Shown: positions 1 through 64,000 of the stretch, in pieces
How positions within the stretch are numbered: position 1 is the first letter of the stretch
How the letters are laid out: each line of letters starts with the position of its first letter
NCBI RefSeq assembly: GCF_000962805.1
Contig: NZ_JZTW01000001.1
Location: 62,001-126,000, forward strand
Length of the DNA: 64,000 nt
Reading direction: 5' to 3'
DNA from: Pseudarthrobacter chlorophenolicus
Lineage (GTDB): Bacteria > Actinomycetota > Actinomycetes > Actinomycetales > Micrococcaceae
The notes under the pieces: generated by a model
Seen by the model: only the letters and a program-made list of their open reading frames with translations
The model's database searches: none
What the model was told of the DNA's origin: nothing
Made by a program: the position numbers and the translations under genes

Positions 1-79
1 CATGGTAGCCATGGCTTCAGCCTAGCCTTCGGAGGCTACTTGAGGGTTTCTGGAGGGAGCGCCCCGGGCCGGCCGGTTC

Positions 80-1330
80 CTAGGACTGCCCGGCGATGGT
101 CAGGGCGATCAGGACGCAGTTCAGTCCCACGATCAGCGTGGCGCTGGTCCAGCCGGCGATCTTCAGCGCGCGGGAGTCAACGTGGATGCCCATGATCTCG
201 CGCTTGCCGGTCAGCCGGATGAGCGGGATCAGTGCAAAGGGAATGCCGAAACTGAGCAGCACCTGGCTGAGGACCAGGGCGAGCGTCGGCTCGATTCCGG
301 CCCCGAGGATCACCAGGGCGGGGATGAGGGTGATGACCCGCCGGACCAGCAGCGGAATCCTGACCTTCAGCAGGCCGCCCATGATGGTGGCGCCGGCGTA
401 GCAGCCCACCGAGGTGGAGGCCAGGCCGGATGCCAGGAGCCCCACGGCGAACACGACGCCGATGGCGGGCCCCAGGGCGGCGGAGACGGCGGCGTGGGCC
501 CCGGCGATGGTGTCCGTTCCTTCAATGCCGCGCAGGCTGGAGGCAGCCAGCAGCAGCATCGAGATGTTGACCACGCCGGCCAGCAGCAGTGCGCCCAGCA
601 CATCGAACCGGGTGGCCCGGATCAGGCGGGTCCGCACGGCCGGGTCCGGGGAAAAGCCGAACCGGTCACGGGCCAGCGCGGAGTGCAGGTAGATTGCGTG
701 CGGCATCACCGTGGCGCCGAGCATGCTGGCGGCGAGCAGGACGGTGTCCGTTCCTTCGAAACGCGGAACCAGTCCGCCCAGGGCGCTGCCGGCGTCGGGC
801 GGGTTGACGAACAGTCCGGACATGAAGCCGACGGCGATCACGCCAAGGAGGATCAGGACCGCGTATTCGAAGGTCCGTTGGCCGCGGGCAGTCTGCAGCG
901 CCAGCAGCAGCATGGAGGCGATGCCGATGATGACCCCGCCCAGCAGGAGCGGCAGGCCGAACAGCAGGTTCAGCGCCACTGCGCCGCCAATGACTTCGGC
1001 CATGTCGGTGGCGCCGGCAACCACCTCGGCCTGCACCCAGTAGAGGCGCCGGGAGCGGGTTCCCAGCCGCTTGCCGAGGATTTCCGGCAGGCTCAGGCCG
1101 GTGGCAAGGCCCAGTTTCGCGGACTGGTACTGCACCAGGACCGCCATGGCGTTGGCCATCACCAGCACCCAGACCAGCAGGTAGCCGTAGTTCGCGCCGG
1201 CGGTCAGGTTGGCGGCGACATTTCCGGGATCCACGTAGGCGATGGCGGCGACGAACGCCGGTCCCAGCAGCAGGAGCCGTGACCACAGCCTGCCTGCCAC
1301 CGGCCGTACTTGCAGGGTGGGTGCTGCCAT
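80..1330 (-). CDS. mntH: NRAMP family divalent metal (Mn2+) transporter
   Basis: Proton-coupled importer of Mn2+ (possibly Fe2+) in the cytoplasmic membrane. The 416-residue product has the family signature DPGN at residues 34-37 in TM1 and a MPHAIYLHSAL motif in TM6, with about eleven hydrophobic segments. The ATG at 1330 was chosen over longer in-frame starts because GAGGAG lies six bases upstream and the protein then begins just before TM1. An MntR-like palindrome sits in the upstream promoter, which suggests repression by manganese. The gene is divergent from the permease at 1602. Length is normal for bacterial MntH. Substrate choice between Mn and Fe is inferred from family and operator. 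Confidence 0.93.
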   Translation of the reverse strand: MAAPTLQVRPVAGRLWSRLLLLGPAFVAAIAYVDPGNVAANLTAGANYGYLLVWVLVMANAMAVLVQYQSAKLGLATGLSLPEILGKRLGTRSRRLYWVQAEVVAGATDMAEVIGGAVALNLLFGLPLLLGGVIIGIASMLLLALQTARGQRTFEYAVLILLGVIAVGFMSGLFVNPPDAGSALGGLVPRFEGTDTVLLAASMLGATVMPHAIYLHSALARDRFGFSPDPAVRTRLIRATRFDVLGALLLAGVVNISMLLLAASSLRGIEGTDTIAGAHAAVSAALGPAIGVVFAVGLLASGLASTSVGCYAGATIMGGLLKVRIPLLVRRVITLIPALVILGAGIEPTLALVLSQVLLSFGIPFALIPLIRLTGKREIMGIHVDSRALKIAGWTSATLIVGLNCVLIALTIAGQS

Positions 1331-1362
1331 GATCATCTCCTCGCCGTTGCGGTAATGACATG

Positions 1363-1391
1363 AGAATAGCGCAAATTTAGGCATGCCGAAA
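1363..1391 (-). promoter_or_regulatory. mntH promoter with MntR/DtxR-like operator
   Basis: A 16-bp near-palindrome, TTTAGGCATGCCGAAA at 1376-1391, has one mismatched pair. It resembles operators of DtxR/MntR family metal repressors. Read on the minus strand it overlaps a candidate -35 (TTTCGG, 1386-1391) and the 17-bp spacer before a candidate -10 (TATTCT, 1363-1368). Binding there would block mntH transcription. The promoter hexamers are weak matches; the palindrome is the stronger evidence. Confidence 0.6.
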
Positions 1392-1601
1392 AGTATCTTT
1401 ACGGGTGCCCGTAGCAGAGCCGGTGTAGTGCGCGTCACGTGGCACCCGGATGGATCTTGTACGATGGATAGGCCGCGCGAAGCTTCGGCAAGACGAGGAC
1501 TTACGCTCACAAACGGCCGCCCCAACGGCTGAAGGCCGAATTATGTGAGCTGGATCATTCGCTTCCGAATGCGGCCAACCCCCAACCCACAAGGAACCGT
1601 T

Positions 1602-3062
1602 GTGCCTCAAAGTACCCCGCCCGAAATCAAGAACAGCACGGCAGCATCCACCGCCGTCGACCCGTCCCTCAGCGCCGAGGGCTACAGCAAAACGCTGGGC
1701 AGGCGCCACGTCACCATGATCGCCATGGGCGGCGCCATCGGCGTAGGCCTCTTCATGGGAGCCGGCGGCCGCCTCGCCTCCACCGGCCCGGCCCTCATCT
1801 TTTCCTACGCCATTGCCGGCGTCATCGCCTACCTGCTGATGCGGGCCCTGGGCGAACTCATCATGTACCGCCAAACTTCCGGCTCGTTCGTCAGCTACGC
1901 CGGTGAAATGTTCGGCCGCAAGGGCGCCTACCTGTCCGGCTGGATGTACTTCATCAACTGGGCCATGACCGGCATCGCCGAACTCATCGCAATCGGCCTC
2001 TACTTCCAGTTCTTCTTCCCCAACGTCCCCGTTGAACTGTCCGCCATCGCCGCGCTGGTGCTGCTGGTGGCCGTGAACCTCTTCAGCGTCAAAGCCTTCG
2101 GCGAATTCGAATTCTGGGCCTCCTGCCTCAAGGTCGCCGCGATCGTCATCTTCCTGGCCGTGGGCACCTTCATGGTGGTCACCAACGCCAAGGTGGGCGA
2201 CGGACACGCCTCCGTGGCAAACCTCTTCCATGACGAGGGCGGCATGTTCCCCAAGGGCGCGCTGGTCATGATCCTCGTGCTGAACGCCGTCATCTTCGCC
2301 TACAACGCCATCGAGCTGGTGGGCATCACCGCCGGTGAAATGCAGAACCCGGAACGCGAAGTCCCCAAGGCGATCCGCGCCGTCGTCTTCCGCATCGTGG
2401 TGTTCTACGTCGGATCGGTGTCCCTGCTGGCCATGCTGCTGCCCTCGGACCAGTACGTGGCCGGGACCTCCCCGTTCGTCACAGTCTTCGGCCAGATGGG
2501 CCTGGGCTGGATGGGCGACGTCATGAACATGATCGTTATCACCGCTGCCCTGTCCTCCTGCAATTCGGGCCTGTACTCGATCGGCCGTATTTTCCGCACC
2601 ATGGCCAACAACGGCCACGCACCGCAGTGGCTGACCCGTATGTCCACCCGCAGGGTCCCGTACATGGCCATCCTCGCCATCGGCGCCGTCTACCTGGTCG
2701 GCATCCTGCTGAACATCTGGCTGGGCGGTTCACACGCCTTCGATCTCGCCCTGAATACCGCCTCCATCGGCGTGATCTTCACCTGGGGCTCCATCTTCGC
2801 CAGCCAGATCGCGCTGCGGAAGAAGAAGGGCAGCGTGTCCACCCTGCCCATGCCCGGCTCCCCGTGGACCAGCTGGGCCGGCCTCATTGCCCTGCTCGTT
2901 ATCACCGTCCTGATCGGCTTCGACACCATGACCAGCAAGGACGGCGAGGTGTTCTACCTGGGCCTGTGGACCCTGGCCACCATCCCGTTCTTCGCCCTGG
3001 TCCTCTGGCTCGGCTGGCAGAAGGTCAAGAACAACGCGCCCAAGAGCGAGCTCTACAGCTAG
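1602..3062 (+). CDS. amino acid permease, APC superfamily (AAT family)
   Basis: Cytoplasmic-membrane amino acid:proton symporter of 486 residues with about 12 hydrophobic segments. The N-terminal segment holds the glycine-rich GGAIGVGLFMG and the following EL-IMYRQTSGSFVSYA stretch, typical of AAT-family permeases such as GABA, D-serine/D-alanine/glycine or aromatic amino acid transporters. The GTG at 1602 follows AAGGAA at a good distance and opens a hydrophilic tail of about 35 residues before TM1. An earlier in-frame start at 1545 has no ribosome site. The gene stands alone and is followed by a strong hairpin. The transported amino acid cannot be read from sequence. Confidence 0.9.
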   Translation: MPQSTPPEIKNSTAASTAVDPSLSAEGYSKTLGRRHVTMIAMGGAIGVGLFMGAGGRLASTGPALIFSYAIAGVIAYLLMRALGELIMYRQTSGSFVSYAGEMFGRKGAYLSGWMYFINWAMTGIAELIAIGLYFQFFFPNVPVELSAIAALVLLVAVNLFSVKAFGEFEFWASCLKVAAIVIFLAVGTFMVVTNAKVGDGHASVANLFHDEGGMFPKGALVMILVLNAVIFAYNAIELVGITAGEMQNPEREVPKAIRAVVFRIVVFYVGSVSLLAMLLPSDQYVAGTSPFVTVFGQMGLGWMGDVMNMIVITAALSSCNSGLYSIGRIFRTMANNGHAPQWLTRMSTRRVPYMAILAIGAVYLVGILLNIWLGGSHAFDLALNTASIGVIFTWGSIFASQIALRKKKGSVSTLPMPGSPWTSWAGLIALLVITVLIGFDTMTSKDGEVFYLGLWTLATIPFFALVLWLGWQKVKNNAPKSELYS

Positions 3063-3081
3063 CCCTTCCGCTCCAAGCAGT

Positions 3082-3130
3082 ACGACGACGGCGCCGGCCA
3101 CCTTCCCCAGGTGGCTGGCGCCGTCGTCGT
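3082..3130. terminator. long hairpin, probable terminator of permease gene
   Basis: An inverted repeat with arms of about 14 bp plus an inner extension (ACGACGACGGCGCC paired with GGCGCCGTCGTCGT) around a CTTCCCCA-like loop. It begins 20 bp after the permease stop. There is no long T run, so it may act in both directions. Confidence 0.65.
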
Positions 3131-3250
3131 TCATTGCGTGCTTTCCTGCCCAGTTTGTCCGCCCGGCCGGCCTTTCGCGCCGGCGTGTCCGGGCCCGTTC
3201 GCGGGTATGCGGCCACTAACCGGGCGGGAACGCACGAAAAGATGGGGCCG

Positions 3251-3985
3251 TCAGTCCTTCAAGTACCGCGCAAAGTAGTCCTCGATCCGCCGCCACGCCT
3301 CCGGGGCGGAGTCCGGATCGGGGCCCACTCCCATGACGCGCATCAGGGGCCGGAGGAGTGCCGGGCCCATCTCTTCGTCATTGAGGAAGCTGTGGCCGGC
3401 GCCTGGGAATTCCTGCACGCTGTGCTCTATGCCCAGCTGGTCGAGGGCTGAGTTCAGCCGCGCTGCCGCTCCTTTCAGGGACCTGTCGGCGCCGCCGTAG
3501 TTGGCCACGATGGGGCAGGCGCCGCGCAGGGCTTCCACCAGGTCCTTTTGCTCTCCGGGGAGCCGTCCATAGTTGACCGACGCTGCCTGGAACCCGTCCT
3601 TGGCTGCCAGCAGGGCGAAGCCGCCGCCCATGCAGAACCCGATCACGCCGGTCATGCCGTTGCTGAGGTCCGATGCCGCAAGCCAGGTGCGGGCCGTGGC
3701 GATGTCGGTGAAGGGCCGGCCCGTGCGGGCCGCCATGGCGCGCATGGTTCCCACCAGGCACCGCCGCGCCCCGCCGTCGCTGTACAGGTCCAGCGCCAAG
3801 GCGAGGTAGCCGGCCCGGGCCAGCCGGTCCGCATGCCGGCGGGTCTGGTCATCCAGGCCGAAGGCTTCATGAATCACTACGACGGCGGGAAACGGGCCGT
3901 CGCCCTCGGGTACGGCAAGGTAGCCGCTAAGGGAGGGTGATCCGCCGGCGGCAATGCTCTCGGTGCTCAGGTCCACGTTCGTCAT
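3251..3985 (-). CDS. dienelactone hydrolase family protein
   Basis: Cytosolic alpha/beta-hydrolase of 244 residues. Family features are the IHEAFGL strand-turn near residue 40, the nucleophile elbow GFCMGG with Cys118 in place of serine, and a C-terminal GAGHSF motif carrying the catalytic histidine. A cysteine nucleophile is characteristic of dienelactone hydrolases, which open lactones in chlorocatechol pathways, but many homologues act on other esters. No chlorocatechol genes are nearby, so the substrate is unknown. It is divergent from the polymerase gene at 4052 across a 66-bp gap. Confidence 0.85.
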   Translation of the reverse strand: MTNVDLSTESIAAGGSPSLSGYLAVPEGDGPFPAVVVIHEAFGLDDQTRRHADRLARAGYLALALDLYSDGGARRCLVGTMRAMAARTGRPFTDIATARTWLAASDLSNGMTGVIGFCMGGGFALLAAKDGFQAASVNYGRLPGEQKDLVEALRGACPIVANYGGADRSLKGAAARLNSALDQLGIEHSVQEFPGAGHSFLNDEEMGPALLRPLMRVMGVGPDPDSAPEAWRRIEDYFARYLKD

Positions 3986-4051
3986 GGCCCAAGGCTAGCC
4001 GCCCGTGGGGAAGGCTGGTGCCGGGCAGCGGCGCGGGGCAGACTGGGGCAT

Positions 4052-5122
4052 GTGGGCGAACCCTGGGTGCTGCATGTGGATCTGGACCAGTTCATCGCGG
4101 CTGTGGAAGTGCTCCGCCGCCCCGAGCTTGCCGGCAAGCCCGTGATCGTGGGTGGACGTGGCGATCCCACCGAACGGGCCGTCGTCTCCACCGCCTCCTA
4201 CGAAGCCCGCGCCTATGGCGTCGGATCCGGGATGCCGCTGCGCATCGCCGCGCGGAAAGTTCCTGACGCCGTCATTCTGCCCGTGGACCAGGAGGCCTAC
4301 CTCCAGGCCTCAGGGGCGGTGATGGGCGTACTGCGCTCCCGGCCCGGCGCAGTTGTCCAGGTGCTCGGCTGGGACGAAGCGTTCGTCGGCGTGCAGTCCA
4401 GTGATCCCGAGGCCTACGCCCGTCAACTGCAGAAGGCGGTACTTGAGGCCACGAGTCTGCACTGCAGCGTGGGCATCGGCGACACTCTGGTCCGCGCCAA
4501 GGTGGCGACGACATTCGGCAAACCTGCCGGTGTCTTCCGGCTCACGGCGGAGAACTGGCTGGACGTCATGGGAAACCGGCCCACCATCGACCTGTGGGGA
4601 GTGGGAACCAAGGTGTCCCGCCGGCTGGCAGCGCTGGGGATCACTGTGGTTTCTGAACTGGCGGCAGTGGATCCGGACTTCCTTGTCCCCGAGTTCGGTC
4701 CCAAAATGGGGCCCTGGTACGCGCAGCTCGGCCGGGGAGACGGTTCCTCGGAGGTGGACGACACCCCGTGGGTGGCGCGCGGCCACAGCCGGGAGACCAC
4801 GTTCCAGCGCGACCTCACCGAAGCGGCACAGGTGGATGAAGCTGTCCGGGAACTGGTGGCGGCGGTGCTGGAGGATGTTGCCGCTGAAGGAAGGCCCGTG
4901 GTGGGGCTGACCCTCAAGGTCCGCTATGCCCCGTTTACTACCAAAACCTATGCCCGCAAGATTCCCGAGACTGCCGACCCCGCGGAAGTACTGGCCCGCG
5001 CCCTCGACCTCAGGGGCAAGATTGAACCGGAACGGCCCATCCGGCTGCTGGGGCTGCGGGCTGAGATGACGATGCCTGACGACTCGCGGCAGGGGCATAC
5101 GCCAACCCGCAGCGGCTGGTGA
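4052..5122 (+). CDS. dinB: DNA polymerase IV-like Y-family translesion polymerase
   Basis: Error-prone polymerase that inserts nucleotides opposite damaged DNA. The 356-residue product has the first acidic site in HVDLDQF (Asp10, Asp12) with steric-gate Phe14, the palm motif GWDEAF (Asp108, Glu109), and a helix-hairpin-helix-like segment near residues 185-215. In the usual SxDE motif the residue before DE is variable; here it is Trp. GTG at 4052 fits the family N-terminus; an overlapping ATG at 4050 is in another frame. No beta-clamp motif was recognised at the C-terminus. A perfect hairpin follows the gene. Confidence 0.85.
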   Translation: MGEPWVLHVDLDQFIAAVEVLRRPELAGKPVIVGGRGDPTERAVVSTASYEARAYGVGSGMPLRIAARKVPDAVILPVDQEAYLQASGAVMGVLRSRPGAVVQVLGWDEAFVGVQSSDPEAYARQLQKAVLEATSLHCSVGIGDTLVRAKVATTFGKPAGVFRLTAENWLDVMGNRPTIDLWGVGTKVSRRLAALGITVVSELAAVDPDFLVPEFGPKMGPWYAQLGRGDGSSEVDDTPWVARGHSRETTFQRDLTEAAQVDEAVRELVAAVLEDVAAEGRPVVGLTLKVRYAPFTTKTYARKIPETADPAEVLARALDLRGKIEPERPIRLLGLRAEMTMPDDSRQGHTPTRSGW

Positions 5123-5154
5123 CCCGCCAGGTGACAGTGGTTCCCGGGCAGCAG

Positions 5155-5187
5155 AATGGCGGCGGATCCGGGGGATCCGCCGCCATT
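5155..5187. terminator. perfect 15-bp hairpin between convergent genes
   Basis: Arms at 5155-5169 and 5173-5187 pair perfectly (AATGGCGGCGGATCC with its complement) around a GGG loop. It lies between the convergent polymerase gene and csbD-like gene and probably terminates both. Confidence 0.75.
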
Positions 5188-5234
5188 GTCTACCGGTTCA
5201 GCACGCCGTTCGCTGCGGCTGCCCCGGCAAAGGA

Positions 5235-5411
5235 CTAGTTGCGCTTGAACTCGTCCTTGACATTTTCGCCGACCTTCTTTGCATCAGCCTTGACCTGGTC
5301 GGTCTGGCCTTCTGCCTTCAGGCGGTCGTTGTCGGTTGCGTTGCCAGCAGCTTCCTTGGCCTTGCCGCCCATATCTTCTGCTGCGTTACTGATCTTGTCT
5401 CCGAGGCCCAT
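5235..5411 (-). CDS. CsbD-like stress protein (58 aa)
   Basis: Small hydrophilic protein, 58 residues, starting MGLGDKISNAAEDMGGKAKE and rich in Lys, Ala, Asp and Gly, matching the CsbD family. Members are abundant general-stress proteins of unknown mechanism. A strong AGGAGG ribosome site precedes the ATG. It is short enough to be missed by length cut-offs. A 10-bp palindrome AAGCATGCTT lies upstream at 5467-5476 and might be a regulatory site. Family assignment is confident; function is not known. Confidence 0.85.
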   Translation of the reverse strand: MGLGDKISNAAEDMGGKAKEAAGNATDNDRLKAEGQTDQVKADAKKVGENVKDEFKRN

Positions 5412-5561
5412 GGTGTGGCCTCCTTTCGTTTCCGTCGACCAAACAATGCCCTTTCACACTAACACGAAGCATGCTTACTAAATCAAGCCGGCCTGCCGCG
5501 GGAGTGCCGCGGGCGGCTGGCCGGCCTGCCTTTGTCCGCCTGCGGCGATAGGCTCGACGTC

Positions 5562-6023
5562 ATGGACCAAAGCCTCAGCCTGACCCAGCACATCCATGCT
5601 TCGCCGGAAACGGTGTGGGCGGTGATCACGGATATCCGGAACGCGCCCGGGACGCTGTCCGGGGTGGAAGCGGTCCAGCTCCTGACGGACGGTGCCTACG
5701 GCGAGGGCACCCGCTGGAAGGAAACGCGCAAGATGTTCGGCAGGTCTGAAACCGTCGAGATGTGGGTGGACAGCGCCGAACCGCCCCGCACCACCACCGT
5801 GAAGGCCGCCCAGGGCGGGGCCGATTACAGCACCAGGTTCAGCCTGGCCAGCCGCGACGGCGGAACCGACCTGACGCTGACCTTTGGTGCCACAATGTCC
5901 AAGCCCACGGCGGCCGGCCGGGTCCTCGCCGCGGTGTTCGGGAGGCTGGGTATGGCGGCAAGTCGCAAGGCACTTGCCAAGGACCTGGCGGACATCGCGG
6001 CAAAAGCGGAATCCGCCCGGTGA
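5562..6023 (+). CDS. SRPBCC family protein (polyketide cyclase/START-like)
   Basis: Cytosolic 153-residue protein with the START/SRPBCC helix-grip pattern: an N-terminal beta strand and IHASPETVWAVITDIRN, a central beta sheet with WKETRKMFGRSETVEMWV, and a C-terminal amphipathic helix. Such proteins bind hydrophobic ligands; the ligand here is unknown. The ATG at 5562 matches the usual family start. Its stop overlaps the GTG of the following pentapeptide gene by four bases, so the two are likely translated together. Confidence 0.82.
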   Translation: MDQSLSLTQHIHASPETVWAVITDIRNAPGTLSGVEAVQLLTDGAYGEGTRWKETRKMFGRSETVEMWVDSAEPPRTTTVKAAQGGADYSTRFSLASRDGGTDLTLTFGATMSKPTAAGRVLAAVFGRLGMAASRKALAKDLADIAAKAESAR

Positions 6024-6694
6024 GCGGGTCCGGAACCAGGCGGCCCAAGGCTGCCGTCACCTCCCCGCGGCTTTCGCCGGTCCGCCTTGAGGACCTTGAG
6101 GACCGCGGCCTGGACTTCCGGCGCGGCGGGCGCCATGAGGGTGCCCGCTACAGCCGCCTGGACGCGGACGGGCTGGAACTTTCCGGTGCCGACTTCTCTG
6201 AGTGCGAACTCCAGGGGGTCTCCCTCAATGAAGCCCAACTCCGGGGCGCCGGATTCCGCGACACCGTCATCACCGAGTTGTACGCTCCTGTTTTCCGGGC
6301 CGCCCGCACCACCTGGCGGGACGTTGAGATCAGCAACCCCCGGCTCGGGTCGGCCGAACTCTACGAATCGGGGTGGCAGTCCGTACGGATTGAAGGCGGC
6401 AAGCTGGACTACCTGAACCTCCGCGGAGCGAAGCTGACGGACGTGGTCATCACCGACTGCATCATCAACGAACTGGACCTCGGTTCGGCAGCGGCAACCA
6501 GGGTGGCCCTGAAGGGCTGCACCATCGGAGCGCTGGACCTTACCGGCGCCAGGCTCAAGGACTTCGACCTCCGCGGCGCTGACTTCCGCAGCGCCAGCGG
6601 CATCGGCAACCTGGCCGGCGTCGTCATCGACCAATACCAGCTGGGACTGCTGGCGCCGCTGCTGGCCGCGCACCTGGGCGTGACGGTCCTCTAA
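6020..6694 (+). CDS. pentapeptide repeat protein
   Basis: 224-residue protein with repeated A(D/N)Lxx-type units, for example LELSGADFSECELQGVSL near residue 55 and LDLTGARLKDFDLRGADF near residue 175. These form a right-handed beta helix. Some relatives (Qnr, MfpA) mimic DNA and protect gyrase from quinolones, but the repeat alone does not show that. The GTG start overlaps the stop of the SRPBCC gene (GTGA), showing coupled translation. A longer in-frame extension upstream lies inside the SRPBCC gene and is not needed. No binding partner can be inferred. Confidence 0.8.
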   Translation: MSGSGTRRPKAAVTSPRLSPVRLEDLEDRGLDFRRGGRHEGARYSRLDADGLELSGADFSECELQGVSLNEAQLRGAGFRDTVITELYAPVFRAARTTWRDVEISNPRLGSAELYESGWQSVRIEGGKLDYLNLRGAKLTDVVITDCIINELDLGSAAATRVALKGCTIGALDLTGARLKDFDLRGADFRSASGIGNLAGVVIDQYQLGLLAPLLAAHLGVTVL

Positions 6695-6730
6695 GCGGGG
6701 CTACGCGCGGCCGTGCCTGCCGTGTACTAT

Positions 6731-6752
6731 TTACAGAACGAACGGTCGGTAA
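6731..6752. promoter_or_regulatory. PaaR-type TetR operator upstream of thiolase operon
   Basis: A 22-bp palindrome with half-sites TTACnGAnCG and CGnTCnGTAA. It sits directly after a candidate -10 (TACTAT, 6725-6730) and 64 bp before the thiolase start. Three related sites occur in the window (15930, 20840, 22757), all at phenylacetate genes, and one lies before the TetR gene itself. Confidence 0.8.
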
Positions 6753-6815
6753 GTGGCGCACTTCGCCATGCCGGCCGCCGGTGACAGAGCTGTTAATCGC
6801 GTGAAGGGTGTTTCC

Positions 6816-8042
6816 ATGGCTGCAAGCGCAGGTCCGCAGGCTTTCCTGGTAGGCGGGGTCCGGACTCCGGTGGGCAGGTACGGAGGTGCACTCTCCGCAG
6901 TCCGCCCTGATGACCTGGCTGCGCTGGTGGTCCGCGAAGCCGTGCAGCGCGCCGGCCTGGACCCTGACAGCATCGACGAGGTGATTCTTGGCAACGCGAA
7001 CGGCGCCGGCGAGGAGAACCGGAACGTCGCCCGGATGGCCGTCCTGCTGGCCGGGTTGCCGCTGCACATCCCCGGAATAACCGTCAACAGGCTCTGCGCG
7101 TCCGGGTTGAGCGCCATCATCCAGGCCAGCCACATGATCAAGGCCGGCGCCGCGGACATCGTGATTGCCGGCGGCGTGGAATCAATGAGCCGTGCGCCGT
7201 GGGTCCAGGAGAAGCCGACTGCCGCGTTCGCCAAACCCGGGCAGATCTTCGACACCTCCATCGGGTGGCGCTTCATTAACCCCCAGTTCCAGAACGGTGC
7301 ACTGTCCCGGGACGGCAAGATGACCTATTCAATGCCCGAAACCGCTGAGGAAGTGGCACGGGTGGACGGTATCTCCCGCGACGATGCCGACGCCTTTGCC
7401 GTCCGCTCGCACGAACGTGCGCTCGCCGCCATCGACGCCGGCCGGTTCAAGGACGAGATCGTCCCGGTCACCGTCAAGACCCGCAAGGCCGAAACCGTGG
7501 TGGACACCGATGAGGGTCCCCGCGCCGGCACCACCGCAGACGTGCTGGCAAAGCTCAAGCCAGTGGCGCACGGTGGATCGGTGGTCACCGCCGGGAACTC
7601 CTCGTCGTTGAACGACGGCGCCTCCGCGATCATCATCGCGTCCGAAGCCGCCATCGAGCGGCTCGGCCTCACGCCGCGTGCCCGGATCATCGATGGTGCG
7701 TCGGCGGGGTGCGAGCCCGAAATCATGGGCATCGGCCCGGTCCCGGCCACGCAGAAGGTCCTGAAGCGGTCCGGCCTGAGCGTCGGTGACCTGTCCGCCG
7801 TCGAACTCAACGAAGCGTTCGCCACCCAATCCCTCGCCTGCATCCGCCGGCTTGGCCTTGACCCGGAGATCGTGAACAACGACGGCGGCGCCATCGCTTT
7901 GGGCCATCCGCTCGGTTCCAGCGGCTCACGGATTGCCATCACCTTGCTGGGCCGCATGGAACGCGAGGACCTCAAGGTGGGACTCGCCACCATGTGCATC
8001 GGCGTCGGCCAGGGCACAGCCATGCTGCTGGAGAAGATCTGA
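6816..8042 (+). CDS. paaJ: acetyl-CoA acyltransferase, probable 3-oxoadipyl-CoA thiolase
   Basis: Thiolase of 408 residues that cleaves a 3-oxoacyl-CoA with CoA. In the phenylacetate pathway this releases acetyl-CoA from 3-oxoadipyl-CoA and the C8 dehydrosuberyl intermediate. The acylation cysteine is Cys94 in NRLCASGLSA, the histidine is in GHPLGSSG, and the second cysteine lies in the C-terminal TMCIGVGQGTAM. The ATG at 6816 gives the usual N-terminus; an upstream in-frame start at 6753 overlaps the operator. It is the first gene of a three-gene operon under a PaaR-like site. The paaJ name rests on this context; substrate range could be broader. Confidence 0.82.
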   Translation: MAASAGPQAFLVGGVRTPVGRYGGALSAVRPDDLAALVVREAVQRAGLDPDSIDEVILGNANGAGEENRNVARMAVLLAGLPLHIPGITVNRLCASGLSAIIQASHMIKAGAADIVIAGGVESMSRAPWVQEKPTAAFAKPGQIFDTSIGWRFINPQFQNGALSRDGKMTYSMPETAEEVARVDGISRDDADAFAVRSHERALAAIDAGRFKDEIVPVTVKTRKAETVVDTDEGPRAGTTADVLAKLKPVAHGGSVVTAGNSSSLNDGASAIIIASEAAIERLGLTPRARIIDGASAGCEPEIMGIGPVPATQKVLKRSGLSVGDLSAVELNEAFATQSLACIRRLGLDPEIVNNDGGAIALGHPLGSSGSRIAITLLGRMEREDLKVGLATMCIGVGQGTAMLLEKI

Positions 8043-8845
8043 TGCCGGGCGCAGTGGATCTGGCGGCCGAGAAGTTCTCCGCGCTCCTGGTGGAAGAGCA
8101 GGGCGACCGTGTGGTGGTCCTGCTGAACCGGCCCGAGGTGCGCAACGCCATGGACCAGCAGATGGTGGATGAGCTGCACACTGTCTGTGCTGCGCTGGAA
8201 CAAAATCCCAAGGTCCTGATCATCGCCGGCGTGGAGGGGGTGTTCGCCTCCGGCGCGGACATCGCCCAGCTCCGTGAGCGGCGGCGGGATGACGCCCTGC
8301 AGGGGATCAACTCCACCATTTTCGTGCGGATCGCCAAGCTGCCCATGCCCGTCATCGCAGCCGTGGACGGCTACTGCCTGGGTGGCGGCGCGGAGCTGGC
8401 GTATGCGGCAGATTTCCGGATCGGAACCCCGGATGTCCGGATCGGCAACCCGGAGACCGGACTGGGGATCCTGGCCGCCGCCGGTGCAAGCTGGCGGCTC
8501 AAGGAACTGGTGGGGGAGCCGGTGGCCAAGCAGATCCTCCTGGCAGGCAAAGTGCTGGGCGCCGACGAAGCCCTGGCCGTCAACCTCATCACCGAAATCC
8601 ACAGCGCCGACGCACTCCTCGGAGCCGCGCACAGCCTCGCCGACAGGATCGCCCGGCAGGACCCGCTCGCCGTCCGCATCACCAAATCCGTGTTCCACGC
8701 CCCGGCCGAAGCGCACCCGCTGATCGACCAGCTGGCCCAGGGGATCCTGTTCGAATCGCAGGCCAAGTTCGACCGCATGCAGAAGTTCCTGGACCGCAAC
8801 GCGGCCAAGAAGGCTGCGTTCTCCGAGACCGCTGACGGAAAGTAG
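8042..8845 (+). CDS. paaF: enoyl-CoA hydratase/isomerase (PaaF-like)
   Basis: Crotonase-fold enzyme of 267 residues that hydrates a 2,3-enoyl-CoA, probably dehydroadipyl-CoA. The oxyanion-hole segment is ASGADIAQL, and the two catalytic glutamates lie in GGGAELAYAAD and GNPETGLG. Its ATG overlaps the thiolase stop by one base (TGATG), so translation is coupled. It is followed after six bases by the hydroxyacyl-CoA dehydrogenase, giving a complete beta-oxidation set. Assignment to phenylacetate rather than fatty-acid oxidation is by operon and operator. Confidence 0.82.
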   Translation: MPGAVDLAAEKFSALLVEEQGDRVVVLLNRPEVRNAMDQQMVDELHTVCAALEQNPKVLIIAGVEGVFASGADIAQLRERRRDDALQGINSTIFVRIAKLPMPVIAAVDGYCLGGGAELAYAADFRIGTPDVRIGNPETGLGILAAAGASWRLKELVGEPVAKQILLAGKVLGADEALAVNLITEIHSADALLGAAHSLADRIARQDPLAVRITKSVFHAPAEAHPLIDQLAQGILFESQAKFDRMQKFLDRNAAKKAAFSETADGK

Positions 8846-8851
8846 AAACCC

Positions 8852-9724
8852 ATGAGCAACTCCGAACTTATTGCCGGCCTGCCCGCCAGGGTGGGTGTCC
8901 TGGGCGGTGGCCGCATGGGCGCCGGCATCGCGCACGCATTCCTGATCAAAGGTGTTCACGTCCTGGTGGTGGAGCGTGACGAGCAGTCTGCCGAGGCCGC
9001 CCGGGAACGGGTGGAGTCCGCAGCGGCCAAGAGCATCGAGCGCGGCGTCGTGGACGCAAACCTGGATGAGATGGCTTCGCGGCTGACCGTGGGCGTGGAT
9101 TATGACGCGTTCAAGGACCGCCAGCTGGTGGTCGAGGCCGTGCCGGAGGACTGGGATTTGAAGGTTTCTTCGCTGCGCGGGATCGAGGAGCGGCTGGCTC
9201 CGGAGGCGTATCTGGCGTCCAACACGTCCTCGCTCTCCGTGAACGGGCTGGCGAAGGAGCTGCAGCGGCCCGGGAACTTCCTGGGGCTGCACTTCTTCAA
9301 CCCCGTCCCCGCCTCGACCCTGATCGAAGTGGTGCTCGGCGAACAAACCGCACCGGGACTCGCTGATGCGGCGAAAAGCTGGGTGGCGGCACTGGGGAAG
9401 ACCGCCGTCGTCGTCAACGATGCTCCCGGGTTTGCGTCGTCACGGCTTGGCGTGGCGATTGCCTTGGAAGCGATGCGGATGGTGGAGGAAGGCGTGGCGT
9501 CCGCGGAGGATATCGATAACGCCATGGTCCTGGGTTACAAGCACCCCACGGGTCCGCTGCGCACCACCGACATCGTGGGCCTGGACGTGCGGCTGGGCAT
9601 CGCCGAGTACCTGCAGTCCACCCTCGGTGACCGGTTCGCCCCGCCGCAGATCCTCCGCGACAAAGTGGCCCGCGGTGAACTCGGCCGCAAGACCGGCAAG
9701 GGCTTCTTCGACTGGTCCAGCTAG
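8852..9724 (+). CDS. paaH: 3-hydroxyacyl-CoA dehydrogenase (PaaH/HbdA-like)
   Basis: NAD-dependent oxidation of a 3-hydroxyacyl-CoA, probably 3-hydroxyadipyl-CoA. The 290-residue protein has an N-terminal Rossmann motif VLGGGRMGAGIAHAF, the FFNPVP segment with the catalytic histidine just before it (LGLHFFNP), and a C-terminal dimerisation domain ending in GRKTGKGFFDW. It is a single-unit enzyme, shorter than the roughly 475-residue E. coli PaaH. Third gene of the operon; no terminator was recognised after it, and a convergent gene starts its stop at 9749. Confidence 0.85.
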   Translation: MSNSELIAGLPARVGVLGGGRMGAGIAHAFLIKGVHVLVVERDEQSAEAARERVESAAAKSIERGVVDANLDEMASRLTVGVDYDAFKDRQLVVEAVPEDWDLKVSSLRGIEERLAPEAYLASNTSSLSVNGLAKELQRPGNFLGLHFFNPVPASTLIEVVLGEQTAPGLADAAKSWVAALGKTAVVVNDAPGFASSRLGVAIALEAMRMVEEGVASAEDIDNAMVLGYKHPTGPLRTTDIVGLDVRLGIAEYLQSTLGDRFAPPQILRDKVARGELGRKTGKGFFDWSS

Positions 9725-9748
9725 GACAACCCCGGAGTGGCGTGGCGC

Positions 9749-9982
9749 CTAGTCGAAGAAGCCGACGATGTAGCCGATGAAATACAGCAGGAACAGCAGC
9801 ACGCCCGCGCCGATGGCCCCGATCCAGAAAATCTGCTGGCCCCTCCCGGAACCGGGCTGGCGGGGCTCTTGGGTGCCCGCCACCGAGCCTTCCCCGGGCG
9901 GGGTTTCGCCCGGGGGAACTCCGCCGCCGGGTTCCAGTCCGGTGATCTTGTCGTCTTCCGGGTCCGGATTGGTTCCTGACAC
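9749..9982 (-). CDS. DUF6480 family small membrane protein
   Basis: 77-residue protein with a hydrophilic Pro/Gly-rich N-terminus containing LEPGGGVPPGETPPGEG and one C-terminal transmembrane helix of about 22 residues. This arrangement matches the actinobacterial DUF6480 family, whose function is unknown. It starts with GTG at 9982, preceded by GGGAG at a good distance. It is convergent with the hydroxyacyl-CoA dehydrogenase gene, 24 bp away. Confidence 0.78.
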   Translation of the reverse strand: MSGTNPDPEDDKITGLEPGGGVPPGETPPGEGSVAGTQEPRQPGSGRGQQIFWIGAIGAGVLLFLLYFIGYIVGFFD

Positions 9983-10055
9983 GTTAACTCCCTTGCTCGC
10001 GGTCTGGGGCTTTCCCAGCGTAACCGGCCCGGCTGGTTGGTCCTAGGCTGGTGCA

Positions 10056-10664
10056 GTGACTTTCCTTGAACCCCTTACCCTGACCGGCCGGTACGTAATC
10101 CTCGAGCCCCTCGACCCAGCCCACCACGACGGGCTGGTGCGGGCGGCCGAGGACGGCGAGCTGTGGAAACTCTGGTACACCTCCGTGCCGTCTCCAGCCG
10201 GGATGGCGGGCGAGATCAGGCGCCGCCTGACGCTACAGGAGCAGGGGTCCATGCTGCCGTTCACCACGCGGCTGATCGACCCGGAGACCGGCGGCCCGGG
10301 TCGCATCATCGGCATGACCACCTATATGAATATCGACGCCGGCACTCCCCGCGTGGAGATCGGTTCCACGTGGAATGCGGCGTCAGCGCAGGGGAGCGGA
10401 ACGAATCCTGACTCCAAGCTCCTGCTGCTGCGGCACGCGTTCGAGACGCTGGGCTGCCCGGCCGTGGAGTTCCGCACGCACTGGCTGAACCACCAGTCCC
10501 GCGAGGCCATCGCCCGGCTGGGCGCCAAGCAGGACGGGGTCCTCCGCAGCCACTCCCGGACCAGCGACGGCCTGCTGCGTGACACCGTGGTGTTCTCCAT
10601 CCTGGAACACGAATGGCCCATGGTCCGCGCCGGGCTCGAATACCGGCTGGACCGGCGCGGGTAG
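10056..10664 (+). CDS. GNAT family N-acetyltransferase (RimJ/RimL-like)
   Basis: 202-residue cytosolic acetyltransferase. The N-terminus (LTLTGRYVILEPLDPAHH) and the central GRIIGMTTYMNID and RVEIGSTWN strands match RimJ/RimL-type GNAT proteins, as does the late HWLNHQSREAIARLGA helix. The acetyl-CoA loop is degenerate (SAQGSGTNPDSK), as is common in this subgroup. Start is GTG at 10056. The acceptor is unknown. It is convergent with the esterase gene at 10679. Confidence 0.83.
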   Translation: MTFLEPLTLTGRYVILEPLDPAHHDGLVRAAEDGELWKLWYTSVPSPAGMAGEIRRRLTLQEQGSMLPFTTRLIDPETGGPGRIIGMTTYMNIDAGTPRVEIGSTWNAASAQGSGTNPDSKLLLLRHAFETLGCPAVEFRTHWLNHQSREAIARLGAKQDGVLRSHSRTSDGLLRDTVVFSILEHEWPMVRAGLEYRLDRRG

Positions 10665-10678
10665 GGAGATGGCTGCGG

Positions 10679-11566
10679 CTAGGGGCGTGCCAGTTTGTTG
10701 AGGTCCACCGCTTCGGACAGCGCGTCGACGTAAGCCTGGTGGCCGGCAGCGGTTGGATGGAAGTTTTGCAGGGAGAAGGGATCTGCCGGGTTGAAGTTGA
10801 TCCACGGATAGGCGGAGTTAACCGCGTGGTTTTCGAAGGCTTGCGTGACGTCGACATATACCGCTTTGGCCTTCACCCTCGGGGCATCGGTGGCTTGGGC
10901 AATGGCGCTGTCAAGGGCCAGCGTGCCTGCGTTGACCAGCTTTTGCGCGTCCCTGCCCAGCAGTGTCTGCCGGCCGTAGGGATCGAACAGGAGCGGATAG
11001 CCGAAGACCGCTATGGTGGCGTGCGGAGCAGCCTTGCGAATGGCAGTCAGGGCTTCCACCAGGCTGGCCTGCATGGCGGGGAACTTGGCCTTGACTGCCT
11101 GTACTGCCTGCGCACAGACGTCGAGCGGTGATCCTGCACAGGCTTTCAGCGGCATGGTGAAGTCAATGTCGTTCGCACCCGCGGTCACGGTGACCAGTTC
11201 GGTCCGGACAGAGAGTGTGCCGGACGCCGTCAGGGCGGCAATCTGCTCCAGCACGCTGGGTGCAGTGTCGGCCGGTTTGTCAATGATGACCGCCCCCGCG
11301 CATGCTGCGTTCGTGCTGCTGTCGTCCACCATGGGCAGGGCTTTAAGCAGGGTCACGTACCCGCCGTTGGTCTGGGTGCAGGACGAAAGTGTGGTGTACC
11401 CGGCTCCGATACCGGCCGTGTACGAGTCGCCCACCGCCACAAGGTCCACATCCTTGTCCGGCGGCGCCGCTCCGGCGGGAAGGGCCGTGGAACCAAGTGC
11501 CATGGCCAGGGCGGCGAGGCTGGCCGCGAAAGCAGTGCGCCGCCGTCGTAATGCTGTAGTGCCCAT
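10679..11566 (-). CDS. secreted SGNH/GDSL-type hydrolase
   Basis: Exported esterase or lipase of 295 residues. An arginine-rich N-terminus and a hydrophobic core end in an AGA-type signal cleavage site near residue 34. Block I is VGDSYTAG with the nucleophile serine, block III is TAGANDIDF, and block V is NFHPTAAGH with the catalytic histidine. Several cysteines probably form disulphides, as in Streptomyces lipases of this family. The ATG at 11566 follows GGGAGA; an upstream in-frame start adds 14 residues without a ribosome site. Substrate unknown. Confidence 0.85.
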   Translation of the reverse strand: MGTTALRRRRTAFAASLAALAMALGSTALPAGAAPPDKDVDLVAVGDSYTAGIGAGYTTLSSCTQTNGGYVTLLKALPMVDDSSTNAACAGAVIIDKPADTAPSVLEQIAALTASGTLSVRTELVTVTAGANDIDFTMPLKACAGSPLDVCAQAVQAVKAKFPAMQASLVEALTAIRKAAPHATIAVFGYPLLFDPYGRQTLLGRDAQKLVNAGTLALDSAIAQATDAPRVKAKAVYVDVTQAFENHAVNSAYPWINFNPADPFSLQNFHPTAAGHQAYVDALSEAVDLNKLARP

Positions 11567-11723
11567 CGCAGATCTCCCTTGAACATGCCCCGGAGCGGGG
11601 ACAGACACATGTGAGGCTACGCCAGGCCAAGGTCCGTTTCATCCGTGCCCGGTACCCACCTTTCGCAGTTCCCGTACCTGTTTGTGACATGCGGGGTTCA
11701 CAGGCTTGTGGTTAGCTGTGCGG

Positions 11724-12443
11724 ATGAAGAAAGCTGGCGGACCCATGGACTGGGATGGTGCTGTCAATGCGTGGCATGTTGCCGGCGGCGTGTACCGCAT
11801 GGGCCGGCGGGAATGGCTCACGGAAGACGGCTGGCGGCAGGCCTACGACGACGGCGTCCGTACGGTGGTGGATCTCCGTAACGCGGCAGAAGCCCGGCGC
11901 CGGGACACCGATCCTGTGGTTCCGGCGGCTGCGCTGCAGGGCCTGGCTGTGGTGTCGGCTCCTACAGAGGAGGCCAATCACGAGCAGTTTGCCGCGCTGA
12001 CCGGCCCCTACCTGAACGACCCCGCTTACTACGCGGACAACGCCCGGCTGTTCCCGGACAGGATCGTGGGAGTCTTCCGCGCCCTCGCAGTCGCCGCAGG
12101 CCGGGGGAGCGTGGTGCTGCACTGCGCTGCCGGCCGCGACCGCAGCGGCCTGGTGGCCGCCATGGTGCAGGACCTTGCGGGGGACTCGGACCACCAGATC
12201 GCCGAAGGCTACCGGCGCGCAGCACGCGGCATCAACGAGCGGTACCGGACCCATGGGCCGCCGCACAGCCGGGAACGCTACCTTGCCGACGACGAACTGG
12301 CGCCGCTGCTGGATCAGCGCGGGAAAGCGGTGGTGGACTTCGTCCGGACCCTGGACACCCGTGGCTACCTCCTGAAGAACGGACTCAGCGACGCCGAACT
12401 CGACGCAGTGCTGTCCCTGTGTGGAGCGGGTGTGGCCCGATGA
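11724..12443 (+). CDS. tyrosine-protein phosphatase (dual-specificity-like)
   Basis: Cytosolic phosphatase of about 239 residues. The CX5R signature is HCAAGRDRSG near residues 133-142, with an upstream VVDLRNAAEAR segment typical of bacterial tyrosine/phosphoinositide phosphatases such as MptpB. The start is uncertain: ATG 11724 is used, but ATG 11745 (MDWDGAVNAW) is equally plausible and neither has a strong ribosome site. Its stop overlaps the ATG of the next gene by four bases, so it is translationally coupled to a cell-wall protease. Confidence 0.8.
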   Translation: MKKAGGPMDWDGAVNAWHVAGGVYRMGRREWLTEDGWRQAYDDGVRTVVDLRNAAEARRRDTDPVVPAAALQGLAVVSAPTEEANHEQFAALTGPYLNDPAYYADNARLFPDRIVGVFRALAVAAGRGSVVLHCAAGRDRSGLVAAMVQDLAGDSDHQIAEGYRRAARGINERYRTHGPPHSRERYLADDELAPLLDQRGKAVVDFVRTLDTRGYLLKNGLSDAELDAVLSLCGAGVAR

Positions 12444-14572
12444 CCCCGGCGTCAGTGCGCAGGTACCTCTCCCTGGGTGCCGTTGCAGGCATCCTGGCGT
12501 CCTCGGCCTACATGGCTGCGCCAGCCTGGGCTGCCGATGGTCAGGCCGCAGCCACCGACTCAACGGAGGTGCCCGCCGGTACTTCTGGGGGTGGACAACC
12601 AACCGCTGGAACACAGGGCTCCGGCCTGTCGGAGGAAGCCCTCGACGACGCCGTCCAGCGGGACCTCGGACTCACCCCTGGGCAGTTCGCCGCTGCCGGT
12701 GAGCTCGGCGCCCAGGCGGCAGCCGCGGCAGCCCAGTTGCGTGACGTCCCCGGTTACGCCGGGATCCGGCTGGACGACGGTCACGTGGTGGTCACCGGAT
12801 CCGGTCCGGATTTCCTCGCCAAAGTCGCAGCGCTGGCCGGCACACTTCCGGACCTCGCCGTGGAAGCCCCGCAGGCCCGGCGTGCCAACGGAGGCGCAGA
12901 ACCGTCCGGCGGGCTAGCTGATGGCTCGCAGCTGGCGGTCAGCACCGAGCAGCTCTTTCAGGCGTACGTGCGCGACGTCGGTCCCGAAGGCCTGCAGGCA
13001 ATCATGGCCGCGGACGGGAAGTTCGTCATCCGCACCGGGGCGCTGAACGTACCCGAGGCAGCGGGACCGTCCGGTGCTGTGGTGGTTGAGGCAACAACCG
13101 CCGAAGCAGCAACCGCGCCGGGAACGACGCCGGCCGGCGGCTCCGGGAGGGTCTCGCCGGCTGATTTCGTGGCCCGGTACGCCAACGTGGAGCTCGACGG
13201 TGCCGCTCCCCTCAGGTCCGAAGCCGATGTACCCGGCGGCGTGGGCTACATCGCCGATACCGGCTGGATCTGCTCCACCGGGTTCTCCGCCTTCGACCCC
13301 GCCGGACTGCCTGCCGTCCTCAGCGCAGGGCACTGCGCCTCGGACGGGCAGGCGGCAACGGCAACCCTGGAGTTCCAGTTCGTCCGGAAGGACCAGCTGG
13401 GCGACTTCGGGTTCAGCCAGTTCGGCGGACCCGGAAACTCCCGGATTATCGAGAACCCCGTGGACCCCGACAAACCCGGAAACGTGGGCACGGACATCTC
13501 GGTGATCCACAACATCCCGAAGGGCCTGGATCCGCTGCCCGCCGCCAGTACCTGGGGCGATCCTTCGCAGCCAGGCCCGGACGTGAAGATCATCGGCACC
13601 GCCGCTCCTGTTCTGGGCATGCCCATCTGCCGCTCCGGCCGGACCTCGGCCTGGTCCTGCGGCACAGTGGACGCCGTGGGAATCTTCGTGGTGCCCGGCC
13701 CGGACTTCGCAGCAGACCCCACAGACCTCCGCGCCTTCCGCGGATTCCTCTCCTACGGTGTCCAATCCAGCGGCGGCGACTCCGGAGGCCCCTACGTCAG
13801 CGGCAACTACGCCGTGGGAACGCACGCCGCCGGTGACGCGCCCCCCGCGCCAGGGGAGCCGGCTCCCGAAAACTTCGCCGTGGGGGCCACCCTCTCGGAA
13901 AGCCTGGCCGTCCTCCCCGGCTACCAGCTGGAACTGTTCCTCAACAAGCCGGCCGTCAGCTCGCCCGCCCCTGGCGGAACCTACGAACCAGGGCAGGCCA
14001 TCAACGGCAACGTCCCGGCAGCCCCGGCCTCCGCCGTCGCCGCAGGCTCCACGGTCAGGATCACGGTTGAGGGCGAGGACCCGGTGGAGGCTCCGGTGGA
14101 CGCCGCGGGCAACTGGAGCTTCACCGCACCGGAAAGCAACGGCGCCCTCCGCTTCACGGCCGAGACAGCTAACGGCTTCAGCACATCGGGCGCCGCTGAG
14201 TTTGAGTTCGCCAAGGCAACCGCTCAGCCGCCTGCGCCGGAGCAGCCTGCCCCCGGCAACCCGGGTCCCGTTGTTCCTGCCCCCGAACCGCCCGCACCGG
14301 AACAACCCAATCCAGTGCCCGCGGACCCGGCAGCCGTTCCAGCCGCTCCCGCTGACCCCGCCCCGGCTGTGCCAGCCCCCGCGGCGCCGCAGCCGCCCGC
14401 GGCAGCCGGCATCGTCGTCGTACCTTTCGATGCCGGTCCGGGCCCGGCCGACCTGGCGAACACCGGAGCCTCGGGGCTGGTTCCCGCAGCCCTCGCAGCG
14501 GCCGCGGTGCTCGCCGTCGGGGTCATACTGACAGTCCTGGTGCGCCGCAGGGGCCGGCGTCCGGCCAAATAA
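12440..14572 (+). CDS. secreted S1 family serine protease with LANTG wall anchor
   Basis: 710-residue exported protease. Residues 1-32 form a signal peptide ending AWA. A pro-region follows, then an alpha-lytic/streptogrisin-like catalytic domain with His298 (SAGHC), Asp352 (TDISVIHN) and Ser448 (GGDSGGPY). After it comes an Ig-like domain near 505-600, a long Pro/Ala-rich linker, and a C-terminal LANTG motif at 672-676 followed by a transmembrane helix and RRRGRRPAK. LAxTG fits class E sortases, so the enzyme is probably displayed on the peptidoglycan. ATGA overlap with the phosphatase gene. Substrate is unknown. Confidence 0.87.
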   Translation: MTPASVRRYLSLGAVAGILASSAYMAAPAWAADGQAAATDSTEVPAGTSGGGQPTAGTQGSGLSEEALDDAVQRDLGLTPGQFAAAGELGAQAAAAAAQLRDVPGYAGIRLDDGHVVVTGSGPDFLAKVAALAGTLPDLAVEAPQARRANGGAEPSGGLADGSQLAVSTEQLFQAYVRDVGPEGLQAIMAADGKFVIRTGALNVPEAAGPSGAVVVEATTAEAATAPGTTPAGGSGRVSPADFVARYANVELDGAAPLRSEADVPGGVGYIADTGWICSTGFSAFDPAGLPAVLSAGHCASDGQAATATLEFQFVRKDQLGDFGFSQFGGPGNSRIIENPVDPDKPGNVGTDISVIHNIPKGLDPLPAASTWGDPSQPGPDVKIIGTAAPVLGMPICRSGRTSAWSCGTVDAVGIFVVPGPDFAADPTDLRAFRGFLSYGVQSSGGDSGGPYVSGNYAVGTHAAGDAPPAPGEPAPENFAVGATLSESLAVLPGYQLELFLNKPAVSSPAPGGTYEPGQAINGNVPAAPASAVAAGSTVRITVEGEDPVEAPVDAAGNWSFTAPESNGALRFTAETANGFSTSGAAEFEFAKATAQPPAPEQPAPGNPGPVVPAPEPPAPEQPNPVPADPAAVPAAPADPAPAVPAPAAPQPPAAAGIVVVPFDAGPGPADLANTGASGLVPAALAAAAVLAVGVILTVLVRRRGRRPAK

Positions 14573-14576
14573 ACAG

Positions 14577-14613
14577 CGGAAGGGCGGGATGCGTAAAGCA
14601 CCCCGCCCTTCCG
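14577..14613. terminator. 12-bp hairpin after protease gene
   Basis: CGGAAGGGCGGG at 14577-14588 pairs with 14602-14613 around a 13-base loop, five bases after the protease stop. It lies between convergent genes and may serve both. Confidence 0.7.
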
Positions 14614-14638
14614 GCATAGATAGCGGTTTGGCTGGCGG

Positions 14639-15346
14639 TCAGTGGCGGCCGTGCCACCGCTTTTCGCCGTCAACCACCTGCACCGCCACGCCCAGGGTGC
14701 CGTCAGCCAGGCTTCCCCACGCATAGACGATGGTGTTCTTCCCGCCCTCGACGGTGACGTCCGCCGGGCCGATCACGGGATCGGTGGTGCCGGCCGCAGC
14801 CACCGAAGCCGAGTAGGTGCCAGCCTTGAGCTTCAGCGTGGCCTCGTCAGGATTGCTCAGGCCTTCGACGATTGCTTTCCCGCCGGCCAGGACGTCGACG
14901 GCGGGAGCTGCCGCTACGTGCCGGACCGTCAGTTTGCCCTTGCGGTCGTTGCGGGGAGCCCTGGTGTCGTTGTCGAAGAGCGTAGCGGTGGGGGCACCAT
15001 CGGCACTGAGGTGGGCAACGGCGGTGTAGTTGCCGCCTTCTTCGAGCTCCACGTCCACAGGCCCGATGACAGGATTGTCGGCACTGGTGGCGTCGGCGGC
15101 GGTGATGGCGATCTGGTAGTCGCCGGCGGCCAGTTCCAGCGGCCCTGCCAGGGTGCCGGGCTTGAAGTCATCCAGCGTGAGGGCCCCGTTAACCCACACA
15201 TCCACGGTCAGGCCGGGAACGCCGTGCAGGACGGACAGCTGGGCGGGATCGTCGTCATGGTGCCATCCGCCGGCATTGGCGGGGGCGGCAAAGGCCAGCG
15301 AAGCGGCAAGTGAAAGTGCTCCGGCGGCGTAACCCATTTTGCGCAT
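14639..15346 (-). CDS. secreted DUF4397 domain protein
   Basis: 235-residue exported protein with a signal peptide ending near ANAGG (residue 27). Two tandem beta-sandwich units follow, each starting with a VxHxxPxxxVDV-type strand (LSVLHGVPGLTVDVWVNG and LTVRHVAAAPAVDVLAGG), as in DUF4397. These domains occur in surface or extracellular proteins of Gram-positives; role unknown. AAGGAG precedes the ATG. It is convergent with the LANTG protease, and a surface location for both is consistent but not proof of a link. Confidence 0.85.
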   Translation of the reverse strand: MRKMGYAAGALSLAASLAFAAPANAGGWHHDDDPAQLSVLHGVPGLTVDVWVNGALTLDDFKPGTLAGPLELAAGDYQIAITAADATSADNPVIGPVDVELEEGGNYTAVAHLSADGAPTATLFDNDTRAPRNDRKGKLTVRHVAAAPAVDVLAGGKAIVEGLSNPDEATLKLKAGTYSASVAAAGTTDPVIGPADVTVEGGKNTIVYAWGSLADGTLGVAVQVVDGEKRWHGRH

Positions 15347-15451
15347 GTCAAACTCCTTGATGGATGCCCGGTGGCCGGGCTGTTTGTACTTACGCGGTTA
15401 ATACCTCGGGAACGGCGTTCTTGGATGCAGGGCCGGGAACATTCTTGTGGC

Positions 15452-15883
15452 CTAGTGTTTGTGCTTCCTCAGCAGGTTGGTGATGCGCAGGGTGCAGAGC
15501 CGCTGGCCGGCCTCGTTGGTGATGAGGACTTCATGCGTGGTCAGTGTGCCGCCCAGGTGGATGGGCGTAGCCGTGATGGTGATCTGGCCTTCCCGGGCCG
15601 AGCGGTGGTGCGTCGCGGAGACGTCCACGCCCACCGCCGTCTTGCCCATGGTGCTGGCGTGGATCACCGCCGCCCAGGACCCTACGGCTTCGCCCACCGC
15701 CAGCGAAGCGCCACCGTGCAGCAGGCCGAAGGACTGCCGGTTCCCTTCCACGGGCATGGTGGCGACTACCCGCTCCACGGACTCCTCCAGGATCTTCACC
15801 CCCATCTTCTCGTCGAGCTCACCGAGGGTGATCTTCCACAGTTCATGCTCTGTGGGGGAGTGGTGCGGGGCGGCGTCGCTCAT
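15452..15883 (-). CDS. hotdog-fold acyl-CoA thioesterase (MenI-like)
   Basis: 143-residue hotdog thioesterase. The segment GLLHGGASLAVGEAVGS with its catalytic glutamate, and the later SATHHRSAREGQITITATPIHLG region, resemble MenI (1,4-dihydroxy-2-naphthoyl-CoA hydrolase) and EntH more than classical PaaI. The ATG at 15883 has AGGAGA just upstream; longer in-frame starts would run into the operator. It is divergent from paaZ and shares a PaaR-like site with it, so a CoA-salvage role in aromatic catabolism is as likely as menaquinone synthesis. Confidence 0.8.
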   Translation of the reverse strand: MSDAAPHHSPTEHELWKITLGELDEKMGVKILEESVERVVATMPVEGNRQSFGLLHGGASLAVGEAVGSWAAVIHASTMGKTAVGVDVSATHHRSAREGQITITATPIHLGGTLTTHEVLITNEAGQRLCTLRITNLLRKHKH

Positions 15884-15929
15884 GTGCTCTCCTAGTGCGC
15901 AGCGGGGACATTCCTGTATGGTACTTATA

Positions 15930-15951
15930 TTACCGAACGGACGGTCAGTAA
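15930..15951. promoter_or_regulatory. PaaR-type TetR operator between thioesterase gene and paaZ
   Basis: 22-bp palindrome with the same half-sites, TTACnGAnCG and CGnTCnGTAA, as the site at 6731. It lies 47 bp before the thioesterase start and 59 bp before paaZ, next to an A/T-rich -10-like stretch (TACTTATAT, 15922-15930). It could control both directions. Confidence 0.8.
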
Positions 15952-16009
15952 TCATTGCTGTATCCACTGCCCGTTTGTCTGCCCCTTTTGTTGGAAGGAC
16001 CCGTCAACG

Positions 16010-18118
16010 ATGACCACCACTGCCACAGCGCCCCACGCCACGCTCGATACCGTGGAGACGGTGCCCAGCTTCATTATGGACTCCTGGTGGACGCCCGAAA
16101 CCGGCGCCGCCGCTGCCACTCCGGTGCGCGACGCCAGCACGGGCGAGCTCCTGGCGAAAGTGAGCACCGAGGGGCTGGACCTGGCGGCGGCTGTGGAATT
16201 CGGCCGGACCACCGGGCAGGCCGAGCTGGGCAAGCTGACCTTCCACCAGCGCGCCCTCAAGCTCAAGGAACTGGCGCAGTACCTGAACGCCCGGCGCGAA
16301 CACTTCTACGGCTTCTCCTACCAGACCGGCGCCACCAAGATCGATTCCATGGTGGACATCGACGGCGGCATCGGCGTCCTCTTCACCTTCGGGTCCAAGG
16401 GCCGGCGTGAACTGCCCAACTCGCAGGTGGTGGTGGACGGCCCCATGGAGGTGCTGTCCAAGGACGGTTCCTTCGCCGGCGAACACATCTACACCCGCAT
16501 CCCCGGTGTCGCGGTACAGATCAACGCCTTCAACTTCCCGGTCTGGGGCATGCTGGAAAAGTTCGCCCCCGCGTTCATTGCCGGCGTCCCCACCATCGTC
16601 AAGCCCGCCACCCCCACCGGCTACGTTGCCGCCGCCGTGGTGAAGGCCATTGTGGAGTCCAACATCCTCCCCAAGGGATCGCTGCAGCTGGTCTCCGGTT
16701 CGGTCCGCGGACTGCTGGACGTGCTGGACTACCGGGACCTCGTGTCCTTCACCGGGTCCGCCGCCACCGCCAAGTCCCTGAAGGCGCACCCGAACGTGGT
16801 GGAGGGCGGCGTCCGGTTCACCTCCGAAACCGACTCCCTCAACGCCGCCATCCTGGGCCCGGACGCCGTGGAGGGCACCCCGGAATTCGAAGCCTTCGTC
16901 AAGTCCGTGGTCACCGAGATGACCGTCAAGGCGGGCCAGAAGTGCACCGCCATCCGCCGCGCCATCGTGCCGCAGGAGCTTGTGCCCGCGGTTTCTGCCG
17001 CGATCGGCAGGCGCATCCAGGAGCGCGTAGTGGTGGGCGATCCGCGCGCCGAGGGCGTCACCATGGGTGCGCTGGCGTCGGTGGAACAGCTGGAGGACGT
17101 CCGGGCCGCCGTGCAGTCCATGCTCGACGCCGGCGGCGAGCTCGCGTACGGAACCCTCGATTCGCCGTCGGTCACCTCCGCCGACGGAACCACCGGCGTG
17201 GTGGACGCCGGCGCATTCATGGCACCTGTGGTCCTGACCTGGGACAACCCGGAAGCTGAGGCCATCCACTCGCTCGAGGCGTTCGGGCCTGTGTCGTCCG
17301 TGATTGGCTACAAGGACCTGGCCGATGCCGTCCGCCTCGCCGCCCGTGGCGGCGGCTCGCTGGTAGCGTCGGTCTGCACCAACGATCCCGACGTGGCGCG
17401 TGAACTGGTCACCGGCATCGCCGCGCACCACGGCCGCGTCCTCATGCTGAACCGCGAGGACGCCCGCACCTCAACCGGCCACGGCTCACCTGTTCCGCAC
17501 CTGGTGCACGGCGGCCCGGGCCGTGCCGGCGGCGGCGAGGAACTCGGCGGAATCCGCTCCGTCCTGCACCACATGCAGCGCACCGCCATCCAGGGCTCAC
17601 CCAACATGCTCACCGCCGTCACCGACGTCTGGCACACCGGGGCGGACCGCAACTTCACCGTCGACACCGAAGGAACCCACCCGTTCCGGAAGCACCTGTC
17701 CACCCTGCGCATCGGCGATGCCGTCCGCTCGGACCTGCGGCAGGTCTCCCTGGAGGACATCACGGCGTTCGCCAACACCACCGGCGACACCTTCTACGCC
17801 CACACCAACCAGGAGGCCGCCGAGGCCAACCCGTTCTTCCCGGGCATCGTGGCGCACGGCTACCTCCTGCTGGCCTGGGGCGCAGGCCTGTTCGTTGAAC
17901 CCGCGCCGGGCCCCGTCCTGGCCAACTACGGGCTGGAGAACCTGCGTTTCATCACTCCTGTGGCCGCCGGCGACTCCATCCGGGTGACCCTCACCGCGAA
18001 GAAGATCACGCCGCGGGAAACTGACGAATACGGCGAGGTGGCCTGGGACGCCGTCCTGACCAACCAGGACGACGAGACCGTGGCCACCTACGACGTCCTC
18101 ACCCTCGTCGAGAAGTAG
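16010..18118 (+). CDS. paaZ: PaaZ bifunctional ring-opening enzyme
   Basis: Phenylacetate catabolism: hydrolyses oxepin-CoA and oxidises the resulting aldehyde to 3-oxo-5,6-dehydrosuberyl-CoA. The 702-residue protein has an N-terminal aldehyde dehydrogenase domain with Cys312 in GQKCTAIRR and a C-terminal MaoC-like hotdog domain from about residue 550, with the hydratase GDTFYAH motif. Both domains look intact. GGAAGGA precedes the ATG. It is divergent from the MenI-like gene and followed by repeat A1. The paaABCDE oxygenase genes are not in the window. Confidence 0.93.
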   Translation: MTTTATAPHATLDTVETVPSFIMDSWWTPETGAAAATPVRDASTGELLAKVSTEGLDLAAAVEFGRTTGQAELGKLTFHQRALKLKELAQYLNARREHFYGFSYQTGATKIDSMVDIDGGIGVLFTFGSKGRRELPNSQVVVDGPMEVLSKDGSFAGEHIYTRIPGVAVQINAFNFPVWGMLEKFAPAFIAGVPTIVKPATPTGYVAAAVVKAIVESNILPKGSLQLVSGSVRGLLDVLDYRDLVSFTGSAATAKSLKAHPNVVEGGVRFTSETDSLNAAILGPDAVEGTPEFEAFVKSVVTEMTVKAGQKCTAIRRAIVPQELVPAVSAAIGRRIQERVVVGDPRAEGVTMGALASVEQLEDVRAAVQSMLDAGGELAYGTLDSPSVTSADGTTGVVDAGAFMAPVVLTWDNPEAEAIHSLEAFGPVSSVIGYKDLADAVRLAARGGGSLVASVCTNDPDVARELVTGIAAHHGRVLMLNREDARTSTGHGSPVPHLVHGGPGRAGGGEELGGIRSVLHHMQRTAIQGSPNMLTAVTDVWHTGADRNFTVDTEGTHPFRKHLSTLRIGDAVRSDLRQVSLEDITAFANTTGDTFYAHTNQEAAEANPFFPGIVAHGYLLLAWGAGLFVEPAPGPVLANYGLENLRFITPVAAGDSIRVTLTAKKITPRETDEYGEVAWDAVLTNQDDETVATYDVLTLVEK

Positions 18119-18144
18119 CCGCCTCCCAAACCCCGCACGTCCTC

Positions 18145-18205
18145 GTTGCCCTATCACTTTTGGTCCCTAAACCGCGGGTTTAGGGACCAAAAGTGATAGG
18201 GCAAC
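18145..18205. repeat. family A long inverted repeat, copy A1
   Basis: A perfect 29-bp inverted repeat (18145-18173 with 18177-18205) and a 3-base loop. It begins GTTGCCCTATCACTTTTGG. It starts 26 bp after the paaZ stop and may end its transcript. Related copies lie at 31249 and 46711. The arms are more A/T-rich than the surrounding DNA. Confidence 0.9.
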
Positions 18206-18280
18206 AGGGGTGTGGGATTAATGGGGGAGGGTGTTTCGCGGCTCGCCGGCGTAAGATTCTGCCTCGTAGGAGGTGGCCAC

Positions 18281-18688
18281 ATGACCCTCAAAATGAGCAC
18301 AGCCACAACCATCCTGCCGGTCGATGACGCATCGCGCGCCCGCAGTTTCTACACCGGGAAACTCGGACTTCCGCACCGCGGCATGACAGACGATGGAAGC
18401 GAATTACTCGGCACCGACGGCGGCCCGATGCTGCAGCTGATGCCGGTTTCGGACGGCAAGCATTCCGAGCACACGGCTTTGAGCTTCGAGGTGACTGACA
18501 TCGAACGGACCGTCCGCGACATGGAAGCCATGGGCGTGCGGTTCCAGGATTACGACCTGCCCAACCTTCGGACCGAAAACCACATCTGCACCACCGACTC
18601 GGAAAAGTGCGCGTGGTTCATGGACACCGAGCACAACATCCTCTGCGTCCACGAGCGGCTGACCGGCCAGCCGGAGTACCAGGTCTAG
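18281..18688 (+). CDS. VOC (glyoxalase/bleomycin resistance) family protein
   Basis: 135-residue cytosolic protein with a single vicinal-oxygen-chelate unit pair: TTILPVDDASRARSFYTGKLGL at the start, then a LGTDGGPMLQLM strand, and a second half with ALSFEVTDIERTVRDMEAMG. Metal-ligand candidates include His and Glu residues in HTALSFEV and NILCVHE. The ATG at 18281 has AGGAGG upstream. Function could be dioxygenase, lyase or drug binding; none is shown. A rho-independent terminator follows. Confidence 0.85.
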   Translation: MTLKMSTATTILPVDDASRARSFYTGKLGLPHRGMTDDGSELLGTDGGPMLQLMPVSDGKHSEHTALSFEVTDIERTVRDMEAMGVRFQDYDLPNLRTENHICTTDSEKCAWFMDTEHNILCVHERLTGQPEYQV

Positions 18689-18703
18689 GAAGCGTTAACA
18701 GCA

Positions 18704-18748
18704 GCAGGGACGCTCCGGTCGGATCGGGGCGCCCCTGCGTTTGTTTTT
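18704..18748 (+). terminator. rho-independent terminator after VOC gene
   Basis: GCAGGG (18704-18709) pairs with CCCTGC (18733-18738), with further GC pairs inside, followed by a T-rich run TTTGTTTTT at 18740-18748. Confidence 0.8.
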
Positions 18749-18778
18749 GCCAAGCCCGATGGCGGGCCGGGCTGGTCC

Positions 18779-19528
18779 CTACTTGGACCAGACGATCGGG
18801 TTCTTGCGGTACGGGTTGTCGCTGGAGCTTGCGTAACTGAAACCAGAATCGGCGTAGTCAGCGGAGACGATCTCGTCGCCGGCGGGGGCGAGGAAGACCT
18901 GGCAGGAGATCATGGTGCTGCCCACCTTGTAGCTCAGGTTGTCACTCGAACCGGTGGTCTCAAACCGCTTGGTGGGGCACTGGTCCAGGGAGCCGAGAAT
19001 GATCAGCTTCTGGGCATCCGTCCCATCCTTCAGCTGGGCGTTCAGGCGGGGCTCGCTGATGCCTGCGGAGGGCTTGCTCAGGCTGTCCAGGGTGTGTTCG
19101 GTGAAGACGTAGTAGGGCGTCTGTCCGGCGAACTTCGCGGCGTCCTTCAGTGCGGCGAGATCGGCCTCGGTTCCCGCGGTGATCTTCGTGACGCTGGTGG
19201 TGTAGGTGGCTTCGGTGTACTTGGCGTCAGCCGGATCCTTACCCGTGTTGGTGTGGGTGACTGCCTTTTCGCCCAGGCCGAGCTTTGTCCCGGGAGCTGT
19301 CAGCTCCTTGGCCGTTCCGGAGGCGCCGGCCGGGGCGGCAGCAGAAGCGCTTGCTGACGCGCTGGCGGAGCTGCTGGGTGACGCCGAAGCAGCTGTGGCC
19401 GCCTCGGTTGACGGCTGGGTTTCTGAAGCCGCAGGCGCCTCCGCGGCACAGGCGGACAGGCCGAGGCCCAGGACGGCGGCGACGCCGAGGGCAATAAATG
19501 GGCGCGAAGAAGTGTGGTTCCGGATCAT
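18779..19528 (-). CDS. exported lipoprotein of unknown function
   Basis: 249-residue predicted lipoprotein: a signal peptide with lipobox LSAC and lipidated Cys27, a Ser/Ala-rich low-complexity linker at about 35-75 (runs of SASASA), then a globular domain of about 170 residues. The domain has two cysteines (LDQCPTKRF and STMISCQVF) that could form a disulphide. It would sit on the outer face of the membrane. No known domain was recognised. The ATG at 19528 is used; an earlier in-frame start adds ten residues. Confidence 0.8.
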   Translation of the reverse strand: MIRNHTSSRPFIALGVAAVLGLGLSACAAEAPAASETQPSTEAATAASASPSSSASASASASAAAPAGASGTAKELTAPGTKLGLGEKAVTHTNTGKDPADAKYTEATYTTSVTKITAGTEADLAALKDAAKFAGQTPYYVFTEHTLDSLSKPSAGISEPRLNAQLKDGTDAQKLIILGSLDQCPTKRFETTGSSDNLSYKVGSTMISCQVFLAPAGDEIVSADYADSGFSYASSSDNPYRKNPIVWSK

Positions 19529-19650
19529 GGTTTCCCCCTGAAGATGTGATGCGAACACGGTAACTATAACGTATGGATTTATTGCACCGTAAGCGTGCTG
19601 GGCAGTTTCAGCGATGCTCGGTGGATTGGTTCAATTCTAAGGCGCAGCAG

Positions 19651-19690
19651 AAAGCCCCGCGATGGGCAGTGCTGCCCATCGCGGGGCCTT
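19651..19690 (-). terminator. 15-bp hairpin, terminator of the 19741 gene
   Basis: GCCCCGCGATGGGCA at 19654-19668 pairs perfectly with 19673-19687 around a 4-base loop. Read on the minus strand it ends in a short CTTTCTG run, so it fits the gene at 19741-20046. Confidence 0.75.
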
Positions 19691-19740
19691 GTGGCTACGC
19701 TGCGCGCGCTCCGTGCAGGGCTGCGCCGGTTACGTGTCCG

Positions 19741-20046
19741 TCAGGACTCGGCGCCGCCGTGCAGCCCGTCGTCGCTGCTGTCATCCTCGCGCCCCGTGCC
19801 CTTGCCGGCTTCGCTGCGGTCGGAGAGGTCCATGTTGCCGCGGGCTTCGTCCATGGTGGGGCCGCCGGCGGGGACGCTGTAGGTGTCCGGCCGGATGCCG
19901 TGGGCCTGCTCCTCGATCAGTGCCTGCTCCTCGCTGAAGCGGATGGCGTTGGCCTCGTCGCCGGCGTCGCCGGGGATGTCTTCCCGGAGCTTCGACGGAT
20001 CCGGAACGATGAATCCTGCGTCGGGCTCTTCCTTGTGGGTGCTCAT
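19741..20046 (-). CDS. small acidic hydrophilic protein, unknown function
   Basis: 101-residue protein dominated by Asp, Glu, Gly and Ser, with no hydrophobic segment and a likely disordered C-terminus (GREDDSSDDGLHGGAES). Gene reality is supported by an AGGGAGG-type ribosome site and a strong terminator. No family was recognised. Similar small acidic proteins are common in stress-related loci of Micrococcaceae, but nothing here shows a role. Confidence 0.65.
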   Translation of the reverse strand: MSTHKEEPDAGFIVPDPSKLREDIPGDAGDEANAIRFSEEQALIEEQAHGIRPDTYSVPAGGPTMDEARGNMDLSDRSEAGKGTGREDDSSDDGLHGGAES

Positions 20047-20162
20047 CTTCCCTACCTCCCTGTAATCAGTGGCTTTCTACCACCGTAGCCGTCAAGCGGA
20101 GAAAATACCAAGCACCCTTATTACTTGCTGGGGTGCGTCAGGGCGGGGCGATGACCGTCGTG

Positions 20163-20822
20163 TCAGGCGGTGGGGGAGGCGTGCCCGTGCAGGCCGTCGA
20201 ACGCCATGGTGATGACGTCGTCGGCGAGTCTCTGGGGCGAGAGGGAACCGCCCGGCTTGTACCACTCCACGATGGAGTTGATCATGCCGAACAGAAGGCG
20301 GGTAACCGTGCGCGGGTCAATGTCCTGGCGCAGCGATCCCTCATCGCGGGCGGCGGAAATCAGCGCGGCAACCTTGTGGTCGAATGTTCGGCGGCGTTCC
20401 AGTGCGTCCCGCTCGATCTCCGTGTTGCCCCGCAGCCGGAGCAGCAGCGTGACGAACGGCAGGCGCTCCACGAGGACCGCCACGGTGCGCCGCAGCACGA
20501 ACTCCAGCCGGGCATCGGCAGCCCCTGAAGTTGCCTCGGGCTGTTCGAGAATGGACTCCAGCCCGCCCAGTGCGTGGTCCAGGGCGAGCTTGAGCAGGTC
20601 GCCCTTGGACGGCACATGGTGGTAGATGGCCGACTTGGAGATGCCCAGGTTGTCAGCGAGGATCCCCATGGAGGTCGCATCGTAGCCATGGCGGTTGAAG
20701 ACGTCGACGGCGATGCGCAGCACGGATTGCTGGTCGTAGCCGGGGCGGCCGCGCTTGGCCGCGCCGTTGGCTGACGTGCCGTTGGCGGCTGCGCCGCTGG
20801 TGCTGGTGGTCTGGCTGGGCAT
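20163..20822 (-). CDS. paaR: TetR family regulator, probable PaaR
   Basis: 219-residue repressor. After a low-complexity Ala/Gly/Ser tail, the TetR helix-turn-helix spans about residues 30-75 (AVDVFNRHGYDATSMGILADNLGISKSAIYHHVPSKGDLL). The C-terminal ligand domain is typical in length. It lies next to paaK-paaI, and a half-conserved copy of the operator is 18 bp upstream of its start, so it probably represses itself and the three paa blocks. Phenylacetyl-CoA is the known inducer for PaaR homologues; here that is inferred. Confidence 0.85.
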   Translation of the reverse strand: MPSQTTSTSGAAANGTSANGAAKRGRPGYDQQSVLRIAVDVFNRHGYDATSMGILADNLGISKSAIYHHVPSKGDLLKLALDHALGGLESILEQPEATSGAADARLEFVLRRTVAVLVERLPFVTLLLRLRGNTEIERDALERRRTFDHKVAALISAARDEGSLRQDIDPRTVTRLLFGMINSIVEWYKPGGSLSPQRLADDVITMAFDGLHGHASPTA

Positions 20823-20839
20823 AGTGGCTAGTTTCTCAT

Positions 20840-20851
20840 GAACGGTCGGTC
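20840..20851. promoter_or_regulatory. PaaR-type operator core before paaR
   Basis: The 12-bp core GAnCGnnCGnTC is intact, but the outer TTAC/GTAA flanks are not. It lies between the paaK stop and the paaR start, fitting autoregulation by a weaker site. Confidence 0.6.
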
Positions 20852-20885
20852 GGCCCGGACCGGAGCCCGGACCTGCCGGCTCCGT

Positions 20886-22256
20886 CTAACCCTTGGGCCG
20901 CATGTCGTAGATGCGGCGGAGCTTGCCGTTGGAACGCTCAAGCGACCCGGGATCCACCACGTCCACCGTGCACGAAGAACCCACGTGGATCTTGATCTGT
21001 TCCTTCAAGGCGCGTGCCGCCGTCGTGCTCTGCTCAATGGTGACGGCGTCCCGCCGTTCGATCCGGACGGTCAGCTGGTCCATCCGCTGCCCTTCCGGGC
21101 GGGTGAGCTCGAGCTGGAAGTGCGGGCTGAGCTCGGGGATGCGGAGGGCGATTTCCTCGATCTGGGACGGGAAGAGGTTCACGCCGCGGAGGATGATCAT
21201 GTCGTCGCTGCGGCCGGTGATGCGGCCCATCCGGCGGTGCGCCGGGCGGGCGGTGCCGGGCAGGAGCCGGGTGAGGTCCTTGGTGCGGTAGCGGATGATC
21301 GGCAGGGCTTCCTTGGTGAGCGAGGTGAAGACGAGTTCGCCGTGCTCGCCGTCGCGCAGGACATTTTCCTTGCCCGCCAGCGGGTTGAAGGGGTCGATGA
21401 TTTCCGGGCGGAAATGGTCCTCCCAGATGTGGCTGCCGTCCTGCGTCTCCACGGCCTCGCCGGCCACGCCCGGGCCCATCACCTCGGACAGGCCGTAGAT
21501 GTCGCAGGCCTTGATGTTCATCATGACCTCAAGTTCGTGCCGCATTTCCTGGGTCCACGGCTCGGCGCCGAGTACGGCGAACTTCAGCGACGTGGAGGCG
21601 GGGTCGATGCCCATGTGCGCCATGGCGTCGGCGATGGTGAGCAGGTAGGTGGGCGTAGCCAGGATGGCGTCCGGCTTGAAGTCCTGGATGAGCTGGATCT
21701 GGCGTTCGGTCTGGCCGCCGGACATCGGGATGACGGTGCAGCCCAGGGCTTCGGCGCCGGCATGCGCGCCCAGTCCGCCGGTGAACAGGCCGTAGCCGTA
21801 GGCGTTGTGGACCTTCATGCCGGGGCGGATGCCGGAGGCGCGGAAGCTGCGGGCAACGAGCTTGGCCCAGTCGGCCAGGTCCTGCTTGGTGTAGCCGACG
21901 ACGGTGGGGCGGCCGGTGGTGCCCGAGCTGGCGTGGATGCGGGCTACTTCGCTTTGCGGCACGGCGAACATGCCGAACGGGTATTCGGCGCGGAGGTCGT
22001 CCTTGGTGGTGAAGGGGAAGTTGCCGAGGTCGGCCAGCTCGCGGAGGTCGTTCGGGTGGATGCCGGCCTCGTCGAACTTGCGCTTGTATAGCGGCACGCG
22101 CTCGTAGGCGTAGGAGACGGTGTGCTGGAGGCGGCTGAGCTGGAGCGCCTCGAGTTCGTCGCGGGAGATGGTTTCCTCGCGGTCCAGGACGGCATCGGTG
22201 CCGGTGGCTGCGGTGTCCACGGCGGCGGCAGGGGATTCGGGGGCATGCAGGGTCAT
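20886..22256 (-). CDS. paaK: phenylacetate-CoA ligase
   Basis: ATP-dependent activation of phenylacetate to phenylacetyl-CoA, the first pathway step. 456 residues in the adenylate-forming fold. The P-loop-like ASSGTTGRPTVVGYT lies about residue 105, the adenylate motif YGLSEVMGPG in the middle, and a C-terminal hinge and lid domain holds GRSDDMIILRGVNLFPSQIEE. The start ATG 22256 was chosen over an upstream extension that overlaps paaI; AGGAAAACC precedes it. It lies seven bases after the paaI stop, in one operon. Confidence 0.93.
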   Translation of the reverse strand: MTLHAPESPAAAVDTAATGTDAVLDREETISRDELEALQLSRLQHTVSYAYERVPLYKRKFDEAGIHPNDLRELADLGNFPFTTKDDLRAEYPFGMFAVPQSEVARIHASSGTTGRPTVVGYTKQDLADWAKLVARSFRASGIRPGMKVHNAYGYGLFTGGLGAHAGAEALGCTVIPMSGGQTERQIQLIQDFKPDAILATPTYLLTIADAMAHMGIDPASTSLKFAVLGAEPWTQEMRHELEVMMNIKACDIYGLSEVMGPGVAGEAVETQDGSHIWEDHFRPEIIDPFNPLAGKENVLRDGEHGELVFTSLTKEALPIIRYRTKDLTRLLPGTARPAHRRMGRITGRSDDMIILRGVNLFPSQIEEIALRIPELSPHFQLELTRPEGQRMDQLTVRIERRDAVTIEQSTTAARALKEQIKIHVGSSCTVDVVDPGSLERSNGKLRRIYDMRPKG

Positions 22257-22263
22257 GGTTTTC

Positions 22264-22734
22264 CTACTTCTTGGGGATGGTGCGGCTGCGTCCGCGGAAC
22301 TCGGCGATGAGCTCGCCCGGGGTGCTGGTGGCGGGGTCCGCGCCGGGGGTGTGGGCGTCGGTGGCGAAGATCTGGATGTCGTAGAGGCCGCTGCGGCCGG
22401 CGCTGGAACGGCGGTCTGCCACGGCGGTGAGGACCTGGCCGCGGAAGGCCGGCTTGAGGAAATTGATATCGACGCCGGAGGCAACGGTGATGGTGTTTTC
22501 CTCGCCGGGCGCGGGGCTGATCGGGTTGCACGCGAGGGCGAAGGCGGTGTCGCCGAAGGCGAAGATCATTCCACCGTGGGCCATGCCGAAGCCGTTGAGC
22601 ATTTCCTGCCGGAGCGTCATCCGGATGGTGGCGTGGCCGTCGCTGAGCGCCAGGACCTCGATGCCCATCCACTCGGAGGCGTAGTCGTTTTCCAGGATGG
22701 GGTGGGTGGCCCCGGAGAGTGTTGCTTCAGCCAT
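22264..22734 (-). CDS. paaI: hydroxyphenylacetyl-CoA thioesterase PaaI
   Basis: 156-residue hotdog thioesterase. The core is MLNGFGMAHGGMIFAFGDTAFALACN, with the catalytic acidic residue as Asp in FGDTAF, typical of PaaI. It clears dead-end CoA esters formed in the phenylacetate pathway, releasing CoA. GGAGG lies nine bases before the ATG. First gene of the paaI-paaK operon, with a PaaR-like site 22 bp upstream of its start. Confidence 0.88.
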   Translation of the reverse strand: MAEATLSGATHPILENDYASEWMGIEVLALSDGHATIRMTLRQEMLNGFGMAHGGMIFAFGDTAFALACNPISPAPGEENTITVASGVDINFLKPAFRGQVLTAVADRRSSAGRSGLYDIQIFATDAHTPGADPATSTPGELIAEFRGRSRTIPKK

Positions 22735-22756
22735 GCGTCATTGCCTCCAGCTTTAT

Positions 22757-22778
22757 TTACCGAATGTTCATTAGGTAA
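22757..22778. promoter_or_regulatory. PaaR-type TetR operator upstream of paaI-paaK
   Basis: A 22-bp near-palindrome with half-sites TTACCGAATG and CATTAGGTAA. It keeps the TTAC/GTAA ends of the other sites but has A/T in part of the core (AATG for AACG). It is placed between a weak -10-like stretch and the paaI ribosome site. Confidence 0.75.
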
Positions 22779-23017
22779 TCCCATAAGGGGGTCCGGTGTC
22801 AAGGGTGGGGCCGCCCGGCCCGGGCCTTCCCGCCCAGTTGCTCGGCCGCTCCGGGCGCCTAAGCGGGGGACACGCCGTCGTCCGCGGCGCGCCGCTCGGT
22901 GGGAGGGAAAGCAACCGGGCTGGAACGCACGACGGCGGCGCTCACCTTTGTTCTTTGGGGCGCCGGAGGTGCAAGGATGGGAGGACCGGCACCAGCAAGA
23001 ACAGCAAAGGGCGGACC

Positions 23018-25087
23018 ATGGCCAAAGGCATCTACGTCAGCGCAACCACCCCGGGCTCGGGCAAGTCCCTTGTGGCACTCGGCCTGGCGGACACCCTGCA
23101 CCGGCACGCGGACCGGATCGGCTTCTTCAAGCCAGTGGTCCAGGGCCCGGCGGCCAGCGAGGATCCCATGGTCACGCTGATGAAATCCCGGTTCGCCCTT
23201 GAGGATGAACGCTGCCGCGGCGGCCTCACCTTCGAGGAAGTCCGGACGCTGCTGGCCGAGGGGCAGCGCGAGGAGATCGACGCCCGCTGCGTGGAAATCT
23301 TCGCCGACATTGCCCGGCACTGCGACGTGGTGATCGTGGAGGGGACGGACCTCACGGGCCAGGACGCCGCCGTCGAATTCGACCTCAACGCGCGCCTGGC
23401 CAACAACCTCGCTGCCCCCATCGTTGCCGTGGTGGGCGCCAAGGGAAGGACCGTCGCGGAGGCTGCTGCCGCCGTCGAGGTTGCCCGCAAGGAACTCGCC
23501 GCGGAGAAATGCTCGCTCCTGGCCATCTTGGTCAACCGGGCGGACCCGGACGACCTCGACGCCATCGCCGCCGCCATCAAGCCGGGGGCCTCCAAGCGTC
23601 CCGTCTACGTCCTGCCGGAGCTGGAGGAGATCGCCCGGCCCACCACCGGTGAGGTGGCCGCCGCACTGGGCGTCCGGCAGATCGCCGGCCGGGCGGACAT
23701 GGAACGCGACGTCAAGGACATCAAGGTCGCCGCCATGAACGTGGGCAACTTCCTCAACGTGCTGGACGAGGGCGCCCTGGTGATCGTTCCGGGGGACCGG
23801 GCGGATGTGATGGTGGCCTGCCTGGCGTCGTCGTTCTCGCCGGAGTTTCCGGTGGCCTCAGCCCTCATCCTCACCGGCGGCCTGGCCCCGGACGCCAACA
23901 TCTACCCGCTCCTGGCCCAGGCACCCTTCCCCGTTTTTGCCGCCGGTGCGGACACCTACACCACCGCCCGGCGTGTGTCCGAGGTCCGCAGCGAGATCTG
24001 GTCCGGGCACCGCCGCAAGGTGGCCTCGGCATTGGGCCTGTGGTCCCGGCGCGTGGACGAAGCCGAGCTGGTGGAGCGGCTGCACCTGCCCCGGCCCGAA
24101 CGGATGACGCCGCTGCGCTTCCTGCACGACCTGATCGAACGTGCCCGCGCCCAGCGCCGCCACGTGGTCCTGCCGGAGGGCACGGACGTCCGCATCCTGC
24201 GCGCCGCCGAGATCCTGCACCGCCGCGACGTCTGCGACCTCACGGTCCTCGGCCCGGAATCAGACGTCCGGGAGCTGGCGGCTTCCCGCGGGATCGACCT
24301 CACCGGCATCAACATCGTGGACCCGGCAACCTCCGAGCTGCGGCAGCAGTTCGCCGAAAAGTACGCCGAACTCCGCGCGCACAAGGGCGTTGACCTGGCC
24401 AAGGCGCTCGAAATCATGCAGGACGTCAGCTACTTCGGCACCATGATGGTCCAGCTGGGCGTGGTGGACGGCATGGTGTCCGGTGCCGCGCACACCACCG
24501 CCCACACCATCCGGCCGGCCCTGGAATTCGTGAAGACCCGGGAGGGCGTGAAGATCGTCTCCTCGGTGTTCCTGATGCTCATGCCGGACCGGGTGCTGGT
24601 CTACGGCGACTGCGCCGTCAACCCGGACCCCAACGTGGAGCAGCTGGCGGACATCGCGCTTGCGTCGGCGGAGACGGCAGCACAGTTCGGGGTGGAGCCC
24701 AGGGTGGCCATGCTGTCCTACTCCACCGGCGGGTCCGGTTCAGGCGAGGCCGTGGACGAGGTGCGGCAGGCCACCGAGCTGGTGCGGGAGCGCCGGCCGG
24801 ACCTCGCCGTCGAAGGGCCCATCCAGTACGACGCCGCTGTGGACGCCTCAATCGCCGAGTCCAAGATGCCCGGCTCGTCCGTGGCGGGGCAGGCGACCGT
24901 TTTCATCTTCCCGGACCTGAACACCGGCAACAACACGTACAAGGCCGTTCAGCAGAGCTCCGGGGCTGTCGCCGTCGGGCCTGTCCTGCAGGGCCTGCGG
25001 AAGCCGGTCAACGACCTCTCCCGCGGCTGCACGGTGGAGGACATCGTCAATACGGTGGCCATCACGGCCATCCAGGCGCAGGCCTGA
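23018..25087 (+). CDS. pta: phosphate acetyltransferase, long form
   Basis: Interconverts acetyl-CoA and acetyl phosphate. 689 residues in the three-part long form: an N-terminal P-loop domain (TTPGSGKS, residues 10-17), a central DRTGG domain near 220-330, and the C-terminal PTA catalytic domain from about 370, with SYSTGGSGSGEAVDEV and FPDLNTGNNTYKAVQ. It pairs with ackA at 25600 for acetate overflow or uptake. Unusually, a gene on the other strand lies between them. The ATG at 23018 gives MAKGIYVS, the expected start. Confidence 0.93.
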   Translation: MAKGIYVSATTPGSGKSLVALGLADTLHRHADRIGFFKPVVQGPAASEDPMVTLMKSRFALEDERCRGGLTFEEVRTLLAEGQREEIDARCVEIFADIARHCDVVIVEGTDLTGQDAAVEFDLNARLANNLAAPIVAVVGAKGRTVAEAAAAVEVARKELAAEKCSLLAILVNRADPDDLDAIAAAIKPGASKRPVYVLPELEEIARPTTGEVAAALGVRQIAGRADMERDVKDIKVAAMNVGNFLNVLDEGALVIVPGDRADVMVACLASSFSPEFPVASALILTGGLAPDANIYPLLAQAPFPVFAAGADTYTTARRVSEVRSEIWSGHRRKVASALGLWSRRVDEAELVERLHLPRPERMTPLRFLHDLIERARAQRRHVVLPEGTDVRILRAAEILHRRDVCDLTVLGPESDVRELAASRGIDLTGINIVDPATSELRQQFAEKYAELRAHKGVDLAKALEIMQDVSYFGTMMVQLGVVDGMVSGAAHTTAHTIRPALEFVKTREGVKIVSSVFLMLMPDRVLVYGDCAVNPDPNVEQLADIALASAETAAQFGVEPRVAMLSYSTGGSGSGEAVDEVRQATELVRERRPDLAVEGPIQYDAAVDASIAESKMPGSSVAGQATVFIFPDLNTGNNTYKAVQQSSGAVAVGPVLQGLRKPVNDLSRGCTVEDIVNTVAITAIQAQA

Positions 25088-25090
25088 CGG

Positions 25091-25140
25091 TGGTTGAGCT
25101 TGTCGAAACCGCGTTCCAAGGGTTTCGACAGGCTCAACCA
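25091..25140. terminator. 20-bp inverted repeat after pta
   Basis: TGGTTGAGCTTGTCGAAACC at 25091-25110 pairs with 25121-25140, with one G-T type mismatch and a 10-base loop, three bases after the pta stop. Sequences like GGTTTCGACAGGCTCAACC are widely dispersed in actinobacterial genomes; only this copy was seen in the window. It probably works as a terminator. Confidence 0.7.
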
Positions 25141-25153
25141 TCGGCAATGGTGC

Positions 25154-25447
25154 CTAGCTGTTGTCCGGCTTGGCGAGGCTGTCGCTGTCCTCTTCCTTGG
25201 CCGGCTCATCGGAGAGCCCCTGCGGGGTCAGGTCCAGGCCTTCGCGGTCCTCGGGCGCTTCGGGGGCGTCGCCGGTTTCGGAAGCCTTCAGGCCGCCCGT
25301 GTCATCCAGTGCCGGGTTGGCGCCTTCCACCCCGGTGGGGTCCTTGGAACCGGAGCCTGAGCCCTGGTCGGAGCCAAGCGGCGCGGTGCTGCTGGATCCG
25401 GTGTTGGTGGGATCGTTCTCTTCGCTCGGAGTGGGGTCGTTCGTCAT
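25154..25447 (-). CDS. small acidic disordered protein between pta and ackA
   Basis: 97-residue protein very rich in Asp, Glu, Ser, Pro and Gly, with no hydrophobic segment and no predicted fold. A GAGAGGAC stretch precedes the ATG at 25447. Its 3' end faces the pta hairpin. It resembles the 19741 protein in composition but not clearly in sequence. No function can be given. Confidence 0.6.
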   Translation of the reverse strand: MTNDPTPSEENDPTNTGSSSTAPLGSDQGSGSGSKDPTGVEGANPALDDTGGLKASETGDAPEAPEDREGLDLTPQGLSDEPAKEEDSDSLAKPDNS

Positions 25448-25599
25448 TGGGGAAGTCCTCTCGACGTGGTCCAGCCTGTCCGCCGACCATAGGCACAGCC
25501 GGGGTCCAGGCGCAAGGAACCCGGCAGCGGCAAACCGCTGTCAGTGCCGCCACCTATAGTGGGGGTTGAACTGCAGAAGCAAGCCCCAGGAGGCCCCGC

Positions 25600-26760
25600 A
25601 TGCTCGTGCTCGTCATCAACTCCGGTTCGTCCTCGCTCAAATACCAGGTGCGCGATGTGGCCGCCGGGACGGTGCTGACCGAGGGGCTGATCGAGAAGAT
25701 CGGCATGGGCAATGGCGGTGACGGTGACGGTGAAATCGTGGGCCCGAGGGACCACGCGGAGGCGTTGGAACAGGTGGAAGCTGCCATCCATGACGAGCTG
25801 GGCGACCTGGAGCTCGGCGCCGTGGGTCACCGGGTGGTGCATGGCGGGGAGCGGTTCGCCGAACCGGTGCTGATCGATAACGAGATCACCCGCGCCATCG
25901 AGCGCCTCAACCCGCTGGCACCCCTGCACAACCCCGCCAACGTCCTGGGCATCCGCGCCATCACCAGAAAATGGCCGGACATGCCGCAGGTGGCCGTGTT
26001 CGACACCGCCTTCCACCGGACGCTTCCCGAACACGCCTGGCGGTACGCCGTCCCGGACGAGCTCTACACCAACCACGGCATCCGCCGGTATGGCTTCCAC
26101 GGCACCTCGCACGAGTACGTTGCACGCCGCGCCGCCGCGCTGCTGGACCTGCCCGTGGAGGAGTTCGACGCCGTCATCGCCCACCTGGGCAACGGCGCCT
26201 CCGTCACGGCCATCCAGGGCGGCCGCTCGGTGGATACGTCCATGGGCTTCACCCCGCTCGAGGGCCTGGTGATGGGCACGCGTTCCGGCGACCTGGACCC
26301 GTCCATCCTGGTGTTCCTGGGCCGTGCCGGCTGGACCCCCGAAGACCTGGATTCCATGCTCAACCGGGAGTCCGGGCTCAAGGGCCTGGCCGGCAACAAC
26401 GACATGCGCTCGGTGGTGGAGGCCTCCGAGGACGGCGATGCCAAAGCCACCATGGCGCTCGCCGTCACCTCCTACCGGCTGGCCAAGTACGTCGGCGGCT
26501 ACCACGTGGCCGTTGGCGGGGCCAAGGCGCTGGTGTTCACAGCGGGCATCGGCGAGAATTCCCACCAGTTCCGCGCGCTGGTGGCCGATCGCCTGGGCGC
26601 GCTGGGCATCGAGGTCGACGCCGGCCTGAATGCTGCCCGGTCCAAGGAACCGCGCATCATTTCCACGCCGCAGTCCGCCATCCCCGTCCTGGTGGTTCCC
26701 ACCGACGAGGAACGCGCCATCGCGGAGGCCACGGCCGCCGTCGCAGGTGCCGGCCGGTAA
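25600..26760 (+). CDS. ackA: acetate kinase
   Basis: Transfers phosphate between acetyl phosphate and ADP. The 386-residue product carries the N-terminal signature VLVINSGSSSLKYQV, the HRVVHGG motif, the catalytic region DTAFHRT, and the GFHGTSHEYV and ATP-binding GNGASV segments. AGGAGG precedes the ATG. It works with pta, 513 bp upstream. An acetyltransferase gene starts eight bases after its stop. Confidence 0.95.
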   Translation: MLVLVINSGSSSLKYQVRDVAAGTVLTEGLIEKIGMGNGGDGDGEIVGPRDHAEALEQVEAAIHDELGDLELGAVGHRVVHGGERFAEPVLIDNEITRAIERLNPLAPLHNPANVLGIRAITRKWPDMPQVAVFDTAFHRTLPEHAWRYAVPDELYTNHGIRRYGFHGTSHEYVARRAAALLDLPVEEFDAVIAHLGNGASVTAIQGGRSVDTSMGFTPLEGLVMGTRSGDLDPSILVFLGRAGWTPEDLDSMLNRESGLKGLAGNNDMRSVVEASEDGDAKATMALAVTSYRLAKYVGGYHVAVGGAKALVFTAGIGENSHQFRALVADRLGALGIEVDAGLNAARSKEPRIISTPQSAIPVLVVPTDEERAIAEATAAVAGAGR

Positions 26761-26768
26761 CCGCCACC

Positions 26769-27347
26769 GTGGTGGACATCGCGCTACCCATCCATACGGA
26801 GCGCCTGGTCCTGCGGCGCTTCGAAGCCGGAGACCTGGAGGCCTTCCACGCCTACCACTCGCTGGCGGAGACCGCCCGTTTCCTGCCCGGGCCGGCCAAG
26901 AGCTACACCAAATCGATGGAGTCGGTGGGAAAGTACGCCAACTTCGTTTATGAGAAGGAAGGCGACTGGCTCTGCCTGGCCATCGAAGCCAACGCTGAGC
27001 CCGGGCTGCTCGGAGAAGTGGTGCTGAAGTGGCTTCCAGGCCGGGGCCAGGCGGAAGTCGGGTGGTCCATGGCGCCGCAGGCACGCGGCAAGGGCTACGC
27101 CACCGAAGCCGCGGCGGCGGTCCTGGACCTCGGCTTCGGAGAGCTTGGCCTGCGCCGGATTGAAGCAAGGCTGGACGAACTCAACACCGCCTCCGCCGCG
27201 CTCTGCAAGCGCCTGGGCATGCGGCTGGAGGGCCGCCACGTGGACAAATGGTTCTACAAGGACCAATGGGCCACGGAGATGATCTACGCGGTCCTCGCCG
27301 ACGAGTGGCGTGGAGGTGCTGCAGGAGGCCCTACGCCCGCCCCTTGA
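26769..27347 (+). CDS. GNAT family N-acetyltransferase
   Basis: 192-residue RimJ/RimL-type acetyltransferase: IHTERLVLRRFEAGDLEAF at the start, a GLLGEVVLKW strand, then EVGWSMAPQARGKGYATEAAAAVL, which holds the acetyl-CoA loop Q/R-x-x-G-x-G/A. The start is GTG 26769 or 26772; neither has a clear ribosome site, so it may be translated by coupling to ackA. Its last 17 bases overlap the convergent SQR gene. The acceptor is unknown. Confidence 0.8.
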   Translation: MVDIALPIHTERLVLRRFEAGDLEAFHAYHSLAETARFLPGPAKSYTKSMESVGKYANFVYEKEGDWLCLAIEANAEPGLLGEVVLKWLPGRGQAEVGWSMAPQARGKGYATEAAAAVLDLGFGELGLRRIEARLDELNTASAALCKRLGMRLEGRHVDKWFYKDQWATEMIYAVLADEWRGGAAGGPTPAP

Positions 27348-28527
27348 GGATCAGGTTCCAGTAGACCTGCGGAAAGATGTCGCGGTCCACCACCCAGGAC
27401 GCTTTGCTTTCGTTCCAGGTGGGGATCCGGGGAATGGTGGGCATGGGCCGGTACCGGTCGTCGAATTCGGCGAACACCACGGTGTCGCGTGAAACGGTGA
27501 ACGGGCAGACCGAGTAGCCGTTGTACTTCTGCGTGAGCGGCTTTCCCTTCCGGGCGGCCACCAGGTTCTTGGCCAAGACCTTGGTCTGCTTGCGCAATGC
27601 CCCGCCGGACTTTGAGTTGGTGGTGCCGGCGGCGTCACCCAGGGACCAGACGTTGGGGTACCGCAGGTGGCGGAGGGTCTGCCGGTCCACCTCCACGAAG
27701 CCGCCCTTGTCCGCCGGGGCCGGGAGGTCGGTGGCCTTCAGCCAGTCCGGGGCGGACTGCGGCGGCACTGCGTTGAGGACGTCGTACTGCAGGGTCTCGC
27801 TGCCGCCGGTGGAAACGTTGCGGATGGTCGCTTCCCTGCGTGCTGCATCCACGGACACCAGTTCGCTGTCCGTCCGCAGTTCGACGCCGTACTCGGCGAT
27901 CTTCCGGTCCAGCTCGCGGTCCACTTCCGGCACACCGAACACGGTGGGGTAGGGCTGGACCATCACCACGCGGATCTTGTCCAGGACGCCCTGCTGCCGC
28001 CAGTAGTCGCAGGCCAGGTACATGGGCTTCTGGCTGGCTCCGCCGCATTTGATGGGCCCGGCAGGCATGGTGAAAACGGCCGTCCCCGAGGTCAGGCCGC
28101 TGAGGAGCGTCCAGGCTTTCGACGCCAGCTCGAACTCGTAGTGCGTGGCGCCATGCGGCGAATGGACAGCATCAGCCAGGCCCGGCACGGCGTCCCAGTC
28201 ATACTGCAGCCCCGGGCAGACTACCAGCTGCCCGTAGCCAACCGTTGAACCGGATGCCAGCGTGACGGTGTTGGTGTTCGCGTCCACGTCCACGGCGGCG
28301 TCCCGGATCCATTCGACGCCGGGCGGCGTCACCGCGGCCTGGCTCCGGACGGCCTCCTTCGCCTGGGCGCGGCCGCCGGCAATGTGGGAGAACAGCGGCT
28401 GGTAGAAGTGGTGGTCCTTGGGCTCGATGAGGGCCACATCCTCCACCCCGTAACGCTCCAGCCGCGCCGCCAGCGATACCCCCGCGTTGCCGCCGCCAAT
28501 GATGACCACTTCATGCAAAGCGGCCAC
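27331..28527 (-). CDS. sqr: sulfide:quinone oxidoreductase, type II-like
   Basis: Membrane-associated flavoprotein that oxidises sulfide and reduces quinone. 398 residues with an N-terminal FAD motif VIIGGGNAGVSLAARL and two conserved cysteines, Cys161 (GPIKCGGASQKP) and Cys341 (YSVCPF), matching the redox pair of type II (mitochondrial-like) SQR. A second FAD contact is LGDAAGTTNSKSGGA near 297-310. Lacking a third catalytic cysteine is expected of this type. It follows the DUF2945 gene by four bases and probably detoxifies sulfide. No persulfide dioxygenase or rhodanese is adjacent. Confidence 0.85.
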   Translation of the reverse strand: MAALHEVVIIGGGNAGVSLAARLERYGVEDVALIEPKDHHFYQPLFSHIAGGRAQAKEAVRSQAAVTPPGVEWIRDAAVDVDANTNTVTLASGSTVGYGQLVVCPGLQYDWDAVPGLADAVHSPHGATHYEFELASKAWTLLSGLTSGTAVFTMPAGPIKCGGASQKPMYLACDYWRQQGVLDKIRVVMVQPYPTVFGVPEVDRELDRKIAEYGVELRTDSELVSVDAARREATIRNVSTGGSETLQYDVLNAVPPQSAPDWLKATDLPAPADKGGFVEVDRQTLRHLRYPNVWSLGDAAGTTNSKSGGALRKQTKVLAKNLVAARKGKPLTQKYNGYSVCPFTVSRDTVVFAEFDDRYRPMPTIPRIPTWNESKASWVVDRDIFPQVYWNLILKGRA

Positions 28528-28531
28528 GGCG

Positions 28532-28738
28532 CTACTTCTTTTCGGTCAGTGCCGACGCTTTGTGCGCTGCCCGGGCGCCGGTCTTGTCCGACTCCACCAC
28601 GTACTGCGGCTCATCCTTGCTGGCACGGTGCGTGTTGCCGTCCAGTTCAAAGTCGCTGGTCTTCTTCTCCACGATCTTGCCGTGCGTCTTGCCCTGGGAG
28701 GTGTTCCACTCCACGTGCGTTCCCTTGCTGAGTGACAT
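28532..28738 (-). CDS. DUF2945/hypervirulence-associated TUDOR-like protein
   Basis: 68-residue protein with the short SH3-like pattern GTHVEWNTSQGKTHGKIVEK and a YVVESDKTGARAAHKASAL end, matching DUF2945. Members are small cytosolic proteins of unknown function. It is the first gene of a two-gene unit with the SQR (four-base gap), a strong sign of co-transcription. A GGAGC-type site precedes the ATG. Confidence 0.85.
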   Translation of the reverse strand: MSLSKGTHVEWNTSQGKTHGKIVEKKTSDFELDGNTHRASKDEPQYVVESDKTGARAAHKASALTEKK

Positions 28739-28877
28739 TGCTTGCTCCTTCGGATGCCGACGGCGGAAAACAACTGCCCAACAATAGTAAGCATGATGAT
28801 CTTTTCTCGGGTACCCAAAGTTGGCGCACAGATATCCGCGCGGCCGGCTTTCCCCGGGCGCGGCGCCAAGGCCGGCA

Positions 28878-28906
28878 TACGACGGCGGCGCCCACCCGCC
28901 GTCGTA
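28878..28906 (-). terminator. 11-bp hairpin after S9 peptidase gene
   Basis: TACGACGGCGG at 28878-28888 pairs with 28896-28906 around a 7-base loop. It lies 33 bp past the peptidase stop on its strand and upstream of the DUF2945 gene. Confidence 0.65.
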
Positions 28907-28938
28907 CGCCCTGCTTCAGCTGGACTGCTCCAGCCGGA

Positions 28939-31176
28939 CTACTTCAGCCCGGCCCCCGGCAGCAGTTCCGTGGCGCCGAGCGAATCGGCGATGAACGCGT
29001 AGTCCCAGGCCCGTTCGCGCCACTGCACGTACCGCCCGGACGCGCCGCCGTGGCCGCCGTCCATTTCGATCTTCATGAGGATGGGCTCGGACCCGGTGGT
29101 GCGGGTCCGCAGTTCCTGCACCCATTTGGCGGGCTCCACGTAGAGGACCCGGGTGTCATTGAAGGACGTCACGGCGGCGATCTTGGGGTAGGCCACCTCC
29201 CGCACGTTTTCGTAGGGGGAGTAGGACTTCATGTACGCATACACATCGGCGTCGGTAATCGGGTTGCCCCATTCCTCCCACTCAAGGGCCGAGAGCGGCA
29301 GGTCCGGGTCCAGGATGCTGGTGAGCGGGTCCACGAACGGCACCTGGGCTACCACGGCCGCGTACTTTTCCGGTGCCATGTTGGCGATGGCGCCCATCAG
29401 CAAGCCGCCCGCCGAGCCGCCCAGTGCCGCGATCCGCGCCGGGTCCACCCACCCGGAATTGGCCAGCCAGTCCGTGGCGTCCACAAAATCCGTGAACGTG
29501 TTCTTCTTGGTGAGCTTCTTGCCGTCCTCGTACCAGTGCCGGCCCAGCTCACCGCCGCCGCGGATGTGGGCGATCACGAACACCACGCCGCGGTCCAGCA
29601 GCGAGAGCCGCGCGATGCCGAAGTTCGGATCCATGCTCAGCTCGTAGGAGCCGTACCCGTACACCAGGCCAGCCGCCGTCGAATCCTGCCTGACGCTTTT
29701 GTGCCGGAGGACGGACAGCGGGATGCGGGTGCCGTCCGCCGCCGTGGCCCATTCCCGGGTGGCCACGTAGTCGCTGCCGTCGTAGCCGCCTAGCACCGGG
29801 CTCTCTTTGCGCAGCAGCTGCTCGCCGGCGGGCTGCTCCGCGGTGGGCAGGACGAAGTCGTAAATGCGCGACGGCGTGAAGTAGGACGTGTAGCCCAGCC
29901 GGATCACGGGTGCCTCATAGTCCGAGCCGCCCACCCCGGCGGTGTAGAGCTCCTCGTCAAACGCCGGCTCCACCGGTTCCTGCTGCGCGGCCGTGCCCAG
30001 CCCGGCGAGTCCCATCACCTGGACGCGCTCGATGGTGTCCTTGCGGATGGAGACGATGAGGTGCGTGGAGGTGACGCCGGCGCCGTTGACGCGGACGTCG
30101 TCGGAATGTTCGACGACGGTCTGCCAGGCCTGCTCCGCCAGCGGCTTTGCCAGCTCGGCCGGGTCGGCCAGGGAGACCATGGAGTTGATGGCGCCGCGGT
30201 TGTGGGCGAGGAGGATCTTTTCGGCCTTGACGCCGTCCGGGCCGTCGAGCAGGAACGGCTCCGCCTCATACAGGACGCGCTCATCCCGGGAGATGACAGT
30301 GGTGACTTCCTGCGCGGGATCATCGAACCGGAGCAGGCGGGTTTCGCTGTACTCGGAGCAGCCGATTCCCAGTACCAGGTAGCGCCGGTCAGAGGAGAGC
30401 TCGAAGCCCAGCCACATGGCGGTGTCGTCCTCCTGGTAGATCACCGTGTCCTCGCTGACCGGGGTGCCCAGGACGTGCGCCTTCACCTGGTACGGGCGCC
30501 ACGAGTCATCCACCACGGTGTAGAAAATACGGGTGCCGTCGGGGGAGAAGCTGACGCCGTAGAAGATGTTCTCAATGACGTCCGGCAGCAGCTCGCCGGT
30601 GCGGAGGTCCTTGATCCGGAGGGTGAAGCGTTCGTCGCCGGAATTGTCCACGGCGTAGGCGTAGAGGGTGCCGTCCACTGTCACAGCGGTGCCGCCCACG
30701 GAGAAGAAGGGCTTCCCCTCGGCCTCGATGTTGCCGTCCAGCAGGACTTCCTCACCGGGGATTTCGACGCCGGGCTCCACGGCCGGCGGGGTCCAGTCGG
30801 CGATCCTGTCACCGGTGTCGCTGGCGCGGACACGGCACTGGATGCCGTATTCCTTGCCCTCCACCGAGCGGCTGAAGTACCACCAGCCGTCCTTGCGGTG
30901 CGGAACCGAAAGGTCCGTTTCCTGGGTGCGGCCCTTGATCTCCTGGAAGATGGCTTCGCGCAGTGGCTCCTGGTGGGCGGTGACCGCTTCCTGGTAGGAA
31001 TTCTCAGCCTTCAGGTGCGCTACCACCTCGGCAGACTCCTTGTCCCGCAGCCACTCGTAGTTGTCCACGAAGGTGTCCCCGTGGTGAGTCCTTTCGGTGG
31101 GCACCTTTTTGGCCACGGGCGGGGTGGCGGTTGATGCGGGCGTGCTGGCGGAATCGTGCAGCGGAGTGGAGGTCAT
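28939..31176 (-). CDS. S9 family prolyl oligopeptidase (oligopeptidase B-like)
   Basis: 745-residue cytosolic serine peptidase that cuts short peptides, probably after basic residues. A seven-blade beta-propeller occupies about residues 80-440. The C-terminal alpha/beta-hydrolase domain has the nucleophile elbow GGSAGGLLMG and the histidine in GGHGGASGR. The ATG at 31176 (MTSTPLHDS) lacks a ribosome site, but TATATT lies six bases before it, so the message may be leaderless. Family identity is firm; cleavage preference is inferred. Confidence 0.9.
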   Translation of the reverse strand: MTSTPLHDSASTPASTATPPVAKKVPTERTHHGDTFVDNYEWLRDKESAEVVAHLKAENSYQEAVTAHQEPLREAIFQEIKGRTQETDLSVPHRKDGWWYFSRSVEGKEYGIQCRVRASDTGDRIADWTPPAVEPGVEIPGEEVLLDGNIEAEGKPFFSVGGTAVTVDGTLYAYAVDNSGDERFTLRIKDLRTGELLPDVIENIFYGVSFSPDGTRIFYTVVDDSWRPYQVKAHVLGTPVSEDTVIYQEDDTAMWLGFELSSDRRYLVLGIGCSEYSETRLLRFDDPAQEVTTVISRDERVLYEAEPFLLDGPDGVKAEKILLAHNRGAINSMVSLADPAELAKPLAEQAWQTVVEHSDDVRVNGAGVTSTHLIVSIRKDTIERVQVMGLAGLGTAAQQEPVEPAFDEELYTAGVGGSDYEAPVIRLGYTSYFTPSRIYDFVLPTAEQPAGEQLLRKESPVLGGYDGSDYVATREWATAADGTRIPLSVLRHKSVRQDSTAAGLVYGYGSYELSMDPNFGIARLSLLDRGVVFVIAHIRGGGELGRHWYEDGKKLTKKNTFTDFVDATDWLANSGWVDPARIAALGGSAGGLLMGAIANMAPEKYAAVVAQVPFVDPLTSILDPDLPLSALEWEEWGNPITDADVYAYMKSYSPYENVREVAYPKIAAVTSFNDTRVLYVEPAKWVQELRTRTTGSEPILMKIEMDGGHGGASGRYVQWRERAWDYAFIADSLGATELLPGAGLK

Positions 31177-31248
31177 GGACTCAATATATAGACCGGGCAC
31201 CCCGCTGTGGCCGGCGTTCGCTACCGGGGAAGAACGCCCAGCAGTCGT

Positions 31249-31309
31249 GTTGCTCCATCACTTTTGGTTCCTAAAACCCGGGTTTAGGGACCAAAACTGA
31301 TAGAGCAAC
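31249..31309. repeat. family A long inverted repeat, copy A2
   Basis: A 61-bp imperfect inverted repeat related to A1 and A3, starting GTTGCTCCATCACTTTTGG. The arms differ at a few positions and by one base in the A-run. It lies between two divergent genes (S9 peptidase and the 31409 gene), so it follows neither gene's 3' end. Confidence 0.85.
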
Positions 31310-31408
31310 CGGGGAGGGGAAGGGGGAGGGGAGCCTGTTGGGAGGGAGGGTGCAGGCGTATCGTGTTCAGTTCAAGGCACATCCGCCCAGCCTGAGAAGG
31401 GAAGTTCC

Positions 31409-31606
31409 ATGACCATCCCGCCAGTGCACGAACCGTCGCCGTTCCCGCCGGAGCCCGGCCCGGATCCAACAGCGCCCGATCCCACGCAGCCCGGACACCC
31501 CGGTCCGCCTGCCCCCAGCCCTTTCCCGACGCCCGAACCGCCGGGGCCGCTGCCCGTGCCGGATCCGGGCCCGGCGCCGCTCCGCCCTGATCCCACCCGG
31601 GATTAG
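31409..31606 (+). CDS. proline-rich 65-residue protein
   Basis: Small protein with about two thirds Pro, Gly, Asp, Glu and Ala, including PPEPGPDP and [11 protein letters not shown]. No hydrophobic segment or signal. GAAGGGAAG precedes the ATG and a rho-independent terminator follows, which supports a real transcription unit. It may be disordered. No function recognised. Confidence 0.55.
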
Positions 31607-31628
31607 CCAGCACCACGAACCTGTCGAA

Positions 31629-31663
31629 GGGGCCCTCTGCACAACGTGCGGAAGGCCCCTTTT
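31629..31663 (+). terminator. rho-independent terminator after 31409 gene
   Basis: GGGGCC (31629-31634) pairs with GGCCCC (31654-31659), with inner pairing CTGCAC/GTGCGG, followed by TTTT. It starts 22 bp after the stop codon. Confidence 0.85.
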
Positions 31664-31749
31664 ACTTGCCCCGGGGAGTACGGGCAGCGCTAAAAAATTG
31701 TCACCGGACGGGCTTGCGAACCTTCGCCGCTGGTGCTAAAAAATCTATA

Positions 31750-31771
31750 TCAGCCACCATAGATCGGCTGA
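31750..31771. promoter_or_regulatory. inverted repeat in the hsp20 upstream region
   Basis: TCAGCC and GGCTGA are separated by ten bases, just after an A/T-rich CTATAT element at 31745-31750 and 38 bp before the hsp20 start. Two copies of GCTAAAAAAT (31689-31698 and 31735-31744) precede it. The site does not match the HspR HAIR consensus. It is a candidate operator only. Confidence 0.4.
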
Positions 31772-31809
31772 GAGAATCAGTGTTGGACCACCCTAAGAGG
31801 AGGAAAGCC

Positions 31810-32232
31810 ATGTTGATGCGAACCGATCCGTTCCGCGAGCTGGACAGGCTGGCCCAGCAGGTCCTCGGCACAGCAGCCCGCCCGGCAGCGATGCCGATGG
31901 ACGCCTGGCGGGAGGGCCATGACTTTGTTGTCGCATTTGACCTTCCCGGAGTGTCGCCCGAGTCGGTGGACCTGGATGTGGAACGGAACGTCCTGACCGT
32001 CCGGGCAGAACGGCCGGACCCCACCGGCAAGGACACCGAACTGATCGCTTCCGAACGGCCCCGCGGCGTCTTCAGCCGCCAGCTGATCCTCGGCGACACC
32101 CTGGATACGGAGAACGTAAAGGCCAGCTACGACGCCGGTGTCCTGACGTTGCGGATTCCTGTCGCAGAGAAGGCCAAGCCGCGCAAGATCGAGATTGAGA
32201 CGAAGGGGACCAAGCAGGAAATCGCAGCCTAG
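31810..32232 (+). CDS. Hsp20/alpha-crystallin small heat shock protein
   Basis: 140-residue ATP-independent chaperone that holds unfolding proteins. The alpha-crystallin domain spans about residues 35-125, with [22 protein letters not shown] and the closing GVLTLRIPV motif. The C-terminal tail lacks an obvious I-x-I but ends KPRKIEIE, where IEI could serve. AGGAGG precedes the ATG at 31810. A long A/T-rich upstream region with repeats suggests regulated expression. Confidence 0.92.
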
Positions 32233-32601
32233 TTTTTCCAGGATCGGGACGTCGGGGCCTTTGTGTTGACTGCCTCTTTGGGCGTTTCGCCACTCTGTGC
32301 ACGCCACCGCGCCAGACAGCGCACCGGCAGCATGTGCGCTGATGTCCCGAGGCGGCGGCCCTCCGGCTCCGGCCGGGGGGCCGTCCAAGTTACCGGCGGG
32401 GATGCCTTGTGGTGACGGGCCCGCCGGTGTAGAACGAATGGACCGGGAGGATCCGAACGCGTTGTATCTGCCAGTCTTGGGCGGTTTGCCGTTAAGGAAC
32501 GCCACAGCGCCGGTAGCGCATCGGCAGTTGCGAGTGATCCCCTCCGAATACGGTGGCCCTCCGCGATAACGCTGGGGGCCATCGCTTGCCCGGGGCGGAA
32601 T
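32233..32601. other. 369-bp intergenic region with no supported gene
   Basis: A reading frame at 32297-32569 could give about 90 residues, but it has no ribosome site and a composition unlike its neighbours. No RNA gene, repeat or strong terminator was recognised. Confidence 0.5.
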
Positions 32602-33555
32602 CTAGGTGCCCAGCTCCAACATCAGTGCCGGCAATTCGAAGGCCAGTTCCCGGGCCAGGAAGCCCAGTGGCCCCATCCTGCTGGCCAGGCGGTCCGCCGC
32701 TGCCGCATGCAGGTGCGTTCCCCAGCAGGCGGCCTGAGCGGCGGTGGTGCCCCGGGCCCGCACGCCGGCGATCGCCCCGGCCAGGACATCCCCGCTGCCC
32801 GAGGTGCCCAGGCCGCCGTAGCCCGTGGTGATCTTCCACAGTTGGGACTCCTCCGGGCCAACGCCTGGCGGCCGCGCGATCAGCCCCTGGCAGCTCACCA
32901 CCGCGCCGAACCGGCGGGCGATTTCGGCCACGTCCTTTTCCAGGTCATCGGCGTCCCGGCCCAGCAGGATCCCGGCCTCGGTGGGGTTCGGAGTCAGGAG
33001 GAGCCGTCCCCGCCACGGGTCAATCTGATCCTCCAGCTCCGCGAGCGCGGCCAGCGCGAACGCGTCGAGGACGACGGCGGGGCCTCCTTCGCTGCGGGCG
33101 GCGCCGGAGCCGGTGCCGCCGTCGTCGTTGTCGCCGGCTTCCTCCCGCGCGAGGAGGGCTTCAAGAAGCTCCCGTGCCAGGTCCGGGTGGTCAAGTCCGG
33201 GTCCCACCAGGATGGCATCGGCGGAGTCGAGGGAGGACCCGATCCTGTCCACACCGTCCGCGGTAACCGATCCGCCGGCGGTTTCCGGCAGTCCGATGGC
33301 GCCGCACTCGGGCAGGGCAACACCCATTTGGACCGCCACGGATTCGGCCACGGCGAGCGTCAGCTTCCCTGCGCCGGCCCGCAGTGCTGCGGTACCTGCC
33401 AGGAGCGCAGCCCCCGGGGTGTTCCGTGCACCGCCCACCACCAGAACCGAGCCGCGCGAGTACTTGTCCTCGCCGGGGGACGGCAGCGGCCAGTCCCGCA
33501 GCAGCGACGGCGTAACCAGCTGCGCACCGGAGTCAGCGCGGGCGGACACTGGCAT
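32602..33555 (-). CDS. nnrD: ADP-dependent NAD(P)HX dehydratase
   Basis: Repairs hydrated NADH/NADPH using ADP. About 317 residues, ribokinase-like fold, with GSVLVVGGARNTPGAALLAG near the start, the nucleotide segment LLLTPNPTEAGILLG, and the signature GTSGSGDVLAGAIAG carrying the catalytic Asp. The start is uncertain: ATG 33555 is used; ATG 33564 and GTG 33549 are possible. It overlaps the histidine phosphatase gene by about 20 bases. The usual epimerase partner domain (NnrE) is not fused to it or adjacent. Confidence 0.85.
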   Translation of the reverse strand: MPVSARADSGAQLVTPSLLRDWPLPSPGEDKYSRGSVLVVGGARNTPGAALLAGTAALRAGAGKLTLAVAESVAVQMGVALPECGAIGLPETAGGSVTADGVDRIGSSLDSADAILVGPGLDHPDLARELLEALLAREEAGDNDDGGTGSGAARSEGGPAVVLDAFALAALAELEDQIDPWRGRLLLTPNPTEAGILLGRDADDLEKDVAEIARRFGAVVSCQGLIARPPGVGPEESQLWKITTGYGGLGTSGSGDVLAGAIAGVRARGTTAAQAACWGTHLHAAAADRLASRMGPLGFLARELAFELPALMLELGT

Positions 33556-34309
33556 CCCCGGCATGTTCGGTGACGGCAACGCCCTGCTCAGCCAGGTGGT
33601 CAGCCACATTGAAGCTCTCCAGCGTCCACGGCCCCTCGCCGGTAGGCCGCACATAGCGGGTCATCGACGCGTTCAGCACCGAGGTGCTGGACGCGAGATC
33701 CAGCAGTTCCTGCTCGGACATGCCCTCCAGCACGTAGCGGAACAGCAGGATCACGGCGTCGTGGCAGACCAGCATGACGCGGTGTCCGGTGCCCAGGTTG
33801 TTCAGCTCATCCAGCACGGAGCGAAGCCGGAGCGCCACATCAGCCCAGGATTCCCCGCCCGGCGGCCGGTAGTACAGCTTGCCCTGCCAGGACCGGCGCT
33901 CGGCTTCCTCCGGGTATCGGGTCTCCACACCCAGCCGGGTCAGTCGGTCAAGGATGCCCAGCTCACGGTCGCGCAGCCGCTCATCCACCTGCACCTTCAC
34001 GGGCCAGCCCGCCGTCTCCACCGCGATCTGCGCCGTCTGGTGGGCCCTTTCGTAGGGGGAGGACACCACCGCATCCGGCCGCGATTCCTCAGCGATCCGG
34101 GCCAGCGCCATACCCAAGGCGGTCGCCTGCTCCCGGCCCACCCCGGAGAGGTTCACGTCGGCGTCCCGCGCCGGAACCTCGATGATCTCCGCGCCCGCCA
34201 GGTTCGCCTCCGTGGCGGCCACGTTGCCTTCGCTCTCGCCGTGCCGCATGAGCAGCAGCTCCACCGCCCCGGCCTCCTGCACCGCTTCGGTCAGTCCGTC
34301 GTCGTTCAC
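33533..34309 (-). CDS. histidine phosphatase (phosphoglycerate mutase-like)
   Basis: 258-residue cytosolic phosphatase with the RHG motif LLLMRHGESEGN at the N-terminus, a second catalytic region SSPYERAHQTAQ, and the late VCHDAVI holding the second histidine (usually HG; here HD). It probably acts on small phosphate esters rather than as glycolytic mutase. It starts with GTG at 34309. Its 3' end overlaps nnrD, so the two are likely co-translated. Confidence 0.83.
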   Translation of the reverse strand: MNDDGLTEAVQEAGAVELLLMRHGESEGNVAATEANLAGAEIIEVPARDADVNLSGVGREQATALGMALARIAEESRPDAVVSSPYERAHQTAQIAVETAGWPVKVQVDERLRDRELGILDRLTRLGVETRYPEEAERRSWQGKLYYRPPGGESWADVALRLRSVLDELNNLGTGHRVMLVCHDAVILLFRYVLEGMSEQELLDLASSTSVLNASMTRYVRPTGEGPWTLESFNVADHLAEQGVAVTEHAGDASVRPR

Positions 34310-34438
34310 GAATACCCACTCCCGTCCGCTTGTGCGCCGAATCGAGGAACACTACCAGCGGCGTACCCAGTGGGCGGAAGAACTAAACGGACGACGTTGG
34401 CGGCGCACCCGGGTGCGCCTGCCGCACCTGGGGTGAAG

Positions 34439-36127
34439 CTACCGCTCCGGGGTCAGCACCTTGGAGAACACCGTGGCGCCGTTGGCGTTCCGCAGGCTCA
34501 CCGTGAAGCTGTTGTCCTCGCCGAGCTGGACGTGCCCGAAGAACTGGTTTTCGCCGTCGCGCGGTGATTCGCCGGCAAAGCGGCCCGCTTTGGAAAATAC
34601 CACCTCGGGGCCGAATGTGCCGTCCATGGCGTTGGGCCCGAAGGAGCCGGCGGCGATGGGCCCGGCCACGAACTCCCAGAACGGATCGAAGTCGGTGAAC
34701 GCGGCCCGCCCGGGCGAGTAGTGGTGGGCGGCGCAGTAGTGCACGTCGGCGGTCAGCCACACCACGTTCTTCACCCGGTTCTTCTTGAACGCGCTCAGCA
34801 CCCCGGCGATCTCGAGCTCACGGCCAAGGGGAGCTCCGTCGTCGCGGTTGGCCAGGCTCTCCTGGTTGACGGCGCCGTCCGGCACGATGATGCCCAGCGG
34901 CAGGTCCGCAGCAATGACCTTCCAGGTCGCCTTGGACTTGGAGACCTCCCGGATCAGCCAGGCCACCTGTTCCTGGCCCAGGATGTTGGTGGCGTAGGTT
35001 TCCTTGCCGTCCGTGTTGGGGGACTTGAAGGTGCGCATGTCCAGGCAGAAGATGTCCAGCTGCGGGCCGCGGGAGATCTTCCGGTAGATCCGGGCCGGCT
35101 GGTACTGCCCGGCATCGTCGAACGTTCCGGGCCGCCACAGCGCGCTGCTGTCCGCGATGGGCATGTTCTCCTGCCAGGCCTGCCGGCCGCGCGCCGCGAG
35201 GGTGTTGACGTTCCGGACGGTGTACCGCGGATCGTCCAGGATCTCGCCGGGGTACCAGTTGTTGGTGGTCTCGTGGTCGTCCCAGTTGGCGATCACCGGC
35301 ACGTCGGCGAACATGGCCCGCATGTTGGCGTCCATCATGTTGTAGCGGTGCCGGCCGCGGAACTCGGTGAGCGTCTCGGCCACCTTGGACACCTCCTCGG
35401 TCACCAGGTTCCGCCACACCCGCCTGTCCTTTTCCACCACAGTTTCCGTGAGCGGGCCGTCCGCGTACACGGTATCGCCCGAGTGGATGAAGAAGTCCGG
35501 CCGGGTCTGGTGCATGGCCCGGTAGCCTCGCATCCCGCCGATCTCCTCGTTGATGCCCCAGCCCTGGCCGGCGGTGTCTCCGGTCCAGACGAAGCTTTGC
35601 GCGTACGACGCCGGGACGTCACCTCCGTTGCTTGTGCCACCGGTGCGTCCCTTGCCGTTGACGGCGCCCCTGTCCGGTGCCGTGCGGAAGGTGCCCCGTG
35701 CGGCCTCACCAGCCGCGCCGCCGTCGTCCTCGAAGCTGATCTCCAAGGCGAATCGGGTGTTGGACGGGAGGTTGCCGGCATGGATCTTGGCAGTGAAGTC
35801 GGACGCCTGGGTGGCCCGGGGCCCGCGGATGACCCGCTCGAAGGCGCCCCGCCCGCGGAGGACCTCGCCGCCGTCGTCCACTGCCCGCAGCACCGCCGTC
35901 ATGCGGCCGGCCTCCGAGGACCGGGACCACAGGACGGCCGAATCGGACGTGACGTCGCCGGTGGCGATGCCGCTGGGGAGCGTGAGCCGGTTGCGGACCA
36001 GGGCCACCCCGGCGGGTGACAGGGTGGGTGTGGCGGGCCCAGCGGCGTTTGCTGCGGCCGGGGCGGAAGCCAGTGCGGCGGCGAGCACGGAGCCCTTGAC
36101 CATGGTGCGGCGCGAAATGTCAGTCAT
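34439..36127 (-). CDS. phoD: Tat-exported alkaline phosphatase D
   Basis: 562-residue exported phosphodiesterase/phosphatase that frees phosphate from organic compounds and cell-wall teichoic-type polymers. A twin-arginine signal (DISRRTMVKGS) opens the protein and ends near ANA. The PhoD metal-site regions are present: HSGDTVYADGP, IANWDDHETTNNW, and LTADVHYCAAHHY. The ATG at 36127 was selected for GAAGGG at eight bases; a GTG nine bases earlier is possible. PhoD needs Ca2+ and Fe3+ in homologues. No Pho box was identified. Confidence 0.92.
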   Translation of the reverse strand: MTDISRRTMVKGSVLAAALASAPAAANAAGPATPTLSPAGVALVRNRLTLPSGIATGDVTSDSAVLWSRSSEAGRMTAVLRAVDDGGEVLRGRGAFERVIRGPRATQASDFTAKIHAGNLPSNTRFALEISFEDDGGAAGEAARGTFRTAPDRGAVNGKGRTGGTSNGGDVPASYAQSFVWTGDTAGQGWGINEEIGGMRGYRAMHQTRPDFFIHSGDTVYADGPLTETVVEKDRRVWRNLVTEEVSKVAETLTEFRGRHRYNMMDANMRAMFADVPVIANWDDHETTNNWYPGEILDDPRYTVRNVNTLAARGRQAWQENMPIADSSALWRPGTFDDAGQYQPARIYRKISRGPQLDIFCLDMRTFKSPNTDGKETYATNILGQEQVAWLIREVSKSKATWKVIAADLPLGIIVPDGAVNQESLANRDDGAPLGRELEIAGVLSAFKKNRVKNVVWLTADVHYCAAHHYSPGRAAFTDFDPFWEFVAGPIAAGSFGPNAMDGTFGPEVVFSKAGRFAGESPRDGENQFFGHVQLGEDNSFTVSLRNANGATVFSKVLTPER

Positions 36128-36250
36128 GCCCTCCACCCTTCAGGTGCCGTGCGCACAGGGCTTTTCGGCAAGGTGAACGGCGGGTAAGCCCGGGCTGAAC
36201 AGCGCCCGGTTCGGTCCGCACCCGGAGTCTCGACCTGCACCTTCGGGTTA

Positions 36251-36328
36251 GACGCGCAGGTTCGTTGGCGCACCCCATATCTGGTCCGCGCCAGCGAACG
36301 TGCGCGTCGGCATCGGATTTGCGTGTCG
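36251..36328. repeat. dispersed repeat family C, copy C1
   Basis: A 78-bp stretch related to 49231-49308: about 57 of 78 positions match when aligned by eye without gaps. It starts GACGCGCAGGTTCGTTGG and has GACGCGCA/TGCGCGTC inverted ends within it. It lies between phoD and the LCP gene. Confidence 0.65.
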
Positions 36329-36349
36329 CTGGAAGCCCGGCCGGCGCTG

Positions 36350-37489
36350 TTACTGCCTCGCGAGCTCGCCGATCCGGCCCTCTCGCAGGGCTGCACCCAC
36401 CGCCGCGATGCCGCCGTAATCCGGGAACAGCACCGACTGCCCGGCAACGAACCCGGACCCCGCGGTGGGAAGCGTCATGCTGCGGATCGCGTTGGCATCC
36501 AGGTTCCTCAGGCTGTAGGCCAGGATGGCGGCCTGGACCGGGTCGAAGCCCTTGTCCACGGTGAGGCAGCAGGACGCGAACTCCACGAGGGACCGCACCG
36601 CCGTGACGTCATTCAGCGCCCCGCCGCCGGTGAGGCGGGCCAGGATGGCGCGGAGCATGATCTGCTGGTCCCGGACCCGCTGGAAGTCGCCGTCGGCAAA
36701 GGCGTAGCGCTCGCGGACGAACTCCAGCGCCGCCTGCCCGTCCAGGTGGTTCATGCCCGCGGGGAACACATGCTGGGTCTCGATGGTGGACTGGAAAGCG
36801 ATGGGCACGTCCACGTCGATGCCGTTCAGGCCGTCCACCAGGAGCTTGAACCCGCCGAAGTCCAGCATCAGGGTGTGGTTGATGGTGATGCCCAGCAGTT
36901 CCTGGACGGCGGCGGTCTGCATGTCGATGCCGCCGTATTCCAGCCCGGCGTTGATCTTGGCGCCGCCGTAGCCGGGGATGTTCACCCACGTGTCGCGGTT
37001 GATGGAGATGAGGTAAAGCGTGCTGCGGTCGGCCGGGACGTGGACCACCATCAGGGTGTCCGCCCGGTGGTCCTGCGCTTCGCCGGTGGCCGCCGTGTGC
37101 GCAGCGGCATCTTTTGCCGGTGTGCCGCCGCGGATGTCGCTGCCGATCACCAGGATGTTCATGGCCCCGGGCGGCAGTTCCGCGATGGGTGGGGGCGGCG
37201 GAGGAGCCGCCGGTGCCGGCGGCGGGGGCGTTTCGGACGGGGTCAGTGACGGCGTGGGGGAGGCGGATTCGCTTTGGGTGGCGGTGCCCTGGGCGGCTGG
37301 CGGCGTGACGTTGCCGGCCCGGTTGAGGCTCACCACAGCCACGACGGCGGCGGCCACCAGGACCAGGGCCAGCAACGCGGCGATCCACCGGCGGCGGCCG
37401 TGCGCCACCATCCAGCGGCCGTGCTGTGAGGTGCCCGGGTTGGTGGGTCCTGCAGGACCTGATGGGTCAGAACCGCCTGGTGTGCTCAT
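36350..37489 (-). CDS. LytR-CpsA-Psr (LCP) family glycopolymer transferase
   Basis: 379-residue membrane enzyme that attaches glycopolymers (teichoic acid, capsule or arabinogalactan type) to peptidoglycan. A cytoplasmic tail and one transmembrane helix near residues 35-55 precede a Pro-rich linker, then the LCP domain from about 105. It shows ILVIGSDIRGG, the conserved DRADTLMVVHV, ISINRDTWVNIPGYG, and EFVRERYAFADGDFQRVRDQQ, with the polyprenyl-phosphate-binding Arg residues. ATG 37489 has GAGG upstream. Confidence 0.9.
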   Translation of the reverse strand: MSTPGGSDPSGPAGPTNPGTSQHGRWMVAHGRRRWIAALLALVLVAAAVVAVVSLNRAGNVTPPAAQGTATQSESASPTPSLTPSETPPPPAPAAPPPPPPIAELPPGAMNILVIGSDIRGGTPAKDAAAHTAATGEAQDHRADTLMVVHVPADRSTLYLISINRDTWVNIPGYGGAKINAGLEYGGIDMQTAAVQELLGITINHTLMLDFGGFKLLVDGLNGIDVDVPIAFQSTIETQHVFPAGMNHLDGQAALEFVRERYAFADGDFQRVRDQQIMLRAILARLTGGGALNDVTAVRSLVEFASCCLTVDKGFDPVQAAILAYSLRNLDANAIRSMTLPTAGSGFVAGQSVLFPDYGGIAAVGAALREGRIGELARQ

Positions 37490-37660
37490 AGTGCCCCTCA
37501 TCTCACCGTGACTGTGGTGGGATCAGTGTCCGCCCGCCGGTGCCCGGTTGGCTACAGCCGTGGCCAAACTGTCACCTGCGGGGTGGTCACGTGCCGGACA
37601 CAGCCGGGTGCCGCCGTCGTCATAGCAGCTGTATATCAGGAGCCAGGCCTTGCGGGAACG

Positions 37661-38305
37661 CTACAGCGAGTTGGGGACGTTCCCGCGAACCGGAGAGTTG
37701 AGGCGGGCATGCCGCAGGATGGACACGATGGCGGGGGCCAGCTCGTCCTCCATCTGCCGGTACACCTCGGGGGAGCGCCGGTACGGGTCAATGATGTCGT
37801 TCTCCGCGGAATCCGCCGGCAGGGCCAGGTGGCGGACACCCGCGGCACGGGCCGGAAGGGTCCGCCAGTACGCGGTGTTCGCGGCCAGCGGGTCGGCGCC
37901 GTGATTCTCGGCGGGGGGTTCGGTGGCGCGGCCGTCCAGCACGTCGAGCATCCTTGCGAACTCGCGGATGGTGAACGTCCGTTTGAGCATCGACGCGTCC
38001 TGCTGCAGCACCTCACCGCGGTGGCCGGACGTCATGGTGAGCACCAGGTCAACGCCGCGAAGGATCCTGGAGTTGAGCTGCCGGGCCTCGAACCCGTCCG
38101 GAGTCCCGCCGTAGGTCCGCACGATGTCGGCCGAAATGGGCTGCATGGGGTCTCCCACCATGGCCCGGGTTCCGGCACTGGCCACCTCGAACCCGCCGGG
38201 CACCACCTGGTTGAGTCCTGTTTGCAGCAGCCGTTCGGCCACAGGGGAGCGGCAGATGTTGCCCGTGCAGACGGTCAGGATTCTTACTGGTGCGGGGATA
38301 TCCAA
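37661..38305 (-). CDS. low-molecular-weight protein-tyrosine phosphatase
   Basis: 214-residue phosphatase with the P-loop VCTGNICRSP (Cys13, Arg19) and a C-terminal general-acid motif DPYRRSPEVY. Bacterial LMW-PTPs of the Wzb/Etp type reverse tyrosine kinases that control polysaccharide export. The neighbouring LCP gene fits a cell-envelope role, but no BY-kinase is in view. It starts with TTG at 38305, with weak ribosome site, so expression is probably low. Length is longer than the usual 150 because of an insert near residues 115-140. Confidence 0.83.
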   Translation of the reverse strand: MDIPAPVRILTVCTGNICRSPVAERLLQTGLNQVVPGGFEVASAGTRAMVGDPMQPISADIVRTYGGTPDGFEARQLNSRILRGVDLVLTMTSGHRGEVLQQDASMLKRTFTIREFARMLDVLDGRATEPPAENHGADPLAANTAYWRTLPARAAGVRHLALPADSAENDIIDPYRRSPEVYRQMEDELAPAIVSILRHARLNSPVRGNVPNSL

Positions 38306-38440
38306 GGGAAGTTACTCTTTCCAGCCGGTGCCGGGACCGTACAGTCCGTGCCTCTCAACTTAACACGCACACGCCCGACGGCGGCCGCCCCACCCCGCAC
38401 GCGCGCCCACCACTGGCGGGCGCGCGACGGAGCAAAGTAG

Positions 38441-39061
38441 TCATAGGCCGGCCAGGAGTTCTTTCATCTCAGTGATTTCGGCTTCCTGGGCTTTGATGAT
38501 GTCCCGGGCCAGCTGGATGGTCTGCGGGTACTTGCCGGAGCCGATTTCCTGCCGGGCCATGTCGATGGCGCCCTCGTGGTGCCCGGTCATCTGCTGGAGG
38601 AAGAGGCGGGCGGCGTCGGTGCCCTGTGCGGCCTTAAGGCGGGCAATGCCGTCGTCGTCAACCATGCCGCCCATGCCGTGGCCGGAGTGGTCGCCCATCA
38701 TGGTGGGCACGTTCCAGCCTTCCAGCCAGCCGGTCATCTGCTTGATCTCGGGCGTCTGCGCGTCCTTGATCCGGGTGGCCAGCGAGGCCACCGGGGCGGG
38801 GATATCAGGCTTTGCCAGCAGGATGTCGCTCATCTCCACGGCCTGCTGGTGGTGCGGGATCATCATCTGGGAAAACATGATGTCCGCCTGGTTATGGTCC
38901 GCGTTGGCGTCCGGCATCATGCTGGACATCGGCGCGGAGCTGCCGTGGTCCATGGGCATGGTGTTTCCGCCGGAGCTGCCGGATCCGGTGGCACAGCCTG
39001 CCAGGCCAAGGGAGGCTGCAAGGGCGGCGGCGAGGGTCAGGGTCTTGAATTTGGTGGTCAT
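38441..39061 (-). CDS. DUF305 (ferritin-like) lipoprotein, copper-linked
   Basis: 206-residue predicted lipoprotein, lipobox LAGC, anchored to the outer membrane face. Two DUF305 units follow, each with an IPHHQQAVEMSDILL-like or TGHHEGAIDMARQEI helix carrying HHxxA. It is very rich in Met and His (for example MPMDHGSSAPMSSMMPD), as is usual for extracellular copper binders. It is third in the copper operon with the P-type ATPase. Copper binding is inferred from composition and context. Confidence 0.85.
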   Translation of the reverse strand: MTTKFKTLTLAAALAASLGLAGCATGSGSSGGNTMPMDHGSSAPMSSMMPDANADHNQADIMFSQMMIPHHQQAVEMSDILLAKPDIPAPVASLATRIKDAQTPEIKQMTGWLEGWNVPTMMGDHSGHGMGGMVDDDGIARLKAAQGTDAARLFLQQMTGHHEGAIDMARQEIGSGKYPQTIQLARDIIKAQEAEITEMKELLAGL

Positions 39062-39128
39062 TGGTGGTCCTTCAGGGGAGTAGTTGAACTGGCTTGGTGC
39101 GCGGGGGGGGCCGCGCGGCGCAGTCGGC

Positions 39129-39674
39129 TTACGTCCGGCTGATGGACAGCTCGCAGGGCGACGGGCTGGGAGCGATGTGGGAATAGCCGGTGACAGTGCC
39201 GGCGCTGGCTGGCCGTCCGGCACTGTGACTGTGCATTGCCGTGGGCGGCTCGGCAGAGAGCGACCCCGTCTTGGCCAGCGGGGTGCAGGAGGCCGCGGCA
39301 TCCTGGCCGCCGGGGTGCGACGGCGTGCAGGCTGCCGGCTCGGCCACGTACGGGCGAGCCACTAAATCTCCGGGGACGGAACGCTGGTCAGCGGAGCGCA
39401 CGGCATCAGGGGAAGGCGCGACGCCGGCGTTCCCGGCCAGGTGCGCATGGTGCCCGGCCGGATGCCTGTCAGCGGCGGGCATCCCGGCGTCAACAGCGGA
39501 CTGTGCAGCGCCGGGATCCGGTGCGGCACCGGCGTGCGCCGCATGCGAGGTGTGGCCCGCCGTCATGACGTGCATTCCGAAGATCCCCGCCACCACCGCC
39601 AGCACCGCAGCCAGCAGCGTCGAGCGGCGGAGCAGCGCCGCCACGCGACGGGAAACCGGAAGACCGGACGGCAT
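39129..39674 (-). CDS. DUF6153 family His-rich membrane protein
   Basis: 181-residue protein with one N-terminal transmembrane segment (LLAAVLAVVAGIFGMHVM) and a His/Ala-rich outer domain (GHTSHAAHAGAA, RHPAGHHAHLAG) containing three to four cysteines. This matches the DUF6153 pattern. Its ATG overlaps the ATPase stop (TGATG), so it is translationally coupled and likely works with it, perhaps as an external copper buffer. That role is inferred. Confidence 0.78.
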   Translation of the reverse strand: MPSGLPVSRRVAALLRRSTLLAAVLAVVAGIFGMHVMTAGHTSHAAHAGAAPDPGAAQSAVDAGMPAADRHPAGHHAHLAGNAGVAPSPDAVRSADQRSVPGDLVARPYVAEPAACTPSHPGGQDAAASCTPLAKTGSLSAEPPTAMHSHSAGRPASAGTVTGYSHIAPSPSPCELSISRT

Positions 39675-41842
39675 CAGCGCACCTCGGCGGGGTTGAGCCG
39701 GAGCCGCCGCAGCAGCTGGGCGTTCAGCGCCACCACGATGGTGGAGGCGCTCATCAGGACGGCGCCGGCGGCCGGTGAGAGGACCACGCCGGCGAAGGCG
39801 AGCACGCCGGCGGCCAGCGGCACGGACAGGATGTTGTAACCGGTGGCCCACACCAGGTTCTGCCACATCTTGCGGTAGCTCGCCCGGGAGAGGTCCACCA
39901 TGGACAACACCGCACGCGGATCGTTGCCGGCCAGCACCACGCCCGCCGACTCCATGGCCACATCCGTCCCGGCGCCGATGGCGATGCCCACCTCGGCGCG
40001 GGCCAGCGCCGGGGAGTCGTTCACGCCGTCGCCCACCATGGCAACCTTGAGTCCGCGGCCCTGCAGCTCCGCCACTTTCTTGTCCTTGTCCGCCGGCAGT
40101 ACCTCGGCGAACACCTCGTCGATCTTCAGGTCCGCGGCCACGGCCTGCGCCACCTGCCGGGCGTCGCCGGTGATCATGGCTACCTTGACGCCGCGGTTCT
40201 GCAGCGCCGCAACTGCCTGCCGCGATTCCGGCCGTACGGCGTCCTCCAGGCTGACGGCACCCAGGACGCGGCCGCCGTCGAGCACGTGCAGGACAGAGGC
40301 GCCACGCTCCCGCCAGCCGCGCGTTGCCTCGGCCAGGCCGGAAGGCTCGACGGCGCCAAGCTCGCGCAGGAGCGCCGGCCCGCCCACGTACAGCGGGCGG
40401 CCGGCCACGGTTGCCTGTACCCCGCGGCCCGCCAGCGCCGAGAAGCCGGACGCGGCAGGGACGGTGAGGCCGCGGTTCCGCGCCGCGCGGACGATGGCCC
40501 GGGCGGCGGGATGCTCGCTGTCGGATTCAACGGCGGCGGCGAGGGACAGCAGGCTGTCAGCGTCCAGGGACCCTGTTGTTGCGATGTCCCGGAGCTCGGG
40601 CTCGCCCTTGGTGAGGGTGCCGGTCTTGTCGAAGAGCACCACATCAATGGTCCGCATGCGCTCCAGCGCCATCCGGCTCTTGATCAGCACCCCGGCGCGG
40701 GCGGCCTGTTCCGTGGAGATCGCGATCACCAGCGGGATGGCCAGGCCCAGGGCGTGCGGGCAGGCGATGACCAGCACCGTCACCGTCCGGGTGACCGCTT
40801 CCGGCACGCTGCCCAGCAGGGTCCAGGCGATGAACGTCAGGACACCTGCGCCGGCGGCGAAGTAGAAGAGGAAGGCTGCGGCACGGTCGGCCAGGGCCTG
40901 GGCGCGGGAGGACGACGCCTGGGCTTCGGCCACCAGCCGCTGGATGCCGGCCAGCGCGGTGTCTTCCCCCACGGCTGTGACGCGGACGCGCACCCCTGAG
41001 TCGGTGGCCACGGTTCCCGCCACCACGGCGTCACCGGGTCCGCGCGGAACGGTCTTGGATTCGCCGGTGATCATGGACTCGTCGAACTCGGCGCGGCCCT
41101 CAGCCACCGTGCCGTCGGCGGGCATCCGGGCTCCTGGGCGGACCAGGACCAGGTCGCCTGGCCGCAGTTCGGACACGGGGACGGTCTCGGTGCCGGATGC
41201 CGTGACGCGTTCGGCGTCGTCCGGCAGCAGTGCGGCGAGGGCGTCCAATGCTCCCTGCGCCGATCCGAGGGCACGCATCTCGATCCAGTGGCCCAGCAGC
41301 ATGATGGCCACCAGGAGCGCCAGCTCCCACCAGAAATCCAGGTCGAAGCCGCCCAGGCCCAGGCTGGTGACCCAGGAGGCGGTGAACGCCACTGTGATGG
41401 CCATGGCGATCAGCAGCATCATGCCGGGCTGGCGGTCCTTCAGCTCCTGCAGGCCGCCCTTGAGGAATGGCTGGCCGCCGTAGAGGAAGATGACGGTTCC
41501 CAGGACCGGCGGGATCCAGGCCGAGCCCGGAAACATGGGCGCCATGTAGCCCAGGAGATGGCCCACCATGGGGCTGAAGAAGACCACGGGAACCGACAGG
41601 GCAAGCGTGAGCCAGAACCTGTTCTTGAACATGGCGGTGCTGTGCCCAGCGTGCTGGCCGGAGGTATGGACGGTGTGGCCGTCATCGGGGTGCGGGTGGG
41701 CGCCGTCCTGCAGGGATGCCGCAGCGTTGGTGTGGCCGGGAGCTTGCCCGTGCCCGGCAGGGGCAGCAGCAGCCCGGGCATCGGTGACCGTGCCGGCGGA
41801 TTCACGGCCGGCGTCGTGATGGTGACGGGAATGGTCTTGCAT
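39674..41842 (-). CDS. copB: copper-translocating P-type ATPase, CopB type
   Basis: 722-residue P1B ATPase exporting copper. A His-rich N-terminal tail (HHHDAG, GHTVHTSGQHAGH) replaces the usual CXXC domain. Then come TM helices, the actuator TGES (259-262), the metal site CPH at 361-363 in place of CPC, and the phosphorylation site DKTGT (Asp405). CPH is typical of CopB enzymes. It leads an operon with DUF6153 and DUF305 genes behind a promoter with a CsoR-like box. Confidence 0.92.
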   Translation of the reverse strand: MQDHSRHHHDAGRESAGTVTDARAAAAPAGHGQAPGHTNAAASLQDGAHPHPDDGHTVHTSGQHAGHSTAMFKNRFWLTLALSVPVVFFSPMVGHLLGYMAPMFPGSAWIPPVLGTVIFLYGGQPFLKGGLQELKDRQPGMMLLIAMAITVAFTASWVTSLGLGGFDLDFWWELALLVAIMLLGHWIEMRALGSAQGALDALAALLPDDAERVTASGTETVPVSELRPGDLVLVRPGARMPADGTVAEGRAEFDESMITGESKTVPRGPGDAVVAGTVATDSGVRVRVTAVGEDTALAGIQRLVAEAQASSSRAQALADRAAAFLFYFAAGAGVLTFIAWTLLGSVPEAVTRTVTVLVIACPHALGLAIPLVIAISTEQAARAGVLIKSRMALERMRTIDVVLFDKTGTLTKGEPELRDIATTGSLDADSLLSLAAAVESDSEHPAARAIVRAARNRGLTVPAASGFSALAGRGVQATVAGRPLYVGGPALLRELGAVEPSGLAEATRGWRERGASVLHVLDGGRVLGAVSLEDAVRPESRQAVAALQNRGVKVAMITGDARQVAQAVAADLKIDEVFAEVLPADKDKKVAELQGRGLKVAMVGDGVNDSPALARAEVGIAIGAGTDVAMESAGVVLAGNDPRAVLSMVDLSRASYRKMWQNLVWATGYNILSVPLAAGVLAFAGVVLSPAAGAVLMSASTIVVALNAQLLRRLRLNPAEVR

Positions 41843-41971
41843 GGGAGTCAGGTCCTTTTCTTGGCGAAGGAAGAATCCTTATGGACAAGCAGGCGCTGGG
41901 GTTGAACGGCTGTGAAAGCGGAGCGCTTGGAAACGCCGGCCGGGACATACCACTTCACTGACAACACACAC

Positions 41972-42000
41972 AACATACCCCTAGGGGGTATTTCAGTCAA
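41972..42000 (-). promoter_or_regulatory. copper operon promoter with CsoR box in spacer
   Basis: On the minus strand TTGACT (41995-42000) and TATGTT (41972-41977) are spaced by 17 bases. The spacer and -10 hold ATACCCCTAGGGGGTAT at 41975-41991, a CsoR-type near-palindrome. CsoR bound there would occlude the promoter until copper releases it. The predicted start gives a leader of about 120 bases before copB. Confidence 0.82.
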
Positions 42001-42140
42001 GCGTTCCGTGCAGCGTGTGACCGAGGGGAGGGGCGCCCCGGCCTACCAACTTAATCTGGCTCTTGTCATACTGGTATAAAGGCCCACACGGGCGGAGCAT
42101 GCCTGTGCGGCGGAACGGATGCTACACGGAGGTGGCCCCT

Positions 42141-42965
42141 GTGAAGGACGTGCCCGGCCCTTACACGTACTCGAGCGCTTTGGGGGACGACGACTGCATC
42201 GCCGGCACCTACACGGCCGAGGTGGACGGCTGGAAACTCTCTTGGTCCGACGGGATGTACCAGCTGCATGGCTACCGCCGCGGGGACGTGGTTCCCACCC
42301 TGGACCTGCTGTTCGCCCACAAGCACCCCAAGGACCGGCCGCGCTGCGAAGCCATCGTGGCCCAGGTTGCCCAGACCGGCGGGTATTTCTGCATGTACCA
42401 CCGGATCATCGATGCCAAAGGCAAAACCAAGCGCGTGCTGTCCTCCGGCGAGGGCATCGTTGGCCCGGACGGCAAGGTCACCGTGATTGAGGGAGTGATG
42501 GTGGACCTCACCTCAACCCTGCAGCGCGAAACCGAGCAGACCGCACGCGATGCGGTGGCGGGCGCCACCGCATCGCGAACCGTCATCGACCAGGCGAGGG
42601 GAATCCTCATGGGCCTGCTCGGCATCGGCTCCGATGAAGCGTTCCAGCAGCTGGTGGCCACCAGCAGCCACCGGAACGTCAAGCTCGTGGCAGTGGCGGC
42701 GGAGCTGGTGCAGCTGGCCAACTCGGAGGATGCCCGGGAATACCTGGTCAGGGCCGTCAGGGCAATTGCCGACCGGTTGCCCGCAGCGTCGGGGAGCCAG
42801 GACAAGTCCAGGGAACACCAGGCTGCCCGGGATCGCCGGGCAACACCGGAGCGCCGGGCCGCACCCGCACCGTCCGCGGTAGCTGCCGCGCGCTCCGCCG
42901 TCCCCGGGCCCGCGCCCCGCCCTCCGGCGGTACGCCCGGGACCCGGGCGCCGCCCCGCAGGCTGA
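42141..42965 (+). CDS. PAS-ANTAR regulator
   Basis: About 274 residues. A PAS domain (residues about 35-125, with WSDGMYQLHGYRRGDVVP and GVMVDLT) is followed by an ANTAR RNA-binding domain (about 145-200, RTVIDQARGILMGLLGIGSDEAFQQLV). ANTAR proteins bind paired hairpins in mRNA leaders and prevent termination. The last 60 residues are Arg/Pro/Ala-rich and probably disordered. GTG 42141 after AGGTGG is preferred over ATG 42099. No sensor partner is adjacent. Confidence 0.82.
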   Translation: MKDVPGPYTYSSALGDDDCIAGTYTAEVDGWKLSWSDGMYQLHGYRRGDVVPTLDLLFAHKHPKDRPRCEAIVAQVAQTGGYFCMYHRIIDAKGKTKRVLSSGEGIVGPDGKVTVIEGVMVDLTSTLQRETEQTARDAVAGATASRTVIDQARGILMGLLGIGSDEAFQQLVATSSHRNVKLVAVAAELVQLANSEDAREYLVRAVRAIADRLPAASGSQDKSREHQAARDRRATPERRAAPAPSAVAAARSAVPGPAPRPPAVRPGPGRRPAG

Positions 42966-43094
42966 CGCCGGGCGGGCGTTCCCGGGGCGGGCTGAAACCC
43001 CAATGCCGCACCCATCCGAAGGTCAGCATGCTGCCGAATGACTGGAGTTCGGACTTCAACCGAAGCCCGGAAACCGCATATCGGAAGGTCAGCC

Positions 43095-43931
43095 ATGACC
43101 GAAGTTACCGCCCACCACGGGCTGTTCAAGGACACCAACCTGCATGTGGACGATGCCGGCGGAGCGGGCCGCCCGGTGGTCCTCATCCACGGATGGCCGC
43201 TCTCCGGGAAATCATTCGAGGAGCAGATCCCGGCGCTGCAGGAGGCCGGTTACCGCCCCATCACCTATGACCGCAGGGGGTTTGGCCTCAGCAGCAAGCC
43301 GCCGGCAGGCTACAACTACGATGTCCTGGCCGAGGACCTGCAGAAGGTCCTGGTGGAACTGGACCTGACGGACGTGACCCTGGTGGGCTTTTCCATGGGC
43401 GGCGGTGAGGTGGCACGCTACCTCGGCCTGTACGGACCGGCGAGGATCCGCAGCGTGGTCTTCGCCTCCGCCGTGACGCCCTACCTTCTGCAGACGGACG
43501 ACAACCCGGACGGTCCCCTGACCCCTGAGCAGGCGGACGGCATGGCCGAGGACCTCGTCAAGGACGAGACAGCTTTCTACGATTCCTTCACCCGCGAGTT
43601 CTTCTCAGTGGACGGAGTCCTCAAGGTCAGCGAGGTGCAGCGAAAAGAAGCCGGTGCCATGTGCGGGCAGGCTAACCAGAACGCGGCCCTGGCCTGCATG
43701 GCGGCCTTCGGCGGGACCGACTTCCGGGGCGACCTCGCGGATGTCACCGTCCCGGCATTGGTGATCCACGGCGACGGCGATGCCACCGTACCGTTCGAAG
43801 GTTCCGGCCAGCGGACGCACGCCGCGCTGGCGAACAGCGAGGTCCATGTCATCAAGGATGCGCCGCATGGCTGCAACGTGAGCCACGCGGCGGAGTGGAA
43901 CAGGGTGCTGATCGAATTCCTGGCGAAATAG
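43095..43931 (+). CDS. alpha/beta hydrolase (non-heme haloperoxidase-like)
   Basis: 278-residue cytosolic hydrolase with oxyanion segment LIHGWPLSGKSF, nucleophile Ser100 in VGFSMGGGE, the aspartate in HGDGDATVP and the histidine in DAPHGCNVSH. This matches cofactor-free chloroperoxidase-type esterases, which act as esterases or perhydrolases. GGAAGGTC precedes the ATG. The substrate is unknown. It is convergent with the lipoprotein gene, five bases away. Confidence 0.87.
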   Translation: MTEVTAHHGLFKDTNLHVDDAGGAGRPVVLIHGWPLSGKSFEEQIPALQEAGYRPITYDRRGFGLSSKPPAGYNYDVLAEDLQKVLVELDLTDVTLVGFSMGGGEVARYLGLYGPARIRSVVFASAVTPYLLQTDDNPDGPLTPEQADGMAEDLVKDETAFYDSFTREFFSVDGVLKVSEVQRKEAGAMCGQANQNAALACMAAFGGTDFRGDLADVTVPALVIHGDGDATVPFEGSGQRTHAALANSEVHVIKDAPHGCNVSHAAEWNRVLIEFLAK

Positions 43932-43936
43932 GCCGG

Positions 43937-44377
43937 CTACTGGCCCACGTACACGTTCTGGTGGATACGCCTCAGGCCTTCGGATTCCAGTTGGACGGCG
44001 TCGGCATAGTCCGGCACCAGGACGGCGGGCCTCTTGTCGGTTCCGCTGACGGTCACGATCTTGTTGCTGGAGCTGCCGGCTGCCACCGCGCATCCCGCGT
44101 AATCGGTGACTCGCTGGTTCACGTTGACCACGGCAAGGCAGGCCTGGGCGCCATCAGAGCTCTGCGCTGCAAAGAACTTCCGGCCGTCATCTTCCACCAG
44201 GAAACGCAAGGTGGCGGGATCAACCTGTTCCAGGAAGTTGGCATCGTACGGGAGCACATCCTCAGGTCCGGCAGGTGCTTTCAGCGCATCAATGCCGTAT
44301 CCGTCGCTCGCGCAGCCGCCGAGCAGCAGCGGAACCGTCAGCACGGCCACCGTCGCCGCGGGTTTGAGCTTCATCAT
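43937..44377 (-). CDS. lipoprotein of unknown function
   Basis: About 146 residues with a lipobox LLGGC after a 20-residue hydrophobic signal. The mature part contains two cysteines (QACLAVVNV and YAGCAVAAG) that could pair. GGGGGAA lies before tandem ATGs; 44377 or 44374 may be used. No domain recognised. It is divergent from nhaA. Confidence 0.75.
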   Translation of the reverse strand: MMKLKPAATVAVLTVPLLLGGCASDGYGIDALKAPAGPEDVLPYDANFLEQVDPATLRFLVEDDGRKFFAAQSSDGAQACLAVVNVNQRVTDYAGCAVAAGSSSNKIVTVSGTDKRPAVLVPDYADAVQLESEGLRRIHQNVYVGQ

Positions 44378-44557
44378 CTGTTCCCCCAGGATCGTGAATA
44401 CCGTGCCAATGACGCTAGCGCACCGTTTCCGGCAGGTCTTGTCATACGCAAGCAGGCCGTTTCGTGTGCACCGCCCAAAGGCCGTTACGATGGTTGAAGG
44501 TGCGCCGGGAAGTCTGGTCGGCATAGTTTCGCCGACCCCCAAAGTCAGGACCCTGCC

Positions 44558-45913
44558 ATGACCTCCGCCCCGCAGCCCCCGCACAAGCACCAACCCCAGC
44601 CCCGCCGTCCGATCCTGGCCCGCGGCTCCTACGCCGAGGCCCTGCGGATCGGCGAGATCCTGCGCAAGGAAACGGTGGGCGGTGCCCTGCTGGTGGCCGC
44701 TGCCGTGATAGCCCTCATCTGGGCCAACTCACCTGCGTCGGACAGCTACTTCGCCCTTCGTGACATCACCGTGGGCTACGCGCCCTGGCACCTCGAGCTG
44801 AGTCTTGGCGCCTGGGCGGCCGACGGGCTCCTGGCGGTCTTCTTCTTCCTGGTGGGACTCGAGCTCAAGCGCGAATTCGTGGCGGGCGACCTCCGCCAGA
44901 TCAGCACGTCCATCGTCCCGGTGCTGGCCGCCGCCGGAGGTGTGCTGGCCCCCGCGGTGATCTATGTCGTCGTCAATGCCGCCAACCCGGACACGCTCCG
45001 CGGCTGGGCCATCCCCACCGCCACGGACATCGCGTTCGCCGTGGCCGTGCTGGCCGTCATCGGATCGCACCTGCCCAGCGCGCTGCGGATCTTCCTGCTG
45101 ACCCTGGCCGTGGTGGACGACCTGATCGCCATCAGCATCATCGCGTTCTTCTATTCCAGCGACCTCCAGATTGTGCCGCTGCTCCTGGCGCTGGTCCCGC
45201 TGGGCATCTTCACATTCCTGGTCCAGAAGTACCGCCGGTTCTTCGGCACCCATGCCGCCGCGGCCTGGCTGATCCTGCTGCCGCTGGGTTTCGCCGCCTG
45301 GGCGCTGGTGCACGCCTCCGGCATCCACGCCACCGTTGCCGGCGTGCTGCTGGGCTTCGCGGTGCCGGTGCTCCGGTCGCAGGCCAGCGGCGGGCCGGAG
45401 GCCGGCCCGGGGCTCGCGGAAATCTTCGAGCACCGGTTCCGGCCCATCTCCGCTGGTGTTGCCGTCCCCGTGTTCGCCTTCTTCTCGGCCGGGGTAGCGG
45501 TGGGCGGATGGGACGGTTTCGTGTCGGCGCTCGCGGACCCGGTGGCGCTGGGCATCATCCTGGCGCTGGTCCTGGGCAAGCCGATCGGCATCCTGGGCAC
45601 CACCTGGCTCGTGACCAAGACCACCAAGGCGAAGCTTGACGATTCCTACCGGTGGATCGACATCTTCGGCGTGGCACTGCTGGCCGGCATCGGCTTCACG
45701 GTGTCGCTCCTGGTGGCCGAGCTCAGCTTTGGCCAGGGCAGCCTCCACGACGACCACGCCAAGGTGGGCATCCTCACCGCATCGCTGCTTGCCGCCGTTC
45801 TGGCCAGCGTCATCCTCCGCACCCGGAACCGGCAGTACCGGCAGGCCGAGGAGCTGGAAAAGGTTGACGCGGACCAGGATGGCATCCCGGACGTCTACCA
45901 GGGCCGCGCCTGA
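44558..45913 (+). CDS. nhaA: Na+/H+ antiporter NhaA with calcium-binding-like tail
   Basis: 451-residue electrogenic antiporter exporting Na+ for H+. About 12 TM helices; the ion-binding Asp pair is in [12 protein letters not shown], and [10 protein letters not shown] and [14 protein letters not shown] are family hallmarks. The C-terminus after the last helix reads [13 protein letters not shown], a thrombospondin-3-like DxDxDGxxD loop not usual in NhaA. A hairpin terminator follows. The ATG at 44558 gives a hydrophilic tail of about 25 residues. Confidence 0.93.
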
Positions 45914-45931
45914 CCGGAGCCTTCAGGAACG

Positions 45932-45967
45932 CACGACGCCGGCACGCACCCGTGTGCCGGCGTCGTG
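45932..45967. terminator. 14-bp hairpin after nhaA
   Basis: CACGACGCCGGCAC at 45932-45945 pairs perfectly with 45954-45967 around an 8-base loop, followed by GTTTAT. It lies between nhaA and the convergent 45984 gene. Confidence 0.75.
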
Positions 45968-45983
45968 GTTTATCTGTGGCCGG

Positions 45984-46217
45984 CTAGGCCGGGGCGAGTC
46001 CCAGCAGGGGGTCCGCGGGTGCCTCCACGTGGCGGATCTCCAGGGCCTCCGGGTCCAGCAGCTTGCGCGCGCCGGTCCGGGCGTCCAGGATCCAGAAAAG
46101 ATCCAGCGCGGGCACCACCCCGGTCACCCGGCCGCTGTGGAACAGCTTGCCCCGGTGCCACGCCTCGATGTTGTCTCCAATACGGAGCTGAGCGGTACTG
46201 ACTCCCTGTGCCTCCAT
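45984..46217 (-). CDS. small protein of unknown function (77 aa)
   Basis: Compact soluble protein with a beta-rich look: IGDNIEAWHRGKLFHSGRVTGVVPALDLFWILD reads as an SH3-barrel-like strand pattern. AGGAGG lies eight bases before the ATG. No known family was recognised; a nucleic-acid-binding or KOW-like fold is possible but not shown. Confidence 0.65.
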   Translation of the reverse strand: MEAQGVSTAQLRIGDNIEAWHRGKLFHSGRVTGVVPALDLFWILDARTGARKLLDPEALEIRHVEAPADPLLGLAPA

Positions 46218-46306
46218 GCGGGCTGCCTCCTGCTGGTTGTGTCCCCGTACGCCCAGCTTGCCGTAGCGAGGTTGCAGGAGTGTTTCCGCAGGGTGTTATT
46301 CCTGTG

Positions 46307-46531
46307 TCAGCTGAGGTTGGTGCGCCGGATGCTCAGCATGTGGAGCAGCAGGGCCCGCTGGGGCTGGCCCGGATTGCGGTCCACGAACAGGCTGAGGGAG
46401 GCGCGGGCACCGGCTTCTGCCGGGTCTGTGCCGCTCATGATTTCTTCGATGATTTCCAGCGCCTGCAGCTGGAGGTCCAGGAGCGCAACTTCCTCATGGA
46501 CTGACAGCGGAGCTCTTGAATTTCCGGACAT
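46307..46531 (-). CDS. small helical protein of unknown function (74 aa)
   Basis: 74 residues with one amphipathic helix-rich core (VHEEVALLDLQLQALEIIEEIMSG) and a second helix (PQRALLLHMLSIRR). AAGGCGG precedes the ATG at 46531. Composition is like neighbouring genes and the reading frame is closed, so it is probably real. No function recognised. Confidence 0.6.
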   Translation of the reverse strand: MSGNSRAPLSVHEEVALLDLQLQALEIIEEIMSGTDPAEAGARASLSLFVDRNPGQPQRALLLHMLSIRRTNLS

Positions 46532-46710
46532 GGGGTTGCCGCCTTTGTGCTGGGAGCCCTCCCCGGGGAGGAGCAGCAGCCTCTCCCAAGCCCATCGGAT
46601 CAATATACTAAGTGTACTTATAGGTCTGTGGGCGGCAAGGCTTTCCCGGAACCAGTTTCCGGGCCCACGCGGGCTGGTGCGGCGTCAGCTGCCCGGGAAG
46701 AACCCTCTCC

Positions 46711-46769
46711 GTTGCTCTATCACTTTTGGTCCCCAAATCGGCGGTTTGGGGACCAAAAGTGATAGAGCA
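46711..46769. repeat. family A long inverted repeat, copy A3
   Basis: Perfect 25-bp arms at 46713-46737 and 46745-46769 around a 7-base loop, starting TGCTCTATCACTTTTGG. It lies 55 bp past the trxB stop and may end its transcript. Relative to A1 it carries paired changes in both arms. Confidence 0.9.
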
Positions 46770-46824
46770 TCCGGGTTGCCGTGACGTTGACCCGGGATTG
46801 CCCGTGGCCGGCGGGGCGGCGGCG

Positions 46825-47802
46825 TCAGCTGTGCGTGGGTTCCTCCACCAGGGCGGTGGCGATGCTCGAGGCGTCGTCCAGGGCGGCCAGGTACCGCTCC
46901 GCATCCAGGGCCGCGGCGCAGCCGGTACCCGCGGCGGTAATGGCCTGGCGGTAGCGGTGGTCCACGGCGTCACCGCACGCGAAGACGCCGGAGAGGTTGG
47001 TGCACGTGGTGGGGGAGTCCACCTTGATGTAGCCCTCGTCATCCAGGTCCACCTGGCCCGTCAGAAGTTCGGTGCGCGGCAGGTGGCCGATCGCCACGAA
47101 GATCCCCGTGGCGCCGAGCTCCCTGGTTTCGCCGGAGCGGGTGTCCGCCAGGGTGACGCCGGTGACCTTGGTGTCGCCGTGGATGGCAGTGATGGCGGAG
47201 TTCCATTCGAACCGGATCTTGGGGTTGTCCTTGGCCCGCTGCGCCATGATGCGGGAGGCCCGCAGTTCGCCCTTGCGGACCACGACGGTCACGGACTTCC
47301 CGAAGCGGGTAAGGAAAGTTGCTTCCTCCATGGCGGAGTCGCCGCCGCCCACCACAATGATGTCCTGCTCGCGGAAGAAGAAACCGTCGCAGGTGGCGCA
47401 CCAGGACACGCCGTGGCCGGACAGCTTCTTTTCCTCGGGCAGGCCCAGTTCCTTGTACGCGGAGCCGGTGGCCAGGATGACAGCAGGTGCCTCGTGGGTC
47501 TCCCCGGCGCCGGTGACCACGCGCTTGACCGAACCCTTCAGGTCAACGGACGTGACGTCGTCGAACACCACCTTGGCGCCGAACTTCTCGGCCTGCTGCT
47601 GCAGCCCGTCCATCAGTTCGGGACCCTGGATGCCGCCGGGGAAGCCGGGGAAGTTTTCCACCTCGGTGGTGTTCATCAGCGCACCGCCCGCGGTGACGGA
47701 ACCGGCCAGCACCAGCGGGGCCAGGCCTGCCCGGGCGGCGTAAATGGCGGCGGTGTAGCCCGCGGGGCCGGAGCCGATGATGATCAGCTGTTCGTTGCTC
47801 AT
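46825..47802 (-). CDS. trxB: thioredoxin-disulfide reductase
   Basis: NADPH-dependent flavoenzyme reducing thioredoxin. 325 residues with the FAD motif [20 protein letters not shown], the redox pair Cys135-Ala-Thr-Cys138 in SWCATCDG, the NADPH motif [12 protein letters not shown] and the C-terminal [18 protein letters not shown] precedes the ATG; an upstream in-frame extension is not needed. No thioredoxin gene is adjacent. Confidence 0.95.
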
Positions 47803-47921
47803 GGGGTTCTCCTTGAGAGGTAGCGGGCGTGCGCCCCTCCAGTGGAGCAATGGTCCTTGGCCCGTGTCAATCCGCTGCATAATGGGGCCATGACCCCACC
47901 GCCGATGACCGTGGCTGCACC

Positions 47922-49133
47922 GTGACCGGCGAGCCGGCAACCCCACGCCGCGGCTCGGCCTGGGAAGTGTTCGGCGTGTTCCTCAAACTGGGGGTTACCT
48001 CGTTTGGCGGCCCCATCGCGCACCTGGGTTATTTCCGCGACGAACTGGTCCGGCGCCGCAAATGGGTGGACGACAGGGAATACGCGGACCTGGTGGCGCT
48101 GTGCCAGTTCCTTCCCGGGCCTGCCTCCAGCCAGGTGGGCTTCGGCCTGGGGCTGCACCGCGCCGGCCCCCTTGGCGCCCTGGCCGCGTTCCTCGCCTTC
48201 ACCCTCCCGTCCGCGGCGCTGCTGGTCGCCTTCGCGCTGGGTGCCGCGCTGTTCCAGGGCACCGTCGGCACCGGCATTCTCACCGGACTGAAGATCGTGG
48301 CGGTGGCCATCGTGGCCCAGGCGGTATGGGGCATGGCCAAAGCCCTCACTCCGGACCGGGAGCGGGCGGCGATCGCCGTGGTCGCTGCCCTGTCCGCCAC
48401 GCTGCTGGCCGGGTCGCTCGGCCAGATAACGGCCATCCTGTTCGGCGCGCTCGCCGGGCTGCTGGTCTGCCGGCGGGGCACCACAGACCTGACCGGCCAC
48501 CTGCGCTTTCCCGTCAGCCGGACCGCGGGAATCACCTGCCTGGTCCTGTTCGTGCTTTTGCTGCTGGGCCTGCCGGTACTGGCGCTGGCTACGGGTTCGG
48601 CCGGGATCACCCTGTTCGAGGCGTTCTACCGGGCCGGCGCACTGGTGTTCGGCGGCGGCCATGTGGTCCTGCCCCTGCTCCAGGCCGGCGTGGTGGATCC
48701 GGGCTGGGTCACCAGCCAGCAGTTCCTGGCAGGTTACGGCGCCGCGCAGGCGGTGCCGGGCCCGCTGTTCACCTTCGCGGCCTACCTGGGCACGGCGTCC
48801 GGGTACGGTCCGGGCGGCGTGGCGGGTGCCGCCGTCGCGCTCGCCGGCATCGTCCTGCCCGGGTTCCTGCTGCTCACCGGCGTGCTGCCGTTCTGGAACT
48901 CCTGGCGGTCCCGGCCCGGGGCACAGGCCCTGATGCGGGGCGCCAACGCTGCCGTGGTGGGCATCCTGGCCGCCGCCCTGTACAACCCGCTGTTCACCAC
49001 CGCCGTCACCGGGCCGGGGCCGTTCTGCCTGGGCCTGCTCTGCTTCGTGCTGCTCATCGCGTGGAAGACGCCGCCCTGGGCCGTGGTGCTGGTGGGCGCG
49101 GCCGGCGGAGTGCTGCTGGCCCTGGCTGGCTGA
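47922..49133 (+). CDS. chrA: chromate efflux transporter
   Basis: 403-residue inner-membrane protein of the CHR family, long (two-domain) form. The first half has the signature [24 protein letters not shown] and [13 protein letters not shown]; the second repeats the pattern with [19 protein letters not shown] and [17 protein letters not shown]. It exports chromate, taken up by sulfate systems. It starts with GTG 47922, divergent from trxB. No ChrB-type regulator is nearby. Confidence 0.92.
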
Positions 49134-49157
49134 CGTCACTTCGCGCCCGCCGGCAAC

Positions 49158-49233
49158 GCGCTGATGCGGCTTCGACGCGCTGATCCGGTTTCGACGCGCA
49201 CATGCGGTTTCGACGCGCTGATCCGGTTTCGAC
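49158..49233. repeat. four tandem 19-bp units
   Basis: Units at 49158, 49177, 49196 and 49215 follow GCGCTGATCCGGTTTCGAC with one to four differences. A partial fifth unit runs into repeat C2 at 49231. Confidence 0.88.
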
Positions 49234-49308
49234 GCGCAAGTTCGTTGACGTACCCCAGATATCCGGGGCGCCCAAGAAGGCGCGCGTCGGTGGCGGGGTT
49301 GCGCGTCG
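49231..49308. repeat. dispersed repeat family C, copy C2
   Basis: 78 bp related to 36251-36328. Its start GACGCGCAAGTTCGTTG and end TTGCGCGTCG form inverted ends (CGACGCGCAA/TTGCGCGTCG). Confidence 0.65.
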
Positions 49309-49444
49309 AAAAACAGGCAATGACACCGGCAAGGCGGCGAAGCCCTGCCGTGGGAGTAGGCTGGAATTGCCGTCCGGTCCTGGGCGGCTCGGGTCCCGGT
49401 TCAGTCCGTGGGAAGGTCTGCCGGGCAGCACCAGGAAGCCCTCC

Positions 49445-50182
49445 ATGGCCACAGACAAAACCGACGAGCCGGTAGCCAAGCGCCTCGGCGAACTGGTCCT
49501 CACCAGTTCCCACGTTGAGGAATTCCTCCATGACCTGGCCGTCGAGGCCGCAGCCGAGCTGTCGTCCACCGGGCAGCAGGTGTCCTGTTCCGTTACCGTG
49601 GTGCGGCGGAAGAAGGCTGCAACGGCGGCCAGCAGCGATGGCCGCGCCCGGGCCATGGATGAGGTGCAGTACACCTTCAATGACGGCCCGTGCCTGTCTG
49701 CCATCCGCCTGGCCACCACCATCCATGTGCCGGACCTGCACAATGAGAGCCGCTGGCCGGAGTACCTGGAGGCCGTGAACGAAGGGACCCTCAAATCCAT
49801 CCTGGCGGTGCCCGTCCCGGTGGACAGTGATGCCCGGGCAGCCCTGAATCTGTACTCCGACGGCAAGGATGCGTTCCCCGCCGACTCCGTGGCCTCCGCC
49901 GAACGGTTCGCCCGGGAAGCCAGTCAGTCCCTGCGTCTGGCACTGCGGATCGCCCACCTGACGGATGCGCGCGACGACCTCGCCGCCGCTATGGCTTCCC
50001 GTACCACCATCGACCTCGCAGCCGGGGCCATCATGGGCCAGAACCGGTGCAGCCAGGAAACGGCCATGGCCATCCTCAAGAGCGCCTCCAGCACCCGCAA
50101 CATCAAGCTCCGGGACATAGCCGCCCGGGTCATCGCCTCAGTAGCCGCCGACGATACCGTCAGCACCCACTTCGACGCCTGA
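49445..50182 (+). CDS. GAF-ANTAR regulator
   Basis: 245 residues. A GAF sensor domain (about 15-165, with MDEVQYTFNDGPCLSAIRLATT and ILAVPVPVDSDARAALNLYS) is followed by an ANTAR domain (about 180-235, RTTIDLAAGAIMGQNRCSQETAMAILKSAS). Predicted RNA-binding antiterminator responding to a small ligand or redox signal. Convergent with a second GAF-ANTAR gene. AGGAAG precedes the ATG. Confidence 0.83.
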   Translation: MATDKTDEPVAKRLGELVLTSSHVEEFLHDLAVEAAAELSSTGQQVSCSVTVVRRKKAATAASSDGRARAMDEVQYTFNDGPCLSAIRLATTIHVPDLHNESRWPEYLEAVNEGTLKSILAVPVPVDSDARAALNLYSDGKDAFPADSVASAERFAREASQSLRLALRIAHLTDARDDLAAAMASRTTIDLAAGAIMGQNRCSQETAMAILKSASSTRNIKLRDIAARVIASVAADDTVSTHFDA

Positions 50183-50257
50183 GGCCGCGGTCACAGCGCC
50201 GCGGTCATAGCGAACGGCGGGACGTACGACGCCGGCCTGCCGCCGCAGTGCGTCAGC

Positions 50258-50274
50258 CGCCTGAGAGTCAGGCG
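50258..50274. terminator. short hairpin between the two GAF-ANTAR genes
   Basis: CGCCTGA and TCAGGCG around a GAG loop, followed on the plus strand by CCTTTG. Weak but well placed between convergent genes. Confidence 0.5.
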
Positions 50275-50282
50275 CCTTTGCG

Positions 50283-51008
50283 TCAGATGCCGGGAGGAGC
50301 GGGAGGGGCAGCCCCGGCCACCAGCTCCGTGCTGACCTCCGCCAGGGTGCCCCCGGAATTCCTGGCCGAGGCGATCAGCCGGCCCAGGGCGTCATCGTGG
50401 CCGATGCCGTGCCGCTCCATCAGCATCCCGCAGGCCCGGTTGATGGTGTCCCGGGTGGCCAGGGTGGTTTTGAGCTCGCCGGCCATCCGCAGCGGAACCT
50501 CGGTGCCCTGGATGTGCGCCAGCAGGGTGGCGGCAGTTCCGGCGAACAGGGGCAGCACCCGGCCGGTGGACTCGCCGTACTGGCCCGGCAGTGCGGAGTA
50601 GATGTTGAGGGCCCCCAGCGCCTGGCCGCCGGCCATCAGCGGAGCGCTGGCCACGGAACGGACTGCCGTGTCCAGGACAGCTGCACGCCAGTTGGGCCAC
50701 CGCTGGTCAGTGCGGACGTCCTCCACAATCACCACTTCTTCGGCGGACCATGCGGTGAGGCACGGGCCTTCGTCGAGTTCGTACTGGACGGCGTCCAGCT
50801 GCTCCACGAGGGGATGGGTGGCGGCACTGCTGATCCGGTTGCCGCCGGCGTCCAGGATGGACACCCCGGCTTCGGGATTGCCGGGGAGGGATTCCTTGAT
50901 GGCCCGGGCCATCAGGGCGACGGCGTGGCGTGCTTGTTCCTCGGTCAGCAGCAGCCCGTGGATGCGTGCGATGGTGTCCGAGAGGTCATCGAGGGGGAGC
51001 CGCTTCAT
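50283..51008 (-). CDS. GAF-ANTAR regulator
   Basis: 241 residues. GAF domain about 10-165 with AVQYELDEGPCLTAWSAEEVVIVEDVRTDQRWP, then ANTAR about 175-230 (RDTINRACGMLMERHGIGHDDALGRLIASA). Same architecture as the 49445 product but clearly diverged. The pair may sense different signals. The ATG at 51008 begins MKRLPLDDL. Confidence 0.82.
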   Translation of the reverse strand: MKRLPLDDLSDTIARIHGLLLTEEQARHAVALMARAIKESLPGNPEAGVSILDAGGNRISSAATHPLVEQLDAVQYELDEGPCLTAWSAEEVVIVEDVRTDQRWPNWRAAVLDTAVRSVASAPLMAGGQALGALNIYSALPGQYGESTGRVLPLFAGTAATLLAHIQGTEVPLRMAGELKTTLATRDTINRACGMLMERHGIGHDDALGRLIASARNSGGTLAEVSTELVAGAAPPAPPGI

Positions 51009-51180
51009 GCTGGGCAGGCCTGTTCCGCGTCTGCATCCATTGCCGCCGGTGGACTGCAGCGGCTACTCGCGCCGGCCTGTGCAGAGGGAGCCGGGGAGGA
51101 CAGGCCCTGGTGCCCGTCACGTTCCAGAAATGTACCGGCGTTCGCGGGGGAAGTACAGCGGGAAGCGGCCGGGGACAGCA

Positions 51181-51213
51181 GTGCACCCGGAGCGGAAGCC
51201 GCCCCGGGTGCAC
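51181..51213. terminator. 10-bp hairpin after DUF1540 gene
   Basis: GTGCACCCGG at 51181-51190 pairs with 51204-51213. It lies 19 bp past the DUF1540 stop on its strand. Confidence 0.65.
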
Positions 51214-51231
51214 CATGCGTGAAATGCCGGG

Positions 51232-51516
51232 CTACGCGTGGGCGTAGGTAAGGCAGTCCGCGTTGTCCCTGCCCGGGCCGACATGGACCTCGGGCGCCTT
51301 GCACATCAGGTGGTCGTTGTGGACGCATTCGCTGCGCTGGCAGGCCCCGACGTCGGCGAGAACCTTGGGCAGGCCGCCGTGGACGCCCACCTCGATGAAC
51401 GTGGCGCAGTGGGCGTGGTTTTCGTCGCCGCCCACGGTGATGGCGGCGGCGTTGCAGTTCGTGTGGTCGTTAAAGGAACAGTTCGTTACGCTGCAGTCCG
51501 CGACGTGCGTTGTCAT
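51232..51516 (-). CDS. tandem DUF1540 cysteine-rich protein
   Basis: 94 residues with two DUF1540 units, each a C-x4-C-...-C-...-C pattern: CSVTNCSFNDHTNC...HC, then CQRSECVHNDHLMC...DC. Together eight cysteines could bind metal. No signal peptide. AAGGAGG lies before the ATG at 51516. Function unknown; metal binding is inferred from spacing. Confidence 0.83.
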   Translation of the reverse strand: MTTHVADCSVTNCSFNDHTNCNAAAITVGGDENHAHCATFIEVGVHGGLPKVLADVGACQRSECVHNDHLMCKAPEVHVGPGRDNADCLTYAHA

Positions 51517-51597
51517 GGAAAGTCCTCCTTGGCCGGCCACCCCGGGCGGGCAGCTCCGTTTGACCACCGTAGACCCGCGCGGGCCAATCAAAAAGAC

Positions 51598-51618
51598 CCA
51601 ATTGTCTTGCCTAATTGG
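51598..51618. promoter_or_regulatory. inverted repeat upstream of DUF1540 gene
   Basis: CCAATT and AATTGG with a 9-base spacer, 82 bp upstream of the DUF1540 start and 143 bp before the ligase gene. A candidate operator; no regulator is implied. Confidence 0.35.
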
Positions 51619-51760
51619 CCGCTCACAGCGGGTGTTGCCAGCGGCTGCCCTGGCCTGCGCGCCCTTCCCGGCGGCCAATCCTCGTGCTTATCCTGTACTT
51701 CTCGGCGGCAAGCAGCGACCGTCAGCAGGTACCCACGGCGTGGCCAACGGGAAGGCTGGC

Positions 51761-52990
51761 ATGAACGGGCAGGAAGCAGCAGGGCAGAACCCGCGGCAGC
51801 AGGACGGCACGACGGCGGCAAACAGCGTCCGGAGCAACGGCGCCGGGCGTCCCGCGCCCAGGACGTTCGGGGTTGAAGAGGAACTGCTGCTCGTGGACCC
51901 GGGCAGGGGTGACGCGGTGCCCATGGCCGGCGCGTTGCTGGACCTGTACGTCCGGCCGTTCGAATCCAGTTCCGGGCCGGTGCTGACGGCCGAGTTCCAG
52001 CAGGAAATGATCGAAGTGGTCACCCCGCCGCACTCCACTCTCGCCGGTCTGCGGGCTGACATCGTGGCGGGCCGGGACATTGCCCGGCAGGCCGCGGAGG
52101 ATGTTGGCGTCCGGGTGGCCGCGCTGGGCACCTCGCCGCTGCCCAGCGATCCCCATCCGGTGCGGCTGCGCCGGTTCGCGGCCATGGTGGAGGAATACGG
52201 CCTGACCGCCCGGGAACAGCTGACCTGCGGCACCCACATCCATGTGTCGGTGGAGTCTGACGAAGAGGCTGTAGGGGTGCTGGACCGGATCCGGAACTGG
52301 CTGCCGGTGCTGGTGGCCCTCAGCGCCAACTCCCCGTTCTGGCACGGCGAGGACACCGGATACGCCAGCTACCGGTCCCAGGTGTGGAGCCGCTGGCCCT
52401 CCGCCGGGCCGCTGGACATCCTGGGCACCCCCGACGCCTACCACCAGCTGGTGCACGACATGGTGAGCACCGGCGTCGCCATGGATGAAGGCATGATCTA
52501 CTTCGACGCCCGGCTGTCCCGGCACTATCCCACCGTGGAGGTGCGGATCGCCGACGTCTGCATGATGCCGGAGAACACAGTGCTGCTGGCCGGGATCGTC
52601 CGCGGGCTGGTGGAAACGGCCGCCCGTGAATGGCGGGCCGGGACGGACCCCGCCCCGGTGCCCACCGCCCTGCTTCGGCTGGCCGCGTGGAAGGCCAGCC
52701 GCTGGGGGCTGCGCGGGGAACTCCTGGATCCGGTGAGCAGCAGGCCCGGGCCGGCCCTCGGCGTCGTCAATTCCCTCCTGCACCATATCCATGGGGCGCT
52801 GGAGGACATGGGCGACCTGCAGCGGGTGGAGGAACTGACGGACCAGCTCCTGCACACCGGCACCGGAGCCGTCCGCCAGCTTGAGGTCCTGCACCGGACC
52901 GGTGACCTGGAGGACGTGGTGGACGACGCCGCCAACTGTACGGTGGGGTCCGAAATCCAGGGTGCACGGCGGGGGATCCCGGGGGATTGA
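51761..52990 (+). CDS. ybdK: carboxylate-amine ligase, YbdK-type glutamate-cysteine ligase
   Basis: 409-residue member of the GCS2 family, forming an amide bond to glutamate with ATP. After an Ala/Gln/Asn-rich tail of about 33 residues comes TFGVEEELLLVD with metal-binding glutamates, then LTAEFQQEMIEVVT and LTCGTHIHVSVES. YbdK enzymes have weak glutamate-cysteine ligase activity; mycothiol producers do not need glutathione, so the true substrate is open. GAAGG precedes the ATG. Confidence 0.85.
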   Translation: MNGQEAAGQNPRQQDGTTAANSVRSNGAGRPAPRTFGVEEELLLVDPGRGDAVPMAGALLDLYVRPFESSSGPVLTAEFQQEMIEVVTPPHSTLAGLRADIVAGRDIARQAAEDVGVRVAALGTSPLPSDPHPVRLRRFAAMVEEYGLTAREQLTCGTHIHVSVESDEEAVGVLDRIRNWLPVLVALSANSPFWHGEDTGYASYRSQVWSRWPSAGPLDILGTPDAYHQLVHDMVSTGVAMDEGMIYFDARLSRHYPTVEVRIADVCMMPENTVLLAGIVRGLVETAAREWRAGTDPAPVPTALLRLAAWKASRWGLRGELLDPVSSRPGPALGVVNSLLHHIHGALEDMGDLQRVEELTDQLLHTGTGAVRQLEVLHRTGDLEDVVDDAANCTVGSEIQGARRGIPGD

Positions 52991-53182
52991 CAGCGGCCCC
53001 TCCCGGGCGCACGCTGTTACCGCTGGGGCCTGCATTGGTGCGGCCTGGATGCCGGCGCGGCTGATCAAAGCCCGGCGTGGAACCTGTGGCGTTGAACCCC
53101 ACGGGCGGGCGGCCAACCATCCCGGAGCTGCCCCGGCGCCCCGGACGAACAGTTGAAAATGCTCCCTGTCTGGAGAACGAAA

Positions 53183-53557
53183 ATGGCCGGAGAAACTGCC
53201 GCAGCGCTTGAAGCGAAATCCTTTGATGAACCCGACGAAAAGCGCCGTCCCCCGAACACCGTGGTGGATGTGGTGCACCTTGGCGGCACCACCCTGGCCC
53301 GGCTTACCTTTGAGCGCGGCTGGCGCTGGTCCGAGACTGTCAAGACCGTGGTCCACACGGACAGCTGCCAGGTGAACCACGTGGGCATCTGCACCGCGGG
53401 GACACTGACCGTCCAAATGGACGACGGCTCACGGACCACCATCAGCGCAGGCCACGCCTACGCCGTTCCGCCGGGGCACGACGCCTGGGTGGAAGGCGAT
53501 GAGACCTTCGTGGGCTACGAGATCCTGAGCGCAGCCGCGTACGCCAAGCCCGAATGA
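53183..53557 (+). CDS. cupin domain protein
   Basis: 124-residue single-domain cupin. The sheet runs VVHLGGTTLARLTFERGWRWSE to HAYAVPPGHDAWVEGDE. Metal ligands are only partly conserved (no clear HxH in motif 1; His in motif 2 GHDAW). Such proteins are enzymes or binders; role unknown. GGAG eight bases before the ATG at 53183. Confidence 0.78.
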   Translation: MAGETAAALEAKSFDEPDEKRRPPNTVVDVVHLGGTTLARLTFERGWRWSETVKTVVHTDSCQVNHVGICTAGTLTVQMDDGSRTTISAGHAYAVPPGHDAWVEGDETFVGYEILSAAAYAKPE

Positions 53558-53603
53558 GCCGCGCCTGATTCCCGCCTGATCCCGCCCACCGGGCCGTCCG
53601 CGC

Positions 53604-54593
53604 ATGTTCCGCCTCAGGGGAGCCACCGACGCCGAGCTTCGGAAGAAGCCCCGGCGCGGGTTGCGCCGGGCCGGGTTGGTCCTGCTCGCCGTCGTGGGCC
53701 TGCTTCTGGCCTCCACGCTGCTGAACCTGTTCCTGGAGTCCCGGGAGCGGGCCACCGTCCAGCCGTACGGGGAACGGGTGGCGGTGGCCGGCGGCAGCCT
53801 GAACGTGGTGCGGAACGGTCAGCAGGGCCAGGCCATCGTGCTCCTGAGCGGGCTGGGAACCCCGGCCCCCGGCCTGGACTTCCAGCCGCTGGTCCGTGAG
53901 CTCAGCGGCTTCGACGTCATAGTGGTGGAGGGGTTCGGCTACGGTTACAGCGACATGGAGGCCGGGCCGCGGAGTAACGGGAACATCAGCAACGAACTCC
54001 ACCAGGCGCTGGAGTCGCTCCAGGTTCCCCGGCCGTATGTCCTGGCCGGCCACTCCATCTCCGGGTTCTACCTGCTGGACTATGCCAACCGGTACCGCAG
54101 CGAGGTGGCGGCCGTGATCGGCATCGACGCCTCCATCCCCAAACCCGGGGACGGGCCTGTCGCGGAGCCGGATCCGGGCGTCAACTGGGCCCGGATCCTG
54201 TCCGCCACCGGGCTGGTGCGGGCCGTGGCCTCGGTGGCTCCCGCCGTCGTGGATCCGGACAGCACCGCCTTTACCGATGACGAACTGAAGCGCATGCGCA
54301 TGATGAGCTCGTGGAATTACGGCAACCCCGCCGTGGCGGATGAGACCGCCCGGATCGCCAACAATGCCGCGGCGCTGCGGGGCGTCACCTACCCGGATGA
54401 CCTGCCGGTCCAGGCCTTCATTGCCGATGAACACACGGACCGGACCGCGGAAAAGGTTTCTGCCGCCGAGAACTTGCTCAAGAACGTGGCGCGGCACCAG
54501 GTGCTGCCCCTTGAGGGAGGGCATTACCTGCACTGGACGCAGGCGCCGCGGATGTCCGAGGCTATCCGGGAGTTCCTCGGCCCGGCCGGCTGA
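53604..54593 (+). CDS. membrane-anchored alpha/beta hydrolase
   Basis: 329 residues. An Arg-rich tail and one transmembrane helix (about 25-45) place the hydrolase domain outside the cell. The nucleophile elbow is AGHSISG, with GGHYLHW near the end giving the histidine. Unlike typical family members the usual HG oxyanion motif reads LLSGLGTPAPG. Substrate unknown. It is convergent with the CDP-alcohol transferase gene. Confidence 0.83.
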   Translation: MFRLRGATDAELRKKPRRGLRRAGLVLLAVVGLLLASTLLNLFLESRERATVQPYGERVAVAGGSLNVVRNGQQGQAIVLLSGLGTPAPGLDFQPLVRELSGFDVIVVEGFGYGYSDMEAGPRSNGNISNELHQALESLQVPRPYVLAGHSISGFYLLDYANRYRSEVAAVIGIDASIPKPGDGPVAEPDPGVNWARILSATGLVRAVASVAPAVVDPDSTAFTDDELKRMRMMSSWNYGNPAVADETARIANNAAALRGVTYPDDLPVQAFIADEHTDRTAEKVSAAENLLKNVARHQVLPLEGGHYLHWTQAPRMSEAIREFLGPAG

Positions 54594-54606
54594 AGGACAT
54601 CACGGA

Positions 54607-55233
54607 CTACCGCACAGGCCGGACGGGGTGCCCCGCGCCGGGCCGTGGGGCCGCTTCCGTGGACGCACGGTGGCGCCGTTCAAGCACGACGACGTCACGG
54701 CCAAAGGAGAACAGGAGCAGCGGGAGTGCCACGGCCGGAGCGGCGGCAGCTAAGGCGGGCGGCATGCCAGGGACCTGGGCGATGACCAGCGCAAGAAGCA
54801 GGGCCAGCGGCTGGACGGCGCCGATCACCTTGCGTGCCGTGCTCCGCGGCAGCGGCTCACGCAGGTGCGGCCGGACAATCCCCGCCGCCGCCACCAGGTA
54901 GTACATGGCGCCGATGGCCAGCGTCCACGGGCCCACCACCGTGACGGTGGCAATGGACAGGACCAGCACCAGGAAGGCATCCGTGGCGGAATCGAACCGG
55001 GCTCCCGCGTCCGAGGCGGTTCCGGTCCGCCGCGCCACCGGACCGTCCACGGCGTCGAGCAGGAGTGCCGTGCTGCCCAGCACCACCAGAAGCAGGCCGG
55101 GCACCTGGCCCGGAACGTCCCCGGTGAACAGCGGCGGGATGGCCAGCACGGCGCAGACGGCGGCGAGGGTGGCACGGACCAGGGTGATCCGGTCGGCCGG
55201 CGTCGGGCGCCAGGTAGTGATGGTCTCCACCAC
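54607..55233 (-). CDS. CDP-alcohol phosphatidyltransferase family protein
   Basis: 208-residue membrane enzyme that joins a CDP-linked lipid or alcohol to an acceptor. The full signature DG-x2-AR-x8-G-x3-D-x3-D is present in DAVDGPVARRTGTASDAG and onward. About six TM helices. GTG at 55233 begins directly after the TGA of the upstream membrane protein, so the two are coupled. Phospholipid made cannot be told. Confidence 0.85.
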   Translation of the reverse strand: MVETITTWRPTPADRITLVRATLAAVCAVLAIPPLFTGDVPGQVPGLLLVVLGSTALLLDAVDGPVARRTGTASDAGARFDSATDAFLVLVLSIATVTVVGPWTLAIGAMYYLVAAAGIVRPHLREPLPRSTARKVIGAVQPLALLLALVIAQVPGMPPALAAAAPAVALPLLLFSFGRDVVVLERRHRASTEAAPRPGAGHPVRPVR

Positions 55234-55680
55234 TCAAGTATCCCGGCGCAGAGTTCCCGGACGCGCGGCCTCCGGAATGCTGCTTCGGTTGCCGCCGTGC
55301 CGGCCCCGGCTGCTGCGGGCAAGGCCCACCGCGGCCAGGATAGTTCCGGCGCCTTCGGCAACAGCGCTGAGGGTCTTCGAGAAAAACCAGACGGGATCGT
55401 ACATGGCAGGGAACGGGCCGAACGCCGGGACATCAACGTACCGGTAGAGCATCACGGCGGCGAACGCGCTGAAGGCCACCACCAGGGCCGCGGCATAGGA
55501 GGCGCGGCTGCCGCGGACCAGCACCCACAGCCCCACCAGGACTGCGGCGGCGGCCTCGAACAGGAACAGGGTGCCTTGGCTGATGACGCCGGACGGCGCG
55601 TCCTGATGGCCCGGGGCGAGGAAAAGGTGCACCCCGGCGTCGATGAACAATGCCACAGCCGTCAGAATTCGGAGGACCAC
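55234..55680 (-). CDS. four-helix membrane protein of unknown function
   Basis: About 148 residues with four hydrophobic segments (LTAVALFIDAGVHLFLA, LFEAAAAVLVGLWVLV, YAAALVVAFSAFAAVML, VAEGAGTILAAVGLA). A His in TM1 and the LYRYVDVP loop are notable. The start GTG 55680 lacks a ribosome site. Its stop adjoins the start of the CDP-alcohol transferase gene. No family recognised. Confidence 0.7.
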   Translation of the reverse strand: MVLRILTAVALFIDAGVHLFLAPGHQDAPSGVISQGTLFLFEAAAAVLVGLWVLVRGSRASYAAALVVAFSAFAAVMLYRYVDVPAFGPFPAMYDPVWFFSKTLSAVAEGAGTILAAVGLARSSRGRHGGNRSSIPEAARPGTLRRDT

Positions 55681-55707
55681 ATTAGTAAGACGCCCAGAAC
55701 GCCGAAG

Positions 55708-55734
55708 TGGTTCACCGCGGGTAGCGGTGAACCA
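55708..55734 (-). terminator. 11-bp hairpin after ABC permease gene
   Basis: TGGTTCACCGC at 55708-55718 pairs perfectly with 55724-55734, 17 bp past the permease stop. Confidence 0.65.
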
Positions 55735-55750
55735 TTCCAACCGGCTGTGG

Positions 55751-56515
55751 TCAGCCGGACTTCCTGCGGTAGATGAATGTCGCGAACCCGTAGGCGACGG
55801 CCAGGATGCCCACCAGCCAGGCCAGGGCAACCCAGATGCCGCCGCCCACCGGTTCCTGGGCGAGCAGCGCACGGATGGTGTCCACAATGGAGGTGACCGG
55901 CTGGTTCTCGGCGAACCAGGCCACCGGGCCCGGCATGGACGCAGTGGGGACGAACGCCGAGCTGATGAACGGGAGGAAGATCAGCGGGTAGCTGAAGCCG
56001 CTGGCCCCGTCCACGGTCTTGGCCAGCAGGCCGGCGATCACGGCGATCCACGTCAGCGCCAGGGTGAAGAGCGCGAGGATCCCGACGACGGCGAGCCACG
56101 CCGCCACGGACGCACCGGACCGGAAGCCCATCACCAAGGCCACGCCCACCACAATCGCCACGGCGGCAAGGTTTGCGGCCAGCGAAGTAAGCACATGGGC
56201 CCAGAGGACGCTGGGCCTGGCCACGGGCATGGACCGGAACCGTTCGAAGATGCCGCCCTGCAGGTCCAGGAACAGCCGGTACGCGGTGTAGGCCACGCCG
56301 GAGGAAATGGTGATCAGCAGGATGCCGGGCAGCAGATAGTTGACGTACGGTCCTCCCGCACCGGTGCTGATGGCCCCGCCGAACACGTAAACGAACAGCA
56401 GCATCATGGCCACCGGGGTCACCGCCGTGGTGATGATGGTGTCCGGGCTGCGGAGGATGTGGCGCAGCGACCGGCCGGTGAGGACGCGGGTGTCGCTGAG
56501 GACGTGGGTGCTCAT
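55751..56515 (-). CDS. ABC-2 type transporter permease (DrrB-like)
   Basis: 254-residue membrane subunit with six hydrophobic segments and the ABC-2 region LLPGILLITISSGVAYTAYRLFLDLQGGIFERFRSMP. DrrB-type permeases export lipids or drugs such as daunorubicin. The ATG overlaps the stop of the ATPase gene (TGATG). It is the last gene of the PadR-controlled operon. Substrate unknown. Confidence 0.88.
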   Translation of the reverse strand: MSTHVLSDTRVLTGRSLRHILRSPDTIITTAVTPVAMMLLFVYVFGGAISTGAGGPYVNYLLPGILLITISSGVAYTAYRLFLDLQGGIFERFRSMPVARPSVLWAHVLTSLAANLAAVAIVVGVALVMGFRSGASVAAWLAVVGILALFTLALTWIAVIAGLLAKTVDGASGFSYPLIFLPFISSAFVPTASMPGPVAWFAENQPVTSIVDTIRALLAQEPVGGGIWVALAWLVGILAVAYGFATFIYRRKSG

Positions 56516-57300
56516 CACAGTCGCTTTCCGACGAGGGCCAGGAAGACGTCCTCGAGGGAGGGCTGCTTCTCGACGTATTCCACCGTGGCGGGCGGCAGGA
56601 GTTGCTTGAGCTCGGTGAGCGTGCCGTTTTGGATGATGGTGCCCTGGTGCAGGATGGCAATCCGGTCTGCCAAATGTTCTGCTTCGTCAAGGTACTGCGT
56701 GGTGAGCAGCACCGTGGTGCCCTGCCCGGCGAGCTGGCGGACGGTCTGCCACACCTCCAGGCGGGCCTGTGGGTCCAGGCCGGTGGTGGGCTCGTCGAGG
56801 AAGATGACGGGCGGTTTGCCAATCAGGCTCATGGCGATGTCCAGCCGGCGGCGCATGCCGCCCGAGTAGGTGGCGGCCCTGCGGTTCCCCGCCTCGGTGA
56901 GGGCAAACCTGGCCAGGAGTTCCTCCGCGACGGCACGCGGTTCGGTCAGGTGGCGCAGCCTGGCCACCAGCACCAGGTTCTCCCGCCCGGTGAGCACCTC
57001 GTCCACCGCGGCGAACTGGCCCGTCAGGCTGATGGACCCGCGCACCCCGGCCGGCTCCGCGCCGACGTCGCACCCGTTCACCGTGGCGGTGCCCGTGTCC
57101 GCTGCCAGCAGCGTGGACAGGATACGCACCAGGGTGGTTTTGCCCGCGCCGTTGGAGCCGAGGAGCGCGAAGATGGTCCCCGGCGCCACGTCGAAGTCGA
57201 CGCCCCGGAGGACCTGCAGGTCCTTAAACGACTTTTCGATGCCCCGCACCCGGATGGCGGGTTCCCGGACTGCGGGTTCCGGGACGGCTGCCGCGGTCAT
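56515..57300 (-). CDS. ABC transporter ATP-binding protein (DrrA-like)
   Basis: 261 residues with Walker A GSNGAGKTT, Q-loop SLTGQFAAVDE, signature YSGGMRRRLD, Walker B VIFLDEPTTGLD and H-loop LLTTQYLDEAE. The Q-loop and TGQFAAVDE match the DrrA drug-export clade. ATGA overlap with DUF1048 upstream; TGATG overlap with the permease. Confidence 0.92.
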   Translation of the reverse strand: MTAAAVPEPAVREPAIRVRGIEKSFKDLQVLRGVDFDVAPGTIFALLGSNGAGKTTLVRILSTLLAADTGTATVNGCDVGAEPAGVRGSISLTGQFAAVDEVLTGRENLVLVARLRHLTEPRAVAEELLARFALTEAGNRRAATYSGGMRRRLDIAMSLIGKPPVIFLDEPTTGLDPQARLEVWQTVRQLAGQGTTVLLTTQYLDEAEHLADRIAILHQGTIIQNGTLTELKQLLPPATVEYVEKQPSLEDVFLALVGKRL

Positions 57301-57668
57301 GGTTTGGATTCCTTCCTCTTCGCATCGTCCACGGCCTCGATCAGCCGGGCGCGTTCCTTGTCGATCCAGCGCTTGCCGCCGTAAGCCTGGGCGAAGGATT
57401 CGGCAAATTCCACGGGGTCGCTGCCCACGATGTCTCCTACCGGGGTCCCGTCGATGGCGGCGCGTTCCCAAAGGTCGGCGAGGTCGGAGATCATCTGCAC
57501 CATGGTGTCGCCCTCGGTGACCCCGCCGTAGTACATGAGGTACCTGTTGAAGGCCGCGGCGGCGGTGAGGTAGGGCTCGGGCAGCGCGTCCAGGCGTGCC
57601 TTGGCCTGCTTGTACTGCTTCTTCTGCTCGAGCGGGCCGGTGAGTGCTTCGATCCATTTGGCGGCCAT
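57297..57668 (-). CDS. DUF1048 domain protein
   Basis: 123-residue helical cytosolic protein (LEQKKQYKQAKARLDALPEPYLTAAAAFNRYLMYYGG), matching DUF1048. This family is often beside PadR regulators and exporters; its function is unknown. It begins one base after the padR stop and overlaps the ATPase start by four bases. Confidence 0.85.
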   Translation of the reverse strand: MAAKWIEALTGPLEQKKQYKQAKARLDALPEPYLTAAAAFNRYLMYYGGVTEGDTMVQMISDLADLWERAAIDGTPVGDIVGSDPVEFAESFAQAYGGKRWIDKERARLIEAVDDAKRKESKP

Positions 57669-57669
57669 G

Positions 57670-57999
57670 TCAGTTACCTTCCTGGTGGAGCTGTTCGATA
57701 CGTTCTGCGAGGAAGCTCCACGTCCTCCAGAACTCTTCAAGTTCCCGGGTGCCCACGGCGTTCAGCGAGTACACCTTGCGTGGCGGGCCCTTCTCGGACG
57801 GGACCTTCTCCACGTCCACCAGGCCGCGCTGTTCGATGCGGACCAGCAGTGCGTAGACGGTGCCCTCCGCAATGTCCGCAAAGCCCTGGTCCCGCAGCCG
57901 CGTGGTGATCTCGTAGCCGTAGGCCGGCCGGGTGGCAAGGATCGCCAGGACGATGCCTTCAAGGGTGCCCTTGAGCATTTCCGTCATCTGTTTGCCCAT
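57670..57999 (-). CDS. PadR family transcriptional regulator
   Basis: 109-residue winged-helix repressor: MLKGTLEGIVLAILATRPAYGYEITTRLRDQG, then EGTVYALLVRIEQRGLVDVEK and RKVYSLNAVG for the wing, and a C-terminal dimerisation helix. First gene of a four-gene exporter operon; it probably represses itself and the exporter until a drug-like ligand binds. AGGAG before the ATG. Confidence 0.92.
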   Translation of the reverse strand: MGKQMTEMLKGTLEGIVLAILATRPAYGYEITTRLRDQGFADIAEGTVYALLVRIEQRGLVDVEKVPSEKGPPRKVYSLNAVGTRELEEFWRTWSFLAERIEQLHQEGN

Positions 58000-58017
58000 G
58001 TGCCGCTCCTGCTACTT

Positions 58018-58066
58018 AGTGTTGCTGACTACCACTACATAGTAACACTGGGTACTGGCGGCGCAA
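58018..58066 (-). promoter_or_regulatory. promoter region of the PadR-exporter operon
   Basis: On the minus strand TTGCGC (58061-58066) and TACTAT (58039-58044) are spaced by 16 bases. Inverted AGTGTT/AACACT halves (58018-58023, 58044-58049) flank the start region and are candidates for PadR binding. Confidence 0.5.
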
Positions 58067-58206
58067 GAGGTTTTTTCGGGCTGGTCCGGCGGGCCCTTTT
58101 GCCCTTGAAGATGGCGTCCCCGAGGCGTTGACTTAAGTTGCGGGCAGCAGTGTCCGCGGGGCGGGAAGGCAGCGGGCCCCACCGTTCCGGACAGAAAGGA
58201 AATTCA

Positions 58207-58563
58207 GTGACTAAGTGGTATCGGTGGCAGGACTGGGCAACAGTTGCCGCCGGACTCTTCACTGCGGTCGCGGTCCTCTGGACCCGGCAGCTCAACTTGT
58301 CCACAACCTGCATGCTCGTTTTCGGCGGGCTGCTGGTGGTCAGTGGCCTGATCAACCTGGCCATGCCCGGTATGCCGGCCATGGAATACGTCCAGGCCAT
58401 CCTGGCCGCAGGACTGGTCCTCTCGCCATGGCTGGGGACCTACACAGGCGCCACGGGAGCGGCGCTGACATCGTGGATCGCAGGTGGAGTGGCGCTGGTG
58501 GTTACAGCAGCCGCCATCAAGCCGAGCACCGACGTCCGCCACGCCTACCGCGTCTCGCATTAG
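58207..58563 (+). CDS. SPW repeat membrane protein
   Basis: 118 residues, four hydrophobic helices, with a WQDWATVAAGL-like start and the SPWLG motif that names the family. Two repeats of two helices are visible. Function unknown. GTG 58207 follows AAAGGAAA. Confidence 0.83.
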   Translation: MTKWYRWQDWATVAAGLFTAVAVLWTRQLNLSTTCMLVFGGLLVVSGLINLAMPGMPAMEYVQAILAAGLVLSPWLGTYTGATGAALTSWIAGGVALVVTAAAIKPSTDVRHAYRVSH

Positions 58564-58686
58564 CACCGGAATCCGCCACGGCCGGAGCGCCGCGGAGCGG
58601 GGTTGGGCCCGCCACCAGCAGCCGAGGCCGTGGCGAAGCTATGTCCGCAGGCCTTTTCCGGGCTGCTCCGGGCGTGCGCCGCGCGG

Positions 58687-59433
58687 TCAGGGAATAGCCG
58701 GCCGCACCTTCACGCCGCGCAGGGAGCGGAGAAGTACGACGGCGGTGACGGACCCCGCTGCCATGATGGACGCGAGCACCACCACCTGGAACCGGCCCGC
58801 CTCCAAAGGTGAGGCACCGCCGAAGATGGCGCCCACGAACGCGCCGGGCAGGGTGACCAGGCCTGTGGTTTTGGTCTGGTCCGTGGAGGGGATCAGGGCC
58901 GAATGCACGGACTGCCGGGCCTGCGCCAGCGTGGCAACACCCGCGGTGGCACCCAGCGCCAGCCAGCCTTCCACCTGGTCCCACTGCTCATTGACGGCCT
59001 CGTAGAACCGGCGCCCGGCCAGGGTGGCAATGCTCATGCAGTTGCCGATCACGATCCCGCCCACCGCCAGCACGTACCGCGGCGTGAAGTCGATCGCGCC
59101 GGTTGCGAACACCACGGCCAGGGTCACCGTGATGCCCAGGGCCATCGTCCCGGCCACCACGGCAAACCGGTGCCACTGCCAGCCCAGCCGGCGGGCCGCC
59201 GTCGTGGCCGCCACGCTGAACATGACCAGCAAAGCCGCGCCCACCCAGAGTGGATCGCTGATGATTCCGCCCAGGATGAGGCTGATGAGAGCCAGTTGGG
59301 CGGCGCCGCGGAGGATGGCCACGGCGGGGGCAAGGTAATGCGGAGTCCGGGAGCCCCACAGGACGCCCACCGTGAGGGCCACCAGGATGGCGAGCGCCGC
59401 CAGGGTGGGCAGCAGGTCGGTGAGGTGGGGCAT
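58687..59433 (-). CDS. FetB/YbbM-type ABC permease (UPF0014)
   Basis: 248-residue membrane protein with about seven helices. Family motifs are RGAAQLALISLIL, the mid GNCMSIATLAGRRFYEAV, and the late LPGAFVGAIFGGASPLEAGRFQ. E. coli FetB pairs with ATPase FetA in iron export. No ATPase is adjacent here. Palindrome B1 lies upstream of its start; no clear ribosome site was found. Confidence 0.87.
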   Translation of the reverse strand: MPHLTDLLPTLAALAILVALTVGVLWGSRTPHYLAPAVAILRGAAQLALISLILGGIISDPLWVGAALLVMFSVAATTAARRLGWQWHRFAVVAGTMALGITVTLAVVFATGAIDFTPRYVLAVGGIVIGNCMSIATLAGRRFYEAVNEQWDQVEGWLALGATAGVATLAQARQSVHSALIPSTDQTKTTGLVTLPGAFVGAIFGGASPLEAGRFQVVVLASIMAAGSVTAVVLLRSLRGVKVRPAIP

Positions 59434-59450
59434 CAGGCCAGCGTATCCCG

Positions 59451-59518
59451 CCCCAACTAGGTAGCAGCAGATGTCGTTATGGGGCCTCAAAACGACATCT
59501 GCTGCTACCTAGTTGGGG
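59451..59518. repeat. family B long inverted repeat, copy B1
   Basis: Perfect 28-bp arms (59451-59478 with 59491-59518) starting CCCCAACTAGGTAGCAGCAG, around a 12-base loop. It lies between the glycosyltransferase stop and the fetB-like start. Confidence 0.9.
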
Positions 59519-59539
59519 AAATTAGAATCGCGCCGCCGG

Positions 59540-61066
59540 TCAGGAGCAGGTGAAGGAAATCAGCAGCATGCGCTCGAAGGGCCGGTGGCCCGTTTCCCGG
59601 CAGCCTGCTTCTGCGAAGGCGGCGAGGTTTGCCGGCGCCCCGCCCTGGCCGACATAGAGGACATTTCCGCGGCGGGCCAGGTCCCTGGCCGAAACGGGCG
59701 AGTTCACGCCCCACAGCGTTCCGGACTCGGCAGGGCTTTCGGCGAGTGCGAGGTCAGCTACGCCGTCGAAGTGTTCCGGGTAGGCCAGGGCGAGGTCGCG
59801 CAGGTACGGTTCCCCGAATACGACGGCGGCGGGCCGGGGGAGTTCCCCGTCCAGCATGCGGGCGATGCGGCGCTCTGTGTCGGCGGGTTCGTTGACCACG
59901 CTCTTGATGGTCAGTTGGGGAACCAGGCTGCAGAGGACGACGGCGGCGAGCGCCACCGGGCGCAGCCAGGCTTTCCGGGCGGGCAGCTGGGAGATGCCCA
60001 GGCCCACCAGAAGGGCGAAAGCGGGGGCGGTGAAGGTCAGGTACCTGGCCACGTAGACCGGCTGGGCCACCAGGGTGACCAGCAGGAGCCCCAGGGCCGG
60101 GAGGATGATGATGGAGAGGCCCAGGACGATGAGCGTCCTGTGCCGGCCGTGGCGCCTTGCTGCCCAGATGCCCCACACCACCAGCCCTACCTCGAGTACG
60201 CCGAGCACCAGCATGGACCCGAGGACCCACTGCGGCGGCGCGTTGTTGGTGGGCCTGTCATCGCCGTAGAAGAACTGCTTCACGGCGGCGGTCATGAGAA
60301 TCTGGGCGAGGGACCGGTTTTGGATCCAGTCCACCTGCGCCTTCTGGCCCAGCGTGTGGAGGAGGAACGGCAGCACCGTGGCCCCGGCCAGGGCGGAGGC
60401 TACCAACGTGCCGATCACCCGGCGCCGCAGGATCACCGCTGCCGCCGCGTGCGCCATCACGGCGAGGACGAAGAACATGAACATCCAGACGCCCACCGCC
60501 GCGCACAGTCCGTACAGCACCCAGTCGAGGACGCGGTTGGATTCCCAGGCCCGCAGCAGGAGCAGGGTGAGTGCCACGGCCAGCAGGGCTGTGAATGCGG
60601 ACTGCCGGGCCTCGGTGCCGGCCCAGACCATGCGGGGCAGGAAGGCCAGGACCAGGCCGGCGGCGATGCCAGCGGTGGGGGAGCCCAGCTTGCGGCCAAT
60701 GACGGTTGTTCCGGCGCAGGCCAGCCCCACGGCCAGGGCGGACGGGATCCGCATGGCGATCTCCGAGAAGCCGAACACGGACGTCCAGAAGTGCATGAAG
60801 AGGTAGTACAGCCCGTGCACCGCATCCACGGACTGCAGGAGCAGCAGCAGTTCGCCGGGTGTGCGGCGGGCGGCGGAGATGGTGGCGATCTCGTCGTCCC
60901 AGAAAGAGGGGATCCACAGGCCCACGAAGGCGACGCAGAATGCGAGGAGCCCCAGTGCGGCCGGGAGCTTCCAGCCACTAGGTGCTGCGGCGGAGTCCGG
61001 GGCCTGCCGGCGGCTCCCGAGCTGGTCCGGTGTGCCTGGGTGCGTCGCAGTCCTCTGAGTTTCCAC
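59540..61066 (-). CDS. GT-C family glycosyltransferase (GT39/PMT-like)
   Basis: 508-residue membrane protein with about 10-11 helices. The first outer loop holds WDDE, typical of polyprenol-phosphate-sugar dependent GT-C enzymes. The C-terminal 110 residues form a soluble outer domain. Sugar and acceptor unknown. It starts GTG 61066 with a weak ribosome site, between palindromes B1 and B2. Confidence 0.82.
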   Translation of the reverse strand: METQRTATHPGTPDQLGSRRQAPDSAAAPSGWKLPAALGLLAFCVAFVGLWIPSFWDDEIATISAARRTPGELLLLLQSVDAVHGLYYLFMHFWTSVFGFSEIAMRIPSALAVGLACAGTTVIGRKLGSPTAGIAAGLVLAFLPRMVWAGTEARQSAFTALLAVALTLLLLRAWESNRVLDWVLYGLCAAVGVWMFMFFVLAVMAHAAAAVILRRRVIGTLVASALAGATVLPFLLHTLGQKAQVDWIQNRSLAQILMTAAVKQFFYGDDRPTNNAPPQWVLGSMLVLGVLEVGLVVWGIWAARRHGRHRTLIVLGLSIIILPALGLLLVTLVAQPVYVARYLTFTAPAFALLVGLGISQLPARKAWLRPVALAAVVLCSLVPQLTIKSVVNEPADTERRIARMLDGELPRPAAVVFGEPYLRDLALAYPEHFDGVADLALAESPAESGTLWGVNSPVSARDLARRGNVLYVGQGGAPANLAAFAEAGCRETGHRPFERMLLISFTCS

Positions 61067-61108
61067 CCGTTGACCCTACACGGGGCGGCGCACCCAGTTT
61101 CCCGTCCT

Positions 61109-61172
61109 CCAACTAGGTAGCAGCAGATGTCCTTATGGGGGCTCAAAACGACATCTACTGCTACCCAGTTGG
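61109..61172. repeat. family B long inverted repeat, copy B2
   Basis: Imperfect copy of the family with three mismatches between arms. Its right arm overlaps the last codons and the TAG stop of the 61161 gene. Confidence 0.85.
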
Positions 61173-61535
61173 GGAGGGGAGCGCGGCGGCAACGTCCACG
61201 GCTTCTTCGAGGGTGGCCGGCATGGCGGAGTGGAAGGCAGCCAGGGCGTCGGCTCCCCGGACTCCGGAGGCAAGCACCACCACGTGGACCACGTCATCGA
61301 ACGCTGCGCTGCAGGCGAGGACATCGCCCAGCCCGTGCTGCCAGTGGGGTCCAGGTTCTCCGTGAGGTTGGAAGACCACCCACCAGCCGGCATTGCCCGC
61401 GTCCAGGAAGACGTACCCGCCGGCCGGGTGGAGTGCATACCCGTTCACGCCGCGGCCGCCGTAACCTTCCACTTCGTCGGGAGCGGCGGCGAACCTAACC
61501 CCGCTGTCCCGTTGGGGTAGATCGTCCCAGCGCAT
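61161..61535 (-). CDS. protein of unknown function (about 124 aa)
   Basis: Soluble protein with aromatic-rich strands (GYALHPAGGYVFLDAGNAGWWVVFQ) and a helical C-terminus. ATG 61535 follows GGCAGGG; ATG 61574 is also possible. The last residues (PTG) and stop are written by repeat B2. Flanked by B2 and B3. No family recognised. Confidence 0.6.
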   Translation of the reverse strand: MRWDDLPQRDSGVRFAAAPDEVEGYGGRGVNGYALHPAGGYVFLDAGNAGWWVVFQPHGEPGPHWQHGLGDVLACSAAFDDVVHVVVLASGVRGADALAAFHSAMPATLEEAVDVAAALPSPTG

Positions 61536-61642
61536 GTGCCCTGCCTTTGCCCGTGCCAACCCCTGCACGTCCATCACACGCCCGGAGGCCGGAAAAGGAG
61601 CCAGCTTGCCGGTGATTTTGACGGGTTCTTGACGCACCCCTG

Positions 61643-61704
61643 CAACTAGGTAGCAGCAGATGTCGTTATGGGGGCGCAAAACGACATCTGCTGCTACCTA
61701 GTTG
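61643..61704. repeat. family B long inverted repeat, copy B3
   Basis: Perfect 25-bp arms (61643-61667 with 61680-61704) around a 12-base loop; arm sequence is the same as in B1. It lies between the SDR stop and the 61161 gene. Confidence 0.9.
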
Positions 61705-61728
61705 GGCGAGCCTGCGGGGCAAGGGGGG

Positions 61729-62559
61729 CTAGCCGGCGATGTCGGTGCTGGTGCTGAGATCCTTCCACTGCTCCCGCTCGGCCAGCTGGGCGTCGGCCAC
61801 CATGCCGAACGCGCCGTAAGCGTCCGTGCCCAGGAGCAGCAGCGCCGGCGGATTCCCGGATTCCGCCACCGTGATGATGGCTTCCGCCGCCTTCGCAGGA
61901 TCTCCGGCCTGGTTGCCGTCCATCGTGTCGTTCTCCTTGCGCCGCTTGCCGGCCGTGTCCGCGTAGTCCCCGATCGGCGTCGCGGACTGCGTAAGCGAGC
62001 GGCCGGCGAAGTCGGTGCGGAAGGCGCCCGGTTCCACGGCGGTGACGCTGATGCCCAGCGGCTGAACCTCGTTACGGAGCGATCCGCTCAGCCCCTCCAG
62101 CGCGGCCTTCGTGGCGGAGTAATAGCCGGACCCGGCCGGGGTGATGCGAGCGCCGATGGAGGAGATGTTGAAGATCGCACCGGCTTTCCGTGCCCGCATG
62201 CCGGGCAGGACTGCCTTGATCATGTCCACCGCGCCGAAAAAGTTCGTGTCGAACAAACTCCGGATGTCGCCATCATCCGCTTCTTCAACGGCCGCGCGGT
62301 ACCCGTACCCGGCGTTGTTCACCAGCACGTCCACGCTGCCGAAGCGCTCCTCGGCCTGCCGCACCGCGTCCGCCACCTGCGCCGTGTTGGTGACGTCCAG
62401 GGGGAGGACCAGGCTGGTGTCCGGGTGGGCCGCCGCGATGTCCTCCACCGCTGAGGCGTTTCGGGCGGTGACGACGGCGTTGTGCCCGGCCGCGAGCACG
62501 GCCTGGGCCAGGGCACGGCCAAGTCCGGTGGAGCATCCTGTGATGAGCCACGTTGCCAT
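61729..62559 (-). CDS. SDR family oxidoreductase
   Basis: 276-residue NAD(P)-dependent enzyme, classical type. Cofactor motif TGCSTGLGRALA, NNAGYGY, and catalytic Ser/Tyr/Lys in ISSIGAR and YYSATKAALEG. Clade with many retinol-dehydrogenase-like bacterial proteins; substrate unknown. Lies 34 bp after the aldo/keto reductase stop, likely one operon. Confidence 0.9.
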   Translation of the reverse strand: MATWLITGCSTGLGRALAQAVLAAGHNAVVTARNASAVEDIAAAHPDTSLVLPLDVTNTAQVADAVRQAEERFGSVDVLVNNAGYGYRAAVEEADDGDIRSLFDTNFFGAVDMIKAVLPGMRARKAGAIFNISSIGARITPAGSGYYSATKAALEGLSGSLRNEVQPLGISVTAVEPGAFRTDFAGRSLTQSATPIGDYADTAGKRRKENDTMDGNQAGDPAKAAEAIITVAESGNPPALLLLGTDAYGAFGMVADAQLAEREQWKDLSTSTDIAG

Positions 62560-62593
62560 GAGGGGTTCCTTTCGAAGGGTATGTGGGGTGGGA

Positions 62594-63478
62594 TCAGGCT
62601 TCGGGGATGGGCATCGCGAACCGTTCCAGGCGCGCTTCGTCCGGGTCCGGCCCGCTGCGCCTGCCCGTATCCAGTGCGTCGATGGCCGCGATGTCCGCAG
62701 CGCTGAGTTCGAAGTCGAACACGTCGAAGTTCTCCGCGATGCGCCCCGGGTTGGTGGACTTGGGAATGGCGGAGCGGCCCTGCTGCAGGTGCCAGCGGAG
62801 CATCACCTGGGCGGGTGTCTTGCCGTGGGCCTGCCCGACGGCGGCAATCACCGGGTCTTCCATGACGTTCCGCCGGTTTTCATCGCCCCAGCCGGGGTAG
62901 AACGTGATGCCGCCGATGGGCGACCACGCCTGGGTGAGGATTCCGCTGGCCGCATCGGCCGTCTGGACGTCCGGCTGGGCGAAGTAGGGGTGCAGCTCGA
63001 TCTGGTTGACGGCCGGGACCACGTCGGTTTCCTCGAGCAGCTGCTTGAGGTGGTGCGGCATGAAGTTGCTGACGCCGATGGCCCGTACGCGTCCTTCCGC
63101 CAGCAGGGTTTCCAGGGCTTTGTACGCGGCGATGGTCTTGGCGAACCGGTCCGGCGCGGGCTGGTGCAGGATGAGCAGGTCCAGCTGTTCCACCCCGAGC
63201 TTCCCCACGGCCTTGTCCCAGGCGTGCAGGGTTTCGTCGTAGCCGTAGTCGCTGACCCACACCTTGGTTTCGATGAACACCTCGGAGCGGTCCAGGCCGG
63301 AGCGGCGGATGCCTTCGCCCACCTCGCGCTCGTTGCCGTACGCGGCGGCGGTGTCAATATGCCGGTAGCCGGCCTGGAGCGCGGACTGGACTGCCGCCGT
63401 CGTCTGTTCCGGTGGGCTTTGGAAGACGCCGAGGCCCAGGGCGGGCATGGTGACGCCGTTGTTGAGGGTGAGTTCCAT
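62594..63478 (-). CDS. aldo/keto reductase
   Basis: 294-residue NADPH-dependent TIM-barrel enzyme. Active-site segments GYRHIDTAAAYGNEREVG (Asp, Tyr), ETKVWVSDYG, LLILHQP (His) and AIPKSTNPGRIAEN (NADPH). ATG 63478 has GAAAGG seven bases upstream; ATG 63484 is too close to it. Operon with the SDR; divergent from the regulator at 63573. Confidence 0.92.
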   Translation of the reverse strand: MELTLNNGVTMPALGLGVFQSPPEQTTAAVQSALQAGYRHIDTAAAYGNEREVGEGIRRSGLDRSEVFIETKVWVSDYGYDETLHAWDKAVGKLGVEQLDLLILHQPAPDRFAKTIAAYKALETLLAEGRVRAIGVSNFMPHHLKQLLEETDVVPAVNQIELHPYFAQPDVQTADAASGILTQAWSPIGGITFYPGWGDENRRNVMEDPVIAAVGQAHGKTPAQVMLRWHLQQGRSAIPKSTNPGRIAENFDVFDFELSAADIAAIDALDTGRRSGPDPDEARLERFAMPIPEA

Positions 63479-63572
63479 GGTCATGCCTTTCACGGTATTT
63501 CGGTTTGCTGGGAAGTGGGAGGGTGTGCGGGTACCTCCCTGACATGCCGGGCCGGCGCGTACCGTGGAGGCC

Positions 63573-64000
63573 ATGACACACAGCGACGACGTGCGGAAGT
63601 TCCTGACCTCCCGCCGTGCCCGGATCACGCCGGAGGAGGCCGGGCTGCCTGCGTACGGCGGGAACAGGCGGGTGGCGGGGCTGCGCCGCGAAGAGGTGGC
63701 CATGCTCGCGGGGATGAGCATCGATTACTACATCCGGCTGGAGCGCGGGAACCTGTCCGGTGCGTCGGACAGTGTCCTGGAAGCCCTGGCACGGGCGCTT
63801 CAGCTGGACGACGCCGAGACGGCCCACCTGTTCGACCTGGCCCGGGCAGCCACCGCGGCGCCCCGGGTTCGGCGCAAGCGGAGCCCGCAGACGGTGCGGC
63901 CCAGCGTTCAGCGCATCCTGGATGCCATTACGACGGCGCCGGCCTGGGTCCGGAACGACCGCGGCGATGTCCTGGCCTCCAATGAGCTTGGCCGGGCGCT
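63573..64000 (+). CDS. XRE-type regulator with MmyB-like ligand domain (truncated by window)
   Basis: 142 residues visible. The helix-turn-helix covers about 35-75 (RVAGLRREEVAMLAGMSIDYYIRLERGN), followed by the start of the MmyB-like ligand-binding domain (SVQRILDAITTAPAWVRNDRGDVLASN). Divergent from the AKR-SDR pair, 94 bp away, which it probably controls. The rest lies past the right edge. Confidence 0.87.
   Translation, partial: MTHSDDVRKFLTSRRARITPEEAGLPAYGGNRRVAGLRREEVAMLAGMSIDYYIRLERGNLSGASDSVLEALARALQLDDAETAHLFDLARAATAAPRVRRKRSPQTVRPSVQRILDAITTAPAWVRNDRGDVLASNELGRA

Follow-up and report, generated by a model that had tools for sequence, protein, structure and literature searches.

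Described palindromic repeats and related nucleases

Dispersed palindromes known from bacteria include the REP sequences, which are extragenic, 20-40 bp long, tagged by a terminal GTAG and lineage-specific in sequence. Their dedicated gene, a RAYT encoding a Y1 (IS200/IS605-type) tyrosine transposase, is flanked by two copies of the repeat in an arrangement called a REPtron, and orphan repeats occur in genomes without the gene (PMC3733652). The same work describes CGTC-tagged REPs, which lack a dedicated transposase and have another sequence than the repeats studied here, and no nuclease partner was seen reported for them (PMC3733652). ERIC, Correia/NEMIS and the Rickettsia palindromic elements are also short palindromic repeats between or at the ends of genes, and no such nuclease partner is known for them. 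Two protein groups are relevant as well. The EDxHD homing endonuclease I-Bth0305I, related in fold to Vsr, dimerises on a target of nearly 60 bp (PMC3943268), and AbiEi is the antitoxin of a type IV toxin-antitoxin system and binds inverted repeats in its own operator.

Here, three long palindromes (B1, B2 and B3) in a window of 64,000 nt from Pseudarthrobacter chlorophenolicus (NZ_JZTW01000001.1; the genome is called G000 below) were compared with the REP systems and with these protein groups. They share with REPtrons the dispersed copies, the lineage-specific sequence, the occurrence of repeats in a genome without the gene and, in relatives, a gene flanked by two copies. However, they are 66 bp long and nearly perfect, they end in CCCAAC..GTTGGG and not in GTAG, and the gene beside them encodes a predicted AbiEi/Vsr-like nuclease instead of a RAYT. 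The arrangement works like REP/RAYT but is not placed in that family, as the Y1 transposase profile PF01797 was absent from G000 and matched in only one (G032) of 55 same-genus genomes. These comparisons suggest a so far undescribed partnership of repeat and nuclease.

Three palindromes at the 3' ends of genes

The elements and their neighbours, with Pfam assignments for the genes, are as follows.

59452..59517 (no strand), B1, a 66-bp palindrome with 27-28-bp arms and a 12-nt loop (91 bits with the covariance model of the element)
61108..61173 (no strand), B2, a 66-bp palindrome with three arm mismatches, whose TAG is the stop codon of gene 61161-61637
61641..61706 (no strand), B3, a 66-bp palindrome with 25-bp perfect arms
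58687..59433 (minus), UPF0014 membrane protein gene, starting 18 bp from B1
59540..61066 (minus), PMT_2-type glycosyltransferase gene, whose stop is followed by B1; absent together with B2 and B3 in the relative G054
61161..61637 (minus), gene without Pfam match, ending inside B2, start uncertain
61729..62559 (minus), short-chain dehydrogenase (SDR) gene, whose stop is followed by B3

The preliminary description had reported three near-identical palindromes within 2.3 kb, and this observation is confirmed. B1 can be read as 59451-59518 with 28-bp perfect arms, B1 and B3 share identical 25-bp arms, B2 carries one more change in the loop, and B2 and B3 are 93-94% identical to B1 over 67 nt. The three are copies of one palindrome with arms of about 27 bp and the consensus CCCAACTAGGTAGCAGYARRTGTCGTTWTGAG and its complement. 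The 19-mer arm has 6 matches at up to 3 mismatches against 0.01 expected, and 0 of 100 shuffles reach 6. All three lie between genes of the minus strand. B1 lies 21-22 bp and B3 22 bp past a stop codon, while B2 overlaps the 3' end of its gene by 13 bp. None of the four neighbouring genes is a transposase.

The earlier interpretation, recent local spread, perhaps of a REP-like non-autonomous element, with a possible RAYT elsewhere, is only partly supported. A dispersed, REP-like palindromic repeat with no transposase beside it is supported, whereas recent local spread is not supported and the RAYT partner is rejected, with no Y1 transposase in G000 and a hit in only one of 55 same-genus genomes. 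All three sites are occupied in the relatives G051 and G177, which are about 91% identical here, and many other copies sit at the same places in G000, G051 and G054, as read from the clear rows of a comparison that at loose settings also contained some false elements inside genes. Locally, copies resemble each other more than their counterparts in the sister genome, and in G051 and G177 B1 and B2 share a variant of their own, the two being near-identical to each other in G051, which looks like homogenisation rather than fresh insertion. In G054 a single element lies between the SDR and UPF0014 genes, and the two intervening genes and two elements are missing, the switch lying at the palindrome. 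The condition named beforehand as refuting the interpretation, old fixed terminators at the same sites in all relatives and nowhere else, was fulfilled only in part: sites are old, but occupancy varies.

Distribution, position and form of the family

In G000, DNA similarity gave 31 rows of matches, both strands counted, and a covariance model gave 42 rows, representing at least 18 distinct places. By DNA, 66 of 149 relatives have the element, all in the same genus. A pattern scan of named genomes returned at least 110 stretches, and the titles seen are Arthrobacter, Pseudarthrobacter or a Micrococcaceae MAG. With the model, 46 of 197 genomes and 14 of 32 genera of the family match at 1e-4 under stricter filters. 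Forty-seven elements read in 12 genomes of other genera are 60-76-bp palindromes, near-constant within a genus but different between genera, again at gene ends (26 tandem, 19 convergent, 1 divergent, 1 at an edge); seven of the 47 are flanks of a nuclease gene. No Rfam family matched in the window at the gathering score, no phage record matched, and the exact arm text was found in no paper of the open-licence library searched. Among plasmids only two records of Arthrobacter sp. StoSoilB13 matched, and a 1.35-Mb replicon of this strain (NZ_AP024648.1) holds 14 places of the element.

In the same-genus loci, 176 places were reduced to 149 distinct elements, which include orthologous copies and hence are not independent. 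Genes were called by codon usage trained on the window, also for other genera. None of the 149 lies inside a called gene; 81 are between tandem, 52 between convergent and 7 between divergent genes, and 9 lie at a locus edge. Compared with gene pairs of the same loci, convergent positions are in excess (52 of 140 against 143 of 778, Fisher 3e-6) and divergent ones in deficit (7 of 140 against 118 of 778, Fisher 7e-4). For 185 neighbouring 3' ends the median distance is 10 bp, 148 lie within 30 bp, and in 37 the element itself holds the stop codon (30 at -9, 7 at -13).

The distance between outer arm bases is 60 bp in 172 of 176 places. The arms covary, as 19 of 30 pairs changed on both sides (140 cells against 57 in shuffles), mostly at arm positions 17, 19 and 20, while outer arm positions match hardly better than independent arms would. 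Mixed arms and clustered changes, such as those between G000 and G054 at site L015, suggest exchange between copies. Unpaired half-sites are rare. Six were listed, only where a sequence lies inside the palindrome, at an internal duplication or at a masked stretch, and two of them are the ends of a 1.27-kb IS30-type insertion in a palindrome centre. Sequences inserted in the centre were seen at loci L119 (5304-6594), L168 (4699) and L152 (3582); L119 encodes an HTH_38 + rve protein and L168 shares its end. The palindrome seems to be a landing site.

Three further sites were read in 30 relatives each. Site L007 was occupied in 18 of 27 readable relatives (9 not, 3 unreadable), L015 in 10 of 23 (13 not, 7 unreadable) and L005 in 5 of 27 (22 not, 3 unreadable), and no clean empty site with target duplication was found at these sites. 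Where the element is absent at L007 (relatives L250-L278), the two genes run together without a gap; where it is present, the upstream protein has a variable C-terminal tail ended by the stop codon of the element. At L005 (relatives L226-L248) a 1.4-kb gene replaces the element in 11 of the 22, and other long hairpins occupy the same intergenic place in some species. Thus copies are old, are sometimes lost or gained with neighbouring DNA, and diverge while staying palindromic.

A predicted nuclease flanked by matched palindromes

Clustering of the genes next to elements exposed one protein family beside elements in several genera. Among 2436 genes of the loci it has 11 members, of which 9 lie beside an element, several with one on each side. 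Pfam matches at the C-terminus stay below the curated cut-offs (22.7-30.9 bits against 38.2 for MTES_1575 and 15.2-17.5 against 20.6 for DUF559), AbiEi_1 passes in one protein, and PADLOC assigns the N-terminus to AbiEi down to 3e-11. An AlphaFold model (pLDDT 91.9) aligns at its C-terminus with the catalytic domain of I-Bth0305I (3r3p, Z 12.7, rmsd 2.6, 96 residues), NGO0050 (Z 11.3) and Vsr (1cw0, Z 10.4), and at its N-terminus with the AbiEi antitoxin (6y8q, Z 10.0, rmsd 5.2, 178 residues); fold families outside the compared list are not excluded. Foldseek alone was weak (E 0.017) and gave no match at E <= 0.001, and two weak ranks above 3r3p, set aside here, are mitoribosomal proteins with TM 0.19-0.26. 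E208, D240, H257 and D266 are invariant in 28 sequences and follow the order of the EDxHD name, a correspondence of order only and not of residues mapped onto 3r3p. Unlike in the EDxHD homing endonucleases, the gene lies in no intron or intein in the loci seen, its product has an AbiEi-like N-terminal half fused to the nuclease domain, and it is flanked by its putative target palindromes, which are also dispersed.

For an independent test, 149 genomes of the family were searched by protein (105 with a match, 27 of 32 genera), and in 70 loci any long palindrome was sought within 500 bp upstream and from -60 to +120 bp of the stop. A matched pair was present in 23 of 70 loci: 14 of 27 of the closest clade, 1 of 7 intermediates and 8 of 36 distant paralogues. 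Five loci had first been found through palindromes (L414, L415, L416, L419 and L468; four from the class with 14 pairs and one from the class with 8); without them the counts are 11 of 23, 1 of 7 and 7 of 35, summing up to 19 of 65. The palindrome score was strict and some true flanks score lower (L429, L430 and L352 at 6109), so 23 of 70 is a low count, although 46 of the 65 independent loci show no detectable pair. The background was 2 of 584 genes in other stretches, both from the B1-B3 region itself, 5 of 532 in element-bearing loci, one being the nuclease of locus L147, and 1 of 65 neighbours in the nuclease loci (Fisher for 19 of 65: 1e-18 against the first and 1e-5 against the last). 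These sets used gene-called starts and at least 600 or 200 bp of flank, so the criteria are close but not identical. In loci L099 and L110 the same gene, which looks like malate synthase by its sequence, is bracketed by two elements.

Upstream and downstream palindromes of one locus are alike (0.72) and differ from those of other loci (0.18), and 20 of 23 rank their own partner first. The upstream copy mostly lies 50-200 bp before the start codon. Protein and palindrome divergence correlate (Spearman 0.47, 0 of 2000 permutations). Of the dispersed copies in other genera, 33 of 35 are nearest to a nuclease flank of their own genus, after one of 36 (L353 at 12475) was dropped as itself a flank. 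In a class-wide sample (118 of 197 genomes with a match), 7 of 29 new loci in three further families show a matched pair, a count without a matched background and without L488, which is the same gene as L422.

B1, B2 and B3 match one palindrome beside the L147 nuclease, a locus from the named-genome scan, at 64, 59 and 60 of 66 bases, and the next-best flank of another lineage is far lower (0.45 against 0.94 for B1). G000 lacks this nuclease and has only lower-scoring relatives of it (best 1.9e-46 in the family search and 195.6 bits in the class-wide one). At the place where G054, G051 and L147 carry palindrome, nuclease gene and palindrome, G000 has neither, but 113 bp of other DNA. In G051 about 1.6 kb of extra sequence lies between the nuclease gene and the downstream palindrome (L485:11716-14456). 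Nuclease units occupy a few recurring places, some shared between genera, which speaks for inheritance or homing, not free transposition. One distant paralogue in G000 (L396) has a different palindrome pair of its own.

Interpretation

We consider B1-B3 to be orphan copies of a repeat whose fuller form, in relatives, is palindrome, nuclease gene and palindrome, and we give this reading a probability of about 0.6. The data themselves establish the palindrome family, its place at gene ends, the matched pair around many nuclease genes and the pairing of one nuclease with one palindrome. What the nuclease does is inferred from fold and length: a dimer would bind the ~66-bp palindrome and nick or cut there, and repair from another copy would spread, homogenise and sometimes delete between copies, while copying of the gene into an unoccupied allele is likewise an inference. 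The upstream copy may also be the operator of the nuclease. In this view, copies survive mainly just behind stop codons because there they harm least and can even supply a stop codon, and in G000, where the cognate nuclease is gone, the copies drift. Against this reading stand the many nuclease loci without a detectable pair, the at least 18 copies in a genome with no cognate nuclease, and the absence of any recent insertion, target duplication or clean empty site among the sites seen; no experiment links nuclease and palindrome. A broader reading, about as likely as not, is a class of selfish or domesticated unit across the Actinomycetes in which an AbiEi-EDxHD nuclease and its private ~60-66-bp palindrome co-evolve, the nuclease homing into and between palindromes, seeding gene 3' ends and converting copies in concert, with orphan palindromes left when it is lost. 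This would give a function to a very numerous group of uncharacterised Vsr-like/DUF559-like proteins.

Repeat families such as REPs are usually tied to tyrosine transposases or left without a partner. Here another enzyme class appears beside matched palindromes, in many independent nuclease-palindrome pairs on which recognition can be tested directly, and searches of listings of open-licence papers showed none that makes this link. If right, the reading explains a set of gene-end palindromes in Micrococcaceae-type genomes, their lineage-specific sequences and their homogenisation, and offers long-target nucleases with natural cognate sites.

The strongest alternative, although unlikely, is that the palindromes are bidirectional transcription terminators or mRNA 3'-end stabilisers kept by selection on the RNA hairpin, their presence at nuclease genes being the same use. 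The position right after stop codons, the convergent excess and divergent deficit, the covarying arms and long-lived sites with compensated changes fit this view. However, no T-tract follows the hairpin in the sense strand (T 6-30% at each of the first 20 positions behind 121 elements), and neither a matching copy upstream of the nuclease start nor the nuclease-specific sequences are explained. In 116 distinct elements behind same-strand genes, G-U and A-C mismatches were 104 and 107 (49%, bootstrap 42-56%), where an RNA helix should favour G-U. This gives no sign of selection on a sense RNA helix, but the control is too small to settle the matter, with 7:1 in 13 T-tract hairpins (Fisher 0.066) and 27:17 and 167:171 in other gene-end hairpins.

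Less likely still, the flanking palindromes may be only the operator and terminator of a type IV toxin-antitoxin-like gene, with dispersed copies as decoys or a regulon of the same DNA-binding domain and nothing moving. The predicted AbiEi fold and the upstream copy fit, while the dispersed copies sit at gene ends and not at promoters, the nuclease-fold residues are invariant, and polymorphic occupancy and arm reassortment or ectopic conversion between copies remain unexplained. A non-autonomous MITE/REP of an ordinary insertion sequence or RAYT, with the nuclease hitch-hiking at recombination-prone palindromes, is the most doubtful. It would suit the dispersed, intergenic copies of constant length and the insertion sequences landing in palindrome centres, but RAYT is absent from G000 and from all but one of 55 same-genus genomes, the rarity of half-sites outside the palindrome means that no insertion sequence with these ends was seen among the fetched loci, and each nuclease is paired with its own palindrome. 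Integron attC sites, defined by an integron integrase and a cassette array, are a further possibility considered because of the gene-palindrome-gene units.

Other palindromes in the window

A second long palindrome family (GTTGCYCYATCACTTTTGGT...) lies at window positions 18145-18205, 31249-31309 and 46713-46769, and the 3' palindrome of a nuclease paralogue in the relative G158 (L467) shares part of it (local score 30 over 61). Furthermore, a 50-bp hairpin (TGGTTGAGCTTGTCGAAACC..) lies between convergent genes at 25091-25140, and a similar motif is found in a T-tract hairpin of locus L100.
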